The notes under the pieces: model-generated
The model's database searches: none
What the model was told of the DNA's origin: nothing
What the model saw: the letters and a program-made list of their open reading frames with translations, nothing else
Origin: Methanohalophilus portucalensis
GTDB taxonomy: Archaea > Halobacteriota > Methanosarcinia > Methanosarcinales > Methanosarcinaceae
DNA: 64,000 nucleotides
Direction of reading: 5' to 3'
Assembly: GCF_002761295.1 (NCBI RefSeq)
Contig: NZ_CP017881.1
Span: forward strand, 62,001 to 126,000
Shown: piece by piece, positions 1-64,000 of the stretch
Layout of the letters: the number at the start of each line of letters is the position of its first letter
How positions within the stretch are numbered: the stretch's first letter is position 1
Program-made: the position numbers and the translations under genes

Positions 1-450
1 TCTGTATTCAAGCCACCTGGCTACAATCATTTCCCCTAATATTCCTTTCCTGGCCTGAAAAGAGTGGGCTTCAGGTGAAAAATAGAGATCTGTTTCAAGG
101 GCTTCCTTTATTTCAGCTGCCAGCCGGTTGTCTTCTATCTCATCCAGATGGTTGAATACGTATTTTTTGGACATCCCCATCTCTTTTAGCAGTGTTGTGG
201 CTATAAGTGTAGGGGGGAATTTGTATTCCTCTGAAAGTTGAATTATACTGCTTCCGCCTTTCCATTTTTTGAGCAGTAAAGCACTTTTATTCTGGATTAT
301 ATAATGTTTTTTCTTGACGTGATCGATAATCTTCTGGTGCAGGATGGAAGCGACTACGCCTACGGGCTGGCAGTAATCCAGGGCCAGTTTTTCGAAATCT
401 GAAGCATCCGTGACGCTTCGGTGTATCTCATTGTATTCAGTTTTGTCCAT
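1..450 (-). CDS. TPD-domain (CDIN1/C15orf41-like) putative nuclease, partial
   Basis: The frame is open from the window edge to an ATG at 450 and encodes at least 150 residues (starting MDKTEYNEIHRSV), with its C-terminus outside the window. The N-terminal half looks helical and helix-turn-helix-like. The last visible residues (FQARKGILGEMIVARWLEYR) resemble the start of the PD-(D/E)XK-like part of archaeal proteins related to human CDIN1/C15orf41, which carry a TPD motif. That motif would lie in the missing part, so the family call rests on general resemblance. Its start overlaps the end of the downstream-numbered glycosylase gene by 14 bp, so the two are probably cotranscribed. No function is proven. 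Confidence 0.5.
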   Translation of the reverse strand, partial: MDKTEYNEIHRSVTDASDFEKLALDYCQPVGVVASILHQKIIDHVKKKHYIIQNKSALLLKKWKGGSSIIQLSEEYKFPPTLIATTLLKEMGMSKKYVFNHLDEIEDNRLAAEIKEALETDLYFSPEAHSFQARKGILGEMIVARWLEYR

Positions 451-1069
451 CCTTGTTCCCCTTCAGGAGACATTTGTCGCACTGCCTGGTCACACAGTAC
501 CTTTTAGCATACTCTACTATCAGAGCGTGGTATTCCTTATATATTTCTACATCTTTTGAAATATTTTTTTCAAATATTTCCTGCAGCTGGTGATAATTGC
601 CCTCAATTCCTATACACCGCATTATTCTGGTTGTATATGCATCAATTACAAAACAGGGTTTTCCGGCAGCATATAACAGGATGCTATCTGCGGTTTCAGG
701 TCCGATACCCTTTAATTCAAGTAAACGCCTGCGTAGTTTTTCTGCTGGAAGTGAGAAAAGTACTTCTTCACCGTGATGATAAAAAAAGTTTGATATTCCT
801 TTTAATCTGATGGCTTTTTGTCTGTAAAATCCGGTACATCTGACATCCTCTTCAAGTTCCTGCAGATCCATCTCTGCCAGTTTGCCGGCCTCAAGCATAT
901 TTTTCTGTTTGAGGTTATCGATAGCTTTTTCCACATTAGTCCATTTTGTCTGCTGTGTAAGCATTGCTCCAACGATAACTTCAAAAGGGGTCTCAGCAGG
1001 CCACCACTGCTGTGAACCAAATTCCCTGATGAGTGTGTCATAGATAGATTGCAGCATCTCTGCGTGCAT
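437..1069 (-). CDS. HhH-GPD DNA glycosylase, endonuclease III-related (MagIII-like)
   Basis: This protein belongs to the helix-hairpin-helix/GPD base-excision repair superfamily. The WWPAETPFEVIVGAMLTQQT segment matches the WWP...GA.LTQ start of MagIII-type 3-methyladenine glycosylases. The hairpin reads LKGIGPETADSILLYAAGKP and is followed by VIDAYTTRI, which supplies the catalytic Asp. The Lys that bifunctional endonuclease III uses for beta-elimination is replaced by Glu (GPET instead of GRKT), which suggests a monofunctional glycosylase. The C-terminus has only three Cys (YCVTRQCDKC), not the usual four-Cys [4Fe-4S] loop. I chose the ATG at 1069 by family length. The frame opens further upstream (TTG at 1126, ATGs at 1114 and 1108), but those starts overlap the preceding gene and none has a clear ribosome site. 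Confidence 0.8.
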   Translation of the reverse strand: MHAEMLQSIYDTLIREFGSQQWWPAETPFEVIVGAMLTQQTKWTNVEKAIDNLKQKNMLEAGKLAEMDLQELEEDVRCTGFYRQKAIRLKGISNFFYHHGEEVLFSLPAEKLRRRLLELKGIGPETADSILLYAAGKPCFVIDAYTTRIMRCIGIEGNYHQLQEIFEKNISKDVEIYKEYHALIVEYAKRYCVTRQCDKCLLKGNKDGQN

Positions 1070-1079
1070 ATTATCTGCT

Positions 1080-1460
1080 TTATCTGTCGGACCAGAACTC
1101 TTCTTCATAATCATCTGGAAGGTCAAGTTCCATTGCTTTGTCTATACTTTTCCTCTTTCTTTCTGTGGATGTCTCTCTGGTTTTTTCTTTTGTGGGAGCC
1201 TTATTGCTCTCTGGTTGTGGGATTTCCTCAGTGGGTTCTCTGGAATCTACCGGTGGTTCTGTCCTGTCCCTGAGTTTTTCCTTCACACGTTGAGCATATT
1301 CATCCACTACAGATTCGGAACTCTTTCTCATTTTTGTGGTCTGATTATACCCAACGGAACAGTTTTCATCACCGGTGCGCCAATCCACATGGTAGAGGTG
1401 ACACTTTCTTTTCTTGCACACCTGTGTCCCATCAATGGGACAGATTTCCGGCAAAGACAT
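1080..1460 (-). CDS. Small cysteine-rich protein of unknown function
   Basis: The product is 126 residues long. The first 35 residues hold four Cys (CPIDGTQVC, then KRKC, then ENC) with nearby His, which could form a zinc site or iron-sulfur cluster. The rest is low-complexity and charged, rich in Pro, Glu, Lys and Arg, and probably disordered, ending in an acidic DLPDDYEEEFW segment. I do not recognise a named family. It lies directly upstream of the HhH-GPD glycosylase in the same direction and downstream of prs, so a nucleic-acid link is possible but not shown. Confidence 0.6.
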   Translation of the reverse strand: MSLPEICPIDGTQVCKKRKCHLYHVDWRTGDENCSVGYNQTTKMRKSSESVVDEYAQRVKEKLRDRTEPPVDSREPTEEIPQPESNKAPTKEKTRETSTERKRKSIDKAMELDLPDDYEEEFWSDR

Positions 1461-1487
1461 ACATTACACTCCTCATATAGGTGAATA

Positions 1488-2336
1488 TTAGAGGCTTTTA
1501 AGGGTATCGGCTATCAGGGGGGCTACCGATATAATGCTCTGTGGTTTTTCAAGGGTATCAGTGGATATTATCTCCTTGACGCCAGCATTGTAAAGACGCA
1601 CCACAGCATTGCGTGCAAGTACCGGGTGTATACAGGCAACATATATGTCTGCTGCACCCTGTTCTTTAAGCATAAGGATGGATTCTGCCATGGTACCACC
1701 GGTTGCGATCATGTCGTCCAGCAGTATCAGGTCCCTTCCGCTCACATCAATCTCTTTTTCAGCAATCGTTACACTTTCTCCGCTATGCCTTGTTTTTTCA
1801 AGTTGTTCGTAGGGAATGCCTATATCTGCAGATGCACTTTTTGCAAGTTCGAGGGCACCGGCATCCGGGGATATTATGAGTGGATCTGTCAGGTTCAGGG
1901 AACGTATATGATTCCCGATTAAGTGTGAAGCGTCAAGGTCAAAGGAATCGGCATTGAAATGCTCAAGTATGCTTCTCTCATGTATGTTTACCGTGAAAAC
2001 CCTGTCAGTATTAATGGTTCTGGCAATTGCACGTGCACTGACCGGTTCTCCCCGGTTGAAGACTTTGTCCTGTCTGGCATATCCCATATAGGGTATTACA
2101 ACGTTGATGGTTGGTGCTTCTTCACAAGCATCTATTAATTGTAGCAGGGCTACATAATCGCTATCTGTAGGTGTACTCTGTATTATAGTAACATCATCGA
2201 TGCTGTCATCCTTGATGCGGGTATACAGTTCCCCGTCAGGGAATCTTTTATAGTCGCATATTGTGGGAGGCGTATTGAGTTGCTGTGCCACTTTAGAGGC
2301 AAGCAATTGGGAAGCTGGTCCGGCTATTATTTTCAC
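1488..2336 (-). CDS. prs: Ribose-phosphate pyrophosphokinase (PRPP synthetase)
   Basis: The enzyme makes 5-phosphoribosyl-1-pyrophosphate from ribose 5-phosphate and ATP, feeding purine, pyrimidine, histidine and tetrahydromethanopterin synthesis. The 282-residue length fits the shorter archaeal class. Visible motifs include the N-terminal FPDGELYTRI, the catalytic-loop region around YMGYARQDKVFNRGEP, and the PRPP-binding loop DLILLDDMIATGGTM near residue 205-220. The start is GTG at 2336, preceded by an AGGGA ribosome site. An overlapping ATG two bases upstream is out of frame. Confidence 0.95.
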   Translation of the reverse strand: MKIIAGPASQLLASKVAQQLNTPPTICDYKRFPDGELYTRIKDDSIDDVTIIQSTPTDSDYVALLQLIDACEEAPTINVVIPYMGYARQDKVFNRGEPVSARAIARTINTDRVFTVNIHERSILEHFNADSFDLDASHLIGNHIRSLNLTDPLIISPDAGALELAKSASADIGIPYEQLEKTRHSGESVTIAEKEIDVSGRDLILLDDMIATGGTMAESILMLKEQGAADIYVACIHPVLARNAVVRLYNAGVKEIISTDTLEKPQSIISVAPLIADTLKSL

Positions 2337-2398
2337 ATCATTCCCTCGCTTTTTTGATAATGGCTATGAATGTATTGGTTACTTATAAGAATTGGGTA

Positions 2399-2866
2399 TC
2401 AGCTTTCTTTCTCTTTATGGATTACCTCAATATCAGTAATCCGGGTATGGGGATAGTTTCCGGTTTCATCCTTCTCAAGTGCTTTGACCATGTCCCATAT
2501 TGCAAGGAGGGCACAGCTTACGCCTGTAATTGCTTCCATTTCCACGCCGGTCTGTCCCCTGGATTTGACGGATAGGTCAACAGTAATCCTGTCTTTGCAT
2601 ATCTCAAAATCCATGTCAATACCGGTTATTGGGATCTGGTGACACATAGGAATGAGCTCCGGAGTCTTTTTGACAGCCATTATGGCTGCAATGCGGGCGG
2701 TGGCCAGTACATTGCCCTTTTCGACATCTCCCTTTTGTATTTCTCCAATAGTTTCTTTACAAAGGAATATACTGCCCCGGGCAAGAGCAGTGCGTTTCAC
2801 TTGACTTTTTTCGGAAACGTCGACCATATGGACATGGCCATCTTTGATGTGAGTGAATTCTCCCAC
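2399..2866 (-). CDS. moaC: Cyclic pyranopterin monophosphate synthase MoaC
   Basis: MoaC converts the 3',8-cyclo-GTP product of MoaA into cyclic pyranopterin monophosphate, the first pterin intermediate of molybdopterin. The 155-residue protein has the family signatures MVDVSEK near the N-terminus, KGNVLATARIAAIMAVKKT, the PMCHQIPI active-site segment and TGVEMEAITGVS. The start is GTG at 2866 behind a GAGG-like site. Formylmethanofuran dehydrogenase is the usual consumer of the cofactor in methanogens. moeA and modABC occur 34 kb away in this window. Confidence 0.95.
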   Translation of the reverse strand: MGEFTHIKDGHVHMVDVSEKSQVKRTALARGSIFLCKETIGEIQKGDVEKGNVLATARIAAIMAVKKTPELIPMCHQIPITGIDMDFEICKDRITVDLSVKSRGQTGVEMEAITGVSCALLAIWDMVKALEKDETGNYPHTRITDIEVIHKEKES

Positions 2867-2879
2867 GCATTCGCCTCAT

Positions 2880-3065
2880 TTAATCTATTCTGAGATTCTG
2901 GCGCTGCTCATAATCCTCAAGTTTTTCCCCGAGAGCTTTGTGGAGTTTCCGGGCTTCACCAATACTTAATTTGATGATTTCTTCATCTTCTCCGTGGCTG
3001 ATTATAACTCGAAGCCTGTTCCTTTCAATATCCACTACAATATTCCTGTCTTTTGTGTGCGTCAT
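2880..3065 (-). CDS. Small conserved archaeal protein of unknown function
   Basis: The product has 61 residues and no Cys or membrane segment. Its first half looks like beta strands (IVVDIERNRLRVIISHG) and the second half like an amphipathic helix (GEARKLHKALGEKLEDYEQRQ). It sits between nnr and moaC on the same strand with gaps of about 13 bp on each side, so it is probably translated from the same transcript. I do not recognise a family. Confidence 0.6.
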   Translation of the reverse strand: MTHTKDRNIVVDIERNRLRVIISHGEDEEIIKLSIGEARKLHKALGEKLEDYEQRQNLRID

Positions 3066-3077
3066 TTAATTCACCTT

Positions 3078-4544
3078 TCATTGTTTCATAATGTCTGTAA
3101 TATGTTCGATCACATCTGTTGCCAGTAATCCATACCCCTTTTTTGCAAAAGCAACATCTCCTGCCTCTCCATTTACAAATGCCCCGCAGCAAGCTGCATT
3201 AAACGCATCCGTGCGACAGAACAGGGCGCCCACGATTCCTGCAAGCACATCTCCTGTGCCGCCAACGGACATACCTGCATTTCCGCTATAGTTTTGTCTT
3301 ATGTATCTGCCATCAGAAATTATATCGGTTTTTCCCTTAAGGGCGGTTATAATTTTATTTTCCCGGGAAAAATCCTGTAACATTTTGGCTCTTGCAGGCA
3401 GTTCTTTTTCAACTTCCTTTTCTGTGAGCCTGGCTAATTCCCCGGAATGGGGTGTAAGTATCATTTCACAATTTTCTGGAGGGGGCAGTTGTAATTTATT
3501 GAGGGCATCTGCGTCCACAACAACTTTGTTGCATAGGGGAAGGATCTGGTTTACTGCCTGGCGTATTGCTTCTTCGTTACCCAGCCCCATCCCGATAACC
3601 ACCACATCGTGTGCATGAATAAGGTCTTTTAGGATTTCAATATCGTTTGTATGCAGAATGTCAGAGGATAATTTCCTGACAATTAGGTTGGGGGAAAATG
3701 AGGCAATTGTATCCGACACATTTGCCGGGGAGGCAATGGTAACGATGTCTGCACCAGTGCGCAGGGCGGCCATTGCTGAAAGGGCTGGTGCTCCGTAGTA
3801 TCGCCCTCCTCCAATGATAAGTACCCTGCCTGACTGTCCTTTATGTGAATCAATATGTCTTTTGAGCAGAGGTTCCAGGTCCCCTCTGTTTACAGTGTCT
3901 TCTGCGTCCCTGCAAATGCCGATATTGATGATTTCGACATCTCCTGTAAATTCGCCCTGGTTTTCGAGTCCGGTTTTCATTCTGTGAAATGTAAGGGTTG
4001 TATCTGCCATGACAGTATTCTCACCCTCCCCAGTAGCAGGATCGAGACCTGAGGGCGTGTCTACTGCAACCACATAGGAGTTACCGGTATTTATGGCATC
4101 TATCAATGTAGCTTCAGGTTCCCTGATATGTCCCCGGATTCCCGTGCCAAGCAGGCCATCTACAATGACATCCGCTTCTTTGAACCATTGGAAAACATCG
4201 GATTGTGTGGAATCCGTAATTTCAGTCAGGTCATTTATACCACAATGTTTCAATAAATTGAAATTTTCCAATGCGTCATTTGTTCTTATGCCGGTTGCTT
4301 TCCCCGCCAGGATTACCCTTACTCCAATATTACCATAATAACTTAGATGGCGGGCGGCAACAAATGCATCGCCGCCATTATTTCCCCTTCCTGCCACAAT
4401 CAATACATTGTTGTGAACATCCAGGGATAACACCTTACGTGCAATCGCAGCTCCTGCATTTTCCATAAGCTGTATTCCTTTCAATCCCAGATGTGTGCAG
4501 TTTGTATCTATGGCTTTCATTCTGTCAGGTGTAATTGATTGCAT
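3078..4544 (-). CDS. nnr: Bifunctional NAD(P)H-hydrate epimerase / ADP-dependent dehydratase
   Basis: This two-domain protein repairs hydrated NADH and NADPH. The N-terminal YjeF-type epimerase domain (about 1-215) contains VAGRGNNGGDAFVAARHL and DGLLGTGIRG. The C-terminal ribokinase-like dehydratase (about 225-488) contains ILTPHSGELARLT, LKGKTDII and the NAGMSVGGTGDVLAGI nucleotide-binding motif. The 488-residue length is that of the fused enzyme. The gene is transcribed away from the DHH gene at 4676, and the 131-bp space between them must hold both promoters. Confidence 0.95.
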   Translation of the reverse strand: MQSITPDRMKAIDTNCTHLGLKGIQLMENAGAAIARKVLSLDVHNNVLIVAGRGNNGGDAFVAARHLSYYGNIGVRVILAGKATGIRTNDALENFNLLKHCGINDLTEITDSTQSDVFQWFKEADVIVDGLLGTGIRGHIREPEATLIDAINTGNSYVVAVDTPSGLDPATGEGENTVMADTTLTFHRMKTGLENQGEFTGDVEIINIGICRDAEDTVNRGDLEPLLKRHIDSHKGQSGRVLIIGGGRYYGAPALSAMAALRTGADIVTIASPANVSDTIASFSPNLIVRKLSSDILHTNDIEILKDLIHAHDVVVIGMGLGNEEAIRQAVNQILPLCNKVVVDADALNKLQLPPPENCEMILTPHSGELARLTEKEVEKELPARAKMLQDFSRENKIITALKGKTDIISDGRYIRQNYSGNAGMSVGGTGDVLAGIVGALFCRTDAFNAACCGAFVNGEAGDVAFAKKGYGLLATDVIEHITDIMKQ

Positions 4545-4675
4545 TCTTTCCCCTGTTCTTTATTGTTCTTCTGAGTTAATGAAATTTCTGCTGTTTTACC
4601 TTTTATTCACCATTTTGAAACGAAAATGTCTTAATAGTTAGGGATATTTCATCTTCTAAAGGGAGGTATATTCTC

Positions 4676-6142
4676 ATTCCCACCGCACCAAAAGAAAATG
4701 AACCCGAAAGGACACGTTTTAAGCCTACCTATCTGATACTCGGAAGTGGGAGTATTGGTTTTGCCACAGCAAAGTCATTGAGGGAATTAGGAAAAGACCT
4801 TATCATAGTAGATAAAGACCCACAAAAAGTTGAAACCCTGCGTGAGGAAGCCTATGAGGCGATAGTGGGTGATATTTCGGAGATTGAAACTCTACGTGGC
4901 CTTCAGACCAAAAAACTCTCCGGTGTATTGATTGTCAGTTCAGACAACGAGGCCAATAAACAGGCTCTCAGGAATGTGAAAAAACATTTCCGTCCTTCTT
5001 TATACTGTGTTGCAAGGGCATCAGATGTAATTAATCTGCAGGAAATGGAAGAAATTGGTGCGGATTTTGTGTTCATGCCATCCCGGATAGTATCAAAATC
5101 CCTTTCAAGATCTCTTGAACGTGCTGAATCTGTGCGAATTGGTAACCAGCTTTCCCAGTGGTTCAGCAAAAATACTGGCAAAAGCCTTGCTGTAGTGGTT
5201 CATGACAACCCTGACCCCGATGCTATAGCAGGTGCCCTGGCCCTTAAACTCATGGCCGAAAATTATGGTCTGCATCCCACGATTCTCTATAATGGTGAAA
5301 TAGGCCATCAGGAGAACAAGGCATTTGTAAACCTGCTGGGTATCAATCTTGAGCATATGGAAGGTCGGGATATATCTGAATTCGATGAGATTGCTCTTGT
5401 CGATTGTGCGGTGCCAGGGTCAAACAATATGCTTCCAGAAGGAACACATATTGGTGTGGTAATAGATCACCATCCTGTGGGTGATGCTGAAATAGATGCT
5501 GATTTTATTGATGTTCGCCCCAATGTGGGGGCTTCGGCTACTATAATGACCAAGTACCTGCAGGAATTGAATATAGAAATCAGCAGTGAAATAGCCACAG
5601 CTCTACTGTATGGAATTCGTACCGATACGCTGGATTTTAAGCGCAACACCGATCCCAATGACCTTTCAGCAGCTTCTTTCCTTTATCCGATGGCCGACCA
5701 TGAAGTTCTGGATCAGCTTGAAAGGCCGTCAATGTCCATCGAAACCCTCGATGTACTGGGTCAGGCTATCAAGAACCGGCAGGTTGTTGGTAGCTATCTA
5801 TTATCCAATGTGGGAAACATCCGGGACAGGGATGCCCTTCCCCAGGCAGCCGATTACTTACTCAATCTTGAGGGTATATTTACCACAATAGTTTTTGGTG
5901 TAAGTGATGAAGTTATCTATGTCTCAGGACGCAGCAATGACATCCGTGTCAATCTGGGTGCCATACTGAAAAAGGCCTTTGGTGAGGGTTTTGCCGGTGG
6001 CCATTCCACATCTGCAGGTGCACAGATAGCTCTGGGTGTTTTCAGTGGCATAAAGGACCGTCAGACTTTATTGAAACTTGTGGATGAGGCAGTCGTTAAG
6101 AAATTCCTCAAGGCCGTCGGGGTAGAGGAAGTAGATGAATAA
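4676..6142 (+). CDS. TrkA-N/DHH-DHHA1 fusion phosphoesterase, apparent ATT start
   Basis: The protein joins an N-terminal NAD-binding TrkA-N/RCK domain (LILGSGSIGFATAKSL, then an acidic VDKDPQ) to a RecJ-like DHH domain (NPDPDAIAGA, VDCAVPG, DHHPVGD) and a DHHA1 domain ending in GGHSTSAGAQI. Such fusions occur in methanogens. The substrate (short RNA or cyclic dinucleotide) is unknown. The start is odd: from the in-frame stop at 4616 to the TTG at 4778 there is no in-frame ATG, GTG or TTG, yet the glycine-rich motif is encoded at 4742-4759. A strong GGGAGG site at 4661-4666 lies nine bases before an in-frame ATT at 4676, which I take as the start (488 residues). A CTG at 4733 is a weaker alternative without a ribosome site. 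Confidence 0.85.
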   Translation: MPTAPKENEPERTRFKPTYLILGSGSIGFATAKSLRELGKDLIIVDKDPQKVETLREEAYEAIVGDISEIETLRGLQTKKLSGVLIVSSDNEANKQALRNVKKHFRPSLYCVARASDVINLQEMEEIGADFVFMPSRIVSKSLSRSLERAESVRIGNQLSQWFSKNTGKSLAVVVHDNPDPDAIAGALALKLMAENYGLHPTILYNGEIGHQENKAFVNLLGINLEHMEGRDISEFDEIALVDCAVPGSNNMLPEGTHIGVVIDHHPVGDAEIDADFIDVRPNVGASATIMTKYLQELNIEISSEIATALLYGIRTDTLDFKRNTDPNDLSAASFLYPMADHEVLDQLERPSMSIETLDVLGQAIKNRQVVGSYLLSNVGNIRDRDALPQAADYLLNLEGIFTTIVFGVSDEVIYVSGRSNDIRVNLGAILKKAFGEGFAGGHSTSAGAQIALGVFSGIKDRQTLLKLVDEAVVKKFLKAVGVEEVDE

Positions 6143-6149
6143 GATCTAA

Positions 6150-6785
6150 ATGAAGGAAAAAGAATATCGTTCACTTATTTTAAAGGATTTGGAAAAGCAG
6201 GTAATGGACTCTATTTCCATATCTCTTCATGATCTTGCCGTGGAAATAGTCCATACCGGTTTCAGATGCAGTGGATGTGGCAGATGCTGCAAGTTTTCCA
6301 CAGGAGACAATAGTGTACTCCTAACCTATTTTGATATTGATAATTTGAAAAAAAGCGGCAATATAAATGCTATTGAACCGACGGTAGCAGAAGAGGATAT
6401 GTTTCTGGCAGATACTGAAGGTAATGTGCATACATTCGGCTGGAGGCTTAAAAGGAAAACAAACGGAGAGTGTGTCTTCCTGGGGGAGGGCGGATGTACC
6501 ATATATCCATTCAGGCCCCTTCTCTGCAGAACCTATCCTTTCTATATCGCAGAAGGCAAGCTGGAAATTTCTGAATGCAAGGGCGAGGGCGGGATTTTAC
6601 CGCTTTATCATGCACGCAGGCTTGCAAATGAAGTGTTACAACGTTATATTATTGAACTTCGGGATACCATTATGACATACAGGCATTTTAAAGAGGGTCC
6701 ATTATTTCTGGCTTCCCAACCTGCTTCTGATTATAAGTTGATTTTACATGATAGCAGGGGCAAATTGATACTCGATGACAAATGA
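6150..6785 (+). CDS. YkgJ-family cysteine cluster protein
   Basis: The 211-residue protein belongs to the YkgJ/UPF0153 family, whose conserved cysteines bind zinc or an iron-sulfur cluster. The visible clusters are CSGCGRCCKFS near residue 38 and CVFLGEGGCTIYPFRPLLC near residues 108-126, followed by RTYPFYI and a fifth-block Cys in ISECKGEG. The gene begins seven bases after the DHH gene and is probably cotranscribed. Biochemical function is not established for most of this family. Confidence 0.85.
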   Translation: MKEKEYRSLILKDLEKQVMDSISISLHDLAVEIVHTGFRCSGCGRCCKFSTGDNSVLLTYFDIDNLKKSGNINAIEPTVAEEDMFLADTEGNVHTFGWRLKRKTNGECVFLGEGGCTIYPFRPLLCRTYPFYIAEGKLEISECKGEGGILPLYHARRLANEVLQRYIIELRDTIMTYRHFKEGPLFLASQPASDYKLILHDSRGKLILDDK

Positions 6786-6836
6786 TTCTATCGATTGGTT
6801 TATTTATTATATCACACATTATTTTTGCTGATTATC

Positions 6837-8123
6837 ATGTCTGCCAATGACTCTCATCCAATGACCATTTCAGAAAAGATATTTTCCCGCGCCTCGGGCA
6901 AGGAAGTCAAAGCCGGGGACTTTGTCCTTGCAAATATTGACCTTGCAATGACCCATGACATCACCGGTCCACTGGCTGTTGATGGTTTCTATGAAATCAT
7001 GGAAGGCAAGGAAGAGAAAAAAGTGTGGGACCCCAGCAAGATTGTAATCCTGTTTGATCATCAGGTCCCGGCTGATTCTCTCCATGCAGCAAAGAATCAC
7101 ATTATGCTGCGTGAGTTTGCACAGGAACAGAATATTCTCAATTATGATGTTTATGAAGGGGTATGTCATCAGGTGGTGCCAGAAAAGGGACATGTGAAAC
7201 CAGGTGACCTTGTAGTAGGTTCCGATTCACATACATGTGCCTATGGTTCACTGGGGGCTTTTTCCACCGGCGTGGGCTCTACGGATATGGCAGCGGTACT
7301 TGCTTCTGGCAAACTCTGGTTCCGTGTTCCCCAGACCATTCGCTTTGAAGTTGAAGGAAAACTGCCCGAGAGGGTTTATTCCAAGGATCTCATCCTTCAC
7401 CTGATAGGGGATGTGGGTGTTGAAGGTGCAAGATACATGGCTGCAGAATATGCAGGCTCGACAGTACGTTCCCTTTCTATCTCTGAAAGGATGACCATGT
7501 CCAATATGGCCATAGAAATGGGAGGAAAGGCAGGCATCATTGAACCGGATGAGGTTACCGAAAAATACCTGCAGGAAAGGATTCCCGGATATAAACTTGA
7601 TCCCTACTGGGCTTCCGATGACGGTGCAGACTATCTGGATGTCCGTCACTACGATGTATCGAACCTGGAACCACAGCTTGCGTGTCCTCATAATGTTGAC
7701 AATGTAAAACCTGTTTCAGAAGTAGAAGGAACAAAAGTGGATCAGGTATTTGTGGGCTCCTGTACCAACGGCAGGTTCGAAGACCTTGAAATTGTTGCCA
7801 ATATGATGGGTGATGAACCCGTTGCAGATGGCGTCAGGCTGCTGATTATACCTGCTTCAAGGACTGAATACATGAAAGCCCTCAGGGCCGGATATATAGA
7901 ACAGTTCATGGAAGCCGGTGCAATTGTGGAATCTGCATGTTGTGGACCGTGTATGGGTGGCTCGTTCGGCCTTCTGGGTGACGGTGAAGTTGGCCTGGCA
8001 ACCTCTAACAGGAACTTCCGTGGCAGGGAAGGAAGTGCTGAATCCTTTGTTTATCTGGGCTCTCCTGCGACAGCTGCAGCTGCTGCACTGACAGGTGAAA
8101 TTACAGATCCAAGAAAAATATAA
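6837..8123 (+). CDS. Aconitase-family large subunit (isopropylmalate or homoaconitate isomerase)
   Basis: This is the large, [4Fe-4S]-bearing subunit of a two-subunit hydro-lyase, either 3-isopropylmalate isomerase (LeuC) or methanogen homoaconitase (AksD). Cluster ligands are visible in [13 protein letters not shown] and CCGPCMGG, and substrate motifs in [12 protein letters not shown] and [14 protein letters not shown]. The ATG at 6837 gives 428 residues, the normal length. An upstream extension to 6795 would add hydrophobic residues that look like a translated promoter (TTTATTTATTATAT at 6798-6811). Specificity depends mostly on the small subunit, which is not adjacent, so I leave the symbol blank. 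Confidence 0.85.
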
Positions 8124-8172
8124 GTAAGCAGTAGACGGGAGACCACAAAAAATATATTTATCAATGTTAATT

Positions 8173-8241
8173 GGATGACAAGACGTTGGCTGAAAAGCTT
8201 AAAGGTATCCCGTCATATTGGTTTTTCTTCCAACGTCATCC
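8173..8241. terminator. Long inverted repeat between convergent genes
   Basis: GGATGACaaGACGTTGG at 8173-8189 faces CCAACGTCATCC at 8230-8241, so the arms pair apart from a small bulge, with a loop of about 40 bases. It lies between the aconitase-family gene and the oppositely oriented CBS gene. It could end transcripts from both sides or be a structured RNA element. There is no long T run directly after either arm. Confidence 0.4.
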
Positions 8242-8244
8242 TAT

Positions 8245-8649
8245 TTATTTTTGGACAAGATATTTTATTACGTCTACCGGGCTCAGTATCCCGATTGGCC
8301 TGTATGACGCACCGACTTGATCCTCTGACATTACTATCAGACGATGTATGTGCTTTTCAGCCATCTGTTTTGCCGCATCCTTTAGTTTCATACCAGGACT
8401 TACGGTTTCAACAGATGATGCCATCAAATCTTCTATTGAGGCAATTTCCCAGTTTTTGTCTCCGAGCCTGGAGAGAATATCCATTTCGGAAACAAATCCA
8501 AAGGTTTCACCATTTTCGTCAACTGCTACAACAGCAGAAACATCACGATTTGCCATTGTTTCTGCTACCTCTGCTGCGGTTGCATCCATTGGCACTGTAA
8601 CCACTCCTCTGCTCATTGCATCTTTTACCTGCATATTTTCCCCTATCAT
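8245..8649 (-). CDS. CBS-domain pair protein
   Basis: The 134-residue protein consists of two tandem CBS domains, a module that binds adenine nucleotides or S-adenosylmethionine and acts as a metabolic sensor. Repeats are visible as MQVKDAMSRGVVTVPMDATAAE ... GFVSEMDILSRL (first 60 residues) and VEDLM-like IEDLMASSVETVSPGM ... GILSPVDVIKYL (second half). I chose the ATG at 8649 because it follows an AGGAG site by seven bases. The frame opens upstream to 8757, but that extension looks non-coding. The target is unknown. Confidence 0.85.
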   Translation of the reverse strand: MIGENMQVKDAMSRGVVTVPMDATAAEVAETMANRDVSAVVAVDENGETFGFVSEMDILSRLGDKNWEIASIEDLMASSVETVSPGMKLKDAAKQMAEKHIHRLIVMSEDQVGASYRPIGILSPVDVIKYLVQK

Positions 8650-8804
8650 TTTATGACTCCTTGGAAAGGTATCATTTACCTCTTCCTCATTTAATTTATT
8701 TTTTGCAGGCATATATAGGCATTGGCCATTGAAGAAGGGAAAATCATATAATATCATATATCCTTTGGAAAACCTGTATTCCTTTCTTCAGGGAGTGATT
8801 ACCA

Positions 8805-9098
8805 ATGAGTTCAATTTCAATTTTAGAAGATGTATATGATGTTATAGAAGATCGCAAAGAAAACGCAGTTGAGGGTTCTTATGTATGCTCTCTTTTGAAG
8901 CACAATAAAGGGATGGATAAGATTCTGGAAAAGATAGGTGAAGAATCCACAGAAGTAATCCTTGCCGCAAAAAATGGACAGAAAGACAGGATTATTGAGG
9001 AATCCTGCGATTTGTTTTTCCACATGCTGGTTATGCTTTCAGCCAACAATATTACCCTGGATGAGATATCTGCTGAGATGAAAGGCAGACGTCATTGA
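8805..9098 (+). CDS. hisE: Phosphoribosyl-ATP pyrophosphatase
   Basis: HisE removes pyrophosphate from phosphoribosyl-ATP, the second step of histidine biosynthesis. The 97-residue protein is an all-alpha MazG-like enzyme with the conserved KIGEESTEVILAAKNG and ESCDLFFHMLVML helices that hold the magnesium-binding acidic residues. A GGGAGTGA ribosome site precedes the ATG. No other his genes are next to it, so it is a stand-alone locus. Confidence 0.93.
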   Translation: MSSISILEDVYDVIEDRKENAVEGSYVCSLLKHNKGMDKILEKIGEESTEVILAAKNGQKDRIIEESCDLFFHMLVMLSANNITLDEISAEMKGRRH

Positions 9099-9102
9099 TA
9101 TT

Positions 9103-9978
9103 TTAGTAAACAGCAAGTTCGTGCAGTACATCGGTTTTTGATAACAGTCCTGCCGGCTCGTCGTTGAGTGTCACCACAAGTCTTCCGATATCGTGCTTGT
9201 TGAACATCTGGACTGCATCACTGAGGGAAGAATTCCCGTTAATGGTGATAAGGTCCTTTGTCATAATATCTTTAACTTTGAGGGTCATTTTTCCGCTCGC
9301 AAGAGCTTCTCCTATATCTGTGAATGTCACAATCCCGGTCATCTTGCCGTTATCTTCCACGGGGGCACCGTGTATATTGTTGCTTACCAGTATTCTGGCA
9401 GCTTCCTGAATTGTTGAATTGACACTCACATAAATTGGCTGGTGAGTTATGTAATGTTTGACGGATTTTTTGGGTAGCGAAACCATTTCGTTTATTGAGA
9501 ATAGAAGGGAATTTTCGGTATCATCCCTGCCTACGATTTCCCCACGAACTGTCAGCCTGTTTACAGGTGTCGGCCCTACCTGCACCTGGTCTCCTTCGAG
9601 GAAACTGCGGACATTGCCTATTACTTTAATCCTGCCATTGCAAAGGTCGGGATGCCTGACTGTTGTGAATATAATCTCAGCAGCTGTAGCTCCCTGTACA
9701 AGTTCCCCGTTACGATAGATGGGCACAATTGCCTCGTGTTCCATGGATGTGACGCAAAGGGCTTCATAGGCGGTACCCGTTGCACGGTATCCTCCCTTTG
9801 GACCGGGGACTCCTTCTACAAGTCCCAGCATTTTCAGGGACTGCATCTGGTTTCGGACTGTCCCTGGATTGCGGTCGATCAGATCGGCGATCTCTTCCCC
9901 TTTAACGGCCGAATCTTTCTGGCGCTGTAAATTTATCAATGCAATTAGTATTTCTTTCTGAATTGGAGTAAGTTCCAT
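9103..9978 (-). CDS. HTH transcriptional regulator with C-terminal CBS pair
   Basis: The first 60 residues form a winged helix (LTPIQKEILIALINLQRQKDS ... GTVRNQMQSLKMLGLVEG). A middle domain of about 110 residues follows, then two CBS repeats (HQPIYVSVNSTIQEAARILV ... ; VKDIMTKDLITINGNSSLSD ...). This arrangement is typical of archaeal regulators that sense a nucleotide or SAM (COG2524-like). I chose the ATG at 9978, behind a GGTGG site, over the upstream start at 10011, which would run into the promoter. It is divergent from the NOG1-type GTPase gene. Confidence 0.85.
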   Translation of the reverse strand: MELTPIQKEILIALINLQRQKDSAVKGEEIADLIDRNPGTVRNQMQSLKMLGLVEGVPGPKGGYRATGTAYEALCVTSMEHEAIVPIYRNGELVQGATAAEIIFTTVRHPDLCNGRIKVIGNVRSFLEGDQVQVGPTPVNRLTVRGEIVGRDDTENSLLFSINEMVSLPKKSVKHYITHQPIYVSVNSTIQEAARILVSNNIHGAPVEDNGKMTGIVTFTDIGEALASGKMTLKVKDIMTKDLITINGNSSLSDAVQMFNKHDIGRLVVTLNDEPAGLLSKTDVLHELAVY

Positions 9979-10017
9979 GATGACCACCGTTTTATAACAA
10001 GAAATAATCAAAAGCTG

Positions 10018-10029
10018 TATTTATAAATA
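10018..10029. promoter_or_regulatory. Palindromic TATA element between divergent genes
   Basis: TATTTATAAATA is a perfect 12-bp palindrome. It lies 39 bases upstream of the CBS-regulator start at 9978 and 66 bases upstream of the GTPase start at 10096. Its composition suits an archaeal TATA box, and its symmetry would allow use in both directions or binding by the adjacent regulator. Confidence 0.4.
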
Positions 10030-10095
10030 GTGTTTTTGCAGAATAAAGACTATATATCTTACTTGTGTTTGTCGCAATCGGAAGGTAATCGTATC

Positions 10096-11046
10096 ATGAT
10101 ATTTGAGAAGATTAGTACAGTACCTACAGAAGATGAACTTGTGGACAAGGCTTTCAGGCGGGCCAGTCGTGCAAATGCAGGTAAGGAGAGAGGAGGTAGG
10201 GAAGCTGCTCTGAAAGCAGATGAATCAATGGTACTTACTGCAGGTAACATCCTGACAGATAATCTCTCCAACATTGTGAGGAGGTTCCCCAGCTTTGAAA
10301 CCATACCACCTTTTTATTATGAAATAGCCCAGATTCTTGTAGATGTCGACAGAATGAGGCAATCTTTATCCCGGCTTGACTGGGCATCTTATAAGATCCA
10401 TGATCTCTCCAGGGAATATGTCCAGAAAATGAGGGGTGCCCCTTCATCACCACAGGTGCGAAGAGAAGCTTTTGGCCGGATGGCTTCCGTTATTTCATCC
10501 ATCAAGAAAGATCTTTTGTATCTGAATGAAGCCCGCAACAAGCTTCGCAAGCTTCCGGATGTGAGGGAAGAACCCACAATAGTTGTGGCGGGTTATCCCA
10601 ATGTGGGTAAGTCGAGTTTTGTGGCTGCTGTCACCGATGCAAGACCAGAGGTTGCTTCATATCCCTTTACAACCAAGGGTGTTACGATCGGTCACTTTAT
10701 GCGAGGATATAACCGTTATCAGGTGATCGATACTCCTGGTCTGCTCGATCGCCCTATGTCGGATCGCAACGAAGTGGAGATGCAGGCTATCACTGCTCTG
10801 AAATATCTTGATGCAGTGGTAATTTTCATCCTTGATCCCAGCGAAACCTGTGGCTATGAAATGTCCCAACAGGTAAAATTGCTTGATGATGTACGGGATA
10901 ATTTTGGATTGCCTGTGCTGGTCGCTGCAAACAAACTGGACCTTTGTGAAAACAACACGTTTAAAGTGGATATTGAAATGTCCACTCTCTCCGGTGAAGG
11001 AATAGATGAGGCGCTTTCGTTGTTACTCGAGCGCCTGGAAGAATAA
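10096..11046 (+). CDS. NOG1-family GTP-binding protein
   Basis: The 316-residue protein has the N-terminal helical NOG1 domain (about 1-150) and a G domain with G1 AGYPNVGKSS, the G2 region YPFTTKG, G3 DTPGLLDRP and G4 ANKLD. Eukaryotic NOG1 acts in 60S ribosome assembly, and the archaeal form, which lacks the long C-terminal extension, is inferred to act on the 50S subunit. The ATG at 10096 follows a GGAAGGT site. The ORF could be read from 10030, but that part is promoter-like. Confidence 0.9.
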   Translation: MIFEKISTVPTEDELVDKAFRRASRANAGKERGGREAALKADESMVLTAGNILTDNLSNIVRRFPSFETIPPFYYEIAQILVDVDRMRQSLSRLDWASYKIHDLSREYVQKMRGAPSSPQVRREAFGRMASVISSIKKDLLYLNEARNKLRKLPDVREEPTIVVAGYPNVGKSSFVAAVTDARPEVASYPFTTKGVTIGHFMRGYNRYQVIDTPGLLDRPMSDRNEVEMQAITALKYLDAVVIFILDPSETCGYEMSQQVKLLDDVRDNFGLPVLVAANKLDLCENNTFKVDIEMSTLSGEGIDEALSLLLERLEE

Positions 11047-11047
11047 T

Positions 11048-12154
11048 TTAAAGTATTTCTTCCATAATTTTCATTGCTTTTTTTATGTTTTGCATGGAGG
11101 TGGCGTATGATATGCGCATATGTCCTGCTCCACCTTCACCAAATGCTTCACCCGGCACGACCACTACTCCATTTGCGATAAGTTGCTGGGCATATTCAGG
11201 TTCGACCTCGGGGAATGCATAAAATGCACCTGCGGGCTTGTGGCATTTGATACCCATCCCATTGAGCCCTTCTATGAGCACATCCCTGCGTTTTTTAAAT
11301 TCTTCGCGCATATGCACAACCGGGTCAAGTGGTCCCTGAATGGCAGCAAGGGCAGCCCTCTGGGAAATGGAACATGCACACGCCTGTACATATTGATGAA
11401 CTTTTAACATTTGCTGGATATATTCTGAAGAAGCAGTTACGTACCCCAGTCTCCAGCCGGTCATCGAATAGGTCTTTGATGTTGCATTCACGGTAATTAC
11501 ATTGTCAGAATATTGGGCGGGGCTGACATGTTCTCCTTCATAGATAAAATGCTCATAGACCTCATCAGAAATCAGTGTAAGGTCATAGTCATCTGCAATC
11601 TCGGCAAATCCTTTCATATCCTTTTTAGTCTGGACGGCCCCTGTGGGATTGGAAGGAGAATTCACGATAAAAGCTTTGGTTTTTGACGTGATCTTTTCCA
11701 TCACGTCTTCAGGTTGCATTCTCAGGTCATCGGATAGAGGCACACCGATTCCTTTTCCTCCCATGATTCCTGCAAGAGATGAGTATGATACGAAACCCGG
11801 ATTTGCAAGAAGAACCTCATCACCCGGGTTTACCAGTGATGCAAGTGCAATTTCCAGGGCCTCTGAGGCACCGGATGTTACTATTATGTCATCCGGTGTA
11901 GTGGCAATTGCATTTTCTTCCTGGAATTTTTTGCACAGTGCTTCCCTGAGTTCTATGATGCCGGGCCCCAGGGTATACCCTGTAAATCCTTCATTTATGG
12001 CATCTATAGCACCCTTTTTTACATGTTCGGGTGTGTCAAAATCCGGCTGGCCCAATCCAAGATTGATGGCATCTGACCCGGCCGCTTCGAATATCTTACG
12101 GATGCCGGATATATCAATGTCCTGTACTCTCTGTGAGAATTTCCCGGCAAACAT
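11048..12154 (-). CDS. Class I/II PLP-dependent aminotransferase
   Basis: The 368-residue enzyme is a fold type I aminotransferase of the aspartate aminotransferase group. The pyridoxal-phosphate lysine lies in NATSKTYSMTGWRLGY, with NSPSNPTGAV and the C-terminal MRISYATS carboxylate-binding Arg also visible. The substrate could be aspartate, an aromatic amino acid or alanine, and the sequence alone does not decide. A GGAGTGA site precedes the ATG. It starts four bases after the hexuloisomerase gene, indicating cotranscription. Confidence 0.88.
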   Translation of the reverse strand: MFAGKFSQRVQDIDISGIRKIFEAAGSDAINLGLGQPDFDTPEHVKKGAIDAINEGFTGYTLGPGIIELREALCKKFQEENAIATTPDDIIVTSGASEALEIALASLVNPGDEVLLANPGFVSYSSLAGIMGGKGIGVPLSDDLRMQPEDVMEKITSKTKAFIVNSPSNPTGAVQTKKDMKGFAEIADDYDLTLISDEVYEHFIYEGEHVSPAQYSDNVITVNATSKTYSMTGWRLGYVTASSEYIQQMLKVHQYVQACACSISQRAALAAIQGPLDPVVHMREEFKKRRDVLIEGLNGMGIKCHKPAGAFYAFPEVEPEYAQQLIANGVVVVPGEAFGEGGAGHMRISYATSMQNIKKAMKIMEEIL

Positions 12155-12157
12155 GTT

Positions 12158-12760
12158 TCACTCCAGTTTGGCGTGGCGCGATTTAAGATCCGCTTCTGAT
12201 GCACCTGTGATAAAGATCAATTCTGCAACAAGGGCATCAAGGAAGACAAGGGAAGAAATTTCAAAGGAAGTTCCCAGGGGTGTGAGGTGGGAATATTCTC
12301 CTCTCATGTGTCTTTCAAGATAGCCGCCCGCGTCTTCCTTGCTGCGTCCATGTATTTCCAGGGTTGCATCTGATATATGGCCAAGTGTGGAATCCTTGTT
12401 TGAGGTTACTGTTATCAGGGTTGCTCCGATATCCTTTGCAATTCTTCCCAGGTCTGATACTGAGCGTGTTTCTCCTGATCCGGAAATGGCAATAACTACA
12501 TCGTTTTTGTGTACTGCAGGGGTTGTAGATTCTCCTACAACATAACTTGTAAATCCCAGGTGCATAAGGCGCATAGCAAAAGCTTTTCCAACAAGACCGG
12601 ATCTCCCTGCTCCCATTATAAAAATGGAATCTGCACCCATTATGTACTCAATGGTTTTCTTGATACTCTTCCTGTCGAGCCTCTGTGCTATGTTCTTTAT
12701 TTGATCGGCCATTAATTCCATGGATAATGTGAGGTGTTCACATTCATTACAGGTATTCAT
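12158..12760 (-). CDS. hxlB: 6-phospho-3-hexuloisomerase
   Basis: The 200-residue SIS-domain protein interconverts arabino-3-hexulose 6-phosphate and fructose 6-phosphate, the isomerase step of the ribulose monophosphate route that many archaea use in reverse to make ribulose 5-phosphate. The motifs FIMGAGRSGLVGKAFAMRL and the phosphosugar loop ISGSGETRSV are clear. A GGAG site lies about ten bases before the ATG. The partner hexulose-phosphate synthase is not adjacent. Confidence 0.88.
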   Translation of the reverse strand: MNTCNECEHLTLSMELMADQIKNIAQRLDRKSIKKTIEYIMGADSIFIMGAGRSGLVGKAFAMRLMHLGFTSYVVGESTTPAVHKNDVVIAISGSGETRSVSDLGRIAKDIGATLITVTSNKDSTLGHISDATLEIHGRSKEDAGGYLERHMRGEYSHLTPLGTSFEISSLVFLDALVAELIFITGASEADLKSRHAKLE

Positions 12761-12765
12761 TCTCT

Positions 12766-13275
12766 TTATTTCTCCTGTTTTTCTTTATTGTTATCCTTGT
12801 AATTTATGTTTTTTACTTTCCAGTCATCAATTTCTTCGAGATGTTCAGTTAATCGGGTGATGTCTGAATCATCCCCGTTCCAGTATATATCTATTTTTAC
12901 ATCTCTCTGCTGCAATTTTCTGACTATGTGTTCTGCAAAAAAGAAAAGGGCCTTTTTGTTATAGAAGGGTATGTGGAATGTAGCCCTGTAACCACCTTCA
13001 CATTTAGCATAGGATACCAATACATATCCATGGCTTTCATATTCTGTTATTTTCTCAAAAGGACAAACAATCTCCACTTCATGGACAGCGGATTTATCAA
13101 TCCGGGAAATCGAAATAAGGATTCTCCCAACCACGACTTCAGGAGTCTGCCTGCCAAACCACACCGATATTTTTCCATAGGTACAAATGACATTGACGTC
13201 GTCTCTTCCCATTTCATAAGACGAAAGGGACTGGTTGCTGGTATTTTCCTTAATGTCTCTTTCTATGGATTCCAT
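12766..13275 (-). CDS. Conserved hypothetical protein next to the DUF2073/Era-like pair
   Basis: The 169-residue protein has no signal peptide or membrane segment. It appears to be mixed alpha/beta, with a hydrophobic core segment (VVVGRILISISRI, EVEIVCPFEKI, YVLVSYAKCEGGYRATFHIPF), a helix KALFFFAEHIVRKL, and a charged Lys/Asn/Glu-rich tail. I do not recognise a domain. It lies 14 bases downstream of the DUF2073 gene and six bases upstream of hxlB, so it is probably part of the same transcript. There is no clear ribosome site before its ATG. Confidence 0.6.
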   Translation of the reverse strand: MESIERDIKENTSNQSLSSYEMGRDDVNVICTYGKISVWFGRQTPEVVVGRILISISRIDKSAVHEVEIVCPFEKITEYESHGYVLVSYAKCEGGYRATFHIPFYNKKALFFFAEHIVRKLQQRDVKIDIYWNGDDSDITRLTEHLEEIDDWKVKNINYKDNNKEKQEK

Positions 13276-13289
13276 AGGTTAAACAACAC

Positions 13290-13649
13290 TTATTTGTTTG
13301 AGGATACCAATGCTGTAATCATATCCCTGTCTTTCTTGAGGGTCTTGAGCTGATCGGCCGGACCAATAAGGGTCAGTCTGCCTTTTGGGCCTTTGTTGAA
13401 AAGTTTTCCCAGAAAAGACTTGGTTTCGTGGGCTGGATATGTCTCCATTTCTATACCTGAGAATTCATCAGGTGCTATTTGTGTCATTGTCATCTCGATA
13501 AGGTTGGCTTCTTCCTCAGGACTGAGTCCTCTTTCCAGTACAAGGATTTTGCCGTTTTTGACTTCATCAATGATGAAACGAACCTTTTCCACAGGGCTCA
13601 TCCTTGCAAGACGATCCTCTGAAAGTAAATCCATTTGAATACCCTGCAT
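13290..13649 (-). CDS. DUF2073-family protein
   Basis: The 119-residue protein matches the archaeal DUF2073 family, which is nearly always encoded beside an Era-like GTPase, as here. Features include the PVEKVRFIIDEVKNGKILVL segment, an acidic GLSPEEEANLIEM helix and a C-terminal GRLTLIGPADQLKTL strand-helix. A GGTGA site lies seven bases before the ATG. A role as partner or regulator of the GTPase is inferred from gene order only. Confidence 0.8.
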   Translation of the reverse strand: MQGIQMDLLSEDRLARMSPVEKVRFIIDEVKNGKILVLERGLSPEEEANLIEMTMTQIAPDEFSGIEMETYPAHETKSFLGKLFNKGPKGRLTLIGPADQLKTLKKDRDMITALVSSNK

Positions 13650-13655
13650 TTCAAA

Positions 13656-14291
13656 TCACCCAAATCTCTTTGCAATTTCCTCATAAAGAGTATCAATGTT
13701 CTTTCCTTCAAGGGCAGATATGGCAACGAGTGGATGCTGGGGGAATGCTTCCCTTATTGTTGAAGGTGATGAATCTTCACGATCGATCTTGTTGGCAGCG
13801 ATTAAGAGCGGAAGGCCACGAGCTTCCATATTTCCGATGACTGTGACATTTACCTGGGTAAACGGGTCTTCGGTTGCATCCATTACAAGGATTATACCGT
13901 CAAGGTTTTCCAGCCATTTGACCGCTTCAATAACCCCTTCAGTGGCTTCCTTTGCTCTGCGTTTAGATTCTGCTTCACTCATCCCCTGCTCCATGAATTC
14001 ATGGAAATCTATCTTTGTGGCAAGACCGGGAGTATCTATGATATCAAGTGATAATGAATTACCATTGCCTTTGATTGTTACTCCTTCTCTTCTCCTGGCA
14101 CGGCGTGTCTCATGCGCAACATTGGATACTGAACCCATGGCATCTCCTGTCCAGTCACGTAGTATGCGATTTGCAAGGGTGGTCTTTCCTGCATTTGGGG
14201 GTCCATAAATGCCAATCCTTGCACTTTTTTTATTGAGCAGTTTCTTCAGGAGACCTGTGAAGTTTCTTTTTAATGATCTTATTACTCCCAT
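13656..14291 (-). CDS. Era-like GTP-binding protein
   Basis: The 211-residue protein is a small TRAFAC-class GTPase. Motifs: G1 GIYGPPNAGKTTLANRI near residue 30, G3 DTPGLATKID, G4 AANKIDRED and a G5-like VAISALEGKNI. It lacks the KH domain of bacterial Era, so RNA binding must come from elsewhere if it occurs. The N-terminus is a basic helix. A GGAGG site precedes the ATG. It leads the set with DUF2073 and the 169-residue unknown. Confidence 0.85.
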   Translation of the reverse strand: MGVIRSLKRNFTGLLKKLLNKKSARIGIYGPPNAGKTTLANRILRDWTGDAMGSVSNVAHETRRARRREGVTIKGNGNSLSLDIIDTPGLATKIDFHEFMEQGMSEAESKRRAKEATEGVIEAVKWLENLDGIILVMDATEDPFTQVNVTVIGNMEARGLPLLIAANKIDREDSSPSTIREAFPQHPLVAISALEGKNIDTLYEEIAKRFG

Positions 14292-14373
14292 CTATTTCCT
14301 CCATTTATGATGTGGGAATTGTCCTCTTGATTTCTGATATTATCATTATATAAATAAGCGTCTGTTTTTCAAT

Positions 14374-15387
14374 TCAGGCACTTTCCTCTGTAGTAGCGAT
14401 GGCCATATTTATAGCAGTCTCAGCGATATTAGTGCCGTATTCTGCTGTCCTCTCTATACTATCGGCCACAGTTCCCAGTCCGACTACAGTCCCTACATCT
14501 TTTAGCTTCATAAAGGATGCATTGAGTTTGTCAACATCGGTTTTTATGTGCTGTATGTTCTCAATGGTTTTATTCGCCAGTTTCACATCACAACCATAGA
14601 GGGCATCAATTGCCTTTTCAACAGTGTTGCGTGCCTCCTCGCTCGCCTTTTCGATAGGCTCCATTATTTCTTCGGGAACAGGTCCTTGCAGTTTTCTGGT
14701 AACTCCTGCGATTCTGTGGGCATGGTCTGCAATCCTTTCCAGGGAACTTGCAACAAGTCGGAAATCATGATATTCATCAATAGATGTCTCTGTAGTATCG
14801 GCAAGCCGTGTTCCTCTGAACAGAGAGCGGAACTGTTTTGAGATAAGTAAAAACAATCTGTCCACTTCATCATCCCTGAGCATCACATCAAGTGCAAGGT
14901 CTTTTTCACCGGTCTTGAGAGACTGTATGGCGTCCTTGTGCATTGAAGTGGAAATCAGGTACATTCTGCGGATACTTTTTTTAATGGAAACTTCTTCAGG
15001 GTTGAGTAGATCCTGTATGAGGACACCTTTGGATGTTTCCTCGATGATTTCAGGGCCGATTAATTTGTGGCAGACCTCTCGTATTATTTTTTTCTGTTCG
15101 GCAAGTATTCTTGGGGATACAAGTTCGATAAGGTCATAACCGGCAACATAGGCGGCAATTATGTTACGTATCAGCCCTTCTCCCTTGTAATTGGTGATTT
15201 CCATCTTACGTTTTTTGGGTTTTGTTGTGGTGTCCAGAGTGGCTATATTAAGGGATCCATCGGGCTGGTTTCTGACGGATACTCTGGAGCCTGCTTCAAC
15301 TCCCATTCTCTGTGCCCAGGGTTTTGGGAGGGAAATAATGTATGTAGAACCTCCGGTTTGCTGTACTTTTCTTGTTTCTATATCCAT
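14374..15387 (-). CDS. PhoU-family phosphate regulator with N-terminal AbrB domain
   Basis: The first 50 residues form a SpoVT/AbrB-type DNA-binding hairpin (VQQTGGSTYIISLPKPWAQRM ... SRVSVRNQPDGS). Two PhoU-like helical bundles follow, with SLERIADHAHRIAG and DSIERTAEYGTNIAETAIN carrying the conserved Asp/Glu residues that bind metal clusters. In archaea this fusion is thought to couple phosphate sensing directly to transcription. Two nested palindromes upstream at 15409-15452 are candidate operators, perhaps self-regulatory. No pst genes are in the window. Confidence 0.88.
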   Translation of the reverse strand: MDIETRKVQQTGGSTYIISLPKPWAQRMGVEAGSRVSVRNQPDGSLNIATLDTTTKPKKRKMEITNYKGEGLIRNIIAAYVAGYDLIELVSPRILAEQKKIIREVCHKLIGPEIIEETSKGVLIQDLLNPEEVSIKKSIRRMYLISTSMHKDAIQSLKTGEKDLALDVMLRDDEVDRLFLLISKQFRSLFRGTRLADTTETSIDEYHDFRLVASSLERIADHAHRIAGVTRKLQGPVPEEIMEPIEKASEEARNTVEKAIDALYGCDVKLANKTIENIQHIKTDVDKLNASFMKLKDVGTVVGLGTVADSIERTAEYGTNIAETAINMAIATTEESA

Positions 15388-15408
15388 CCCTCGATTAATT
15401 CGTCATCA

Positions 15409-15452
15409 CTATATATGCGTATATAGATGGATTCCTTGTATATATGTCCATC
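15409..15452. promoter_or_regulatory. Two overlapping palindromes upstream of the PhoU-AbrB gene
   Basis: CTATATATGCGTATATAG (15409-15426) has perfect 7-bp arms around TGCG. GATGGA (15426-15431) and TCCATC (15447-15452) form a second inverted repeat around an AT-rich core. Together they occupy the promoter of the PhoU-AbrB gene (start 15387), just after the end of pcm. AbrB-type proteins bind symmetric AT-rich DNA, so autoregulation is plausible. Confidence 0.4.
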
Positions 15453-15466
15453 GTATATAATTTTCA

Positions 15467-16117
15467 TTAAATAGCTTCTCTGTACCCGTATTTTCCAATA
15501 AGGGGTACAAAAATAACGCCGCCGAGGTTTTCCTCACTGAAGGTTCCATCACCAATTTTGTGGACAAGAATCAGGTTTTGCATGTATTTGCCAACCGGTA
15601 TCACCATAATTCCGCCCGCTGAAAGTTGCTCTTTGAGAGGTTGAGGGATAGATGGAGCTGCGGAGGTTACGCACATACGTTCATATGGAGCCTGTGGGGG
15701 ATAACCGAGGGTGCCGTCGGATTCGATGACAGTAACATTGGTGTAACCCGCCCTTTTAAGGTTACTTTCGGCAAATTGTTTTAAAAAAGGGATTCTTTCA
15801 ATGCTGTATATGTGTCCTTCTTTGCCTACCATTTCGGCCATAACAGCAGCATTATAACCGGAACCGGTTCCGATCTCAAGAATCTTCATGCCCTCTTCTA
15901 TTTTCAGGACATCACACATTATGGCTACCATATGAGGTGCTGAAATCGTTTGCCTGTTCCCTATAGGTAAGGGAGAATCAATATATGCAGAGTCTTTAAG
16001 ATTTTTGGTAACAAAAAGGTGCCTGGGAACTTTACCCATAGCTTCAAGCACCTGTTTTCCGATTCCTTCTTCTTTGATCTGGTTTACCAGTTCCTTACGT
16101 TTCTCTTCATACTCCAA
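15467..16117 (-). CDS. pcm: Protein-L-isoaspartate O-methyltransferase
   Basis: The enzyme methylates isoaspartyl residues to start repair of aged proteins. The 216-residue protein has the SAM-binding [17 protein letters not shown] motif, the [19 protein letters not shown] substrate region and the C-terminal [13 protein letters not shown]. It overlaps the upstream zinc-finger gene by 34 bp, which implies translational coupling. Confidence 0.95.
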
Positions 16118-16737
16118 GCGGTCCTGCCCCCTCCCCAGCCTTTCTTATAGGCCACCCTGCCGAAGATTCTTTTTATATATTTGGCCTCTACTTTGTCTCC
16201 CCTTTTAAACCTGAATTTTCCTCCACGTATCTTTATTCTTGTGATCCTGAAGCGCTCTCCCCCAGCTTCGTATTCCAGGCCGACTTCATAAATTTCTTCT
16301 CCGGATACTCTTTTTGTATGGGGATTGGTATTTCCTATGGATTGTACTGATATTTTGACATCGACTTCATCAATAGCACGTGCCCAGATGGTTTCAACAT
16401 CTGCAATCTTTGCGTATTCTTCACGTTTTGTAGATGTTTCGATGGAGGTGATCTGTATGGGGTATACATCTTCACCGTTCTGGTCCTCCACAACCAATTC
16501 TTCGTTTGTTGTGATGACCTGTGTCTCTTCAAAAAGTGCATTTGTCTTGAATGATTCATCCCCTCGACTGATTACTAATCTTACGGCGATGGTCTTCTCT
16601 GTCTCGATCTCTGTGGGATGTACATCACCGCAAACCTGACACCGGACAAGCATGTTCTGTCCATCCTTCAGTATGTCGTGCCACACGAATTCCTGTGGTG
16701 AGCATGCAGGGCATGTGGTCTCGATCTCTTCACTCAT
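16084..16737 (-). CDS. HVO_0476-type zinc-finger protein
   Basis: The 217-residue protein starts with two CxxC pairs (CPAC at residues 9-12 and CQVC at about 34-37) that form a zinc ribbon. The beta-rich remainder ends in a very basic, Gly/Arg-rich tail ([23 protein letters not shown]). This matches the archaeal family named after Haloferax HVO_0476, whose function is not known to me. The ribbon plus basic tail suggests RNA or DNA contact. It overlaps pcm. Confidence 0.85.
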
Positions 16738-16777
16738 AATCGCCAGTTAGGTTTGAGGATATATATCTAATTGATGC

Positions 16778-17647
16778 TTATTGGATATTGCCGGCTGCAT
16801 GTGCGGCTATGAATTCCCTCAGTAGTTTTGTACCGAGCAGTGCTGTCTGTCCACTGTCATAGTCCGGAGCAATTTCCATAATATCAAAACCAACTGTGTG
16901 TGGGGCAAAAGCATGTATAAGGTCCCTTACCTGCCAGGGATCAAGACCAAAGGGCTCAGGAGTACCTGTTGCAGGGGCATAAGCAGGGTCCAGACAGTCC
17001 ATATCCAGAGATAGGTAGAATTGTGAGGTCCCTATTTCTTTCATAACCTTTGTAGCAATTTTTTTGGCAGAGTAATCTTTCACTTTTTCCGGTGTGTAAT
17101 AGGATATGTGATTATCTTGTGCAAAATCCCATTCCTCCCGGGGTCCGCTCCTTGTTCCAATGGATACATACCTGTCGGTGGCCTCTTCTAAGATATGCCG
17201 GCTGACGCACGCATGGTTATTTTTCACTCCGCCAAACTCTTCCCGCAGGTCAAAATGAGCATCCAGTGCGATCACTCCAATGTCGTCATCGTCTTTTGCA
17301 CATGCTTTAACGGTGGAAAGAGTAAGGGAGTGTTCCCCTCCTATCATAATGGGAATCTTTTCATTTTTTACTATGTCCCTGGTATCATAGTAAAGGTCCC
17401 TGAGGGTTTCATCAACAGAAGAATAAACTTCAAGGTTGCCTGCATCATGGATCGGAATAGATGCAAGGTCTATGCCAAAAAAAGGATTGTAACTTTCAAA
17501 ATTTTCAGACGCCTGTCTCATAGCATCCGGAGCCCTGCGACTTCCTGGCCTGTAAGAGGAAGTCCCGTCAAAAGGGACTCCGAATATAACATATTTTGCA
17601 GCCCCGTAATCCCACAGGGCGTCCATCATAAGGGGCTGGTAGAACAT
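16778..17647 (-). CDS. speB: Agmatinase
   Basis: The ureohydrolase splits agmatine into putrescine and urea. The 289-residue protein has all manganese-binding motifs: GGEHS, ALDAHFDLR, HACVSRHI and SLDMDCLDPAYAPATG. The gene lies eight bases downstream of the aIF5A gene. Putrescine is a precursor of the spermidine that provides the aminobutyl group for (deoxy)hypusine on aIF5A, so the pairing makes metabolic sense. Confidence 0.93.
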   Translation of the reverse strand: MFYQPLMMDALWDYGAAKYVIFGVPFDGTSSYRPGSRRAPDAMRQASENFESYNPFFGIDLASIPIHDAGNLEVYSSVDETLRDLYYDTRDIVKNEKIPIMIGGEHSLTLSTVKACAKDDDDIGVIALDAHFDLREEFGGVKNNHACVSRHILEEATDRYVSIGTRSGPREEWDFAQDNHISYYTPEKVKDYSAKKIATKVMKEIGTSQFYLSLDMDCLDPAYAPATGTPEPFGLDPWQVRDLIHAFAPHTVGFDIMEIAPDYDSGQTALLGTKLLREFIAAHAAGNIQ

Positions 17648-17655
17648 TTCATTAT

Positions 17656-18039
17656 TTAACGTAGGTCTATCTTCATTTTACCCATGGCGGTTATGTATGA
17701 AATGTCTCCTCCTTCGTTCACCCTGTCCTTGTATTCATCAGGGATCTTCATTTCGAAGGTAGAGTAGTCTTCCATGTCCATGAGCTGGGCGATGTCTCCT
17801 GAGACGGAAAGTACCTGTGCACTTTTCCTTTCGACAATAGGCACAAAGGTCTTTGAGGAAACGGAGCTTACGATTGAGCGTTTTTGTCCATCGAAGATAC
17901 CAACTGCGTCAATCCTTGCTTTAGCAGAACCGTGTTTTCCGGGTTTGGATTTTGACAGGCCCTTGATAATGCATGGTTCGTCATCGATAATTACGTATTT
18001 ACCTTCCTTGAGTTCCTTTACTTCAACCTGTTGTTTCAT
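17656..18039 (-). CDS. Translation initiation factor aIF5A
   Basis: The 127-residue protein is the archaeal homologue of eIF5A/EF-P, which relieves ribosome stalling at proline-rich sequences. The hypusination loop SKPGKHGSAK places the modified Lys at residue 35. The N-terminal SH3-like and C-terminal OB domains are complete. It leads the transcript into speB. Confidence 0.95.
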   Translation of the reverse strand: MKQQVEVKELKEGKYVIIDDEPCIIKGLSKSKPGKHGSAKARIDAVGIFDGQKRSIVSSVSSKTFVPIVERKSAQVLSVSGDIAQLMDMEDYSTFEMKIPDEYKDRVNEGGDISYITAMGKMKIDLR

Positions 18040-18125
18040 GTGATTATACTCCTTTGATAAATTATGAACATTTGATAGTCAGGGGTATAATTTTCGGTTC
18101 CCTTATATCAACTTAACGAACTGAT

Positions 18126-18470
18126 TCATCGTAATAAATGGCTTTTTTCCATTTCCAGTAATTTTTTCTTTAATTCTGTGCCACCTGCATAGCCACCTAT
18201 ACTATTTTTAGCAACTACCCTGTGGCAGGGTATTACCAGGGGGTAGGGATTTTTGTTAAGCGCCCGGCCGACTGCCCGACTTGCTTTGATTTTTCCAATA
18301 TCTTTTGCCAGTTGGCCGTAGGTGCGTGTTTGTCCGTAGGGAATCTTTCGGGTGGCTTCCAGGACTTCCCGCTGGAACTTTGTAAGATGTGTAAGGTCCG
18401 GGTCATATTTCAGGAAATCCACATACTCTCCTGAGAGATATTTCATAATGTCGCAACACAGCTGTTGCAT
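18126..18470 (-). CDS. ogt: Methylated-DNA-protein cysteine methyltransferase
   Basis: This suicide enzyme removes alkyl groups from O6-alkylguanine. The active site IPCHRVVAKN, the DNA-binding helix region TRTYGQLAKDIGKIKASRAVGRALNKNP and the C-terminal GGYAGGTELKKKLLEME are all present. At 114 residues it is close to the minimal catalytic domain, and the N-terminal domain of longer enzymes is nearly absent. The ATG at 18470 lies three bases before the matrixin stop codon region, so it is probably coupled to that gene. Confidence 0.92.
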   Translation of the reverse strand: MQQLCCDIMKYLSGEYVDFLKYDPDLTHLTKFQREVLEATRKIPYGQTRTYGQLAKDIGKIKASRAVGRALNKNPYPLVIPCHRVVAKNSIGGYAGGTELKKKLLEMEKSHLLR

Positions 18471-18472
18471 AT

Positions 18473-19168
18473 TTATTTTTTGCCTTCAAAAACCTCCTTC
18501 TCGATTTGTTTGCGTTGCTTGCGCATCTTCCTCCAGCCAATCCCGTGGTATCCGATTATGGTTACGATTAATATGATCGCACCTATCAGGTAGGGGAAAG
18601 TGGATTTCAAGAGGAGGGGATTGATGTTGTCACGTTGTTCGTAGCTGGGATACATGATATCTCCCCTGTCTGTGCTATGTCCCAGTCCCAGGGCATGTCC
18701 TATTTCGTGTTTGGACACCTCCTGCATATTTGCATCACCATATTGTACCCAGGAAAAACCCTGGTAATTTCCTGCTTCAAGCACTATTTCAGCATGCAGG
18801 TATTTGTTCCCGACAATGGTGGGTCTACAGTATCCAGCTACTCCTTCACCGGCTCCTTCGACCTTTTCAAGATTTTCCACCCAGCGAACATTTATGTCCG
18901 CGTCAGGATCATCGATGATTTTGAAAACCGGCTGGTAACTGAGGGCCCCGTTTCCACCTTTTTCCCAGTATTTCAGGGCAATTTCTACCTGTTCTCTGTA
19001 GGTGGGGCTGTAGTGTTCAGGCGTATCCTTATCATCTATATATACTGTTATGGGGCTGTGGTCCCAGGGTCTGTCTGATATTTTTTCAATATCTGCAAGG
19101 GACGTGCTGGTGAAAAATATCATGACGGCAAGTAGTACGAAAAGGATTTTTCTAGCCGGTTTTTTCAT
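18473..19168 (-). CDS. Membrane-anchored matrixin-family zinc metalloprotease
   Basis: The protein has an N-terminal signal segment (KILFVLLAVMIFFTS), an extracellular catalytic domain and a C-terminal membrane helix (PYLIGAIILIVTIIGYHGIGW) with a basic cytoplasmic tail. The zinc motif HEIGHALGLGHS and the Met-turn DIMYPS are typical of matrixins (metzincins). There is no obvious cysteine-switch propeptide, although two Cys do not appear to be paired in the visible prodomain. An in-frame TTG at 19177 is four bases after a GGAGG and is an alternative start to the ATG at 19168. The substrate may be the surface layer, which is inference. Confidence 0.85.
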   Translation of the reverse strand: MKKPARKILFVLLAVMIFFTSTSLADIEKISDRPWDHSPITVYIDDKDTPEHYSPTYREQVEIALKYWEKGGNGALSYQPVFKIIDDPDADINVRWVENLEKVEGAGEGVAGYCRPTIVGNKYLHAEIVLEAGNYQGFSWVQYGDANMQEVSKHEIGHALGLGHSTDRGDIMYPSYEQRDNINPLLLKSTFPYLIGAIILIVTIIGYHGIGWRKMRKQRKQIEKEVFEGKK

Positions 19169-19250
19169 ACCAATCAATAATCCTCCATCAAAAATAAAGA
19201 TTGCCCGGAATGCAATTATATTTTAATAGTAGTAGAATTATTTTCTTCCT

Positions 19251-20018
19251 ATGTTTAAAAAGTCATTAATCATGGGTGTTGCTCTTCTCATACTTATTTC
19301 GTGTGGATGTCTTTCTTCGGATGAAAACCAGATCGTGAATTCGACCACAACGGTTGCCAGCGTGATAGATGGGGATACTTTCGTGACGGATTCCGGGGAG
19401 AAAGTGAGACTAATCGGGATAGATACTCCGGAGGTAGATGAACCCTATTATAACGAGGCAAAAGATTATTTGTCCACCCGGATCGAAGGTAAGCAGGTTT
19501 TGCTGGAAGGGGACAGCAGTAACCGGGATACTTATGGCCGTCTCTTGAGATATGTCTGGCTAGACGGTGAACTGGTAAACAGGGAGCTTGTGGAAGAAGG
19601 ACTGGCTCTGTCCAAAGTATATGAGCCCGACACGAAGTATCAGCATATTTTTGCTGAAGCCCAGCAACATGCAAGAGCTGAGAAATCAGAAATCTGGTCC
19701 TATTCGAAAAATAACAATACTGCAGTTATTTCTTATCTGGAAGCAGGTAACCATATAGGTGAGGTGAAAACGGTTGAAGGTAGGGTGGTATCAACAGCTA
19801 AAATTGAGGAGGATGGCATAATCTATCTGAATTTCCATGATCCTTACAAAGGTTACTTCACTGTAATTATATGGCAGGATAGCTGGTCAAACTTTCCTCA
19901 ATCTCCTGATACTTACTATGAGGGTAAGGATGTGCTAGTGACAGGTAAGATCAAGGATTACAAGGGCACACCTGAGATTGAGATAAGCGGAGTTTCACAG
20001 ATTGAAATTGTGAGATGA
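19251..20018 (+). CDS. Lipoprotein thermonuclease-like nuclease with C-terminal OB-like domain
   Basis: The N-terminus is a lipoprotein signal (hydrophobic run ending in ISCGC, residues 16-20). A staphylococcal-nuclease domain follows at about 35-145, with VIDGDTFV, the Arg-bearing RLIGIDTPE and the DTYGRLLRYVW Arg site, so catalysis looks intact. Residues 160-255 form a second beta-rich domain (VKTVEGRVVSTAKIEEDG ... DVLVTGKIKDYKGTPEIEI) resembling an OB-fold of the type seen after such nucleases. It likely degrades extracellular DNA or RNA at the cell surface. The gene is divergent from the matrixin protease. Confidence 0.88.
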   Translation: MFKKSLIMGVALLILISCGCLSSDENQIVNSTTTVASVIDGDTFVTDSGEKVRLIGIDTPEVDEPYYNEAKDYLSTRIEGKQVLLEGDSSNRDTYGRLLRYVWLDGELVNRELVEEGLALSKVYEPDTKYQHIFAEAQQHARAEKSEIWSYSKNNNTAVISYLEAGNHIGEVKTVEGRVVSTAKIEEDGIIYLNFHDPYKGYFTVIIWQDSWSNFPQSPDTYYEGKDVLVTGKIKDYKGTPEIEISGVSQIEIVR

Positions 20019-20032
20019 AATTAAGGGGGCCT

Positions 20033-20059
20033 TTGTCAGCTCCCTTTTTGCACAATTGG
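20033..20059 (+). terminator. Hairpin plus T run after the surface nuclease gene
   Basis: AAGGGGGC (20033-20040) pairs with GCTCCCTT (20049-20056) with one G-T wobble. The loop is eight bases and a run of five T follows (20055-20059). It starts 15 bases after the stop codon at 20018. Confidence 0.65.
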
Positions 20060-20069
20060 TTCACTATTG

Positions 20070-20315
20070 TTAATGTAGCATCGTCACTATTTTACTTGAT
20101 ATTTTTTTAAAAACCGAAATAGCAATAGCGATTATCGCATATAACAGCAAAATGGCGAAAATACTGCCTATTATGTAGCCAGGAAGCATTAAGTATGAGT
20201 TATAATCTCCCGGAGTTGGATGGAAGTAGATAACTAAATAATATAATATTGTATTTATTGCCAGTATAACCAGTGCTACAGTTGACAATTTGTTAATAGA
20301 TGGCTTTCGTAACAT
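20070..20315 (-). CDS. Small membrane protein of unknown function
   Basis: The 81-residue protein has two predicted membrane helices (TVALVILAINTILYYLVIY and a second at YIIGSIFAILLLYAIIAIAI) separated by a short polar loop (HPTPGDYNSY). It has a basic N-terminus and a basic C-terminal tail (VFKKISSK). I recognise no family. It is convergent with the nuclease gene and is more AT-rich than the genes around it. Confidence 0.55.
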   Translation of the reverse strand: MLRKPSINKLSTVALVILAINTILYYLVIYFHPTPGDYNSYLMLPGYIIGSIFAILLLYAIIAIAISVFKKISSKIVTMLH

Positions 20316-20484
20316 TGTAAATAAAAAATATGACTATTATTACTTATTAAATTTGTGGGTATGACTTTATCAAATGAACTAGTACTATCATTTAGATTAA
20401 TCCAGTCTCTTTACTCCTATAAGTCACACAACTATTAGGCAATCGGACGAAAAATATTAATCGGCTTCTCTCGCTTTATCAAGT

Positions 20485-21294
20485 ATGGAAAACAAACTGG
20501 CAGTGGTCTTTGACAGTGCGGGAACATTGTTGCATATGTATCGTGTTGCCAGGGATATGTCCAATGGGATGATGCTGGAAGATATAGAAAGCACGATGCT
20601 GGTGGCAGGTCGCAAAGGCAGGGCACTTGTAGTGCTCCATGCTGATATGGAGATGATACTGGAGTCACAACCCCGCCGGTTACTTTCGGATTTCATGGAA
20701 AAAGAACACGTAGAGCTGGATGTGAGTTGTTCCAATGGTGAGGTATCTCCCTCTGAAATCTCAAAAATCGTCCAGCAAAGCGATGTGGTGCTCGGAGATG
20801 TCCAGGAGGTATTTTGCAGGGTAAAGACTCGCTGTCCCAATATCTTTTACCTGGCGTGTGGGTTTATAGTAGATGTTGTTGAGCAATCAGTAACCTATGT
20901 GGTTAGTACAGGGGGCCGCCTTTATCCTGAAAGCAAGGATACTTTGCAAGCTCTTCATCAGAGGGGAGCGGGTCTTTATATTGCCTCAGGAGATAGCATG
21001 AAAAACCTTAGCAGGCTTTCCCGTTGCATAGGTGTTCCTATTGATGGGGTTTTTGATATTGCCTCAACATTTGACAAGGAAAGAATAGTTAAGGATCTCA
21101 AAAAACAATACGATAAAGTAATTATGGTGGGGGACGGAATGAACGATATGCTGGCATTAAGGTCCGCTGATATAGGAATTCTTACAGTTCAACAGGGTGA
21201 TTCCCGTCCTTCAAGATTGCAGGAATCTGCTGATGTTGTGGTTGGCAATATTTCCGAGGTTGTCAGGTTTGCAGATGAGGCTATTTCATCTTAA
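20485..21294 (+). CDS. HAD-superfamily protein, soluble P-type ATPase-like
   Basis: The 269-residue protein carries HAD motif I as FDSAGTLL (nucleophile Asp plus the later T) and motif IV as VMVGDGMNDMLALRSADIGI, which is the signature of the P-domain of P-type ATPases, but it has no membrane segments. The middle third (IASGDS, motif II) completes the fold. It precedes the methyl-coenzyme M reductase activation operon by 222 bp, but with its own leader, so it may not be cotranscribed. The substrate is unknown. Confidence 0.82.
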   Translation: MENKLAVVFDSAGTLLHMYRVARDMSNGMMLEDIESTMLVAGRKGRALVVLHADMEMILESQPRRLLSDFMEKEHVELDVSCSNGEVSPSEISKIVQQSDVVLGDVQEVFCRVKTRCPNIFYLACGFIVDVVEQSVTYVVSTGGRLYPESKDTLQALHQRGAGLYIASGDSMKNLSRLSRCIGVPIDGVFDIASTFDKERIVKDLKKQYDKVIMVGDGMNDMLALRSADIGILTVQQGDSRPSRLQESADVVVGNISEVVRFADEAISS

Positions 21295-21516
21295 CACTAT
21301 CAGAAGCCGGTTTTAAAAAGTTAACAGCGATATAATTATGCGTTACGTTTATGTAGTGTTCAATGTAATCCAGTTATAAAATACCAGATTTAAATTTTTG
21401 GTTATGTTGGGCCTGCTCACAGGTTTATGGTTTTGTGCATACCGTGCAAAAAGTTAAGTACATTTACTGTATAATCTCAAAACAGGTCTGATAATATCCA
21501 TGTTGGAGGTACTAAA

Positions 21517-23130
21517 ATGTCATTATTCATCGAGATCAAAGACCTTACCATCTCTTATAATGGTGCAGCGGTCTTAAAGAATATCAATCTCAACATAAAT
21601 GAAGGTGAAGTTGTCGGAATCCTGGGAAAAAGCGGTTCCGGTAAAACTGTATTGATGCATGCGCTTCGCGGTGCCGAGGAATTAGATGAAATCACAGGTT
21701 CAATAATCTATCACGTTGCGCGTTGTGAAAAATGTGGTTATATAGAACCGCCCAGTATGGTGGGGAAGGCCTGTTCACATTGCGAAAACAGTAATTTTGA
21801 AGCGTTTGAAGCTGATTTTGCAAAACTTGGCATTCATAATAACGAACGCAGGGCGGTATCCCGAAGGGTAGCAATTATGCTCCAGAGGACTTTTGCCCTT
21901 TATGGAGATGACAGGGTAATTGCCAATGTAGTAAATTCCCTGACAGAGATTGGTTACAGTGGTCCCGATGCGATGGAACGTGCCGTTGAACTGCTGGAGG
22001 AGGTCCGTCTCTCCCACAGGATGATGCACGTGGCCCGTGATTTAAGTGGTGGTGAGAAACAGAGGGTGGTTCTTGCACGCCAGCTTGTGAGAAATCCCAT
22101 GTTGCTGCTTGCCGACGAACCGACAGGAACCCTGGACCCCAGGACAGCAAAAGTGGTACATGATGTTGTCGAGGATACAGTTTCCTCCCACAACATGACA
22201 ATGATAATCACTTCTCACTGGTCGGATGTCATTGAAGATCTGGCTGATAGGGCAATTATTCTCGAGGAAGGGGAAATTGTATGTGAAGGTGATGCCTGTG
22301 ATGTTTCCCGCGACTTTATGAAAATGGTTACTGACATTGGTGAATGGGAAAAAGCCAATGTAGGCGAGGATATCATCAGAGTTGAGGACCTCGTTAAAAA
22401 ATACATTTCTGTTTCAAGAGGAGTAGTTTATGCCGTAGGCGGTGTGAGCTTTAATGTGAAGGAAGGTGAGATATTCGGGCTTGCAGGTACCAGTGGTGCA
22501 GGGAAGACAACTACTTCTGAAATGCTTATGGGCAATGTACAACCAACAAGCGGGGCAGTGCATGTTCGCGTTGGTGATGAGTGGGTGAATATGAGGGAAC
22601 CCGGAGCTGACAACAGGGGCCGTGCGGTTCGCTACATGGGTATCCTGCATCAGGAATATGGTTTGTACACACACAGGACAATCATCGATAATCTGACCGA
22701 ATCAATCGGGATTGATCTTCCCTACGAACTTGCTACCAGGAAGGCTATCAATACTCTTGTGACAACCGGTTTTACTGAAAAGAAAGCCAAATCCATCCTT
22801 CCTAAAATGGCTGATGAGATAAGTGAAGGAGAGAGGCACAGGGTTGCTCTGGCCCAGATTTTAATGAAAGAACCAAATATCATTTTAATGGATGAACCAA
22901 CCGGCACAATGGATCCGATCACAAGGACCGAGGTAACCAAATCCATCCTGAAGGCAAGGGAAGAGATGGGCAATACATTTGTGATAGTTTCGCATGATAT
23001 GGATTTCCTTGAGGATATCTGTGATCGTGTAGCACTAATGAGGGATTCAAAGATAGTTGATATCGGAGAACCAGAAACGGTCCTTTCCCAGCTTACTGAA
23101 AAGGAACTTGAAGAAGTTCCTCAACAGTAA
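21517..23130 (+). CDS. atwA: Methyl-coenzyme M reductase system component A2
   Basis: Component A2 is a duplicated soluble ABC ATPase required for ATP-dependent reductive activation of methyl-coenzyme M reductase. The first half has Walker A GKSGSGKT (residues 37-44), signature LSGGEKQR and Walker B LLLADEPTGTLDP. The second half has AGTSGAGKTT, a degenerate signature ISEGERHR and ILMDEPTGTMDP. Between Walker A and the rest of half one lies a zinc-ribbon insert with Cys 70, 73, 86 and 89. There are no membrane segments. A GGAGGT site precedes the ATG, and the gene opens the marker-protein operon. Confidence 0.95.
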   Translation: MSLFIEIKDLTISYNGAAVLKNINLNINEGEVVGILGKSGSGKTVLMHALRGAEELDEITGSIIYHVARCEKCGYIEPPSMVGKACSHCENSNFEAFEADFAKLGIHNNERRAVSRRVAIMLQRTFALYGDDRVIANVVNSLTEIGYSGPDAMERAVELLEEVRLSHRMMHVARDLSGGEKQRVVLARQLVRNPMLLLADEPTGTLDPRTAKVVHDVVEDTVSSHNMTMIITSHWSDVIEDLADRAIILEEGEIVCEGDACDVSRDFMKMVTDIGEWEKANVGEDIIRVEDLVKKYISVSRGVVYAVGGVSFNVKEGEIFGLAGTSGAGKTTTSEMLMGNVQPTSGAVHVRVGDEWVNMREPGADNRGRAVRYMGILHQEYGLYTHRTIIDNLTESIGIDLPYELATRKAINTLVTTGFTEKKAKSILPKMADEISEGERHRVALAQILMKEPNIILMDEPTGTMDPITRTEVTKSILKAREEMGNTFVIVSHDMDFLEDICDRVALMRDSKIVDIGEPETVLSQLTEKELEEVPQQ

Positions 23131-23160
23131 CTTTATTATTAAGTGCTCTCTATGTAGTGA

Positions 23161-24723
23161 TTGGAGGAATTAGGGACGATTCAAGTGCTTGTTAACGGCG
23201 AGAAGTTATCTCTCCCGGATGGTGCTACAGTACAAACAGCCATCGACACAGCAGAGGCACCATACAAAATAGGTGCATCCGTGGGCATTCTCAAAAAGTC
23301 GGAAAGTGTTCGCTCTGAAAGTGTAAGGGAGTACAGGGTCAAGACCACAAAAGGAGAATTACGCCTTGAAATAATTGATCATCTTTCCGCTTCTGCCCGC
23401 AGGTGGATGGAAGGTTTCAAGCAATATGAAGGAATTTCCCTGCGCTGGGGTAGCAAGGATGCCACAGCATTTGGCCCATTTTCGGAATCTCTGAAACCGG
23501 AAAGAAATTCCACAAAGCTGGATAAATATGATGTATTATTTTCAGCTGGGGGATATAACCCTTCTAATTTCCATCTTCTTTTTTCCCTTGCAGAGCATTC
23601 TGCAGACTACGGTGCACCTGTAGATGGCCCTTTTGCCAGGGTCGTGGGCGGTAAGAAACTTCTGACCAGTTTTGAGCGTTCTGATCGCATTCTTGAAATT
23701 GAACCCGTAATTGAATGGCAGGAATCTGCAAAACACCTGGTCACAGATGATACTAGCACAACCCTGGAGGATGGTGATGGTCTCTTTACCTTTATAAAGG
23801 TAAAACTTGCTCTTGAATCCCCTGAAGGAGCTGAATTTTTCTTTGGTCTAATTAAGGATGGACTTTTCAAAGTTGACGATGAATCCAGTTCTTTCATAAG
23901 TGACAATAGTTTAAAAGGTGAGATCTGCTCCTTTGAAAACTTTGAAGCACGAAAGGATGGTGCGGTATGGGTACGAACTGCAGGTTATGGAACCGGTAAA
24001 GTGTTCATCTCCCGTGATGAAAGAGCTGCCAGTGTTGTACATTCTGTAATTGGCCATATAGAACAAGGTATTGAACTTATCCATATGGCAGGAAGGGATC
24101 ACTCTATATTTGTAAAGACGAATCCTGCTCCCATCAATATACTTGGTATTGGCTTTAAAGAAGCTGAAAAACATCTTGAAGGACTGGGAATTGAACTGGT
24201 ACGTGAAGGTTATAAAGAAGACGATTCCAATATTGTGAAATTAAACCCCTCCAGTACTATCGATATCCTGCTGGCAAAAAAAGTAATTGCAACCGGGGCA
24301 CCGGATTCTCTTGTTATCCGTGTTGAACTGTATGATGACCTCGCTCCTAAAACCCTGGATTTCTTCAGGCATGCAGTAGGTCTTACCTTCAGGCCTATAG
24401 GTACATTGCCTGTGATGATGATATATGAAGATACATACCTGTTTAAAGCCGCAAAGTCCGCTGAAAAATATAAGGAAATTTTGCCGGAAAACGTGCTTGT
24501 GGATAAAACCAAAGCTTTTGAGATTGGGATTACTAACCAGGCCGCTAAAAGAATGGGTATTGTGGGAGTTAAAACAGAGGATGACGATCTGTTTGGTCCC
24601 ACCGGAGAGAAATTTTCAAGTACCAATATAATAGGAAAAATCCTTGAGCCTGAGAAATTCAAGGCATTAACCGAAAAGGATACCATGTACGTTCTGGAAA
24701 GTAACAAGGAGGAGATTGAATGA
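23161..24723 (+). CDS. mmp3: Methanogenesis marker protein 3
   Basis: This protein is restricted to methanogens and relatives. The N-terminus resembles a beta-grasp (ubiquitin/ThiS-like) domain (VLVNGEKLSLPDGATVQTAI). The C-terminal third resembles a cyclophilin-type fold (VIRVELYDDLAPKTLDFFRHA ... TYLFKAAKSAEKY). From memory, Mmp3 copurifies with McrC, Mmp7, Mmp17 and A2 in the reductase activation complex. The start is uncertain. TTG at 23161 is taken here, but a GGAGG at 23163-23167 would suit ATT at 23179, and an AGGG at 23172-23175 would suit GTG at 23185. Confidence 0.92.
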   Translation: MEELGTIQVLVNGEKLSLPDGATVQTAIDTAEAPYKIGASVGILKKSESVRSESVREYRVKTTKGELRLEIIDHLSASARRWMEGFKQYEGISLRWGSKDATAFGPFSESLKPERNSTKLDKYDVLFSAGGYNPSNFHLLFSLAEHSADYGAPVDGPFARVVGGKKLLTSFERSDRILEIEPVIEWQESAKHLVTDDTSTTLEDGDGLFTFIKVKLALESPEGAEFFFGLIKDGLFKVDDESSSFISDNSLKGEICSFENFEARKDGAVWVRTAGYGTGKVFISRDERAASVVHSVIGHIEQGIELIHMAGRDHSIFVKTNPAPINILGIGFKEAEKHLEGLGIELVREGYKEDDSNIVKLNPSSTIDILLAKKVIATGAPDSLVIRVELYDDLAPKTLDFFRHAVGLTFRPIGTLPVMMIYEDTYLFKAAKSAEKYKEILPENVLVDKTKAFEIGITNQAAKRMGIVGVKTEDDDLFGPTGEKFSSTNIIGKILEPEKFKALTEKDTMYVLESNKEEIE

Positions 24724-25154
24724 GCGGGGAGGATGTTGATGAGATTACAAAGATCGTGGTGATTGACTCAGACAGTGTACTTCCTTCTGATGCTGCGATG
24801 AAAATCTATGAGTCCGATGTAGATATTACCATTAAGGAAACCTGTTTCGGCACAATGGTAACAGGTCCGCGTGATTCAGTGGAAAAGGTAGTAGCCGAAG
24901 TAAGGGCCCTTGATCCGAATCATGTTTTTGTGAAACAGAGGGGTTTCCCGCCAGGTGATGAACGTCGCTGCAGGGCTTCCAGAGGCGGAGGTCCAAGGCC
25001 GGGGTTTCATTACCTGAGAACCGAAGTAGCATCATTGCCCATCATCAGCAGAGCTCTTGATGAGTATGAAACATATAATCCGTCTGAAAAGGAAGAATCT
25101 CCTGACAAAATTTCACCATCCAAACTTAAAGATATTATAGAATCCGAATTATGA
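24720..25154 (+). CDS. mmp6: Methanogenesis marker protein 6
   Basis: The 144-residue protein matches the marker 6 family, with FGTMVTGPRDSVEKVV, the conserved Arg-rich FVKQRGFPPGDERRCRASRGGGPRPG core and HYLRTEV. The start overlaps the mmp3 stop by four bases (ATGA), indicating translational coupling. Its biochemical role is unknown. Gene order places it with the reductase activation machinery. Confidence 0.92.
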   Translation: MSGEDVDEITKIVVIDSDSVLPSDAAMKIYESDVDITIKETCFGTMVTGPRDSVEKVVAEVRALDPNHVFVKQRGFPPGDERRCRASRGGGPRPGFHYLRTEVASLPIISRALDEYETYNPSEKEESPDKISPSKLKDIIESEL

Positions 25155-25163
25155 GGTGACACC

Positions 25164-25619
25164 TTGGCAAAAATTTTCATCTATCCCACTAACAGCCTTA
25201 TCCTTTCTGATCTTGTTGAAAGGTTTGGCCATAAACCCCTTGCAATGATGGAGAAGATCCGGGAAAAAATCACTACAGTAGGTGTAGATTCCCCGCCGAT
25301 AAATATTACTCCCGAAGATCCCAAACTTGGTTTGAAATATGCTGCAGTGGAAGTTCCTGCCGGTGTGAGGGGCCGCATGTCCATAGTGGGTCCCCAGATT
25401 GATGAAGCCGAAGCTGCGATCATAGTGCTGGATTCGGCATCTGCTTTTGGTTGCATGGGTTGTGCACGTACCAATGAACTTACTAAGTTCCTTGCACGCC
25501 AAAAGGACATCCCCCGTCTTGAAGTCAAATATCCTCGCACCGAAGAAGAAGGTAAAGATTTTGTATACCAGATTGCTGAATTCCTTAAATCCCTGCCTAA
25601 CGAGGAGGATGAAGAATGA
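25164..25619 (+). CDS. mmp5: Methanogenesis marker protein 5
   Basis: The 151-residue protein begins at a TTG codon eight bases after a GAGGTGA site. It opens with [22 protein letters not shown] and has a conserved CMGCART CxxC pair near residue 95 that could bind metal or act in thiol chemistry. The stop overlaps the mmp15 start. No biochemical function is known. Confidence 0.92.
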
Positions 25620-26860
25620 GTAATTCTGATAAAGTAAAGATAGCACTGGTTTCATGCGGTTCTGAATATGCCGGAGTCCAGAAGGAACTGGAATCGGCAG
25701 CATCTTCCTTGAATGCTGAACTTGTTTATCCGGAGATGGACGTGTCATCTCTGGATACCATCGGGAAGGAATTCGGACTGGAAGTTGCAAGTCCTGATCT
25801 GCGTCTCATGATGGCCCGGGCAAAAGCTGTAGTAGAAGGCGTGGCTCCGGTGGACGGTGTATTTGTTGCTACCTGTTTCCGATGCGCGGAAGCTGCGATT
25901 GTTCGTAATGAAGTGCGTCGTTATATATTTGAAGATTCAGGCCTGCCGGTTATAAGTTATTCCTTTACAGAGCGAACGACTGCAGCAACTTTGCTGACAC
26001 GTATGGAAGCCCTGACAACCATTGCAAAGAGCAAACATTTACTTGCAAGGGAGAATCAGGAAGGATTGACTGCAGGTATTGATTCTGGTTCAACCACTAC
26101 CAAAGCTGTAGTTATGAGGGACAATGAGATAATCGGTGAAGGCTGGGTCCCCACCATCAAAGTGCTTGAAAGTGCTGAAAAAGCCCTTCAGCAGGCACTG
26201 GACCAGGCTGGTGTGAAGAGGGAGGACCTGCAGGCAATTGGTACAACAGGCTACGGACGTTTCCTTATAGGCGATCACTTCAATGCCGACCTTATGCAGG
26301 AAGAAATCACGGTAAATTCCAAGGGTGCGGTCTACCTTGCAAAGGCACAGCAGGGCGATGCCACTGTAATTGATATTGGTGGAATGGACAACAAAGCCAT
26401 TTCCGTACAGGATGGCATTCCCGGCATGTTCACCATGGGAGGCGTTTGTGCTGGTGCTTCGGGCAGATTCCTTGAAATGACGTCCAAGAGACTGGGTGTA
26501 GATATCACGGAACTCGGGGATCTTGCAATCAAGGGAATGCAGAAAAATGTAGAAATGAACAGTTATTGTATTGTTTTCGGAATCCAGTCCCTGGTAAATT
26601 CCCTTGCCAAGGGAGCTACGCCCGAAGATGTGGCTGCTGCAGCGTGTCACAGTGTTGTGGAACAAATATTTGAACAGCAGCTTCAGGAAGTTGAAGTTAA
26701 AGAACCTCTTATCCTGGTGGGCGGTTCATCCCTGATCGCAGGTGTACCCAAAGCTCTGAAAGAACTGCTCAAGATCGATGTCGTTGTTCCTCCTCATTCT
26801 CAGGATATCGGTGCAGTGGGTGCTGCGTTGCTTGTTTCCGGTTTTGTGGATAAGGAGTGA
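25616..26860 (+). CDS. mmp15: Methanogenesis marker protein 15, ASKHA/dehydratase-activator-like ATPase
   Basis: Residues 150-414 form an acetate kinase/Hsp70/actin-fold ATPase like the activators of 2-hydroxyacyl-CoA dehydratases: [25 protein letters not shown] and [11 protein letters not shown]. The two cysteines that hold the bridging [4Fe-4S] cluster in those activators have counterparts here, in [13 protein letters not shown] and MNSYCIVF. The N-terminal 140 residues form an extra domain with a CFRC pair. The expected activity is ATP-driven transfer of low-potential electrons. The gene is coupled to mmp5 by a four-base overlap. Confidence 0.93.
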
Positions 26861-26866
26861 TTATAA

Positions 26867-27478
26867 TTGGCAACCCTTGAAAAGTTCGTGGTTGAAACCA
26901 CAGTTGAAGAGGAAGCCGGTCCCTATCGAAAGATTGTATCAGATATAATCTCCGATCTGGGAATGGCGGGCAGGATCGCAAAAATCAAAGTAGTAATAAG
27001 GCCCGAAGATTCCCTTTTCCAGCTGGCTGCAGTTGTGCGCGGTGTTCTCCCACAGGTGATATTGAAAGATTTTGCCGAAATACAAAAAGGGGACCATGAA
27101 GGAGAAATTTTGATCACGATATCTGTAGAAAAACATCTTCCGCGCCTGTTGCAGATTCTCTGGGATCGGTATGGACGTGACAGCCTTGAGCAACCGGACA
27201 GGTGGACTATTTCCCTGTTTGTGAATAATCCGGAGGAGGAGATAGGCTCTCTCGAAAATCTTGTTGTGGATGACCCGCGGCGCACACTCAAGTCCAATCT
27301 GGCGGATATGGCTATCAGGGTAGCTCCTGAAGGTTTCAGGGTACGTCATCATTCATTGAACGGCAATGATTTCATATTTGTGGCATCCGAGGATACGATG
27401 CAAAAAGAATGGATTGATGAAGCACACACGATGCTGGAAGAACTAAAGGGAGATGATGCCAGTGGCAGCAGTGCTTGA
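26867..27478 (+). CDS. mmp17: Methanogenesis marker protein 17
   Basis: The 203-residue protein starts at TTG 26867, nine bases after an AAGGAG site inside the end of mmp15. It contains ETTVEEEAGPYRKIVSDI, a PEDSLFQLAAVVRG segment, and LPRLLQILWDRYGRDSLEQPDRWT with few Cys. From memory, Mmp17 is a component of the reductase activation complex with McrC, Mmp3 and Mmp7. It overlaps mmp7 by 26 bp. Confidence 0.92.
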   Translation: MATLEKFVVETTVEEEAGPYRKIVSDIISDLGMAGRIAKIKVVIRPEDSLFQLAAVVRGVLPQVILKDFAEIQKGDHEGEILITISVEKHLPRLLQILWDRYGRDSLEQPDRWTISLFVNNPEEEIGSLENLVVDDPRRTLKSNLADMAIRVAPEGFRVRHHSLNGNDFIFVASEDTMQKEWIDEAHTMLEELKGDDASGSSA

Positions 27479-28397
27479 ACCCTATGTATATGAAGGCGGT
27501 GTGCACAAACACGGCCTTATTATTGAACTCCTGGAAGACCTGGGCGGTTATCTTGTACAGAGTACGCCGGCTGCAACGGAAATTAATCTTGTGATGTTGA
27601 TCCCCCGTAAAGATGTTCCCCTGATGGAAGAACTTGCAAAGAAAATACTGGGCAAACTCACGCGAGCTCCCTTAACAGGTACCGAGATCGCTGTAGTATC
27701 CCCAACCCTTGCCTACCATCATCTTCCTCATTCTGCATGTGATGTTGCCGAACATCTGCGCAGGGATGGTGCTAATACCAATATGCTGGGACTTGCACGT
27801 GGTATGGGCCGAAGAGTGGCTCTTTCCCAGGATTATGAAAGACGGCTAATCAACGAACATGATATTGCTGTTTACAGTTTTGGGAATTTCAGTGACTGTA
27901 TAATTAATAAGAAACCCAAGCTTTTCTCGGGTGTCAATGTTCCTATTGTGGCTACAGGAGGCCCGGATCTCAGTACTGATGATGTAGAAGGTGCCGATGT
28001 CTATGTTGGAGGCATCGGACGTGTATCTCACAGGCTGCGTAATGAAGGTGAAATTAACAGCCTTGATGTATTGAATAAAACTGTCGGGGAAGTTGTGGAT
28101 AAACTGCGTGAGGAAATATCCCGGGATCCTCTTGCGGTATTGCCTGCACGAGTTATGAAGGAGATTAAAGAGCAGGTGCCTGAAATTAATGATGTGTTAA
28201 CTCCTGCCCCCATAACCCTTCAACTGGATGGCATGAGGGTTAAACTTCCCTTTGATCAATTCCACGAAAAGCTGGAACAGCTGGATCTGGATGAGGATGT
28301 TTCTCTCTCTGATGTGGCAAATATCATGCCTTCAAAAATGAAGGATTACATTCTAATAAAGATACGTCGTCGCTCAGAGACCGGATTTACTATATGA
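27453..28397 (+). CDS. mmp7: Methanogenesis marker protein 7
   Basis: The 314-residue protein matches marker 7, with YEGGVHKHGLIIELLEDLGGY, PTLAYHHLPHSACDVAEHLRRDGA and YSFGNFSDCIINKKP. The Cys in HSACD and SDCI are candidate cluster ligands. Mmp7 is one of the proteins recalled to bind the unusual iron-sulfur centres of the activation complex. The gene overlaps mmp17, and the start is the first of two adjacent ATG codons. Confidence 0.93.
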   Translation: MMPVAAVLEPYVYEGGVHKHGLIIELLEDLGGYLVQSTPAATEINLVMLIPRKDVPLMEELAKKILGKLTRAPLTGTEIAVVSPTLAYHHLPHSACDVAEHLRRDGANTNMLGLARGMGRRVALSQDYERRLINEHDIAVYSFGNFSDCIINKKPKLFSGVNVPIVATGGPDLSTDDVEGADVYVGGIGRVSHRLRNEGEINSLDVLNKTVGEVVDKLREEISRDPLAVLPARVMKEIKEQVPEINDVLTPAPITLQLDGMRVKLPFDQFHEKLEQLDLDEDVSLSDVANIMPSKMKDYILIKIRRRSETGFTI

Positions 28398-28412
28398 TAA
28401 AGAGGGTGTGTA

Positions 28413-28865
28413 ATGGATCTGGAAAATATCAGGGAAATACTTGAAAAGGATGAAGATGAAGCGGTTTCCGATGTGCTTTCAACAGTTGAGGAACGATATG
28501 GGGAAGTACCCTATATCCTCAATTTCATGAAAGATATGCCGGAGCTGTTAATTCCTAAAGTAATGTATGATAATTCTATAATGCGGGAGTTTGAAAGACT
28601 TGATCCAGAGACAATCGAACTTATCTGTGTGGGTGTTGCTTCTGCACTGAGATGTGATCATTGTCTCAAGATGCATATCAGGGTTGCCCGCAGGCTTGGT
28701 TTGACAAGGGAGCAGATATTTGATGCTATTCTTATAGGTGGGGCTCTATCCAATGCCTCGGTTCTTGCAGAAGGCACACGGGCCCTTGATGACGAGGTAA
28801 ATGGTGATTCCCCTTCCTGTGACAGTGACTGTGATTCATGTAATATCACAGGTTCGGACAGGTAA
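28413..28865 (+). CDS. CMD/AhpD-like protein with Cys-rich tail
   Basis: The 150-residue protein has a carboxymuconolactone decarboxylase (AhpD-like) domain with the redox or acid-base motif CDHCLKMHIRVARRLG at about 82-97. AhpD-type proteins use this CxxC plus His in thiol-peroxide reduction. The C-terminal tail carries three further Cys (CDSDCDSC) in an acidic context. It begins 16 bases after mmp7 and is probably the last gene of the activation operon, so a redox or cluster-handling role there is an inference. Confidence 0.8.
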   Translation: MDLENIREILEKDEDEAVSDVLSTVEERYGEVPYILNFMKDMPELLIPKVMYDNSIMREFERLDPETIELICVGVASALRCDHCLKMHIRVARRLGLTREQIFDAILIGGALSNASVLAEGTRALDDEVNGDSPSCDSDCDSCNITGSDR

Positions 28866-28867
28866 TT

Positions 28868-29767
28868 TTATCCCAGAAGGGGCATCCCGGCTATTAAGGC
28901 ACCAGCCACGTAACCCAGAATTGCCCCACTATTTAAAAATGGGAGGCCTGCCTGGGGTTTCCCCTTCATGACCAGGATTGTCAGTGCAAAAAATCCTATA
29001 AGGGTGCCGATCATTGCTCCGATGGCGGGAACTCCTATGAAGCCTTCATGGGGAAGGAATACATTTGCGGAAACGACTATTATTGTTGGCATTATGGCAT
29101 CCCCTAATCCCATGTAGAAGGCTTCCTTTTCTCCATCTGTTGAGGGGGTGTCCTCAATAAATGAGTAATTTCTTTTTTTGGGTATAACAAACAGGATTGG
29201 CAGCTTTAGATCCATCACACCCTCTGCAAGGGCAATCATATGTTTTGTCTTATAAACCGAGATTGCATCGTAGGCTGCAAGCAGGCCCAGCAGCACAATT
29301 GCAGGTAAAATGCCAAATGATATTCCAAATATTGAACTTGCCGCTGCTCCCACAATGATTCCAACAAAATCTATTATGTACCATTCAGGATGGACATAAA
29401 GCAGGATGGTGAAAACAGTTGCCATTAACAGACCTCCGATTACCGGACCTTCTCCTCCCAATCCTGTAAGGTGGAAGAGGGGATAGAATCCGTAATACAT
29501 GGTAGAAGCAACAGCAACAAGGATAATCATCTGGATTACCCATTGTATTTCTTTCTTGATGGCGAAAAGTAAAAACAGGGTGAATATGAGAATTGCAATT
29601 ATGTAGTATATGGAATTGGTTGCGGATTGAGGGTTATCTACTGCCTGCATACCCAGATCGTTCATTGGTTGTGCAAGGGTAAGTGCAATGATCTGGATGG
29701 CCAGTATAAAGCCGGCCATTACAATCATCGGGAAGTATTCCTTGATTCCGTTTTCATTATCGCTCAA
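28868..29767 (-). CDS. Presenilin-family intramembrane aspartyl protease
   Basis: The 299-residue integral membrane protein has about nine hydrophobic segments. The two catalytic aspartates are in LLAAYDAISVYK (Asp167) and FYMGLGDAIMP (Asp223), and a PAL-like motif follows in QAGLPFLN near 275. This is the archaeal presenilin homologue arrangement. Such enzymes cut membrane-spanning stubs such as signal peptides. It is convergent with the CMD gene, with three bases between the stops. Confidence 0.92.
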   Translation of the reverse strand: MSDNENGIKEYFPMIVMAGFILAIQIIALTLAQPMNDLGMQAVDNPQSATNSIYYIIAILIFTLFLLFAIKKEIQWVIQMIILVAVASTMYYGFYPLFHLTGLGGEGPVIGGLLMATVFTILLYVHPEWYIIDFVGIIVGAAASSIFGISFGILPAIVLLGLLAAYDAISVYKTKHMIALAEGVMDLKLPILFVIPKKRNYSFIEDTPSTDGEKEAFYMGLGDAIMPTIIVVSANVFLPHEGFIGVPAIGAMIGTLIGFFALTILVMKGKPQAGLPFLNSGAILGYVAGALIAGMPLLG

Positions 29768-29874
29768 AATTTCTCATCCTGTTTGTATGGTACAGAACCT
29801 AATGCAATATCCATTAATTAAGTTTATGTAATACTTAAGTAGTAACATGGATTAAGTAAAATAGAGGTCTTACT

Positions 29875-30198
29875 ATGGAAACAAGGGACATTGTTTTTTC
29901 TATCGTTATGGTTGTATCAGCTTTTGTGTTGACATATGTATGGCTGGGCAGGTTCAAATACAGTCCGGCTAACTCATTGATCGTTCTTGCTGCCATTGTA
30001 ATGGTAGGAGCTCTTGCAGCGATGCTCCTTTCCCTGGACATGCGGATGCGTAAGATTGAGGAGCAGCTCGATCTAAGAGAACGCTCTCTTCGGATCAATA
30101 TTCAAAGTGTCGAAGATAACATGGGTAAAAAAATGGATACTGTCACTAATGTGGTGGATGATGCCATGGAAACCTTTAACAGAAGAAATTATCGTTAA
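29875..30198 (+). CDS. Small membrane protein with C-terminal coiled coil
   Basis: The 107-residue protein has two membrane helices (IVFSIVMVVSAFVLTYVWL and SLIVLAAIVMVGALAAMLLSL). A long charged helix follows (RMRKIEEQLDLRERSLRINIQ ... VEDNMGKKMDTVTNVV) that is likely a cytoplasmic coiled coil. I recognise no family. It has its own promoter region divergent from the presenilin-like gene. Confidence 0.65.
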   Translation: METRDIVFSIVMVVSAFVLTYVWLGRFKYSPANSLIVLAAIVMVGALAAMLLSLDMRMRKIEEQLDLRERSLRINIQSVEDNMGKKMDTVTNVVDDAMETFNRRNYR

Positions 30199-30308
30199 TC
30201 TTTTCTATTCTTCATTATTTTTAATCATCGACATCTGCCGAAAACAATATTAATGTGATGGTTTGTATGGGCAATTATCAACAAGTTTCATAATGGTGGG
30301 TGGGCTCA

Positions 30309-30632
30309 ATGCAAATTAATCTTAAACCAATCGGTGTCATAAAAAAATCCGGGAAAAATTCAGAAATTCTGATATATTCGGAATTTGAGCAGGTAATCAG
30401 GAATATGCTCTCCAGGACAGGTAAAACCGCTGTTGAAGGAAATGATGTGCTGGTAGTCCATAAAGGTGACAAGAAGGATGGTCATCAGTTACAGGTTTCC
30501 AGAACAACTCTCCTTGAAAGGGCAGGTAATATACTGAAGGTAGGGCGGATGAAAGCCGATTATGACTCGGTGCTGGATATACGCCTCGATACGGATATTC
30601 AACTTCATCAAACCAATTTAAGAGGACACTGA
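30309..30632 (+). CDS. Unknown protein with TrmO/TsaA-like N-terminus, upstream of fen
   Basis: The product is 107 residues from the ATG at 30309, behind a GGTGGG site (GTG at 30300 is an alternative). The first 35 residues (INLKPIGVIKKSGK, SEILIYSEFEQVIRNM) resemble the start of the tRNA methyltransferase TrmO, but the protein is shorter and lacks the expected catalytic core. The C-terminal half (NDVLVVHKGDKKDGHQLQVS) is unlike it. It abuts the flap endonuclease gene directly, so the two are cotranscribed. Confidence 0.6.
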   Translation: MQINLKPIGVIKKSGKNSEILIYSEFEQVIRNMLSRTGKTAVEGNDVLVVHKGDKKDGHQLQVSRTTLLERAGNILKVGRMKADYDSVLDIRLDTDIQLHQTNLRGH

Positions 30633-31652
30633 ATGGGTGTAGATATAGGGGACATACTGGAAAAAAAACAGGTTGGATTGGATGATCTTGCTCACAGGAC
30701 TGTGGCGATTGACGGATATAATACGCTTTACCAGTTTTTGAGTATCATCAGGCAACGTGACGGTACTCCACTGAAGGATTCCAGAGACAATATCACATCC
30801 CATCTCTCCGGTATCCTGTACAGGATGACCAATCTTTTTGAAGCCGGTATAAAACCTGTTTTTGTTTTTGATGGCAAACCTCCTGATTTCAAGGCAGATA
30901 CAATTAGCCAGCGTAAAAAGTCCAGGGAAGAGGCCCGTACAAAATGGGATGAAGCAAAAGAAAAAGGCCTGTCAGAGGAAGCCTACAAATATGCACAGGC
31001 TTCTTCAAAGGTAGATGCCCGGATAGTGGATGATTCGATGCAACTTCTGGATTTCATGGGAATTCCCTGTGTACAGGCTCCTTCTGAAGGTGAAGCACAG
31101 GCAGCCTATATGGTGAACAAAGGTGATGCAGATTATAGTGCTTCCCAGGACTACGATTCCCTGCTTTTCGGTGCTCCGAGGGTAGTGCGCAATCTTACAA
31201 TTACGGGTAAACGCAAATTGCCGGGCAAGAATGTTTACATTGATGTAGAACCCGAATCTATTGATCTTATGCAAAATATCAAGTTACTGGATATAGACCG
31301 TCAGCAACTGATCGGTATTGCACTGTGTGTGGGTACTGATTATAATAAAGGGCTGGAGAAAGTCGGCCCCAAAACCGCCCTTAAATTAATAAAACAACAT
31401 GGCAGTATTCATAAGGTTCTGGAGCATAGGGGTGAAGCCATTGACGAGCTTGATGCAAAGATCGATTTTTTCCTGAATCCGCCTGTAACTGATGCTTATG
31501 AACTCAAATGGAAATCTCCACAAAAGGAAAAAATAGTGGATTTCCTTTGCAAACAGCACGATTTCTCTGAGGAGCGAGTTCTCAAAGCTTTAGATCGTCT
31601 TGAAAAAGCCAGCAAACAGCGAAGTCAGCAAACCCTGGATCAATGGTTTTGA
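30633..31652 (+). CDS. fen: Flap endonuclease FEN-1
   Basis: FEN-1 removes 5' flaps during Okazaki fragment maturation and repair. The 339-residue protein has the metal-binding residues in [45 protein letters not shown] and VGTDYNKG. It ends in the PCNA-interaction motif QQTLDQWF. The gene ends inside the 3' end of the convergent phosphoglycerate mutase gene (13-bp overlap). Confidence 0.96.
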
Positions 31653-33184
31653 ATAATTAGTGGTTTACCTGTCATTTCTTGGGGTTGTTTTATTGCAAGC
31701 ATTTGCAGGACACTCGGTGCAACATCGGCAAGGATTCCGTTTCTCATTTTAATATTTTGTTTTTCTGAAATACATATGCATTTAACCGGGTTGCTTGTGT
31801 GGGCTGTATGGGGCTGGTCTCCATGGGCTTCTTCCATTTGTTCCGCATTTCCGTGGTCAGCGATTATCAATGCTTCACCGCCTTTTTGTTGTATTTTAGT
31901 TATTACCTTTCCCACACATTCATCCACAGCCTCTACGGCTTTGATAGTAGGTTCAAAGAAACCGGTATGTCCCACCATGTCCATGTTGGCAAAATTGAGT
32001 ATGATCACATCATAATTTGCGGATTCGATCCTGCTGGTGAGTTCTTCAGCAACTTCATAGGCACTCATTTCGGGTTTAAGATCATAGGTTGCAACCCTGG
32101 GTGAGGGAATGAGGCATCTTTCTTCTCCTTTGAATTTCTTTTCCACTCCGCCATTGAAGAAAAAGGTGACATGGGCATACTTTTCAGTTTCAGCGATACG
32201 CAACTGGGATATATTTTCCCTGCTCAACACTTCACCAAGTGTATTTTTTATTTCTTTTTGAGGATAGGCAACAGGTACGTCCAGTTTTTCATCATACTGG
32301 GTCATGCAGACATAGTGCACCTGTGGATGCTTTTTCCTCTCGAAGCCTTCGAATCCATCTTCTACAAATGCATAGGTAAGTTGCCTTGCCCTGTCCGGGC
32401 GGAAATTGAACATGATCACAGAATCGTTATCTTCAATTGTGGCTACAGGTTTGCCCTTCTCCTGAATAACAGTGGGTTTGACAAATTCGTCATTTTCTCC
32501 TCTTTCATAGGCAAGCTGTACTGCTTCCACAGGATCTTCAGCAGTTATTCCTTCCCCCAGTGTCAGGGCGTCATAGGCAAGTCGGGTACGTTCCCACCGT
32601 TTGTCACGATCCATTGCATAGTACCTGCCGGATACACTGGCAGTTTTTGCGATACCATTTTCCCTGCAGAATACTTCATGCTCTTTCATATCCTCAAGAG
32701 CGGCCCGGGGGGGTACATCCCTGCCGTCAAGGAAAGTATGGATGAATACTTCACTTAAGGCTTCCCTTTTAGCCAGCTCTATCAGGGCACGCATGTGTTC
32801 TATGTGACTGTGGACTCCTCCATGGGAAAACAGTCCCATGATATGCAGTTTTGATTTTTTTTCCTGGACATTCCTGATGGCATCAAGCAGGACCTGGTTT
32901 TTGTAGATCTCTCCATTTTTGATTGCCAGGTTTATCCGGGTCAGGTCCTGGTAAACAATTCTGCCTGCACCTATGTTGAGATGACCCACTTCGGAGTTTC
33001 CCATCTGTCCCTGTGGAAGGCCCACAGATTCGCCTGCAGCCTGCAAGAGGGAGGTTGGGTTTTCTTTTTCTAACCTGTCAAGGACAGGGGTTTTGGCCTG
33101 TGCTACAGCATTTCCTTTTATGGAGGGTGAGTATCCCCATCCATCCAGTATCATTAACAAGAGAGGTTTTCGGTCCAGTGTCAT
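31640..33184 (-). CDS. gpmI: 2,3-bisphosphoglycerate-independent phosphoglycerate mutase
   Basis: The enzyme interconverts 3- and 2-phosphoglycerate in gluconeogenesis and glycolysis. Its alkaline-phosphatase-superfamily features are MILDGWGYS, the catalytic Ser in [32 protein letters not shown] and [10 protein letters not shown]. The length of 514 residues is that of the GpmI class, rather than the shorter archaeal ApgM class. The ATG at 33184 follows a GAGTGA site. TTG at 33196 is an upstream alternative. Confidence 0.94.
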
Positions 33185-33413
33185 GCTTTCACTCAAGCTT
33201 TTATGCTATATAAGGAATCAGGAATGTATAATTTTATGGCAATAGATGAACCATCAAGCTTTATATGAATGACAACAATAAATTTATATTAAGTTACACT
33301 TCATGAGTAATTAGTTCAATAATTCCCTCATAACAACACCTGTAATTTTTATGTGCAAGTGTTATCTGTATGAATCTATTATATATGATGCTGTAAATTT
33401 ATGAAGGGCCTTT

Positions 33414-33803
33414 ATGAAGAATGCAAAAATAATGATAGTCGAGGATGAAAATATAGTTGCTATGGGAATTAAAAGCAAACTTGAATCTTTAGGCTATTCC
33501 GTTCCCTGTACCGCATCTTCCGCAGAGGATGCTATACGCAAAGCCGATCTTTTTTATCCGGATCTGGTTTTGATGGATATTTTGCTGAAAGGAGAAGGTG
33601 ACGGGATTGTGGCAGGAGATTATATCAGGAAAAATTTTGATATTCCTATAATATATCTAACTGCTTATACTGATGAAGAAACCCTTGAAAGGGCTAAATT
33701 AACACACCCTGCCGGTTATATATCCAAACCTTTCAAATTAGAGGATATCCATACCAATATTGAGATTGCACTGCACAAAAATGACCTGTCTGCTGATTCC
33801 TGA
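33414..33803 (+). CDS. Stand-alone response regulator receiver protein
   Basis: The 129-residue protein is a single REC domain: acidic pocket VEDENIV, phosphoacceptor Asp in [11 protein letters not shown], Thr in IYLTAYTDE and Lys in GYISKPF. It has no output domain and no histidine kinase beside it. In methanogens such proteins take signals from orphan hybrid kinases. A TATA-like TATTATATATGATG at 33378-33391 lies about 25-35 bases upstream of the ATG. Confidence 0.92.
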
Positions 33804-33824
33804 TATCACGGAGTATTTTAATAC

Positions 33825-34466
33825 ATGGCCAGGGCTTTGATTTTTGATATGGATGGCATTCTCATTGATTCAATGCCCCACCATGTTAAAACAATTAACC
33901 GGGTATTCGGTGCTGTGGGAATACACCTCGATGAACAAACCATCTATGACATGGAAGGTTCCAGAACAATTGACATTGTAACCCACATATTAAAACGCAA
34001 AAACATCGATCCTGAATCTCTGGACATTGAAGGCCTTCTTGCACAATATCAGGAGGAATTCAAACGCACGGCCAGTTTCAGACCCTTTGACCAAATACGT
34101 GAGATTTTGCCACAGCTAAAGGGGCATTTTCTGTTATCCATGGTATCGGGTGCCGACAGGTCAATTGTCAGGCATATAGTGGATGATTTTTTCCCGGGCA
34201 TCTTTGATGCGGTCATCAGCGGGGATGATGTCAGTAAAGGCAAACCCGAGCCGGAGCCATTCTTAAAGGCTGCCCATATTCTTGAAGTGAATCCCACGGA
34301 TTGTGTTGTGGTGGAGAATGCAACAAAAGGTGTAGAAGCGGCTAAAAGAGCAGGGATGTATTGTGTGGCTGTCCCTACTTATGTCTCCCCGGATAAACTG
34401 GAGAAAGCAGATAGGATATTTGAAAATCACGAAGATCTGGCACTGTACCTTTTATCATTGAAATAA
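33825..34466 (+). CDS. HAD-superfamily phosphatase, beta-phosphoglucomutase-like
   Basis: The 213-residue protein has HAD motif I FDMDGILIDSMPHH, a helical cap, motif II SMVSGADRS, motif III KGKPEPEPFLKAA and motif IV VVVENATKGVEAAKRAG. The class fits small sugar-phosphate phosphatases or phosphomutases. The final motif has Glu-Asn rather than Glu-Asp, a common variation. It lies 22 bases after the response regulator. The substrate is unknown. Confidence 0.88.
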   Translation: MARALIFDMDGILIDSMPHHVKTINRVFGAVGIHLDEQTIYDMEGSRTIDIVTHILKRKNIDPESLDIEGLLAQYQEEFKRTASFRPFDQIREILPQLKGHFLLSMVSGADRSIVRHIVDDFFPGIFDAVISGDDVSKGKPEPEPFLKAAHILEVNPTDCVVVENATKGVEAAKRAGMYCVAVPTYVSPDKLEKADRIFENHEDLALYLLSLK

Positions 34467-34468
34467 GT

Positions 34469-34873
34469 TCAGATAATATCTTCTATTAATTTTCTTTTCC
34501 GGTATGCAAGCCCTTCGAAACGGGCAACAGTTTCTGCCCTTTCATCTGTGACAGTTACAGTGTAGGTTGCGATTTTGGGATTCAGTGATGTTTCGAAAGC
34601 TTCTGCTTTAAGGATTCCCTCAGTGGCCGCCTTTGGATAGCTTATGTTGGCATTGATAGCAACAGCCACTTGTCCGTGAGAATTTGCTGCTGCTGCAAAT
34701 GTGAAGTCTGCGAGGGTGAATATGGCACCTCCCTGTACTGTACCCAGGCCATTCTTGTGCTTGTCTTCTATTTTCATGGAAGCTTTTGCATAGCCATTTG
34801 CAACTTCCAGCAATTCGATTCCGATATACCGGGCAAACAGGTCTTTTTTTAGCAATTCTTCTGCGTCTTTCAT
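34469..34873 (-). CDS. PaaI-family hotdog thioesterase
   Basis: The 134-residue protein has the hotdog fold and the PaaI-type segment HKNGLGTVQGGAIFTLADFTFAAAANS. The Asn/Asp and Gly-Gly positions of the acyl-CoA thioesterase active site are present. The acyl substrate is unknown. It is convergent with the HAD phosphatase. Confidence 0.88.
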   Translation of the reverse strand: MKDAEELLKKDLFARYIGIELLEVANGYAKASMKIEDKHKNGLGTVQGGAIFTLADFTFAAAANSHGQVAVAINANISYPKAATEGILKAEAFETSLNPKIATYTVTVTDERAETVARFEGLAYRKRKLIEDII

Positions 34874-35023
34874 AGTGAAACATACTTTCTGATGTATAAA
34901 AAGATTAGTTCTACTCTATTTATTAGAATTATTTTCAGAGGCAAATTCATTTTGAAGATGCTTTGTAAAATTCAATATCAAAGAATTCATATAATGAAAC
35001 ATGCTACATATTTTGTGGTAAAC

Positions 35024-35749
35024 ATGAAAAATTGGTGTATAATAATTGTAGCGATGCTTCTCCTATTTTTTGCTATTGGGTGTGTAAGTGAAGATACAAG
35101 TACTAATCAGGAGGAAACTGTACAAGAAACAGATGACAATGATGTACCCAAATCAAGTTCGCTAAACGAGAATGAGGAGACTACAAACAATGTTACTATC
35201 GTCCAAGAAACAAAAGATATTTTAAAATCAAATGGATACGAAGCAAATGTAACTATAGAGGAAGAAACCATGAATGTCAATTTTGATGCATCGACATTTA
35301 CAAAAACAGATCTCAAGTCGATGACACATAAATGTCTCAATATTATGACTGATCATTTGCCAAATCAAAGAGTACATGTATTATTCTATGATGACAACGT
35401 TCAAAAAATTGCTTTTGGTAGATATACAGAGCACAATGATGAAACAACAATTTCCATTTATGAGTATACAAAATATCCTCAGGTTGAAAAAACCACTGAG
35501 AGGATGTTTGATTCATATGAATTCGATGCTGATGTTGAATTAAGCCAAAGAGGTATGTTGGTCTATTTACATACAAAAGGAGTATCCGATTCAGACCTTC
35601 GTAAAATATCAGAAAACTGTGTCAAGGTCATGGTGAAAGAAATACCAGAACAAAATGCTAGAGTATTTATTTATAATGATGCGGATCAAATGATAGCAGA
35701 CGGATATTATATAGATTGGTTGGATAAGATTGATATCGTGGTCTATTGA
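35024..35749 (+). CDS. Lipoprotein of unknown function
   Basis: From the ATG at 35024 the 241-residue product begins with a lipoprotein signal (KNWCIIIVAMLLLFFAIGC, Cys 20). A Ser/Thr/Glu/Asn-rich linker follows, then two similar alpha/beta stretches of about 85 residues (KDILKSNGYEANVTIEEE ... and RMFDSYEFDADVELSQR ...), each ending in a segment like RVHVLFYDDNVQKIAFGRY or RVFIYNDADQMIADGYY. The repeat suggests an internal duplication. The ORF could start at 34892, but the extra residues look like leader sequence. No family recognised. Base composition is AT-rich. Confidence 0.7.
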   Translation: MKNWCIIIVAMLLLFFAIGCVSEDTSTNQEETVQETDDNDVPKSSSLNENEETTNNVTIVQETKDILKSNGYEANVTIEEETMNVNFDASTFTKTDLKSMTHKCLNIMTDHLPNQRVHVLFYDDNVQKIAFGRYTEHNDETTISIYEYTKYPQVEKTTERMFDSYEFDADVELSQRGMLVYLHTKGVSDSDLRKISENCVKVMVKEIPEQNARVFIYNDADQMIADGYYIDWLDKIDIVVY

Positions 35750-35884
35750 TCATTCATTTAACTTTTTTTATTTTTCAAAAGATAAAAATATATCTCTATT
35801 ATGTTCAATTCATATATTGAGAAAACTAGCAATAGGTAACCTTTTTTTTAATAGTGTCCTGCTCCAAAGTAAAAAAAGTTGATG

Positions 35885-35959
35885 CGGACCCGGTGGGATT
35901 TGAACCCACGACCACCGGGTTAGAAGCCCGGTGCTATATCCTGGCTAAGCCACGGGCCC
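35885..35959 (-). tRNA. tRNA-Arg (anticodon TCT)
   Basis: Read on the minus strand, a 75-base cloverleaf folds: acceptor GGGCCCG with CGGGTCC, anticodon stem CCGGG/CCCGG around CTTCTAA (anticodon TCT, reading AGA), and T-arm GTGGG-TTCAAAT-CCCAC. The discriminator is G and CCA is not encoded. No intron is visible. Confidence 0.95.
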
Positions 35960-36101
35960 AGGATAGTGATGCGACATGAAATAGGATTTGGTGCATAAAA
36001 GCCTTTTGTCAACTGTTGGATATGAGTTTGCAAATATTCATATATATTATGATTACATTTGTCCATCTTAATACTGATAAGTCATATTAAGAGGGCTGAA
36101 A

Positions 36102-36980
36102 ATGAGTGAAGTTCTGGTTTATTATAACGGTGATTATGTCCCCAAATCCGAAGCAACCACTTCTGTCTATGACCATGGTTTCCTCTATGGTGACGGTGTC
36201 TTTGAAGGGATCAGGGCATACAACGGCAGGGTATTCAAGTTAAAAGAGCATGTGGATCGTTTATTTGATTCTGCAAAGGCCATCGCAATGGAAATTCCTA
36301 TCAGCAGGGAAGAGATGAGTCAGGCAATCCTGGAAACCCTGAGAAAAAATGATCTAAGTGATGCATACATAAGACCCATCGTGTCCCGTGGTGTAGGGGA
36401 CCTTGGTCTTGACCCTCGCAAATGCAAAACTCCCAATATATTCATCATTACCCAGGAATGGGGGGCAATGTACGGGGATCTCTATGAGGTTGGTTTGAAA
36501 GCAGTCATGGTCGCAACCCGGCGCAATGCTCCCGATGCTCTCTCCCCTAATATCAAATCCCTGAATTACCTGAATAATATTCTGGCAAAGATCGAGGCCA
36601 ATGCCAAGGGTGGGGACGAAGCGATATTCCTGGACAGCAACGGCTACATCTGCGAAGGTTCCGGCGATAATATCTTCATCATAAAGAATGGCAAAGTCTA
36701 TACTCCGCCAACAATTTCCAATCTGAAGGGTATTACCCGTGCAACAGCTATTGAGTTACTAATGGAAAGGGGTTATGAGGTACTTGAGGAAAATGTAGGG
36801 CTTTTTGATTTATTCACAGCAGATGAGGTTTTTGTAACCGGTACTGCTGCAGAAGCCGCCCCCATTACAAAGGTTGACGGAAGGCTTATCGGAGATGGAA
36901 AACCAGGACCCATTACCGGGGAAATGGTAAAGGCTTTCGAGGAGATCACAACTACTACCGGTACTCCGATCTACGAATAA
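36102..36980 (+). CDS. ilvE: Branched-chain amino acid aminotransferase
   Basis: The fold type IV PLP enzyme transfers amino groups to and from leucine, isoleucine and valine. The 292-residue protein has the N-terminal [19 protein letters not shown] motif, the PLP Lys in [34 protein letters not shown] and [19 protein letters not shown] site precedes the ATG. The space upstream back to tRNA-Arg holds its promoter. Confidence 0.95.
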
Positions 36981-37004
36981 GTATTGAAGGTTGCATAAAC
37001 TAAG

Positions 37005-38201
37005 ATGCGCAAAATACTCAATCATCTAATATCACTGGAAGAGGCCAGGCAAATTCTGGCCTCTCTGCCCGTCAATTGTGGAGTGGAACATGTTTCACTT
37101 GTACATGCCGATGGTCGCATACTTGCAGAAAAAATAGTATCTGACATCAATGTTCCATCCTTTGCCAAAGCACTCAAGGATGGTTATGCTATCCGTGCCG
37201 AAGATGTACCTACGCAGGGCACATGTTTGTTACTGAAAGCCTATGTCCCTGCGGGAAGAGGGGATATCCTATCCCTTGGAAAAGGTGAAGCTGTGGAAAT
37301 TTCCACCGGGGCCCCGATTCCACAGGAAAGTGATTCTGTTGTTATGGTGGAAGATACCACTCTTGAAGAGGGGAAAGTGTGTATCCATAGTGAGGTGCGT
37401 CAGGGCCAGCACATCCTTCCTGCAGGCACTGATATTTCCAGAGGTGAGACTGTTCTTGAAGCAGGACAAAAGCTGTCTCCTGCAAAGATTGGTATCCTTG
37501 CGGCTCTGGGCATCAATAATACAATTGTGAAAAATCTGAAAGTGGGTATTATCTCTACCGGGAATGAATTGACCGAGCCTGGTAATCCTCTCGATCCTGG
37601 CAGGATCTATGATGCCAATTCCTATACTCTGTCAGCTGCAATCAGACGTTTGTCGGCAACTCCTGTAGCCTATGGTATAGTTGGGGATGAACCTGAAAAA
37701 GCCCGTTCTCTCCTTTTGGAGGCAGCTTCTGAATGTGATATCGTATTGACAACCGGTAGCACATCGGCAGGTTCGGATGATTTCATCTACCGGTTAATGG
37801 AAGAAGAAGGGCAAATCCTGATGCATGGCTTAAAGTTCAAACCCGGTAAACCGGTAATTATTGCATCGGTCAGGAATATTCCCGTGATTGGATTGCCCGG
37901 TAATCCTACAGCATCCCTGATGGTATTCAATGAGATCGTGTCCTCGCTTGTAAGAAAGGGGCTGGGGATTTCTACTCCTGAAAGACAACGGATGAAAGCA
38001 ACCCTTATGGATGATGTGTATTCAGATAACAGGCTGGAATACCATTGTGTGGAAGTAATTGATGGCTGTGCTTATTCGGCGGATAAAACCTCTGCTTCAA
38101 TAACCACACTGGCAAAGGCCGATGGTTTCATTGTAATAGAACCACAAATCACTTTTGTGAAAGCCGGGAATGAGGTTGAAGTCACTTTCTTTGAGAATTG
38201 A
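37005..38201 (+). CDS. moeA: Molybdopterin molybdenumtransferase MoeA
   Basis: MoeA inserts molybdate into adenylylated molybdopterin. The 398-residue protein has the ALKDGYAIRAEDV N-terminal signature, a central domain with GIISTGNELTEPG, DANSYTL, TTGSTSAGSDDF and GLPGNPTASLMVF, and a C-terminal beta domain. It sits between ilvE and modABC. The adjacency to the molybdate transporter supports the assignment. A second paralogue could exist elsewhere. Confidence 0.93.
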   Translation: MRKILNHLISLEEARQILASLPVNCGVEHVSLVHADGRILAEKIVSDINVPSFAKALKDGYAIRAEDVPTQGTCLLLKAYVPAGRGDILSLGKGEAVEISTGAPIPQESDSVVMVEDTTLEEGKVCIHSEVRQGQHILPAGTDISRGETVLEAGQKLSPAKIGILAALGINNTIVKNLKVGIISTGNELTEPGNPLDPGRIYDANSYTLSAAIRRLSATPVAYGIVGDEPEKARSLLLEAASECDIVLTTGSTSAGSDDFIYRLMEEEGQILMHGLKFKPGKPVIIASVRNIPVIGLPGNPTASLMVFNEIVSSLVRKGLGISTPERQRMKATLMDDVYSDNRLEYHCVEVIDGCAYSADKTSASITTLAKADGFIVIEPQITFVKAGNEVEVTFFEN

Positions 38202-38228
38202 TTCCGGTTTCATTGGCTCTTTTAGAAA

Positions 38229-38236
38229 CTTATTTA
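38229..38236 (+). promoter_or_regulatory. Candidate TATA box of modABC
   Basis: The AT-rich CTTATTTA stretch lies about 66 bases upstream of the modA ATG and about 21 bases ahead of the palindrome at 38258-38279. This spacing would place the transcription start in or next to the palindrome. Confidence 0.35.
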
Positions 38237-38257
38237 TTGCATATGTATCAATGCACC

Positions 38258-38279
38258 GTTATGTTTGTCCATACATAAC
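38258..38279. promoter_or_regulatory. ModE-like operator upstream of modABC
   Basis: GTTATGT (38258-38264) and ACATAAC (38273-38279) form a perfect inverted repeat with an eight-base spacer, and the left arm is preceded by C. This resembles the CGTTATAT...ATATAACG type site of bacterial ModE repressors. It lies in the modA leader, 22 bases before the ATG, where a repressor bound with molybdate could block transcription. Confidence 0.55.
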
Positions 38280-38301
38280 ACTTAAAGCATAAGGTGGTTG
38301 A

Positions 38302-39099
38302 ATGAAACGAAATAATCAGATAATACTTCTGGTAGCAACAATAACAGTCTTAGCTACGGTCGGTGCATATCTGGCCAATTCCGCTGCATCATCCGCGCAG
38401 GAAACTGACAGTGAGGAAATTACGGTATCTGCGGCTGCCAGTTTGACGGAAAGTTACCGTGAGATAGTAAAACAGTTCGAGGCTGCCAATCCTGATATTG
38501 AGGTCAATCTCAACCTTGCAAGTTCAGGTTCCCTGAGGATGCAGATTGAGGGGGGAGCACCGATCGATGTTTTTGCTTCAGCATCCCAGAAACACATGGA
38601 TATTCTGGATGCGAAGGATATGATAGATGCTGATTCAAGACGGGATTTCGCCCGCAATAGTCTTGTTATGATAGTGCCTGCAGGTACAAACCAGATCGAA
38701 ACTCTTGAGGACCTGGACTCAGAGGAGATCACAAAGATAGCCCTGGGCAATCCTGAAACTGCGCCGGTGGGACGTTATGCAAAACAGGGGCTTGAAGAGG
38801 CAGGGCTCTGGCAGGCTATTGAAGGCAAGACAATATTTGCGGAAAATGTGAAACAGGTCCTTGTGTATGTGGAACGCGGGGAAGTGGATGCAGGATTTGT
38901 ATATATGACCGATGCACAAACCTCTGAGAGCGACAATATAAGGATTGTAGGAGAGGTGCCGGTAGATGCCGATATAAGTTATCCGGTGGCAATCCTGGCA
39001 GATTCTGAAGACAAGGAAGCATCCCATAAATTTATCGACTTTGTAACAGGGCCAGAGGGCAAACGTATTCTGGAAGAGTATGGATTTAAGGTAGAGTGA
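38302..39099 (+). CDS. modA: Molybdate ABC transporter substrate-binding protein
   Basis: The 265-residue protein has an N-terminal signal helix (QIILLVATITVLATVGAYLANS). The ModA fold follows: VSAAASLTESYREIVKQFE, DVFASASQKHMDIL, the hinge segment LALGNPETAPVGRYAKQGLE and DAGFVYMTDA. It has no lipobox Cys, so it is probably held by its N-terminal helix. An AAGGTGG site precedes the ATG. Confidence 0.93.
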   Translation: MKRNNQIILLVATITVLATVGAYLANSAASSAQETDSEEITVSAAASLTESYREIVKQFEAANPDIEVNLNLASSGSLRMQIEGGAPIDVFASASQKHMDILDAKDMIDADSRRDFARNSLVMIVPAGTNQIETLEDLDSEEITKIALGNPETAPVGRYAKQGLEEAGLWQAIEGKTIFAENVKQVLVYVERGEVDAGFVYMTDAQTSESDNIRIVGEVPVDADISYPVAILADSEDKEASHKFIDFVTGPEGKRILEEYGFKVE

Positions 39100-39773
39100 G
39101 TTTTGTGCTTGAGCAGGCCATTTATCCCCTGTATATAACCCTGAAGATAGCCACCCTGTCAACGATACTGGTGGTGCTGGTTGGCCTGCTCATTTCCTAC
39201 CTGCTGGCACGCCGTGATTTTACGGGCAAAAACCTTGTGGATATTCTGGTGACCCTGCCCCTTGTATTGCCTCCCACGGTAACCGGGTATTTGCTAGTCA
39301 TATTGCTCGGGAAGAGTGGTGTGCTGGGTCAATCTCTTTTCGAAATTACGGGGTTTGGCATTCTTTTCACATGGCAGGCAGCCGTGATCGCTGCATTTGT
39401 GGTGTCCCTGCCATTGATGGTTAAGACCACGTCCGCTGCGATAGGGAGTGTGGATAGGGAACTGGAATATGTGGCTTATACACTGGGCCACAGTGAACTG
39501 GAAACTGCCCTTTTTGTGACCCTGCCCCTTGCAAAGAAAGGAATTGTAGCAGGGCTGGTGTTGAGTTTTGCAAGGGCTGTGGGGGAATTCGGTGCGACCC
39601 TTATGGTTGCGGGCAACATTCCCGGAAAAACAAATACCATGTCGCTTTCTATTTACACTGCTTTCCAGTCAGGCAATGACAGTCTTGCGAATATTCTTGT
39701 TGTAATCCTTGTAATAATGTCACTTGTTTCCATGGCTGCAACTGCAAAACTTGTTAACAGGTGGAAGGTGTGA
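39096..39773 (+). CDS. modB: Molybdate ABC transporter permease
   Basis: The 225-residue membrane protein has about five helices and the EAA-type loop with ARAVGEFGATLMVAGNIPGKT, which contacts the ATPase. The start is GTG overlapping the modA stop (GTGA), so the genes are translationally coupled. The sequence LPLVLPPTVTGYLL is typical of ModB. Confidence 0.93.
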   Translation: MSFVLEQAIYPLYITLKIATLSTILVVLVGLLISYLLARRDFTGKNLVDILVTLPLVLPPTVTGYLLVILLGKSGVLGQSLFEITGFGILFTWQAAVIAAFVVSLPLMVKTTSAAIGSVDRELEYVAYTLGHSELETALFVTLPLAKKGIVAGLVLSFARAVGEFGATLMVAGNIPGKTNTMSLSIYTAFQSGNDSLANILVVILVIMSLVSMAATAKLVNRWKV

Positions 39774-39776
39774 GAC

Positions 39777-40889
39777 ATGACTGGTAATATTCAGGTCGGT
39801 ATAGAAAAGCGATATTCAGGCCAGGAGGATGCCCCGGATTTTAATCTGGATGTTAATTTTGCTGCTTCAAATGAGCTGGTTGTCCTCTTTGGGCGCTCCG
39901 GTTCGGGGAAAACCACAACCCTGAGGTGTATTGCAGGCTTGGGGAAACCCGATGTGGGTTTTATTGAAGTTAACGGCAAGGTATACTTTGACAGTGAGTC
40001 AAAAAAGAACCTGTCCCCTCAGGACCGCAGACCGGGTTATGTTTTCCAGAATTATGCCCTTTTTCCGCATATGAACGTGGCTAAAAACATCACTTACGGG
40101 TTAAAAGGCAAACCGGATGCTGCAAAAGAACAAAGGTTACATGAGATGCTGGAACTTCTGCACATAACGGGCCTGCAGGACCAGTATCCTTCCCAGCTTT
40201 CGGGAGGACAGAAACAACGAGTTGCCCTGGCCCGCGCCCTGGCTCCCAATCCTGACATATTACTTCTGGATGAACCCTTTTCAGCACTTGATATGGTTGT
40301 CCGGATGCGCCTGCGGGAAAGGATAAGCAGTATCCAGGAGACACTGGATATCCCTGTGTTGTTCATCACTCACAATCCGGTTGAAGCCTTCACGCTGGCC
40401 GACAAAGTAGTGGTATTGCATGAGGGTTCTGTGCAGCAGGAGGGCAGGCCGGAGGACGTTTTCTATGGTCCGTGCAACAGGCATGTGGCAGAACTTGTGG
40501 GCGTATCGAATATTTTCGATGCCGATTTTGCAGGCAAGTCTGAGAATGGATGTGTTCTGAACACGGATTCGATCTCAATAACCACCACAACGAATGTTGA
40601 TGCGGGTGGCAGTTATTCCTGGGGTGTGCGGCCGGAGAATGTGCATCTCCATCCGTCCCGGGAGGACATTAACGGTTGCAATATTTTTTCCACGACTGTG
40701 CGCAGTGTTGTCAACAGGGGGGCAAGCAGGGTTGTGGCTGTGGATATTCCGGTTGGCGGATCAGTGCTGTTATCGGAGATGGATAACCGCAACTTCGGGA
40801 AACTGGATATCGGGCCGGGTTCGCAATGCTTGGTGGAAATCGATCCCCAGGATGTACTTGTGTTTGCCCGGGAGGACCCTGCCGGCTGA
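39777..40889 (+). CDS. modC: Molybdate ABC transporter ATP-binding protein
   Basis: The 370-residue ATPase has Walker A GRSGSGKTTTLRC, signature LSGGQKQRVALARAL and Walker B ILLLDEPFSALD. The C-terminal 140 residues form an MOP/TOBE-type domain (SITTTTNVDAGGSYSWGVRPENV ... VNRGASRVVAVDIPVGG) that may bind molybdate and regulate the pump. A GGAAGGTG site precedes the ATG, four bases after modB. Confidence 0.93.
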   Translation: MTGNIQVGIEKRYSGQEDAPDFNLDVNFAASNELVVLFGRSGSGKTTTLRCIAGLGKPDVGFIEVNGKVYFDSESKKNLSPQDRRPGYVFQNYALFPHMNVAKNITYGLKGKPDAAKEQRLHEMLELLHITGLQDQYPSQLSGGQKQRVALARALAPNPDILLLDEPFSALDMVVRMRLRERISSIQETLDIPVLFITHNPVEAFTLADKVVVLHEGSVQQEGRPEDVFYGPCNRHVAELVGVSNIFDADFAGKSENGCVLNTDSISITTTTNVDAGGSYSWGVRPENVHLHPSREDINGCNIFSTTVRSVVNRGASRVVAVDIPVGGSVLLSEMDNRNFGKLDIGPGSQCLVEIDPQDVLVFAREDPAG

Positions 40890-40971
40890 ATACAGCGGGT
40901 AAAATCAACAAAAATTATGGGATTGCGGAAACGGGAAAGTCTTTTTAACATTGAAGTGGTGTTAGGTGGCG

Positions 40972-42063
40972 ATGAGCGTCGAGGACGATATTGCCAATAT
41001 TGAAAAAGAGATTCGAGACACTCCTTATAACAAAGCAACATCTCATCATGTAGGTAAACTGAAGGCCAAGATTGCCCGGTTGCGTGAGGATCTCCAGAAG
41101 AAAGCTTCTGCCAAATCCGGCGGTGAAGGTTACGGAGTACGTAAATCAGGAAATGCTACGGTTACACTGGTAGGTTTTCCTTCAGTTGGTAAATCCACTC
41201 TCCTGAACCGGCTTACCGGGGCAAACTCTGAAATCGGTGCTTATGAATTCACAACCCTGGATGTTATTCCCGGTGTAATGGAACACAAAGGTGCATCCAT
41301 ACAGATCCTGGATGTACCAGGTCTTGTCAGAGGTGCGGCCAGCGGACGTGGCCGGGGTAAGGAAGTTATCGCAGTTGTGCGTAACAGTGATCTGGTAGTT
41401 TTCATGCTTGATGTTTTCCAGACAGAACACTTTGAGGTTCTCAAAAAGGAGCTGTATGATGCCGGTATCCGGCTGGGCCAGCGTCCTCCTGATGTCGTGA
41501 TCAAGAGGAAGGATCGCGGTGGGATTACTGTGAGCAGCACTCTCGACCTTGATCTTTCGGAGGACCTTATCAAGGCAATCCTGGATGATTATAAGATAAA
41601 CAATGCCCATGTGCTTATCAGGGATGATATAGATGTGGACCAGCTGATCGATGTAGTAATGGGCAACCGTGTCTACATTCCCGATGTGACTGTCATCAAT
41701 AAGGTGGACCTGGCGGATGAAAGCATCCTGCCTAAAGTAAGGAAGAAGTTCCCGGATTCCCTGCTGATCTCTGCCAATAAGGGCACTCATCTGGAAGAGG
41801 TAAAGGATATGATCTTCAATTCCCTGGATTTCATACGGATATACCTTAAACCCCAGGGTGAGCCTGCGGATATGGAGGAGCCGCTTATCATCCGTAACAG
41901 AAGTACGGTGGGAGATGTGTGTGATCACCTGCATCGCGATTTCCGGGATAAGTTCAGGTATGCCCAGGTATGGGGTGAATCGGCCAAACACCCGGGCCAG
42001 CGTGCAGGGCTGGACCATGTGCTCGAGGATGAGGATATCTTGACCGTGATCATACAGACGTGA
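40972..42063 (+). CDS. DRG-family GTP-binding protein (Obg-like, TGS domain)
   Basis: The 363-residue protein has an N-terminal helical segment, G1 VGFPSVGKSTLLNRL, G2-region YEFTTLDVIPG, G3 DVPGLVRGAASGRGRG, G4 NKVD and a C-terminal TGS domain (KPQGEPADMEEPLIIR ... HVLEDEDILTVI). DRG proteins bind translating ribosomes in eukaryotes, and the archaeal form is inferred to do likewise. The ATG at 40972 or the GTG at 40966 may be used. Confidence 0.93.
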   Translation: MSVEDDIANIEKEIRDTPYNKATSHHVGKLKAKIARLREDLQKKASAKSGGEGYGVRKSGNATVTLVGFPSVGKSTLLNRLTGANSEIGAYEFTTLDVIPGVMEHKGASIQILDVPGLVRGAASGRGRGKEVIAVVRNSDLVVFMLDVFQTEHFEVLKKELYDAGIRLGQRPPDVVIKRKDRGGITVSSTLDLDLSEDLIKAILDDYKINNAHVLIRDDIDVDQLIDVVMGNRVYIPDVTVINKVDLADESILPKVRKKFPDSLLISANKGTHLEEVKDMIFNSLDFIRIYLKPQGEPADMEEPLIIRNRSTVGDVCDHLHRDFRDKFRYAQVWGESAKHPGQRAGLDHVLEDEDILTVIIQT

Positions 42064-42073
42064 ACTTATTTTT

Positions 42074-42505
42074 TCATCCCATTGTTATCTGGATGGCAGT
42101 TGGGTATTTGTGCATGATAGAGTAGGCCATGCTTTTGCCGACCCAGACCTTGCCCTGGCGCATGCGGTACATCTCCCCCAATTCCGAGAGATTTTGCAGG
42201 GCCCTGAGGGCATGTCTGTCATTGAGGAAACAACTGTCTTCCACACGGAAATCAAAGAAAAAGAGGATGGGCAGTTTCAGTCTGTCATGCAACTCTGAGG
42301 GCATTTCCTCTCCCAGCATCCCGATTACTTCTTTGTCGAATACGTACCTGTCTCCTGCCCGGGTTCTGGAGTGTGGCACCTCTTCCTCAAGCAACTGGGC
42401 CAGGGTCTTTCTCTGTGCCACTATTGCCCTGTTGATCTTGCCCATTTCCCCTTTCATCCAGCGGGCAAACACCGGGTTATCCGAGTCGGGCAATCTTCCT
42501 GTCAT
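42074..42505 (-). CDS. UPF0216 (DUF61) family protein
   Basis: The 143-residue archaeal protein has the family segments MGKINRAIVAQRKTLAQLLEE and LKLPILFFFD, with a helical C-terminus (DRHALRALQNLSELGEMYRMR). The ATG at 42505 follows a GGGAGG site by five bases, so it is favoured over the upstream start at 42523. It is convergent with the DRG gene. No function known. Confidence 0.85.
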   Translation of the reverse strand: MTGRLPDSDNPVFARWMKGEMGKINRAIVAQRKTLAQLLEEEVPHSRTRAGDRYVFDKEVIGMLGEEMPSELHDRLKLPILFFFDFRVEDSCFLNDRHALRALQNLSELGEMYRMRQGKVWVGKSMAYSIMHKYPTAIQITMG

Positions 42506-42642
42506 GTATTTCCTCCCACACAATGATCTGCTGGCAACCGCCGGGCAGAATAGCCGTAAATTGAACCTTATATCAGGAAATAAGCAGATCCCCTTACATA
42601 AAAATTAAGTAGGATTATGCGATTATCACAGTGAGCAGTAGC

Positions 42643-42718
42643 AGTCCCGTAGGGTAGTGGTCAATCCTTTCGGCCTTTGGAGCCGAAGACCCTGGTTCGA
42701 ATCCGGGCGGGACTACCA
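42643..42718 (+). tRNA. tRNA-Gln (anticodon TTG), CCA encoded
   Basis: Acceptor AGTCCCG (42643-42649) pairs with CGGGACT, the anticodon stem TCGGC/GCCGA encloses CTTTGGA (anticodon TTG, reading CAA), and the T-arm is CCTGG-TTCGAAT-CCGGG. The discriminator is A at 42715 and the next three bases are CCA. The first pair A1-U72 is usual for archaeal tRNA-Gln made by transamidation. Confidence 0.95.
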
Positions 42719-43683
42719 TCATATTGTCACAAGTCCTATAACTCAGGCAATTGATTTTTCTATTTTATTTATTACAAGTGCAAAAAAATAACCATTAAAT
42801 ACCGTATTCTATCTTTTCAACGTCAGTATTTCTCAACTTCACTACGGGCATTTCCTGATATGCTCTACGTTTGTCTGCTTACATCAAGGAACCAGAAAAA
42901 GATTGTAAATAATCTGCCGTAAATTACATATTCATAATTGGTTATGGTGGCACATTGGCAAATTCAAATATTCATGAAACAGTGTAAAGTTGAAGGCAAA
43001 ATCACTATATTCGATAATTCACAATTGGCCTTTTTTGCAGAATAACAAAAGTTGCAGACATATTGTCTCTCATGACCACTGTTTTAATTCGTTAAACATC
43101 GATTTCTTTTAAATTACAAACTTTATTTTGTATATTCATCTACGACCTTATTATCCCTATTGCACAGCGTGGACACATCTCCATCATTATTCCAAACAAT
43201 CCATACTCCAAATCATACCTGAAAGTACTTGCATCATCCACAAAATAGGATGTATTAGTAATTACATCCTGGCATATAGTATATAATATTTGGAACAATA
43301 TCCTTTTACCAATATGTAAAGAACATTATAGAAAAAGACACATTCTCATAATCATATATGGCCCATTTCTTCAGTTGGTGAATGTATAATAGTACCTGTA
43401 AGTCCTCAAATAACCACATTAATCCCACATATACTTAATTTGTGCTATTAATGAAGGATATATTAACAAAATAGTAAAAAAGAAGTCCACTCTTAGAGCA
43501 GGAGTCTCTTTCCGTGAAGAGAGGGATAGTTGACATGGATTTGTCCAGAGTAAAATTTTTTGTGTAATCGGTTTTTCAGCTGGAAATCATTATATATTAA
43601 TTAACATATAAATTATAATAACCAATTTCCATATACAATTTACTATTTATTATAGCATTGTAGCATTGTAGAAGGGTTAGTAT
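42719..43683. other. 965-bp AT-rich gap between tRNA-Gln and the giant lipoprotein gene
   Basis: No gene is visible in this stretch on either strand. It is strongly AT-rich. Two things stand out: a hairpin and TTGAC terminus at 43486-43534 resembling an IS200/IS605 right end, and very AT-rich sequence at 43580-43660 (ATTATATATTAATTAACATATAAATT) that probably holds the promoter of the next gene. A tRNA gene at its left edge is a common integration neighbourhood, but I find no att repeats or integrase. Confidence 0.7.
43486..43534 (+). mobile_element. Orphan IS200/IS605-type right end (possible omega-RNA remnant)
   Basis: The segment has the layout I associate with the right ends of archaeal IS200/IS605/IS1341 elements: a GCAGGAG lead-in, a hairpin TCTCTT-TCCGTG-AAGAGA at 43505-43522, then GGGATAG and the terminal TTGAC at 43530-43534. 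In intact elements this region follows tnpB and forms the 3' scaffold of its guide RNA. No tnpB or tnpA is near, so this would be a remnant or a very small derivative. The match is from memory of the pattern, not from an alignment. Confidence 0.4.
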
Positions 43684-46600
43684 ATGATACAAAAAAAATT
43701 CCCTAAAAATAATCTTAGAGACAAAAATAGGCTTTTTTTATTAACACTAGTTGTTACAATTTTTGTCATGATAAGTGGATGTGCAGACAACTTTGATGAT
43801 TCAAACGAAAGCGTAATAGTGAATAATCAAACAGAGAATCAAAGCGATTTTGAATCTAATGATGACGAGAATGTAACAGATACAGACTCGGTGCAGGAAA
43901 AAGATGATCCTGAGCCAGATGTAAAAGAGAATGATACATTTACTATACGTGTGAGTTCAGGTGGTTCCGGCAGCAGTTCAAAATCTTCTACACCATCGGT
44001 ATCGGTAACTCCCAGTGGTATACTGGAAGTAGATCCAATGTCAGTAAGCAATAATACTAAGATAAACATAACAGTACTATACGAGGTAGGAGAGAGTCTT
44101 AATAACGGTACAGTTGAGATGGACATTCCATCTGAATTCATTGTAAATAATTTGACGGATATCATTTCTATCTCAAACAATTCAACTACTGTTTCAGAAA
44201 ACTCAAAAGCATCCTATGATGCAAATAATGTACTTTCAGTTGAGAATTTGAATATCAATAAAGCTGATTTTGTAAATTTGACACTTACAAACTACAGTGT
44301 AAATTCCTCCGGGTCCTATAATTTCGCTGCTAGTTCTATGGATACCGGAAAAGAAATGAGCGATAAAGTTTATGCAACGTTTACTGTCTACAATGATAAT
44401 GCTTATTTGAAGAATTTGTCTGCATCTAAAGGAGATGTGGACCCATCATTCGACTCAACAGTATATAATTACAATACGAGTGTAGATTATAATGTCGAAC
44501 AGATTGATGTAAAAGCAATTCTAGAGGATACAAAAGCAACTCTTAAAGTCAATGACACGACTGCAGCCAGTGGTGATGCAGCTACTGTTACACTAAACGA
44601 CCCAGGGACAAGCACTGAAATTATAATAGAGGTTATTGCAGAAGATGGAGAAACTTCCAAGAATTATACTATAAATGTGAGCAGGTCAAATTCGCCTTCA
44701 CTCAGGGATGCCAGTGTAGGAATAACAGAGGGTAGTGTTGTTTTCTCATATGAATTCTATAATGAGACGGGTTCATTGTTTACATACGGTGATGCACTTG
44801 CAAGCCCCTATCTACTTAACAACACAAGTTCAACTGTGACCCTGGTGAATGAGTCTGGAGCATTGACGGATACCATTACTCTTGAAGAACTCGGTATTGA
44901 TGCAGCTGGAAATGTTTCTTATCAGAATGTAACAGAGGTCGGAGAAACGTTCAACATTGCTAATATAATGCAATGGGGATATCCAACCAATATTACACTG
45001 AATCTGACAGGTGGACAGGGTGAATATACATGGAGTTTTAACGGAACAGTTGATTTCAATGCTGGAGATATAAATGCATTCACCTTAATAATCCCAGGTA
45101 GCATAACTGGCCAGGTAACAAATACATCAGGAGCACCTCTTGAAGATGTATTTGTTCAAATTGAGGATATGGAGCAGTACAATGCAAGTACTAACCCAAG
45201 TGGTATTTATATCATCGAAAGAGTACCTGCAGGCACTTACAATGTGACAGCCGGTATTGCCAACTACATGAGCAATACAAGTGAATCGGTGGTTGTGAAT
45301 GCAGCCCAACCTACAACTGGTGTCAACTTTGAACTTATAAGTACAGACTCAACTCTTGGTGATCTTCAAGTCAACCCGGGAACTCTGGACCCTGCATTTG
45401 ATGCTTTGGAGACAGATTACAATGTATCGGTAAGCCATACCGTAGATGAAATTAATCTTACAGCTATTCCTTCCTACCCGCAGGCAAGTATTACCATAAA
45501 CAATTCTGCCTACAACGTTGGTAACGAAAAGACAGTCTCACTGCAAGACCCAGGAGAATCAACTGAGATAGCTATTGTTGTGGCTGCCGAAGATCAGACA
45601 AACACCAGCACATACAATGTCACGGTGGAAAGAGCAGCAGTACCAACATACAATGTAACGTTCAATGTTACAGATGGAACCATACCAATTGAAGGGGCCC
45701 AGATTAACATTTCAGAGAATACACTTACAACAAACGAATCGGGTATATCCAGTATCGATCTGATAAACGGAACCTATGATTATAATATAACAGCCAAAGG
45801 ATATTATCCTGAAAACGGCAGTGTAACAGTGGAAGGTTTACCTGTTGAAATACAGGTCAACATGGATGCCATACCGGTTATCAGGGATGCCAGTGTAGGA
45901 ATAACAGAGGGTAGTGTTGTTTTCTCATATGAGTTCTATAATGAGACTGGTTCATTGTTTACATATGGTGATGCACTCGCAAGCCCCTATCTACTTAACA
46001 ACACAAGTTCAACTGTGACCCTGATGAATGAGTCTGGAACACTGACGGATAAGATTACTTTTAAAGAACTCGGTGTTGACACAGTCGGAAATGTTTCCTA
46101 TCAGAATGTAACAGAGGTCGGAGAAACGTTCAACATTGCTAATGTAATGCAATGGGGATATCCAACCAATATTACACTGAATCTGACAGGTGGACAGGGT
46201 GAATATACATGGAGTTTTAACGAAACAGTTGATTTCAATGCTGGAGATATAAATGCATTCACCTCAATAATCCCAGGCAGTATAACTGGCCAGGTAACAA
46301 ATACCTCAGGAGCACCTCTTGAAGATGTATTTGTTCAAATTGAAGATATGGAGCAGTACAATGCAAGTACTAACCCAAGTGGTATTTATATCATCGAAAG
46401 AGTACCTGCAGGCACTTACAATGTGACAGCCGGTATTGCCGACTACATGAGCAATACAAGTGAATCGGTGGTTGTGAATGCAGCCCAACCTACAACTGGT
46501 GTCAACTTTGAACTTATAAGTACAGACTCAACTCTTGGTGATCTTCAAGTCAACCCGGGAACTCTGGACCCTGCATTTGATGCTTTGGAGACAGATTACA

Positions 46601-48465
46601 ATGTATCGGTAAGCCATACCGTAGATGAAATTAATCTTACAGCTATTCTTTCCTACCCGCAGGCAAGTATTACCATAAACAATTCTGCCTACAACGTTGG
46701 TAACGAAAAGACAGTCGCACTGCAAGACCCAGGAGAATCAACTGAGATAGCTATTGTTGTGACTGCCGAAGATCAGACAAGCACCAGCACATACAATGTC
46801 ACGGTGGAAAGAGCAGCAGTACCAACATACAATGTAACGTTCAATGTTACAGATGGAACCATACCAATTGAAGGGGCCCAGATTAACATTTCAGAGAATA
46901 CACTTACAACAAACGAATCGGGTATATCCAGTATCGATCTGATAAACGGAACCTATGATTATAATATAACAGCCAAAGGATATTATCCTGAAAACGGCAG
47001 TGTAACAGTGGAAGGTTCACCCGTTGAAATACAGGTCAACATGGATGCCATACCGGTTATCAGGGATGCCAGTGTAGGAATAACAGAGGGTAGTGTTGTT
47101 TTCTCATATGAATTCTATAATGAGACGGGTTCATTGTTTACATACGGTGATGCACTTGCAAGCCCCTATCTACTTAACAACACAAGTTCAACTGTGACCT
47201 TGGTGAATGAGTCTGGAGCATTGACGAATACCATTACTCTTGAAGAACTCGGTATTGATGCAGCTGGAAATGTTTCTTATCAGAATGTAACAGAGGTCGG
47301 AGAAACGTTCAACATTGCTAATATAATGCAATGGGGATATCCAACCAATATTACACTGAATCTGACAGGTGGACAGGGTGAATATAAATGGGTGCTAGAA
47401 GAGACCATTAACCTTACATCATCTGACATTGCTGCCTTCATGAAAATGGTAAGTACACCTCCTGATGGAGATCTTCTTGATGCTGCTGCAGGTTCGGACT
47501 TTATGGCAGTGCTCTTTACAAGGGACGGGGATCTCTATCATAAACAGATTGGAGCAGAGGAGACCTGGTCCTCTGAGATTCTTGTCAATAAATCTGCCAG
47601 TGAAGGAAAGATTGTTGTCGATAGCGGGGATAAAACACATGTGACTTATACCACAAACAACGGAACGATTGCCTACAGAACAATGGACAATGGCGGGTGG
47701 ACAGGTGCCCTCTACATAGGGTCCAATAATGCAGGCGAATGTTACTGGCCAGATGTAGATGTTGATTCAAGTAACGATCCACATATAATATATGTCGATA
47801 CAATGGGCGATACTGCTGGAACAAGAAATCAACCTGACCTTATGTATGCATCCCTGAACAATGACGAGTTCAACAAGGTGCTTTTGGCAAGTGGTAATTA
47901 TGATAGAGATTGGAAAATGGGGTCATATCCAGGAGAAAAACCTCCGCAAATAGCAATGGATGCTAACGATAATAGATATTACCTGTATCAATCAAGGTCA
48001 TATAGCCATGACATGTTTGTCGACCATTCTAGAAGAATCGATGTTGTAGGAGCCAACACTGAAAGCCTGGGATCGATCAGTAGCAATACCAATAGATTCG
48101 ATATCTATGATCTGAAAATCGTTGATTCCAAGCTCTATGCTCTCTACAGGGACGACGTCCATATAAAAGCCAATGAGATGAACATCGGTGCAGCTGGACA
48201 GATAACTTCACTCGTGGACAAGGTCGTCTTTGATGCAAGCTCTGCATACTCGCTGGATGTCGCATCGAGTGATATTGTCATCGGCAGCAAGGACGGAGAT
48301 AATCTGAGAGTCCATTACAACGGTATCCCGGAGACAGCCACTGAGATCAATGTCAAAGGAGATGCTGTCTCGATTGTGCATATGGGCGGAAGTTTCTATG
48401 CTGCTTACACGGACAATGAGGATGGTATCATCAAATTTGTAGAAATTCACGAACCCATCCTTTAA
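43684..48465 (+). CDS. Giant repeat-containing cell-surface lipoprotein
   Basis: The 1,593-residue protein has a lipoprotein signal (lipobox ISGC, Cys 33), an Asp/Glu/Asn-rich linker and a Gly/Ser stretch. A roughly 90-residue cadherin-like beta-sandwich (NAYLKNLSASKGDVDPSFDS ...) comes next. Residues 341-1126 are two near-identical 393-residue units and 1127-1235 the start of a third. Each unit contains an N-terminal beta domain (RDASVGITEGSVVFSYEF), a carboxypeptidase-regulatory-like domain (GSITGQVTNTSGAPLEDVFV), another cadherin-like domain (LGDLQVNPGTLDPAFDALE) and a PEGA-like beta domain. The last 350 residues look like a beta-propeller (HVTYTTNNGTIAYRT, DPHIIYVDT). Many NxS/T sequons suggest heavy N-glycosylation. 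It has no PGF-CTERM or C-terminal helix, so lipid anchoring is expected. Adhesion or envelope role inferred. Confidence 0.85.
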   Translation: MIQKKFPKNNLRDKNRLFLLTLVVTIFVMISGCADNFDDSNESVIVNNQTENQSDFESNDDENVTDTDSVQEKDDPEPDVKENDTFTIRVSSGGSGSSSKSSTPSVSVTPSGILEVDPMSVSNNTKINITVLYEVGESLNNGTVEMDIPSEFIVNNLTDIISISNNSTTVSENSKASYDANNVLSVENLNINKADFVNLTLTNYSVNSSGSYNFAASSMDTGKEMSDKVYATFTVYNDNAYLKNLSASKGDVDPSFDSTVYNYNTSVDYNVEQIDVKAILEDTKATLKVNDTTAASGDAATVTLNDPGTSTEIIIEVIAEDGETSKNYTINVSRSNSPSLRDASVGITEGSVVFSYEFYNETGSLFTYGDALASPYLLNNTSSTVTLVNESGALTDTITLEELGIDAAGNVSYQNVTEVGETFNIANIMQWGYPTNITLNLTGGQGEYTWSFNGTVDFNAGDINAFTLIIPGSITGQVTNTSGAPLEDVFVQIEDMEQYNASTNPSGIYIIERVPAGTYNVTAGIANYMSNTSESVVVNAAQPTTGVNFELISTDSTLGDLQVNPGTLDPAFDALETDYNVSVSHTVDEINLTAIPSYPQASITINNSAYNVGNEKTVSLQDPGESTEIAIVVAAEDQTNTSTYNVTVERAAVPTYNVTFNVTDGTIPIEGAQINISENTLTTNESGISSIDLINGTYDYNITAKGYYPENGSVTVEGLPVEIQVNMDAIPVIRDASVGITEGSVVFSYEFYNETGSLFTYGDALASPYLLNNTSSTVTLMNESGTLTDKITFKELGVDTVGNVSYQNVTEVGETFNIANVMQWGYPTNITLNLTGGQGEYTWSFNETVDFNAGDINAFTSIIPGSITGQVTNTSGAPLEDVFVQIEDMEQYNASTNPSGIYIIERVPAGTYNVTAGIADYMSNTSESVVVNAAQPTTGVNFELISTDSTLGDLQVNPGTLDPAFDALETDYNVSVSHTVDEINLTAILSYPQASITINNSAYNVGNEKTVALQDPGESTEIAIVVTAEDQTSTSTYNVTVERAAVPTYNVTFNVTDGTIPIEGAQINISENTLTTNESGISSIDLINGTYDYNITAKGYYPENGSVTVEGSPVEIQVNMDAIPVIRDASVGITEGSVVFSYEFYNETGSLFTYGDALASPYLLNNTSSTVTLVNESGALTNTITLEELGIDAAGNVSYQNVTEVGETFNIANIMQWGYPTNITLNLTGGQGEYKWVLEETINLTSSDIAAFMKMVSTPPDGDLLDAAAGSDFMAVLFTRDGDLYHKQIGAEETWSSEILVNKSASEGKIVVDSGDKTHVTYTTNNGTIAYRTMDNGGWTGALYIGSNNAGECYWPDVDVDSSNDPHIIYVDTMGDTAGTRNQPDLMYASLNNDEFNKVLLASGNYDRDWKMGSYPGEKPPQIAMDANDNRYYLYQSRSYSHDMFVDHSRRIDVVGANTESLGSISSNTNRFDIYDLKIVDSKLYALYRDDVHIKANEMNIGAAGQITSLVDKVVFDASSAYSLDVASSDIVIGSKDGDNLRVHYNGIPETATEINVKGDAVSIVHMGGSFYAAYTDNEDGIIKFVEIHEPIL
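44703..47385 (+). repeat. Tandem 1,179-bp repeat, two full copies and a partial third
   Basis: The junction sequence CAGGGATGCCAGTGTAGG occurs at 44703, 45882 and 47061, exactly 1,179 bp (393 codons) apart each time. Copies 1 and 2 are nearly identical at the DNA level over their whole length. Copy 3 is cut after about 325 bp, where the frame passes into the unrelated C-terminal domain. Confidence 0.95.
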
Positions 48466-48473
48466 ATATGCAA

Positions 48474-48506
48474 ATAACCCCATGAAGATGGGGTTATCTT
48501 TTTTTT
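48474..48506 (+). terminator. Strong terminator after the giant lipoprotein gene
   Basis: ATAACCCC (48474-48481) and GGGGTTAT (48490-48497) form a perfect eight-base-pair stem with an eight-base loop, followed by CTTTTTTTT. It lies nine bases after the stop codon. Confidence 0.85.
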
Positions 48507-49511
48507 GAGAAACATCATCTATTTCAGTACTTAGCTATTCTTTGAATCTTATATTCATTGGGTTTTTCTAATATTTATCTTGCAGTCGCCCTGGGTGTAA
48601 TTATAGAATCGATAGCAATGGAAATTTTGAATGTAAAATATTATTCCCTTACACCTCATAAATAAGGAGTATTTTGCGTGTATGGATAATGCCAGTTAAC
48701 TGGGAGCATTCTTACATAATTCAACCGAATGCGAAAACTTCGCATGCACCTGTTTGCTTGATTTTTCCGACTATGACGATTATGACAGTTTATTTGAATT
48801 CATAAATCTGTCATTCCTAAATCAAAAAGTTCAAAAAATTAATTTTTTCATATCTTTCTGTCGCTGAGATACAACATCGTGTGGCTGTGCCACACTCAAA
48901 CTGGAAAAGCCGCAAGTGGAAAAGGAGGGCGGAATTGCTATAACATTTTTTTAGCATTTTTGAAAATTATGTATTGCTTTATATGGTTCGTTTTGGAAAA
49001 TGGGTTGAAGCGAATCGCTAAATTATTTATAATTTAGTTTCTTCCTGCAAAACTACAAAAAGGGTACAATAGCCATACGTGTCTTCTGTATAGGTACGAC
49101 TTTAGATTTCAAATTCAATGATACTTTGATGTATATGGCGGCAACTAACATAATGCACATTTTTCTTTCCACTAAATTCCTTCACTGTACAATGAATATC
49201 CTTGCATCACCTGATGCTGCTATCTCTCCAATTATAAAATTGTATTATTATATATAATTCACTTAAATGTATTTACCTCTTCATGTATATACGGAATGTC
49301 TCCTGGCAATGATTTTCCAGTATGTATGTCTGGAAACATTTAAATTATATTAATTAGATTCTATTACACGGATTTATTTATATTAATATATTAAGGGGAG
49401 ATATTCAAGTAAACTAACTAGATAAAGGAACTGAAACACAGTTACTTAGATTTTCAATATCAAGCAATTTAATGACGTGAATTTTCATATGAATAAAGTA
49501 AGGTGAATTAT
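48507..49511. other. 1.0-kb AT-rich gap between the two surface-protein loci
   Basis: No intact gene is visible. It contains an apparent decayed ORF at 48700-48960 and a small perfect hairpin GTGTGG-CTGT-GCCACA (48879-48895 region). Towards the right it becomes very AT-rich (49330-49400, including TTATTTATATTAATATATTAA), which is the likely promoter of the five-gene surface operon, with a leader of about 110 bases before the ATG at 49512. Confidence 0.65.
48700..48960 (+). pseudogene. Possible decayed protein-coding remnant
   Basis: The frame starting at 48700 is open for 55 codons and reads like protein (LGAFLHNSTECENF, CLLDFSDYDDYDSLFEFINL). After a TGA at 48865 the same frame continues with plausible coding sequence (TTSCGCATLKLEKPQVEKEG) to a TAG. 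There is no start codon or ribosome site ahead, and a stop codon precedes it. I do not recognise the family, and a transposase remnant is one possibility. Confidence 0.3.
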
Positions 49512-52500
49512 ATGTACGGACAAAATTTAAAATCTATAACAAAACAAAAATCGATATTATTGCCACTGTTGATTGTGACCTTGGTGGTCATGATGACGGG
49601 TGTGGCAGGTGCTACAGTATATGAGATACAACCTGCATATGAACTAATTAATGATGGTGATGTTGCACCAGCAGACAGTGATTTCATTCCGGTGATTGGT
49701 TTCAATCTTAACTCAACAGATGGTGAAATACTTGAATCTGTATCTTTCACTATTGAAGATACCGGGACGGGAGTGAAGAATTCTGATTTTGTTGAAGTAG
49801 CTTTGTTCAATTCAACTGACACAACCTTCAGTGGTGATGACCAAAAGATAGGAAACACAGGTTCGAGTGGTATATCGATTGGTTCTCCTACCAACATAGG
49901 TTCCAATACAGAGATTATATCTGATAGATCTGAAATGCGTTATTTTATAGCTATTAAAACAAACTCAAGCTGGTCTGATTCTGACCCTGCGGATTCAATA
50001 AAGGTCAGTGTTGCTTCAGGAACCTCTACTTATTTTATAAGTATTGATAATGTAGAGGCTACTGCCCTTACTGGAACAAATGTATTAACTGCAGATACAA
50101 CACCTCCAGATGTTGATCTTTCTTATAATCTTACTAGGCCTGTTAAAGACTCAGATACTTTGAATATTACTGCAGACTTCAATGAATCAATTGATACAAA
50201 TCCATCGATTTCTATTGATACTACTGGTGATGATCTCTCTTCTGCATCCATGTCTGGAAGTGGAGAAATTTGGTACTATGAGTATGATGTTCCGGCTGAC
50301 AGTAATGGTATCGCAACTGTAACAATTGATGCTGTAGATCCTGCAGGCAATTCCAATAATGTTGCTACAAACAATATCTTTAAAATTGATAATGAAGTGC
50401 CTGCTTTGACCCTTGACACAATTGTTGACGGTAACGAGTTTGCTGACAATACAGTCTGGATCAACGGTACTTTCTCTGATGACATCTCTAATATCAGTAA
50501 CAACACCCTTGTAATTACCGTCAATGATACTTCTTATGATTACACTGATATCGGTGGTGCATCCAACATAAGTTCATCTGCCTACAACTTCAGTCTCAGT
50601 CTTGGAGATGCTGATCATACTGTAAATGTTTCAGTTTCTGATGAAGCTGGTAACACCAATACCACTGACACTATCGACTTCTCCACCGATACCGAGGGAC
50701 CAGTAATCGAACTTGACAGTATCAGTGAAGGTCAAAACCTCACAGATAGCATAGTCTGGATCAACGGTACTTACAGCGACAATGTAGTTGGAGTTGACAA
50801 CAGTACGCTTGTCATTTCAGTCAACAATACTGAGACATCTTTCGACAGCATGCTGAATGATACGGGTACATTCAATTACTCACTGTCTCTTCCGGATGGC
50901 GACCACAATGTCACAATTGATGTAGATGACAATGTTGGTAATGCTGCAACACAAGTTCTGGCAAACTTCACTGTTGATGCTACAAAACCCACTCTGACCC
51001 TTGACACAATTGTTGAAGGTGACGAGTTTAATTACAGTACAGTCTGGATTAACGGTACCTTCTCTGATGGTATTACTGGTATCAATAACAGTACCCTTGA
51101 GATTCTGGTCAACGGCTCCACGATTGACTCGTCTGTAAGTGAAGAAGGTATTTACAATGCCTCTATAACTCTTCCAGATGATGAACACAATGTCACCGTC
51201 TCCATCGATGACTATGCTGGTAACACCAAAACCACTGACACTATCGACTTCTCCACCGATACCGAGGGACCAGTAATCGAACTTGACAGTATCAGTGAAG
51301 GTCAAAACCTCACAGATAGCATAGTCTGGATCAACGGTACTTACAGCGACAATGTAGTTGGAGTTGATAACAGTACGCTTGTCATTTCAGTCAACAATAC
51401 TGAGACATCTTTCGACAGCATGCTGAATGATACGGGTACATTCAATTACTCACTGTCTCTTCCGGATGGCGACCACAATGTCACAATTGATGTAGATGAC
51501 AATGTTGGTAATGCTGCAACACAAGTTCTGGCAAACTTCACTGTTGATGCTACAAAACCCACTCTGACCCTTGACACAATTGTTGAAGGTGACGAGTTTA
51601 ATTACAGTACAGTCTGGATTAACGGTACCTTCTCTGATGGTATTACTGGTATCAATAACAGTACCCTTGAGATTCTGGTCAACGGCTCCACGATTGACTC
51701 GTCTGTAAGTGAAGAAGGTATTTACAATGCCTCTATAACTCTTCCAGATGATGAACACAATGTCACCGTCTCCATCGATGACTATGCTGGTAACACCAAT
51801 ACAACCAGTCTTGTCAACTTCTCCACCGATACCACAGCACCCGATGCAATCACCGGTGTGACAGTTGAAGACATAAAGAACACAGATGAAAGTCTGACTG
51901 TAAGTTGGGATGCAAGTGATGCGTCTGACTTTGGCAACTACAACATCTACATCAGCACAGAGAAAATCACTGATGTCTCAGAGATGACCCCTGAAGCAAC
52001 TGTTGCTGATAATACCACAACACAGACTTCTCTGACCACAATAGGTGGAATATCTATTGAAGATGGTGTGGACTACTATGTGGCTGTGGCTGCAAACGAC
52101 ACTCTCGGCAACCAGAACAACACGGTGACCGATGCAGGACCTGTCAAGTCATTTGCAGACATGGATCTGGAACTTGATGAAGGATGGAACCTAGTTTCCA
52201 CACCTGTCAGGTTGAATAACTCCAGTACCGAGGATGTGTTTGGTGACAGATATGTATTCTATTATGATGCTACAGAAGCAAACTGGATTTATCCTGAAAA
52301 CATCGAACCTTGCAGAGGATACTGGGTATTCAGTGAAAGTTCAGGAATAGATTCTGTCAACCTTAAATTTGAATACATGCCTGTTGATGACAGTGTATCA
52401 AAGGCTCCTCCGACGCAGTCTCTTGCTGAAGGATGGAACATGATAGGTCATACCAGTACATCAGAAATGCCGGTAATTTTTGCTCTGGAATCTTTGGAGG

Positions 52501-52751
52501 ATATTAGTTATGAAACTGGATTTAGCTATTATGCATATTCTCCTCAGGAGTCTATATCTGTAACACCCTATTACAGCAACCTCCTTATGTATTCTGATGG
52601 AAGATGGGATAGATATGCAAACTTTGAATTTTTCAATTTCAATGATTTTGAATATATGAACCCTGGCGATGGTTACTGGATATTCATGAAAGAAAACAAG
52701 ACCTATGCAGCCATTGATAACTACTATAGGGAAGAGCAGAACATAAATTAA
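49512..52751 (+). CDS. Secreted Ig-like repeat surface protein with fibronectin-like and GWN modules
   Basis: The 1,079-residue protein has a signal peptide (LPLLIVTLVVMMTGVAGA) and a beta-rich N-terminal domain to about residue 190. Successive Ig-like domains of about 95 residues follow, each with a TLDTIVEGDEF or ELDSISEGQN start and a VWINGTFSD or VWINGTYSD core. After these come a fibronectin type III-like domain (DAITGVTVEDIKNTDESLTVSW) and a C-terminal module with two GWN repeats (LDEGWNLVSTPV, LAEGWNMIGHTS). It has no C-terminal membrane helix or PGF motif. The ATG at 49512 follows a GGTGA site, and GTG at 49503 is in frame upstream. Sequons are frequent. Confidence 0.85.
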   Translation: MYGQNLKSITKQKSILLPLLIVTLVVMMTGVAGATVYEIQPAYELINDGDVAPADSDFIPVIGFNLNSTDGEILESVSFTIEDTGTGVKNSDFVEVALFNSTDTTFSGDDQKIGNTGSSGISIGSPTNIGSNTEIISDRSEMRYFIAIKTNSSWSDSDPADSIKVSVASGTSTYFISIDNVEATALTGTNVLTADTTPPDVDLSYNLTRPVKDSDTLNITADFNESIDTNPSISIDTTGDDLSSASMSGSGEIWYYEYDVPADSNGIATVTIDAVDPAGNSNNVATNNIFKIDNEVPALTLDTIVDGNEFADNTVWINGTFSDDISNISNNTLVITVNDTSYDYTDIGGASNISSSAYNFSLSLGDADHTVNVSVSDEAGNTNTTDTIDFSTDTEGPVIELDSISEGQNLTDSIVWINGTYSDNVVGVDNSTLVISVNNTETSFDSMLNDTGTFNYSLSLPDGDHNVTIDVDDNVGNAATQVLANFTVDATKPTLTLDTIVEGDEFNYSTVWINGTFSDGITGINNSTLEILVNGSTIDSSVSEEGIYNASITLPDDEHNVTVSIDDYAGNTKTTDTIDFSTDTEGPVIELDSISEGQNLTDSIVWINGTYSDNVVGVDNSTLVISVNNTETSFDSMLNDTGTFNYSLSLPDGDHNVTIDVDDNVGNAATQVLANFTVDATKPTLTLDTIVEGDEFNYSTVWINGTFSDGITGINNSTLEILVNGSTIDSSVSEEGIYNASITLPDDEHNVTVSIDDYAGNTNTTSLVNFSTDTTAPDAITGVTVEDIKNTDESLTVSWDASDASDFGNYNIYISTEKITDVSEMTPEATVADNTTTQTSLTTIGGISIEDGVDYYVAVAANDTLGNQNNTVTDAGPVKSFADMDLELDEGWNLVSTPVRLNNSSTEDVFGDRYVFYYDATEANWIYPENIEPCRGYWVFSESSGIDSVNLKFEYMPVDDSVSKAPPTQSLAEGWNMIGHTSTSEMPVIFALESLEDISYETGFSYYAYSPQESISVTPYYSNLLMYSDGRWDRYANFEFFNFNDFEYMNPGDGYWIFMKENKTYAAIDNYYREEQNIN
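50671..51810 (+). repeat. Tandem 570-bp repeat, two near-identical copies
   Basis: CTATCGACTTCTCCACCGAT starts at 50671 and again at 51241, and the diverged equivalent starts at 51811, so the unit is 570 bp (190 codons, two Ig-like domains). The copies differ at very few positions, for example GACAACAG versus GATAACAG near 50796 and 51366. They lie inside the 1,079-residue surface protein gene. Confidence 0.93.
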
Positions 52752-52760
52752 AACCATTTA

Positions 52761-52780
52761 ACTGGCGCAGATGCGCCAGT
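52761..52780 (+). terminator. Perfect hairpin between the first two genes of the surface operon
   Basis: ACTGGCGCA and TGCGCCAGT form a perfect nine-base-pair inverted repeat, nine bases after the stop codon, followed by TTCATTTATTTT. The next ribosome site (AGGAGATA) is 13 bases further on. It could be a partial terminator, setting a lower level for the downstream genes, or an RNA processing or stability element. Confidence 0.55.
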
Positions 52781-52803
52781 TTCATTTATTTTAGGAGATA
52801 ATT

Positions 52804-53463
52804 ATGGTCAATAAATTAAGGAAAATATCCATTATCCTTTTTATATCAGTTTCTCTTCTTTTAATGGGAATATCTGTAGTTTTAGCAATGCCTTCAATAC
52901 CCATGTCTGTTGATGGTAATATCACGATTGATAATGAACCAGCTCCTGTCGGTACTATTGTTACAGCTGAAATAGATGGGGAAACGGTAGACAAATATGT
53001 TGTCCAGGACGATGGATGGTACATGTTGACAATTGAAGGTGAAGCAGAGGATTCGGGCAAAACAATTGAATTTTTTATAAATGATAAAAACACGGGGATA
53101 ACTGAAAATTGGGAATCGGGTTCGAATCTAAAAATTGATTTGGCAATATCTTCTGATATTTCTGACAGTAAATCTTCTTCATCGTCATCGTTCTCTAATT
53201 CGTATAATAATGACTCATATACTAATACTACATCAGAAAATACTTCAGAAAATGAAAGGCTTAATAACTCTCCATCTTCTGGCAATCAAAATGTAGAATT
53301 ATCTGAAGAATCTGACTCTGAATATAAGTCTAATGATACTTCCAATCTTAATGAATCAAATAATAATTCATCTTTATCAAAGGAAACTCCTGGATTTGTC
53401 ACAGTCAGCTGCATACTAACTTTGGTTATACTTTACATTATAAATATGTATAAGAGGGAATGA
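52804..53463 (+). CDS. PGF-CTERM-anchored small surface protein
   Basis: The 219-residue protein has a signal peptide (IILFISVSLLLMGISVVLA) and a roughly 90-residue beta domain (DGNITIDNEPAPVGTIVTAEI ... KTIEFFINDKNTG). A long Ser/Asn/Glu/Thr-rich linker probably carries glycans. The C-terminal sorting signal is TPGF, then a hydrophobic helix and NMYKRE. The PGF motif plus helix plus basic tail is the archaeosortase A substrate pattern. The beta domain recurs in the next two proteins. It has an AGGAG site and follows a hairpin. Confidence 0.8.
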   Translation: MVNKLRKISIILFISVSLLLMGISVVLAMPSIPMSVDGNITIDNEPAPVGTIVTAEIDGETVDKYVVQDDGWYMLTIEGEAEDSGKTIEFFINDKNTGITENWESGSNLKIDLAISSDISDSKSSSSSSFSNSYNNDSYTNTTSENTSENERLNNSPSSGNQNVELSEESDSEYKSNDTSNLNESNNNSSLSKETPGFVTVSCILTLVILYIINMYKRE

Positions 53464-53466
53464 TAT

Positions 53467-54045
53467 ATGCATTCAAACTACCGAGATTTAAACAAATTGT
53501 TTTTTACGATTCTGATATCATTATCTTTACTATCGATGCCGGTTACTGCAGAAGGAATACCTCCGCTTCCCAATGCATTCAGTGGGAATGTCACATTAAA
53601 TGGTAATGAAGCTCCTGCTGGCACAGAAATAAATGCATATATAGATTATCAGAATGACACGAATCCAGATGGCTCTTTCATAGTTTCTACCCCTGGTTAT
53701 TACAAATTATCTGTACAGGGGAACTCTGAGGACCATAAAAAGGATATTACGTTTATAATTAATAATTCTTCTGCAGTACAAACGGCAGAATTCAATATAT
53801 ATAGTCCTCCTCCACTAGATCTAGACCTCTCAACTAAGGGTGATAGTATAAGGAAATCCTCCGAAAATAGTTCGATGTTTAATAATATTACCACCCCAGA
53901 GGAAAAAGAGTTAACTAATAATTCTGAAAACAATTCTTCCTCAAATGTTTCAGAATCCCTAGATAGCCTTTCGATTTGGTTAATCTGTAGTTTGCTTGGA
54001 GTTGCTTTTGTAGTGGTTAAATTTGGACGTAAAGGTGGGATTTAA
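53467..54045 (+). CDS. Small surface protein with C-terminal membrane anchor, paralogue of its neighbour
   Basis: The 192-residue protein has a signal peptide (FFTILISLSLLSMPVTA) and the same beta domain as the preceding gene (FSGNVTLNGNEAPAGTEINAYI ... KDITFIINNSSAV). An Asn/Ser/Glu linker follows, then a C-terminal helix (IWLICSLLGVAFVVVKFGRK). Unlike its neighbour it lacks the PGF motif, so it may stay as a membrane-anchored protein. The stop overlaps the next ATG (TAATG). Confidence 0.75.
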   Translation: MHSNYRDLNKLFFTILISLSLLSMPVTAEGIPPLPNAFSGNVTLNGNEAPAGTEINAYIDYQNDTNPDGSFIVSTPGYYKLSVQGNSEDHKKDITFIINNSSAVQTAEFNIYSPPPLDLDLSTKGDSIRKSSENSSMFNNITTPEEKELTNNSENNSSSNVSESLDSLSIWLICSLLGVAFVVVKFGRKGGI

Positions 54046-57000
54046 TGAGTCGAATGAAAATAATTTCAAACATCATGCTAATTCTGTTGTTACTTGTATT
54101 TATGTTGCCTGCAGTTATGGCAGAAGAGTCTGTACCATCGGGGCCCAATATATTTGAAGGCAGTGTTCAGATAAATGATTCTGACGCAACAGTAGGTACT
54201 GTTATAGAAGTTTATATTGATTACACTAACAACAAAGTTCCCGATGGAAGCACCACAGTTGATGTGGAAGGTGACTATGAGATATATGTTTATCCAAACT
54301 CTAATGATGATATAGGTAAGGAAGTTACTTTTAAAGTGACAAACATCGATACAGCGGTGTCTGTTTTTAAAAATGGTCCTATCGTACGTCATCTCAATCT
54401 AACAGCTTATGACACAACACCTCCCACAATAGATTCACCAACTGTGGCATATCCAGAAGGTAAATCCATAGTGAAAAATGGTGATACTGTCACTGTATCT
54501 GCCAATGTAACCGATGAGGGTTCGCAGGTAGAAACTGTTTCCCTGGATGTCTCTGCAATAAATTCTTCTGCTTCAGATGTTGTAATGCAGGAAGATGACG
54601 GGACAACATATGATTGGAACGATAACAGTGCTGCAGATGCAGGACTTTATGGGGCAACGGTTGTTGTCAATACTGAAAATAATGGTGAACAAGCCCTGAG
54701 TATAGAAGCAGTGGATTATGTGGGCAATAACAATTCTTCGGAAGTTGGTTGTAATGTGGATAACACGCCCCCGATTGCGGTTCTTGATGATCCGTTGGAT
54801 AACTCCCTTTTGAAGAATAATGAAATCACTTTCAACTTCAGCCTAACTGACAATCTTGATGACAGTGTGGATTGGACTCTCTATATTGATGGAGTTGAGA
54901 ATGCAAGCGGTACTGGTTTAGATGAAATTTCTGAAACCGTAAGTGGTCTTTCTAAAGGTGTTCACACCTGGAATGTTTCCGTTGAGGATTCTGCCGGTAA
55001 CACAAATGTCAGTACAACACATTCTTTCACTGTTGACACTGAGAAACCCACTATAACCCTTGATACAATCGAGGAAGCAGATTACTTTAATGACAGTACA
55101 GTCTGGATCAACGGTACTTACAACGATAATATAGTTGGAGTTGACAATAGTACTCTTGAAGTTCAGGTAAACGGCATTGTTCCATTGTTTGAAACCATGC
55201 TGAACGACACAGATTCATTTAACTACTCGCTCACTCTTGATGACAAAGTAGACCATAATGTAACAATTGGTGTGGATGATAATTTGGGTAATAGTAATAC
55301 TACTGGTGTCGTAAACTTCACCGTTGATACCATAGAACCCACTTTGACTCTTGATACTATTCAAGAAGATGACGAATTTAATTACAGCAAAGTCTGGATT
55401 AATGGTACATTCTCCGATGATATCTCCAATGTCAACAACAGTACCCTTGTCATTACTGTCAATGATACACCTTATGACTACGATGCGATTGGGGAAGCCA
55501 GCATAAGTTCATCTGACTACAATTTCAGTCTCAGTCTTTCAGATGCTGACAATAATGTCACTGTCTCCATTTCTGACCATGCTGGTAACACCAATACAAC
55601 CGGTCTTGTCAACTTCTCCACCGATATCACGCCTCCAGCAATAGATCTTGATAGTATCAGTGAAGGTGTGAACTTCAAGTATAGCACAGTCTGGATCAAT
55701 GGTACTTACAGCGACAATGTAGTTGGAGTCGACAACAGCACCCTTGTAATTTCAGTCAACAATACCGATACTTCATTCGAAAGCATGATGGATGATACTG
55801 ATTCATTCAATTACTCATTGTCTCTTCCGGATGGCGAGCATAATGTTACAATTGATGTAGCTGACAATGTTGGCAATGATGCAACGCAAGTTCTGAAGAA
55901 TTTCAGTGTTGATACTGAAGGTCATACTTTAACCCTTGATACAATCGAGGAAGGAGATTACTTTACTGACAGTACAGTCTGGATCAACGGTACTTTCTCC
56001 GATGATACTAGCGGTATCAATACCAGTACTCTTGAAATCCTTGTCAACGGAACTTCAGTAGATTCAATTAATATAGTTGGCTCATCAAGTTACAATCATT
56101 CAATAAATCTTGAAGATGCTGAACATAATGTCACAGTTTCTGTTGAGAATAATGTAGGTCATTCAAGCACCACTGGTCCTGTTAATTTCAGTGTTGATAC
56201 TATGCCACCAACTACCGACAATAATGCTCCAAAGGAACCTGCAGAGAATCCATTTACTATAACTTTCCAACCTCTTGACAATAATGGTGGTTCTGGTGTA
56301 AATGCCACTTTCTACAGAATAGATGATGGTGAATGGATAATTGGTGATTCCATAGATATCTATGAAGCCGGTGAATACACCATAGAATTTTACTCAGACG
56401 ATATAGCAGGCAATGAGGAATCTACTAAGACCATAACTGTGAATCTGACTGAATCCGATACAGTTGCACCCGTAACAACAGACGATGCCCCATCAGGCTG
56501 GCAGAATGAGAGTTTCACTGTAAATTTAAGTGCCATTGATGAGGGTGGTTCTGGTGTAAATAAGACTTTATACAGGATGGGCGACGATTGGCTCTCAGGA
56601 ACCTCTATCTTGATAGATACTCCTGGAAATCACACAATTGAATATTATTCAATAGATAAAGCAGGTAATGAGGAAACATCAAATGTCACATATGCTAAAT
56701 ATGACCCCGATGTACCGGGCATGAATGAGCAGAACATAACTCCTAAGTTAATATTGAACACTTCAACAGATACTGCGATTGTTACTGTCAATGTGACAGA
56801 TCAGGTATCAGGTCTTGATAATGTGACTATTGACCTGACACCCATAGGAGAAAGTGTGTTTGAAATGGTTTCCAATGGAAATAACATCTATTCATATTCT
56901 ATCTCTACGACTCATCCGGCAGGTGATTTCTCGTTCAATGTGACTGCAATTGATAATGCCGGTAATTCTGCAAATAAACCCTTGAAGCTGAATGTGTCTA

Positions 57001-57149
57001 CATCGTATGAAGCAATCACTGAATACTCTGGTGAAGATGGTGAAGATGATTTATCTACGAGTGACATTGATCAGGCAATAGAGGATAATGAGGCTGGAGA
57101 AGTATCTGATGAAACAGTACTGGTGTTGATAGAGGAATATTTCAGCTAA
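54045..57149 (+). CDS. Secreted Ig-like repeat surface protein with helical C-terminal tail
   Basis: The 1,034-residue protein starts with a signal peptide (IMLILLLLVFMLPAVMA). The beta domain shared with the two preceding proteins comes first (FEGSVQINDSDATVGTVIEVYI). Seven or more Ig-like domains follow, several with the VWINGT core of the 1,079-residue neighbour, then domains of a second type (APVTTDDAPSGWQNESFTVNLS). The C-terminal 35 residues (DDLSTSDIDQAIEDNEAGEV, then LVLIEEYFS) look like two short acidic helices, reminiscent of a dockerin, though they lack the clear calcium-binding loops. It has no membrane anchor. Start and stop overlap its neighbours tightly. Confidence 0.82.
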   Translation: MSRMKIISNIMLILLLLVFMLPAVMAEESVPSGPNIFEGSVQINDSDATVGTVIEVYIDYTNNKVPDGSTTVDVEGDYEIYVYPNSNDDIGKEVTFKVTNIDTAVSVFKNGPIVRHLNLTAYDTTPPTIDSPTVAYPEGKSIVKNGDTVTVSANVTDEGSQVETVSLDVSAINSSASDVVMQEDDGTTYDWNDNSAADAGLYGATVVVNTENNGEQALSIEAVDYVGNNNSSEVGCNVDNTPPIAVLDDPLDNSLLKNNEITFNFSLTDNLDDSVDWTLYIDGVENASGTGLDEISETVSGLSKGVHTWNVSVEDSAGNTNVSTTHSFTVDTEKPTITLDTIEEADYFNDSTVWINGTYNDNIVGVDNSTLEVQVNGIVPLFETMLNDTDSFNYSLTLDDKVDHNVTIGVDDNLGNSNTTGVVNFTVDTIEPTLTLDTIQEDDEFNYSKVWINGTFSDDISNVNNSTLVITVNDTPYDYDAIGEASISSSDYNFSLSLSDADNNVTVSISDHAGNTNTTGLVNFSTDITPPAIDLDSISEGVNFKYSTVWINGTYSDNVVGVDNSTLVISVNNTDTSFESMMDDTDSFNYSLSLPDGEHNVTIDVADNVGNDATQVLKNFSVDTEGHTLTLDTIEEGDYFTDSTVWINGTFSDDTSGINTSTLEILVNGTSVDSINIVGSSSYNHSINLEDAEHNVTVSVENNVGHSSTTGPVNFSVDTMPPTTDNNAPKEPAENPFTITFQPLDNNGGSGVNATFYRIDDGEWIIGDSIDIYEAGEYTIEFYSDDIAGNEESTKTITVNLTESDTVAPVTTDDAPSGWQNESFTVNLSAIDEGGSGVNKTLYRMGDDWLSGTSILIDTPGNHTIEYYSIDKAGNEETSNVTYAKYDPDVPGMNEQNITPKLILNTSTDTAIVTVNVTDQVSGLDNVTIDLTPIGESVFEMVSNGNNIYSYSISTTHPAGDFSFNVTAIDNAGNSANKPLKLNVSTSYEAITEYSGEDGEDDLSTSDIDQAIEDNEAGEVSDETVLVLIEEYFS

Positions 57150-57161
57150 GGAGTTCAAATT

Positions 57162-58286
57162 ATGAATAATGTATCAAAAAAGACTATTGTGGTAATATTC
57201 CTGGCATTGCTGATGGCCATGCCTGCAGCAGCATCACCATCTTCAGAAAGAATACTTCCCGATTCTGTTAATACAGGTGAGGAATTCAATGTAACTATAA
57301 ATGTCAGTAATTACGGCAACTTCTCAATGGTGAATGAAACATTACCCACAGGTTTCACTTTTGAGAATCTGGTTACTGATGACAATGTCAATGTGAATGA
57401 TGACAATGTCAATGTGAATGATGGGGGATATCTTCTGTTTTATTTCTTCAGTCTGGATAACTTCACCTATACATTGAAAGCCCATTCTTCCGCAGGCACC
57501 TATGATTTTGATGGTTATCTGAATGATTCAACTACTACTATCAATGGTAGTCAATCTCTGAAGGTAAATTCTGTATCCGATCCTGATGACACTTCTTCCT
57601 CCTCCAGTGGGGGAGGGGGTGGTGGCGGTGGTGCCACAGGTGAAGCCTTTGAGAATATTGCATCAAAATATGCACAGCTGAGGACTGTTTCCATTGGAGC
57701 GGATATCAGTTATGAATTTGATGAAAGTGACATTATGTATGTCAATTTCAAAGGCAACACAAACTCCGGTCAGGTAAAGGTGCTCATCGAAGTGTTGAAA
57801 GATACTTCCACTCTGGTGGATGAAGGCGTACCAGGTCAGGCTTACCGCCACATCAATATCTGGGTGGGTAATTCTGCCTTTGATGAGGACAACATGGAAG
57901 ATCCTGTAGTCGGTTTCAGGGTGAGCAAGGACTGGCTTTCTGATAATGGTGTTGAGCCGTCTTCAGTCTCTCTGTTCCACTATGACAATGGCTGGGAGCA
58001 GCTGGTAACCACTCAGACAGATGAGGACGATGATTACTTCTACTTCGAGGCAGAAGCAACCGCCTTTTCACCATTTGCAATTTCGGCGGTAACAGAAGAG
58101 GCTGTTTCAGAAGACGAAACTGATCAGGATGCAGATGAACCAGCCACCGATGAAGAGGAAACAGTTGAAGAGCCATCAACCGGGCAAGAGGATAAACAAC
58201 CTGATAATTCTGTACCAGGTTTCAGTTCCATGCTTATGGTAGGCATTATAGGCTCTTTGTACGCACTATTCAGAAAGAAGGTTTAA
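57162..58286 (+). CDS. PGF-pre-PGF domain surface protein with PGF-CTERM signal
   Basis: The 374-residue protein has a signal peptide (TIVVIFLALLMAMPAAA) and an N-terminal beta domain of the adhesin type (SVNTGEEFNVTINVSNYGNF). A Ser/Gly spacer with eight consecutive Gly is followed by a domain matching the PGF-pre-PGF family (QAYRHINIWVGNSAF ... VGFRVSKDWLSDNGV ... EATAFSPFAI), an acidic linker and the sorting signal VPGFSSMLMVGIIGSLYALF with RKKV. It closes the surface operon, and the AAGGAG site before its ATG is strong. In Methanosarcinales this domain accompanies PGF-anchored envelope proteins. Confidence 0.85.
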   Translation: MNNVSKKTIVVIFLALLMAMPAAASPSSERILPDSVNTGEEFNVTINVSNYGNFSMVNETLPTGFTFENLVTDDNVNVNDDNVNVNDGGYLLFYFFSLDNFTYTLKAHSSAGTYDFDGYLNDSTTTINGSQSLKVNSVSDPDDTSSSSSGGGGGGGGATGEAFENIASKYAQLRTVSIGADISYEFDESDIMYVNFKGNTNSGQVKVLIEVLKDTSTLVDEGVPGQAYRHINIWVGNSAFDEDNMEDPVVGFRVSKDWLSDNGVEPSSVSLFHYDNGWEQLVTTQTDEDDDYFYFEAEATAFSPFAISAVTEEAVSEDETDQDADEPATDEEETVEEPSTGQEDKQPDNSVPGFSSMLMVGIIGSLYALFRKKV

Positions 58287-58319
58287 AGTGAGGCATTAAT
58301 TGCCCACTTCTTTATTTTT
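58286..58319 (+). terminator. Terminator of the surface operon
   Basis: AAGTG (58286-58290) pairs with CACTT (58305-58309), with GGC/GCC pairing inside across an A-C mismatch, and CTTTATTTTT follows. It begins at the last base of the final gene. Confidence 0.6.
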
Positions 58320-58461
58320 CAATTTTTTCTAAATAAAAGTGTATTTGAATAAACCTGAGTTTTTGCTTCATTTTCTCCATGAATAAGTATGTGATTTGTT
58401 CACGGTGATATACACTTTTGGATATTGTATAATGTTGCAAACAAAGTCACAAAAATTTGCC

Positions 58462-60240
58462 TCACTCACATCCATTTTTCGCACAGGCCTTTACTGTTGC
58501 AGTGCTGTCATCCCTTTTCTCCCCGGTCCCCCCGATCTCCAGCACCTGTTCTGCCTTGCTTCCATAACGGTAAGCAGCAATTCCCTTACACTTCAACCGG
58601 TAGGCCAGCATGTAGATCTCCCGGAAATCCTCCTCCGTAGCCTCATGGGGCAGGTTCACGGTCTTGGCAACGGCATTATCCACATGCTTCTGGAAAGCGG
58701 CCTGCATCCTCACATGCCATTGGGGTTTAATCTCCAGGGCGGTGGCAAAGACCCGTCTGGTCTCTTTGGGGATATTCAGGATGTTCTGGAGGGAGCCGGT
58801 TTCGGCGATTTCCTCCATCAGATGTTTGCTGTAGAACCCGTGTTTTCTTGCCATCTCCTCAAAAACAGGATCGATCTCTGTCAGCCGGGTTCCCATCACA
58901 TTGCGCTGGTAGGTGAGGGCGAACATCGGTTCAATTCCTGAAGTGGTATTTGCAATTATGCTCAGGCTGCCTGTGGGGGCCACGGTATTCACCGTTGCAT
59001 TGCGCATTGCAGGATAATCTTTTGCAAGAGTACTCCTGTGGAAATTCGGGAAACTGCCCCGCTGCTCACCTAGTTCCACAGATTTTTGCACGGCTTCTTC
59101 CCGGATGAACTTCATTACTTCTTCAGCTGTCGCAATTCCTTCCTCACAATCATAGGCAATCCCCAGGCGTGCCAGCATGGCGGCAAATCCCATGACACCC
59201 AGGCCGATCTTGCGGTTTTGTTTTGTCCTCTGCTCGATTTCCGGGAGGGGATATTTGTTGGCATCGATCACATTATCCAGGAAATGCACTCCTGTATCGA
59301 CCGTTTCCTTCAATTTCTGCCAGTCGATTGCCCCTTCCTTAACCATCAGCGCCAGGTTGATCGAGCCGAGGTTGCAGGATTCATAGGGCAAAAGAGGCAC
59401 CTCTCCGCAGGGATTTGTACTCTCGATTGTGCCGATTGCACTCATGGGATGTTTGCGGTTGATCTCATCCAGGAAAAGCAGGCCAGGATCTCCGGTCTGG
59501 CAGGCACACGTCACTATCCGGTCAAACATATCCCGTGCCTTTAATCTCTTCTTAACTTTACCGGTTCGGGGATTTACAAGGGCATAATCCCTGTCCTGGC
59601 TGACAGCCTCCATAAATTCATCCGTCACGCCCACCGAGAGATTGAAATTGCGCAGCATATCCTCCTTTTTCTTGGCCCCGATGAACTTGAAAATATCCGG
59701 ATGGTCAACTCTCAGCACCCCCATATTGGCTCCCCTGCGCCTGCCGCCCTGCTTGATCACATCCGTTGCCTTATCAAAGATCGTCATAAAGGAAAGGGGC
59801 CCGGAAGCCACGCCTTCTGTGGAGCGCACAGGGTCTCCCTCCGGTCGCAGGTCTGAAAAGGAGAATCCTGTGCCGCCGCCGGATTGGTGGATGAGGCTCA
59901 TATCCTGCAGGGATTTGAAGATACTTTTCAGGGAATCTTCCACAGGCAACACAAAACACGCACTCAATTGCCCCAGCTCGGTGCCCGCGTTCATGAGGGT
60001 TGGGGAATTGGGAAGGAACTCCAGATCTGCCATTACCTGATAAAAATCATCTTCAGTTTTATCCACACTGTATCCGTAGGTGCTGTCAACTCCGGCAATA
60101 GCCTTTGCAACCCTGCGGAACAACTCGTTGGGCTCTTCTGCGATTTTGCCCTTTGCATCCCTTAAAAGGTAGCGCTTTTCCAGCAACGTTTTTCCATTGG
60201 CGGACAATTTGGATTCGATCGTGTTATCCTCTTTATCCAT
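58462..60240 (-). CDS. nrdJ: Class II (adenosylcobalamin-dependent) ribonucleotide reductase
   Basis: The enzyme reduces ribonucleotides to deoxyribonucleotides with an adenosylcobalamin radical. The 592-residue protein has the ten-stranded barrel motifs LNAGTELGQLSACFVLPVED, GGGTGFSFSDLRP, GGRRRGANMGVLRVDHPDI, the active-site NPCGEVPLLPYESCNLGSIN and a C-terminal Cys pair (ACAKNGC) that would pass reducing equivalents. It begins directly at the catalytic part, so there is no N-terminal ATP-cone. ATG at 60240 is preferred to 60252. Confidence 0.94.
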   Translation of the reverse strand: MDKEDNTIESKLSANGKTLLEKRYLLRDAKGKIAEEPNELFRRVAKAIAGVDSTYGYSVDKTEDDFYQVMADLEFLPNSPTLMNAGTELGQLSACFVLPVEDSLKSIFKSLQDMSLIHQSGGGTGFSFSDLRPEGDPVRSTEGVASGPLSFMTIFDKATDVIKQGGRRRGANMGVLRVDHPDIFKFIGAKKKEDMLRNFNLSVGVTDEFMEAVSQDRDYALVNPRTGKVKKRLKARDMFDRIVTCACQTGDPGLLFLDEINRKHPMSAIGTIESTNPCGEVPLLPYESCNLGSINLALMVKEGAIDWQKLKETVDTGVHFLDNVIDANKYPLPEIEQRTKQNRKIGLGVMGFAAMLARLGIAYDCEEGIATAEEVMKFIREEAVQKSVELGEQRGSFPNFHRSTLAKDYPAMRNATVNTVAPTGSLSIIANTTSGIEPMFALTYQRNVMGTRLTEIDPVFEEMARKHGFYSKHLMEEIAETGSLQNILNIPKETRRVFATALEIKPQWHVRMQAAFQKHVDNAVAKTVNLPHEATEEDFREIYMLAYRLKCKGIAAYRYGSKAEQVLEIGGTGEKRDDSTATVKACAKNGCE

Positions 60241-60293
60241 ACAAAACCCCATTTTAAGATTGGGTTAAGATGCTTTATAATTACCTCGCCTTT

Positions 60294-61400
60294 TCATGCA
60301 CAATCCTGGCATTCATTACTTTCCCTTCTCTGTATCAGGGAATAGGTGATCATTATTGCCAGGAGCAACGCAAAGAAAGTTTTCACTTCTGCAGGCAGCA
60401 GGTCACTTGCACTTCCCGCAATGGCCGTTGCCTCAATTCCCAATCTAACGTATATGAGGTCGAGCAATATCCCAAATATAAGCGCAAAGAGGGCTATCAT
60501 TGCAAGATAAATGGTAACAGCCTTTTTCCCCAAAAATTTCGTAACCATTGTAATGGTCGCAGCATTGGTGGCCGGTCCTGCAAGCAGGAACACAAACGCG
60601 GTACCCGGGCTCATCCCTTTGGCGATAAGGGCGGCTGCCAGGGGTGTGGAGGCGGTGGCGCAGATGTAGAGCGGGATTCCTACAAACAGCATCAGGATCA
60701 TCGAACCAATCCCGCCTCCAAGGTAGCCTCCCACAATTTCCTCCGGGACAATATAGGAAATCACTCCTGCTATCAGCAGCCCCACAATGAGCCACTTTGC
60801 AATATCTCCCAGCAGTTCCACGTAAGCATATTTTATGGCATCAATGGCTCGCTCTTTCAGGCCTGCTTGACCGCAATCATCTCCATCGCAATCACAACCC
60901 GGATTTGTTACATCTTCCTTTTTTGAAAGCATAATGGGATTTGAGAGCGTATTTGTCACGTCCTTTTCCATAATATTGCTTGTAATTCCTGCTCCCACCG
61001 CGGTTATGAAGGTAGCAACAGGTCGGAATACCGTCATAATGGGATCAAGCAGGGCATAGGTGATTGCGATAGAATCAGCTCCGGTCTGGGGGGTCGATAT
61101 CAAAAAGGACAGGGTGGCACCATTGTTTGCCCCTCTTTTTTTCAGGGACATTGCCGCAGGTATCACGCCACAGGAACATAGGGGCAGGGGAATACCGGCA
61201 ATAGAAGCTTTGAGAACCGAACTGAATTTCCCGGCCCCGCTGCCAAGATGCCCGATAATCTTCTCATTGGAAACCACAAGTTCCAGCAGTCCTGCAATCC
61301 CAAAGCCGAGGAAAAGATAGGGTGCAGCCTCTTCGAAAAGGTACCAGGTCTCCTGTATTATTCCTGCCAGAATTTCCATGAAACTTTGTGCAATACTCAT
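60294..61400 (-). CDS. SO_0444-type Cu/Zn efflux permease (UPF0718)
   Basis: The 368-residue membrane protein has two sets of four helices. The motif GIPLPLCSCGVIPAAMSL lies in the first half and ATASTPLAAALIAKGMSPGTAF in the second. The central loop carries a Cys/Asp-rich stretch (CDCDGDDCGQAG), and the C-terminus ends CQDCA, both likely metal-binding. ATG at 61400 overlaps the ArsR stop (ATGA), so the pair is translationally coupled. Metal specificity is inferred from the family. Confidence 0.87.
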   Translation of the reverse strand: MSIAQSFMEILAGIIQETWYLFEEAAPYLFLGFGIAGLLELVVSNEKIIGHLGSGAGKFSSVLKASIAGIPLPLCSCGVIPAAMSLKKRGANNGATLSFLISTPQTGADSIAITYALLDPIMTVFRPVATFITAVGAGITSNIMEKDVTNTLSNPIMLSKKEDVTNPGCDCDGDDCGQAGLKERAIDAIKYAYVELLGDIAKWLIVGLLIAGVISYIVPEEIVGGYLGGGIGSMILMLFVGIPLYICATASTPLAAALIAKGMSPGTAFVFLLAGPATNAATITMVTKFLGKKAVTIYLAMIALFALIFGILLDLIYVRLGIEATAIAGSASDLLPAEVKTFFALLLAIMITYSLIQRRESNECQDCA

Positions 61401-61750
61401 CGGTATTCCTCGATAATATGCTGTCTGCACGTTTCTATCAGCAGTCTGACATGCTCATCTGCAATGTAGTAGACTGCAAACCGCCCCTCTTTCCTGACCC
61501 TCACAAGGTCTAGCTGGCGCAGTATCCGCATATTATGGGATATTGCAGACTGTGAGGCTTCAAGTGCTTCACTGAGTTCACATACACACATATCCCTGTC
61601 TTTGAGTAAGAACAGGATATTCAGGCGTGCAGATGATTGCAGTGCCTGAAATATGGCAGACATGCGGGTAATTGTTTCAGGTGGGGGAATTGTGAGTTTT
61701 TCAATCTGGTTCTTATCCACACGTTTGCAAGGCAAATCATCCATGAACAT
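61397..61750 (-). CDS. ArsR/SmtB-family metal-responsive repressor
   Basis: The 117-residue winged-helix protein has the CVCEL motif in the alpha-3 region (DRDMCVCELSEALEASQSAISHNMRIL), which is the metal-sensing Cys pair of ArsR/CadC-type repressors. It is coupled to the permease gene, forming an autoregulated efflux unit. An AAGGA site lies before the ATG at 61750, and a second in-frame ATG is at 61744. Confidence 0.9.
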   Translation of the reverse strand: MFMDDLPCKRVDKNQIEKLTIPPPETITRMSAIFQALQSSARLNILFLLKDRDMCVCELSEALEASQSAISHNMRILRQLDLVRVRKEGRFAVYYIADEHVRLLIETCRQHIIEEYR

Positions 61751-61761
61751 ATGATCAATCC

Positions 61762-61775
61762 TTCATGTATATGAA
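61762..61775. promoter_or_regulatory. Candidate ArsR operator
   Basis: TTCATGTATATGAA carries perfect five-base arms (TTCAT, ATGAA) around a four-base centre, 11 bases upstream of the arsR start at 61750. Position and symmetry suit an autoregulatory ArsR/SmtB site. Confidence 0.45.
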
Positions 61776-61932
61776 TCTGTTTCTCTGTGGCATGGAAAAT
61801 GAACTGTAAAATCTTCTTTCTCCATTACTTATCTAAATGATTCGGGTGAATAGTAGTATAGTTGTTATATAGGTGAGTGGATAATGCAATTATTGGAAAT
61901 ATGTTGTCTAAAGACAAATGGAAGGTACTAAA

Positions 61933-62508
61933 ATGAAGGTTGTAGCATTCAATGGAAGTCCCAGGAAAGACGGGAACACCGCAAAGCTTGTCAAAAATGT
62001 ATTTTCAGAACTCGAAAAGCAAGGAATTGAGACCGAACTGATTCAGCTGGGAGGCATCCCTGTAATGGGATGTACTGCCTGCATGAAGTGTTTTGAGAAC
62101 AAGGATCGCCGATGTGTCATATCCAGTGATCTGATCAATGAATGTATCGGGAAGATGATTGAGGCTGATGGCATAATTATTGCAAGCCCTACATACTTTG
62201 CCGATCTGACTACGGAAACAAAAGCCCTGATTGACAGGGCGGGTTTTGTAGGCAAAGCAAATGATGAACTTTTCAAACATAAGGTAGCAGCAGCGGTTGT
62301 ATCTGTCAGGAGAGCAGGCGCTCTTCACGCATTTGATTCCATTAACCACTTTTTCTTGATCTCCCAGATGGTCGTACCGGGTTCAAGCTACTGGAATATA
62401 GGAATGGGACTTGCTCCCGGCGATGTAGAGTCTGATACAGAAGGAATGCAGACGATGCAAAACCTGGGCCAGAATATGGCCTGGCTTATGAAAAAGATCA
62501 ATGGCTGA
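61933..62508 (+). CDS. Iron-sulfur flavoprotein (flavodoxin-like)
   Basis: The 191-residue protein has the flavodoxin FMN loop [14 protein letters not shown] and a compact cysteine motif CTACMKC...C (CX2CX2CX7C) at about residues 47-61, which is the [4Fe-4S] motif of the Methanosarcina iron-sulfur flavoprotein Isf. Isf family members reduce O2 or H2O2 with ferredoxin. ATG at 61933 follows a GGAAGGT site. The upstream in-frame ATG at 61918 overlaps that site. It is divergent from the ArsR pair. Confidence 0.88.
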
Positions 62509-62529
62509 GTAGCCATTTGTTTCCTTTTT
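62501..62529 (+). terminator. Terminator overlapping the flavoprotein stop codon
   Basis: ATGGCT and AGCCAT (62501-62516) form a six-base-pair stem with a GAGT loop, followed by TTTGTTTCCTTTTTT. The left arm contains the last codons and the stop of the gene. Confidence 0.6.
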
Positions 62530-62615
62530 TGTGGATACGTTTTTCCCGCGTATGAAAATGCGTGTCCGTAAACTCTCTTATTTTCCAGTCTCATCAAGTA
62601 TATTTGGACAATTCA

Positions 62616-63779
62616 TTACGGGCGCACACCAAGTTCCAGTTGTGTTGTCATTTTTTCCCCATCCCTGTAATACTCAAGTTCGATCTCGTCACCCGGCTGT
62701 TTTTCACTGATATGGGCTATGATCTGGTCACTGTTGAAGACTTCAACTCCGTCTACTCCTACAATAATATCCCCGTTGATGAAGATTCTTTCATCATTGA
62801 TCCTTACCTCTTCGCCACTTTTCAGCCCGGCATCCTCGGCAGGTCCGTCTTCCACTACAACCACGACCATTACTCCTCTGGCTGCCTCATCATTAAGGTC
62901 CATGAAATCTGCTGCCCTGGGACTTACAGGGAGCATCTGTATACCGATCCAGGAATGTTCATATTCTCCTTTTTCTATTATGGCATCGGCAACCATCCGG
63001 GCTTTATTGGAAGGTATAGCAAAACCCAGATTATCTCCGCTACGTGCACGGTTGACCCCGATCACTTCCCCTGAGAGGTCAATAAGCGGCCCTCCTGAAT
63101 TTCCCGGGTTTAACGGTGCATCGGTCTGTATAACATTGGGGATGGAAAATCCGTTTGTTGTGGGCATTGTCCTGCCCGTGGCACTGACGATTCCATGTGT
63201 TACACTTCCCTCAAGCCCAAAAGGAGTACCTATTGCCATAACCATCTGAGCAGGATTGATTATTGATGAGTTGGCCATTGGCAGGGGATAGGGTTGGCAG
63301 TTTTCATCACAGGGGACTTCATCGACCTTTAATACCGCAATATCAGAATATATGTCAGTGCCCGTGATCTCAGCATCCATTGCAACCCCGTTGCTGAAAT
63401 ATACTTCTACGGAATCAGCATTTTCCACGACATGCTGGTTCGTTATGATATGGCCTTCTGCATCATAAAGAAACCCCGATCCGCCACTTCTGAATTGGTC
63501 TCCGTCGATTTCCCCTTCAGTCCTTATGGATACAACCGAGTCAAAAACAAGTTTGTAAAGTTCTTCATAGGTCTCACCAGCGGTGCCATTGATATTGATT
63601 ATGCCGGTAACACCACTTTCAGGATCATTAATTTGTGTGTTTTCCAGACTCCCATCATCATAAAGCACAGTTGTCAGGCTGATCCCGAGAACAAAACCAA
63701 TCAGGAGGAACAATATTGCTATCAAGGGTAGTGTACTGCCCCTTTCCTCTTTAAGCAGCGAAGTTGAGAATTGCATCAT
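62616..63779 (-). CDS. HtrA/DegP-family serine protease
   Basis: The 387-residue protein has an N-terminal membrane helix (LPLIAILFLLIGFVLGIS), a trypsin-like domain with His in ITNQHVVENAD, Asp in YSDIAVLKVDE and Ser in NPGNSGGPLID, and a C-terminal PDZ domain (DGPAEDAGLKSGEEVRI ... DIIVGVDGVEVFNSDQI). It would act outside the membrane in protein quality control. The extra Cys in DEVPCDENCQ may form a disulfide, fitting an extracellular site. Confidence 0.93.
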   Translation of the reverse strand: MMQFSTSLLKEERGSTLPLIAILFLLIGFVLGISLTTVLYDDGSLENTQINDPESGVTGIININGTAGETYEELYKLVFDSVVSIRTEGEIDGDQFRSGGSGFLYDAEGHIITNQHVVENADSVEVYFSNGVAMDAEITGTDIYSDIAVLKVDEVPCDENCQPYPLPMANSSIINPAQMVMAIGTPFGLEGSVTHGIVSATGRTMPTTNGFSIPNVIQTDAPLNPGNSGGPLIDLSGEVIGVNRARSGDNLGFAIPSNKARMVADAIIEKGEYEHSWIGIQMLPVSPRAADFMDLNDEAARGVMVVVVVEDGPAEDAGLKSGEEVRINDERIFINGDIIVGVDGVEVFNSDQIIAHISEKQPGDEIELEYYRDGEKMTTQLELGVRP

Positions 63780-63823
63780 AAGATATACTGTTGGGCTTGT
63801 TTATTTCCTTTTCTCTTTCTTTT

Positions 63824-64000
63824 TCAAAATCTGGAAAATATGCTGGCTGCGAGGTCTTCGAGTTCCTCCCTGTCTGGGTTGGAATCCACAATGGTATGCA
63901 TCGATCCTCCGCCGTCATTTTCATAACGAGGAATTATATGCACATGGACATGAGGTACAGTTTGCCCGGCGACCAGGCCATTGTTGATCCCAATATTAAC
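63824..64000 (-). CDS. HIT-family nucleotide-binding protein, partial
   Basis: The frame is open from the stop at 63824 to the window edge, giving the last 58 residues of a histidine triad protein: GINNGLVAGQTVPHVHVHIIPRY followed by an acidic helix (DREELEDLAASIFSRF). The HVHVHIIPR active site marks it as a hydrolase or transferase of nucleoside phosphates. The N-terminus lies outside the window. Confidence 0.9.
   Translation of the reverse strand, partial: VNIGINNGLVAGQTVPHVHVHIIPRYENDGGGSMHTIVDSNPDREELEDLAASIFSRF

Follow-up and report, generated by a model that had tools for sequence, protein, structure and literature searches.

In the 64,000-nt stretch of the Methanohalophilus portucalensis genome analyzed here (called the window), five adjacent genes for surface proteins, A to E, combine large secreted proteins with small anchored ones. 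We consider it moderately probable that the C-terminal domain of protein A, termed AC, docks large secreted proteins onto anchored proteins carrying a second domain, termed the B-domain, giving a modular surface assembly encoded by a single operon.

A probable operon of five surface protein genes

The ORFs of A1082, B219, C192, D1034, and E374 are all genuine and are located on the + strand between positions 49512 and 58286, separated from A to E by 52, 3, −1, and 12 nt. This agrees with the initial annotation, which had described close-packed, co-oriented genes; the spacing and shared orientation are best explained by one operon. The features are as follows (window positions; the host genome has 2,084,875 bp).

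49512 to 52751, + strand: A1082; anchorless protein running from a signal segment and an N-terminal beta domain through a Big_13/Ca_tandemer Ig array and an fn3-like domain to AC at the C terminus
52158 to 52715, + strand: AC domain of A (residues 886 to 1071 when numbered from GTG), built of two GWN...GYW half repeats
52804 to 53463, + strand: B219; signal segment, B-domain, Ser/Asn-rich linker, TPGF plus helix plus basic tail
52888 to 53142, + strand: B-domain copy 1 (in B219)
53467 to 54045, + strand: C192; signal segment and B-domain, joined through a linker to a plain transmembrane helix at the C terminus
53557 to 53823, + strand: B-domain copy 2 (in C192), modelled as a transthyretin-like beta sandwich
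54045 to 57149, + strand: D1034; anchorless protein with a signal segment, a B-domain at the N terminus, an Ig array of Big_13 and OmpL47 type, and a helical module at the C terminus
54132 to 54401, + strand: B-domain copy 3 (N terminus of D1034)
57012 to 57146, + strand: C-terminal module of D; aligns with the EF-hand/dockerin-like ends of D-type relatives
57162 to 58286, + strand: E374; behind the signal segment a DUF11/BatD-like N-domain, then a Gly-rich linker leading to the PGF-pre-PGF domain (57645 to 58085), and last PGF plus helix plus basic tail

An N-terminal hydrophobic signal-like segment is present in all five proteins, and a C-terminal helix was found in B219, C192, and E374 and in neither A1082 nor D1034. 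The initial annotation had likewise described both large proteins as lacking a membrane anchor and the 192-residue protein as ending in a plain helix. For A, two starts are available, ATG at 49512, yielding 1079 residues, and GTG at 49503; because of the sequence AAGGTGA upstream of it, the ATG, which had also been chosen initially, is the more likely one. Directly upstream of A lies a region of about 1 kb (48466 to 49511) with 31% GC and without a convincing gene, possibly a long leader or regulatory region.

The 219- and 374-residue proteins had been annotated as carrying PGF-CTERM signals. A P-G-F motif followed by a helix and a basic tail is indeed visible at the ends of both B219 and E374 and recurs in relatives, but both score below the curated PGF-CTERM cutoff, and E374 is instead a strong PGF-pre-PGF protein (TIGR04213; 163.1 bits for residues 162 to 308 at a curated cutoff of 28). 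A relative at locus L137 passes the PGF-CTERM model TIGR04126. Archaeosortase A is encoded in the genome (TIGR04125; 303.6 bits at a cutoff of 75), and B219 is probably sorted by this enzyme.

The AC domain of A1082

AC comprises the final ~185 residues of A and is conserved where the rest of A is not. Each half of the domain holds a GWN and a GYW motif, the two halves align with one another (hhalign probability, 97%), and the conserved aromatic residues are W895, W928, Y940, W941, W978, Y1058, and W1059. No Pfam model exists for AC, and a comparison with PDB sequence profiles yielded no relative. The structure model (pLDDT, 85.4; pTM, 0.83) gave no clear match to PDB folds in Foldseek or VIA, a result that does not establish a new fold.

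For the scan of genome contigs, an AC profile of eight alignment rows was used. Among 52 scanned AC proteins, Big_13 domains were found in 16 and cohesins in 8, with DUF11, PKD, FG-GAP, and others in fewer; by these domain assignments, AC is a constant end joined to varying fronts. One AC protein of 1542 residues (L142:2717-7345) contains glucose/sorbosone dehydrogenase, CHRD, and cupredoxin-like domains, and the gene behind it encodes a B-domain protein ending in a helix. The protein encoded at L146:4000-4734, upstream of another AC gene, has a cytochrome cbb3-type match (4.4e-6) and what looks by eye like a dockerin-like end.

The Ca_tandemer repeat (NF033510) of A1082 scores 55 bits, above the cutoff of 50. 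The protein also contains a 570-nt tandem duplication (50691 to 51260 and 51261 to 51830; 559 of 570 positions identical), which reads as a sign of recent change in array length. A and D each contain 52 N-glycosylation sequons, twice the expectation from shuffles that keep each protein's composition (mean, 22 to 23).

The B-domain and its carriers

A domain of ~90 residues is common to B219, C192, and the N terminus of D1034, with BLASTP values of ~1e-15 between B and C and ~1e-13 between C and D. A B-domain profile recovers all three window copies in the genome at ≤1e-39, this profile having been built from those copies. The recurrence initially noticed in the genes at 52804, 53467, and 54045 thus represents similarity beyond chance. 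The B-domain gave no Pfam hit, and its best match among PDB sequence profiles was a weak one (0.0016) to a biliary glycoprotein Ig domain. The AlphaFold model (pLDDT, 83.6) found its best Foldseek match in 9hfj (2.4e-4) and reached VIA Z scores of up to 7.7 against usher C-terminal, carboxypeptidase, and CnaB domains, scores that are usual for such folds; the predicted fold looks like a transthyretin-like beta sandwich. The idea that the B-domain or the N-domain of E might be a hidden cohesin is unsupported, and the B-domain does not align with local cohesins.

In B219, the linker between the B-domain and the helix spans ~78 residues and is Ser/Asn-rich. D1034 scores 48.5 bits with the Ca_tandemer model (NF033510), just under the cutoff of 50; it reaches 65 of the 250 bits required by the OmpL47 equivalog model NF047441 but passes the OmpL47-type domain model NF047446 with 93 bits. 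Its C-terminal module (57012 to 57146) gave no Pfam hit in the window protein. D1034 is the long version, confined to its lineage, of a partner that in Methanosarcina is short (273 to 284 residues).

Pairing of AC and B-domain genes

At the family level, 72 of 97 AC matches have a same-strand B-domain nearby, nearly all at most 1.4 kb downstream; of the 131 B-domain matches, 110 adjoin an AC match. In the fetched, partly selected loci, a B-domain gene is next to AC in 59 of 64 AC proteins, mostly within ~130 nt. AC was detected in 106 and the B-domain in 103 of 187 genomes of the order, both occurring together in 95 (Fisher test, 2e-30, ignoring relatedness), and in a class-level search the pairing continued in the three other families of the order inspected (f2, f4, and f5). 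The predicted topologies of the two groups differ: a C-terminal helix is absent from all 64 AC-only proteins and present in 81 of 113 B-only proteins, with PGF and helix together in 33 of the 113, these counts being approximate, as helices were called by a hydropathy threshold and contig gaps truncate some of the ORFs.

Natural fusions join the same parts, namely, B-B-AC (L087 and L088), AC-B-dockerin (L139; L153 is AC-B with a dockerin-like end by eye), and B-domain plus PGF-pre-PGF (L053, L076, L077, and L078). Trees of AC and of the neighboring B-domain correlate with a rho of 0.63, the best of 500 shuffles reaching 0.16. By sequence evidence, genes for AC and for the B-domain are passed on together as a pair. 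The initial annotation had proposed a modular assembly, perhaps held by the domain shared among three of the genes. Joint conservation and natural fusions bear out the modular part, but the most telling link is that between the B-domain and the adjacent AC domain of A, which had been overlooked.

The two domains also occur apart. Five of the six AC genomes of family f3 have no B, most genomes of family f7 contain one weak AC-like match and no B, and a Dehalococcoidia contig carries AC without B, so AC need not always work with B. In family f4, B matches without AC were found in six genomes. One f3 locus (L148; G122:C85) contains four tandem AC genes with no B-domain nearby.

Conservation of the gene set in relatives

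Profile and protein searches covered 112 genomes of the family, plus fetched loci. Methanolobus psychrotolerans (L102) has the order A-B-C-D-E, with an A of 2016 residues and D split over two contigs; because the repeat matches at the break, we infer that the two contig ends belong together. A Methanosarcinaceae metagenome-assembled genome (L104) shows A-B-D-E, likewise split. The arrangement in Methanosarcina is A-B-short D-E, with E located ~1.7 to 2.1 kb past AC in 22 of 24 scored genomes; in G081, among the remaining 2, short D is fused to E, and a similar short D/E fusion forms one long frame in G092. The initial annotation had called for a search in other Methanosarcinales and held that members not conserved together would speak against its reading; in M. 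psychrotolerans, L104, and 22 of the 24 Methanosarcina genomes, they are conserved together. The notion of the five genes as a fixed unit was dropped: the long D was found in just three genomes, and in Methanosarcina a single short gene appears in place of C and D.

A second AC/B-domain system is present in the same genome (G000:C1:424-430 kb; L045:3552-9382) and consists of a 793-residue protein, an AC protein whose repeats are of the DUF11 type, and a pair of small proteins with B-domains. Its lead protein has repeated acidic segments and an EF-hand-like end and gave no Pfam hit. Systems of this type are common in the family.

Proposed assembly and alternative explanations

By sequence, A is large, secreted, and anchorless, with an Ig array and a terminal AC domain; B and C are small proteins in which a short Ser/Asn-rich linker separates the B-domain from a C-terminal anchor; and E is an anchored PGF-pre-PGF protein. 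In the proposed assembly, AC of A would dock onto the B-domains, and B and C would thereby hold A, while D may use its C-terminal module to bridge A to a further partner and E may stabilize the base. The assembly would display a long glycosylated fiber or scaffold for adhesion or aggregation; the suggested function in adhesion, aggregation, or matrix is read from the Ig arrays only.

Docking of AC onto the B-domain is the best reading of the gene pairing, the predicted topology, the fusions, the tree correlation, the varying fronts on a constant AC, and the presence of archaeosortase A. Against it count the occurrences of AC without B (f3, f7, and Dehalococcoidia) and of B without AC (f4); moreover, any stable operon should show tree correlation and co-occurrence. 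Sugar binding would be equally compatible with the aromatic GWN/GYW pattern, and AC might instead be a carbohydrate- or S-layer-binding module that fixes A to cell glycans, the B-domain proteins being separate surface proteins of the operon. We regard this as unlikely: it would fit the richness of AC in conserved Trp and Tyr and the cases in f3, f7, and the Dehalococcoidia contig where B is missing, but it leaves unexplained why AC and B genes are tightly paired across several families and why AC-B fusions exist. Nor does the AC model clearly match any known carbohydrate module, with the reservation that the Foldseek and VIA matches are too weak to exclude one.

The fusions of parts and the order-wide pairing of AC with the B-domain also argue against co-regulated but independent surface proteins that form no physical complex, which we consider decidedly improbable even though operon spacing alone would yield co-expression and the parts ahead of AC vary freely. 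Least probable in our view is homotypic pairing among the B-domains of B, C, and D, along the lines of the earlier suggestion about the shared domain, with A having another partner. Three copies in consecutive genes and tandem B-B arrangements in some relatives would be in line with it; at many loci, however, a single B-domain protein stands beside AC, so that such pairing between different proteins is no general rule. Returning to docking between AC and the B-domain, we put forward, more tentatively than for the window operon, that the two constitute an unrecognized pair fastening secreted fibers and cohesin scaffolds to membrane-anchored receptors in several Methanosarcinales families, in a role like that of the type II dockerin/anchoring cohesins of cellulosomes.

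Comparison with known surface systems

The nearest working analog is the SlaA/SlaB S-layer of Sulfolobales (PMC10903991), which likewise combines a large unanchored outer protein with a smaller membrane-anchored partner. There, the N-terminal beta-sandwich domains of SlaB face SlaA, and SlaA is the more variable protein (PMC10903991); the fold match between the B-domain model and SlaB was moderate (8qox_B; Z, 6.5; rmsd, 4.7; 98 aligned). However, no sequence relation was detected, SlaB has a 132-residue coiled-coil helix (PMC10903991) where B219 has its Ser/Asn-rich linker of ~78 residues, and the sequences give no indication of the two-dimensional lattice that SlaA/SlaB forms. The Methanosarcina S-layer is built by other proteins, those of the MA0829 family (PMC3361143).

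The nearest architectural analog is provided by cellulosome-type cohesin/dockerin scaffolds, of which archaeal versions have been described (PMC9012536). In other families of the order, 8 of 52 AC proteins carry cohesins and neighboring genes encode dockerins, so AC sits where the cell-anchoring module of a scaffoldin would. Specifically, at L141 and L149, a dockerin is encoded in the upstream gene, a cohesin in the AC protein, and a B-domain with a C-terminal helix in the next gene; the order dockerin gene, cohesin-AC or AC gene, and B-domain gene with a C-terminal helix was observed at L141, L145, and L149. In contrast to such scaffolds, the window proteins have no Pfam cohesin or dockerin hit, and AC and the B-domain match neither model.

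E374 is a PGF-pre-PGF protein (TIGR04213), a family whose definition is silent on partners; here, PGF-pre-PGF goes with an operon of B-domain genes, and relatives have it fused to the B-domain itself. Ca_tandemer/Big_13 adhesins and OmpL47-type proteins share the Ig arrays of A and D, but their models cover the repeats only, not AC or the B-domain. The window proteins pass the tested features of neither SlaA/SlaB nor cellulosome-type scaffolds. The accessible portions of the literature on PGF-pre-PGF, on PGF-CTERM in Methanosarcina, and on Methanohalophilus surfaces contain no description of the A-to-E gene set. That long free proteins are, in many relatives, usually encoded beside small membrane-anchored ones suggests a hitherto undescribed way of tethering fibers or scaffolds to the archaeal cell.

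To our knowledge, how most anchorless secreted proteins stay on archaeal cells is poorly known. A comparative study from 2022 listed many archaeal cohesin/dockerin proteins and stated that their binding partners need experiments (PMC9012536). A conserved pair of secreted and anchored domains beside such scaffolds offers a concrete, small, and expressible candidate cell anchor. The A-B-short D-E operon is also present in genome G074, which we take to be Methanosarcina acetivorans, and as this organism is genetically tractable, the tether idea is testable.

Variable locus between tRNA-Gln and the nrdJ-like gene

In the window's own genus, conservation of the gene set fails, the site being variable there. 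The locus is delimited as follows.

42643 to 42718, + strand: tRNA-Gln(TTG), left border of the variable locus
43684 to 48465, + strand: U1593, co-oriented surface protein of the variable locus with lipobox-like ISGC and cadherin-like plus CarboxypepD_reg repeats; possible member of the A-to-E system
58462 to 60252, − strand: ribonucleotide reductase-like gene (nrdJ-like, named by inspection), right border; conserved throughout the genus (8 of 8 genomes)

Homology with four relatives of the same genus stops at 42715 to 42719, the 3′ end of tRNA-Gln, and resumes at 58454 to 58466. No integrase or att repeat was seen at the tRNA border, and an Rfam scan found the tRNA alone. The interval between the two borders measures 15.7 kb in the window (42719 to 58465), comprising U1593 plus A to E, and 22 nt in G036; in G034, it holds one U1593-like gene of 1351 residues, and in both G032 and G035, an AC gene with a B-domain/PGF-pre-PGF fusion gene behind it, the AC gene of G035 perhaps being broken into two ORFs. 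An AC/B-domain pair thus occupies this locus in three of the five compared genomes (the window, G032, and G035). U1593 itself contains long near-identical repeats and a Pfam match to BslA (biofilm surface layer A) at residues 114 to 224 (1.5e-11). The locus is a hotspot for alternative surface cassettes, and its variability suggests that such cassettes are exchanged between strains.
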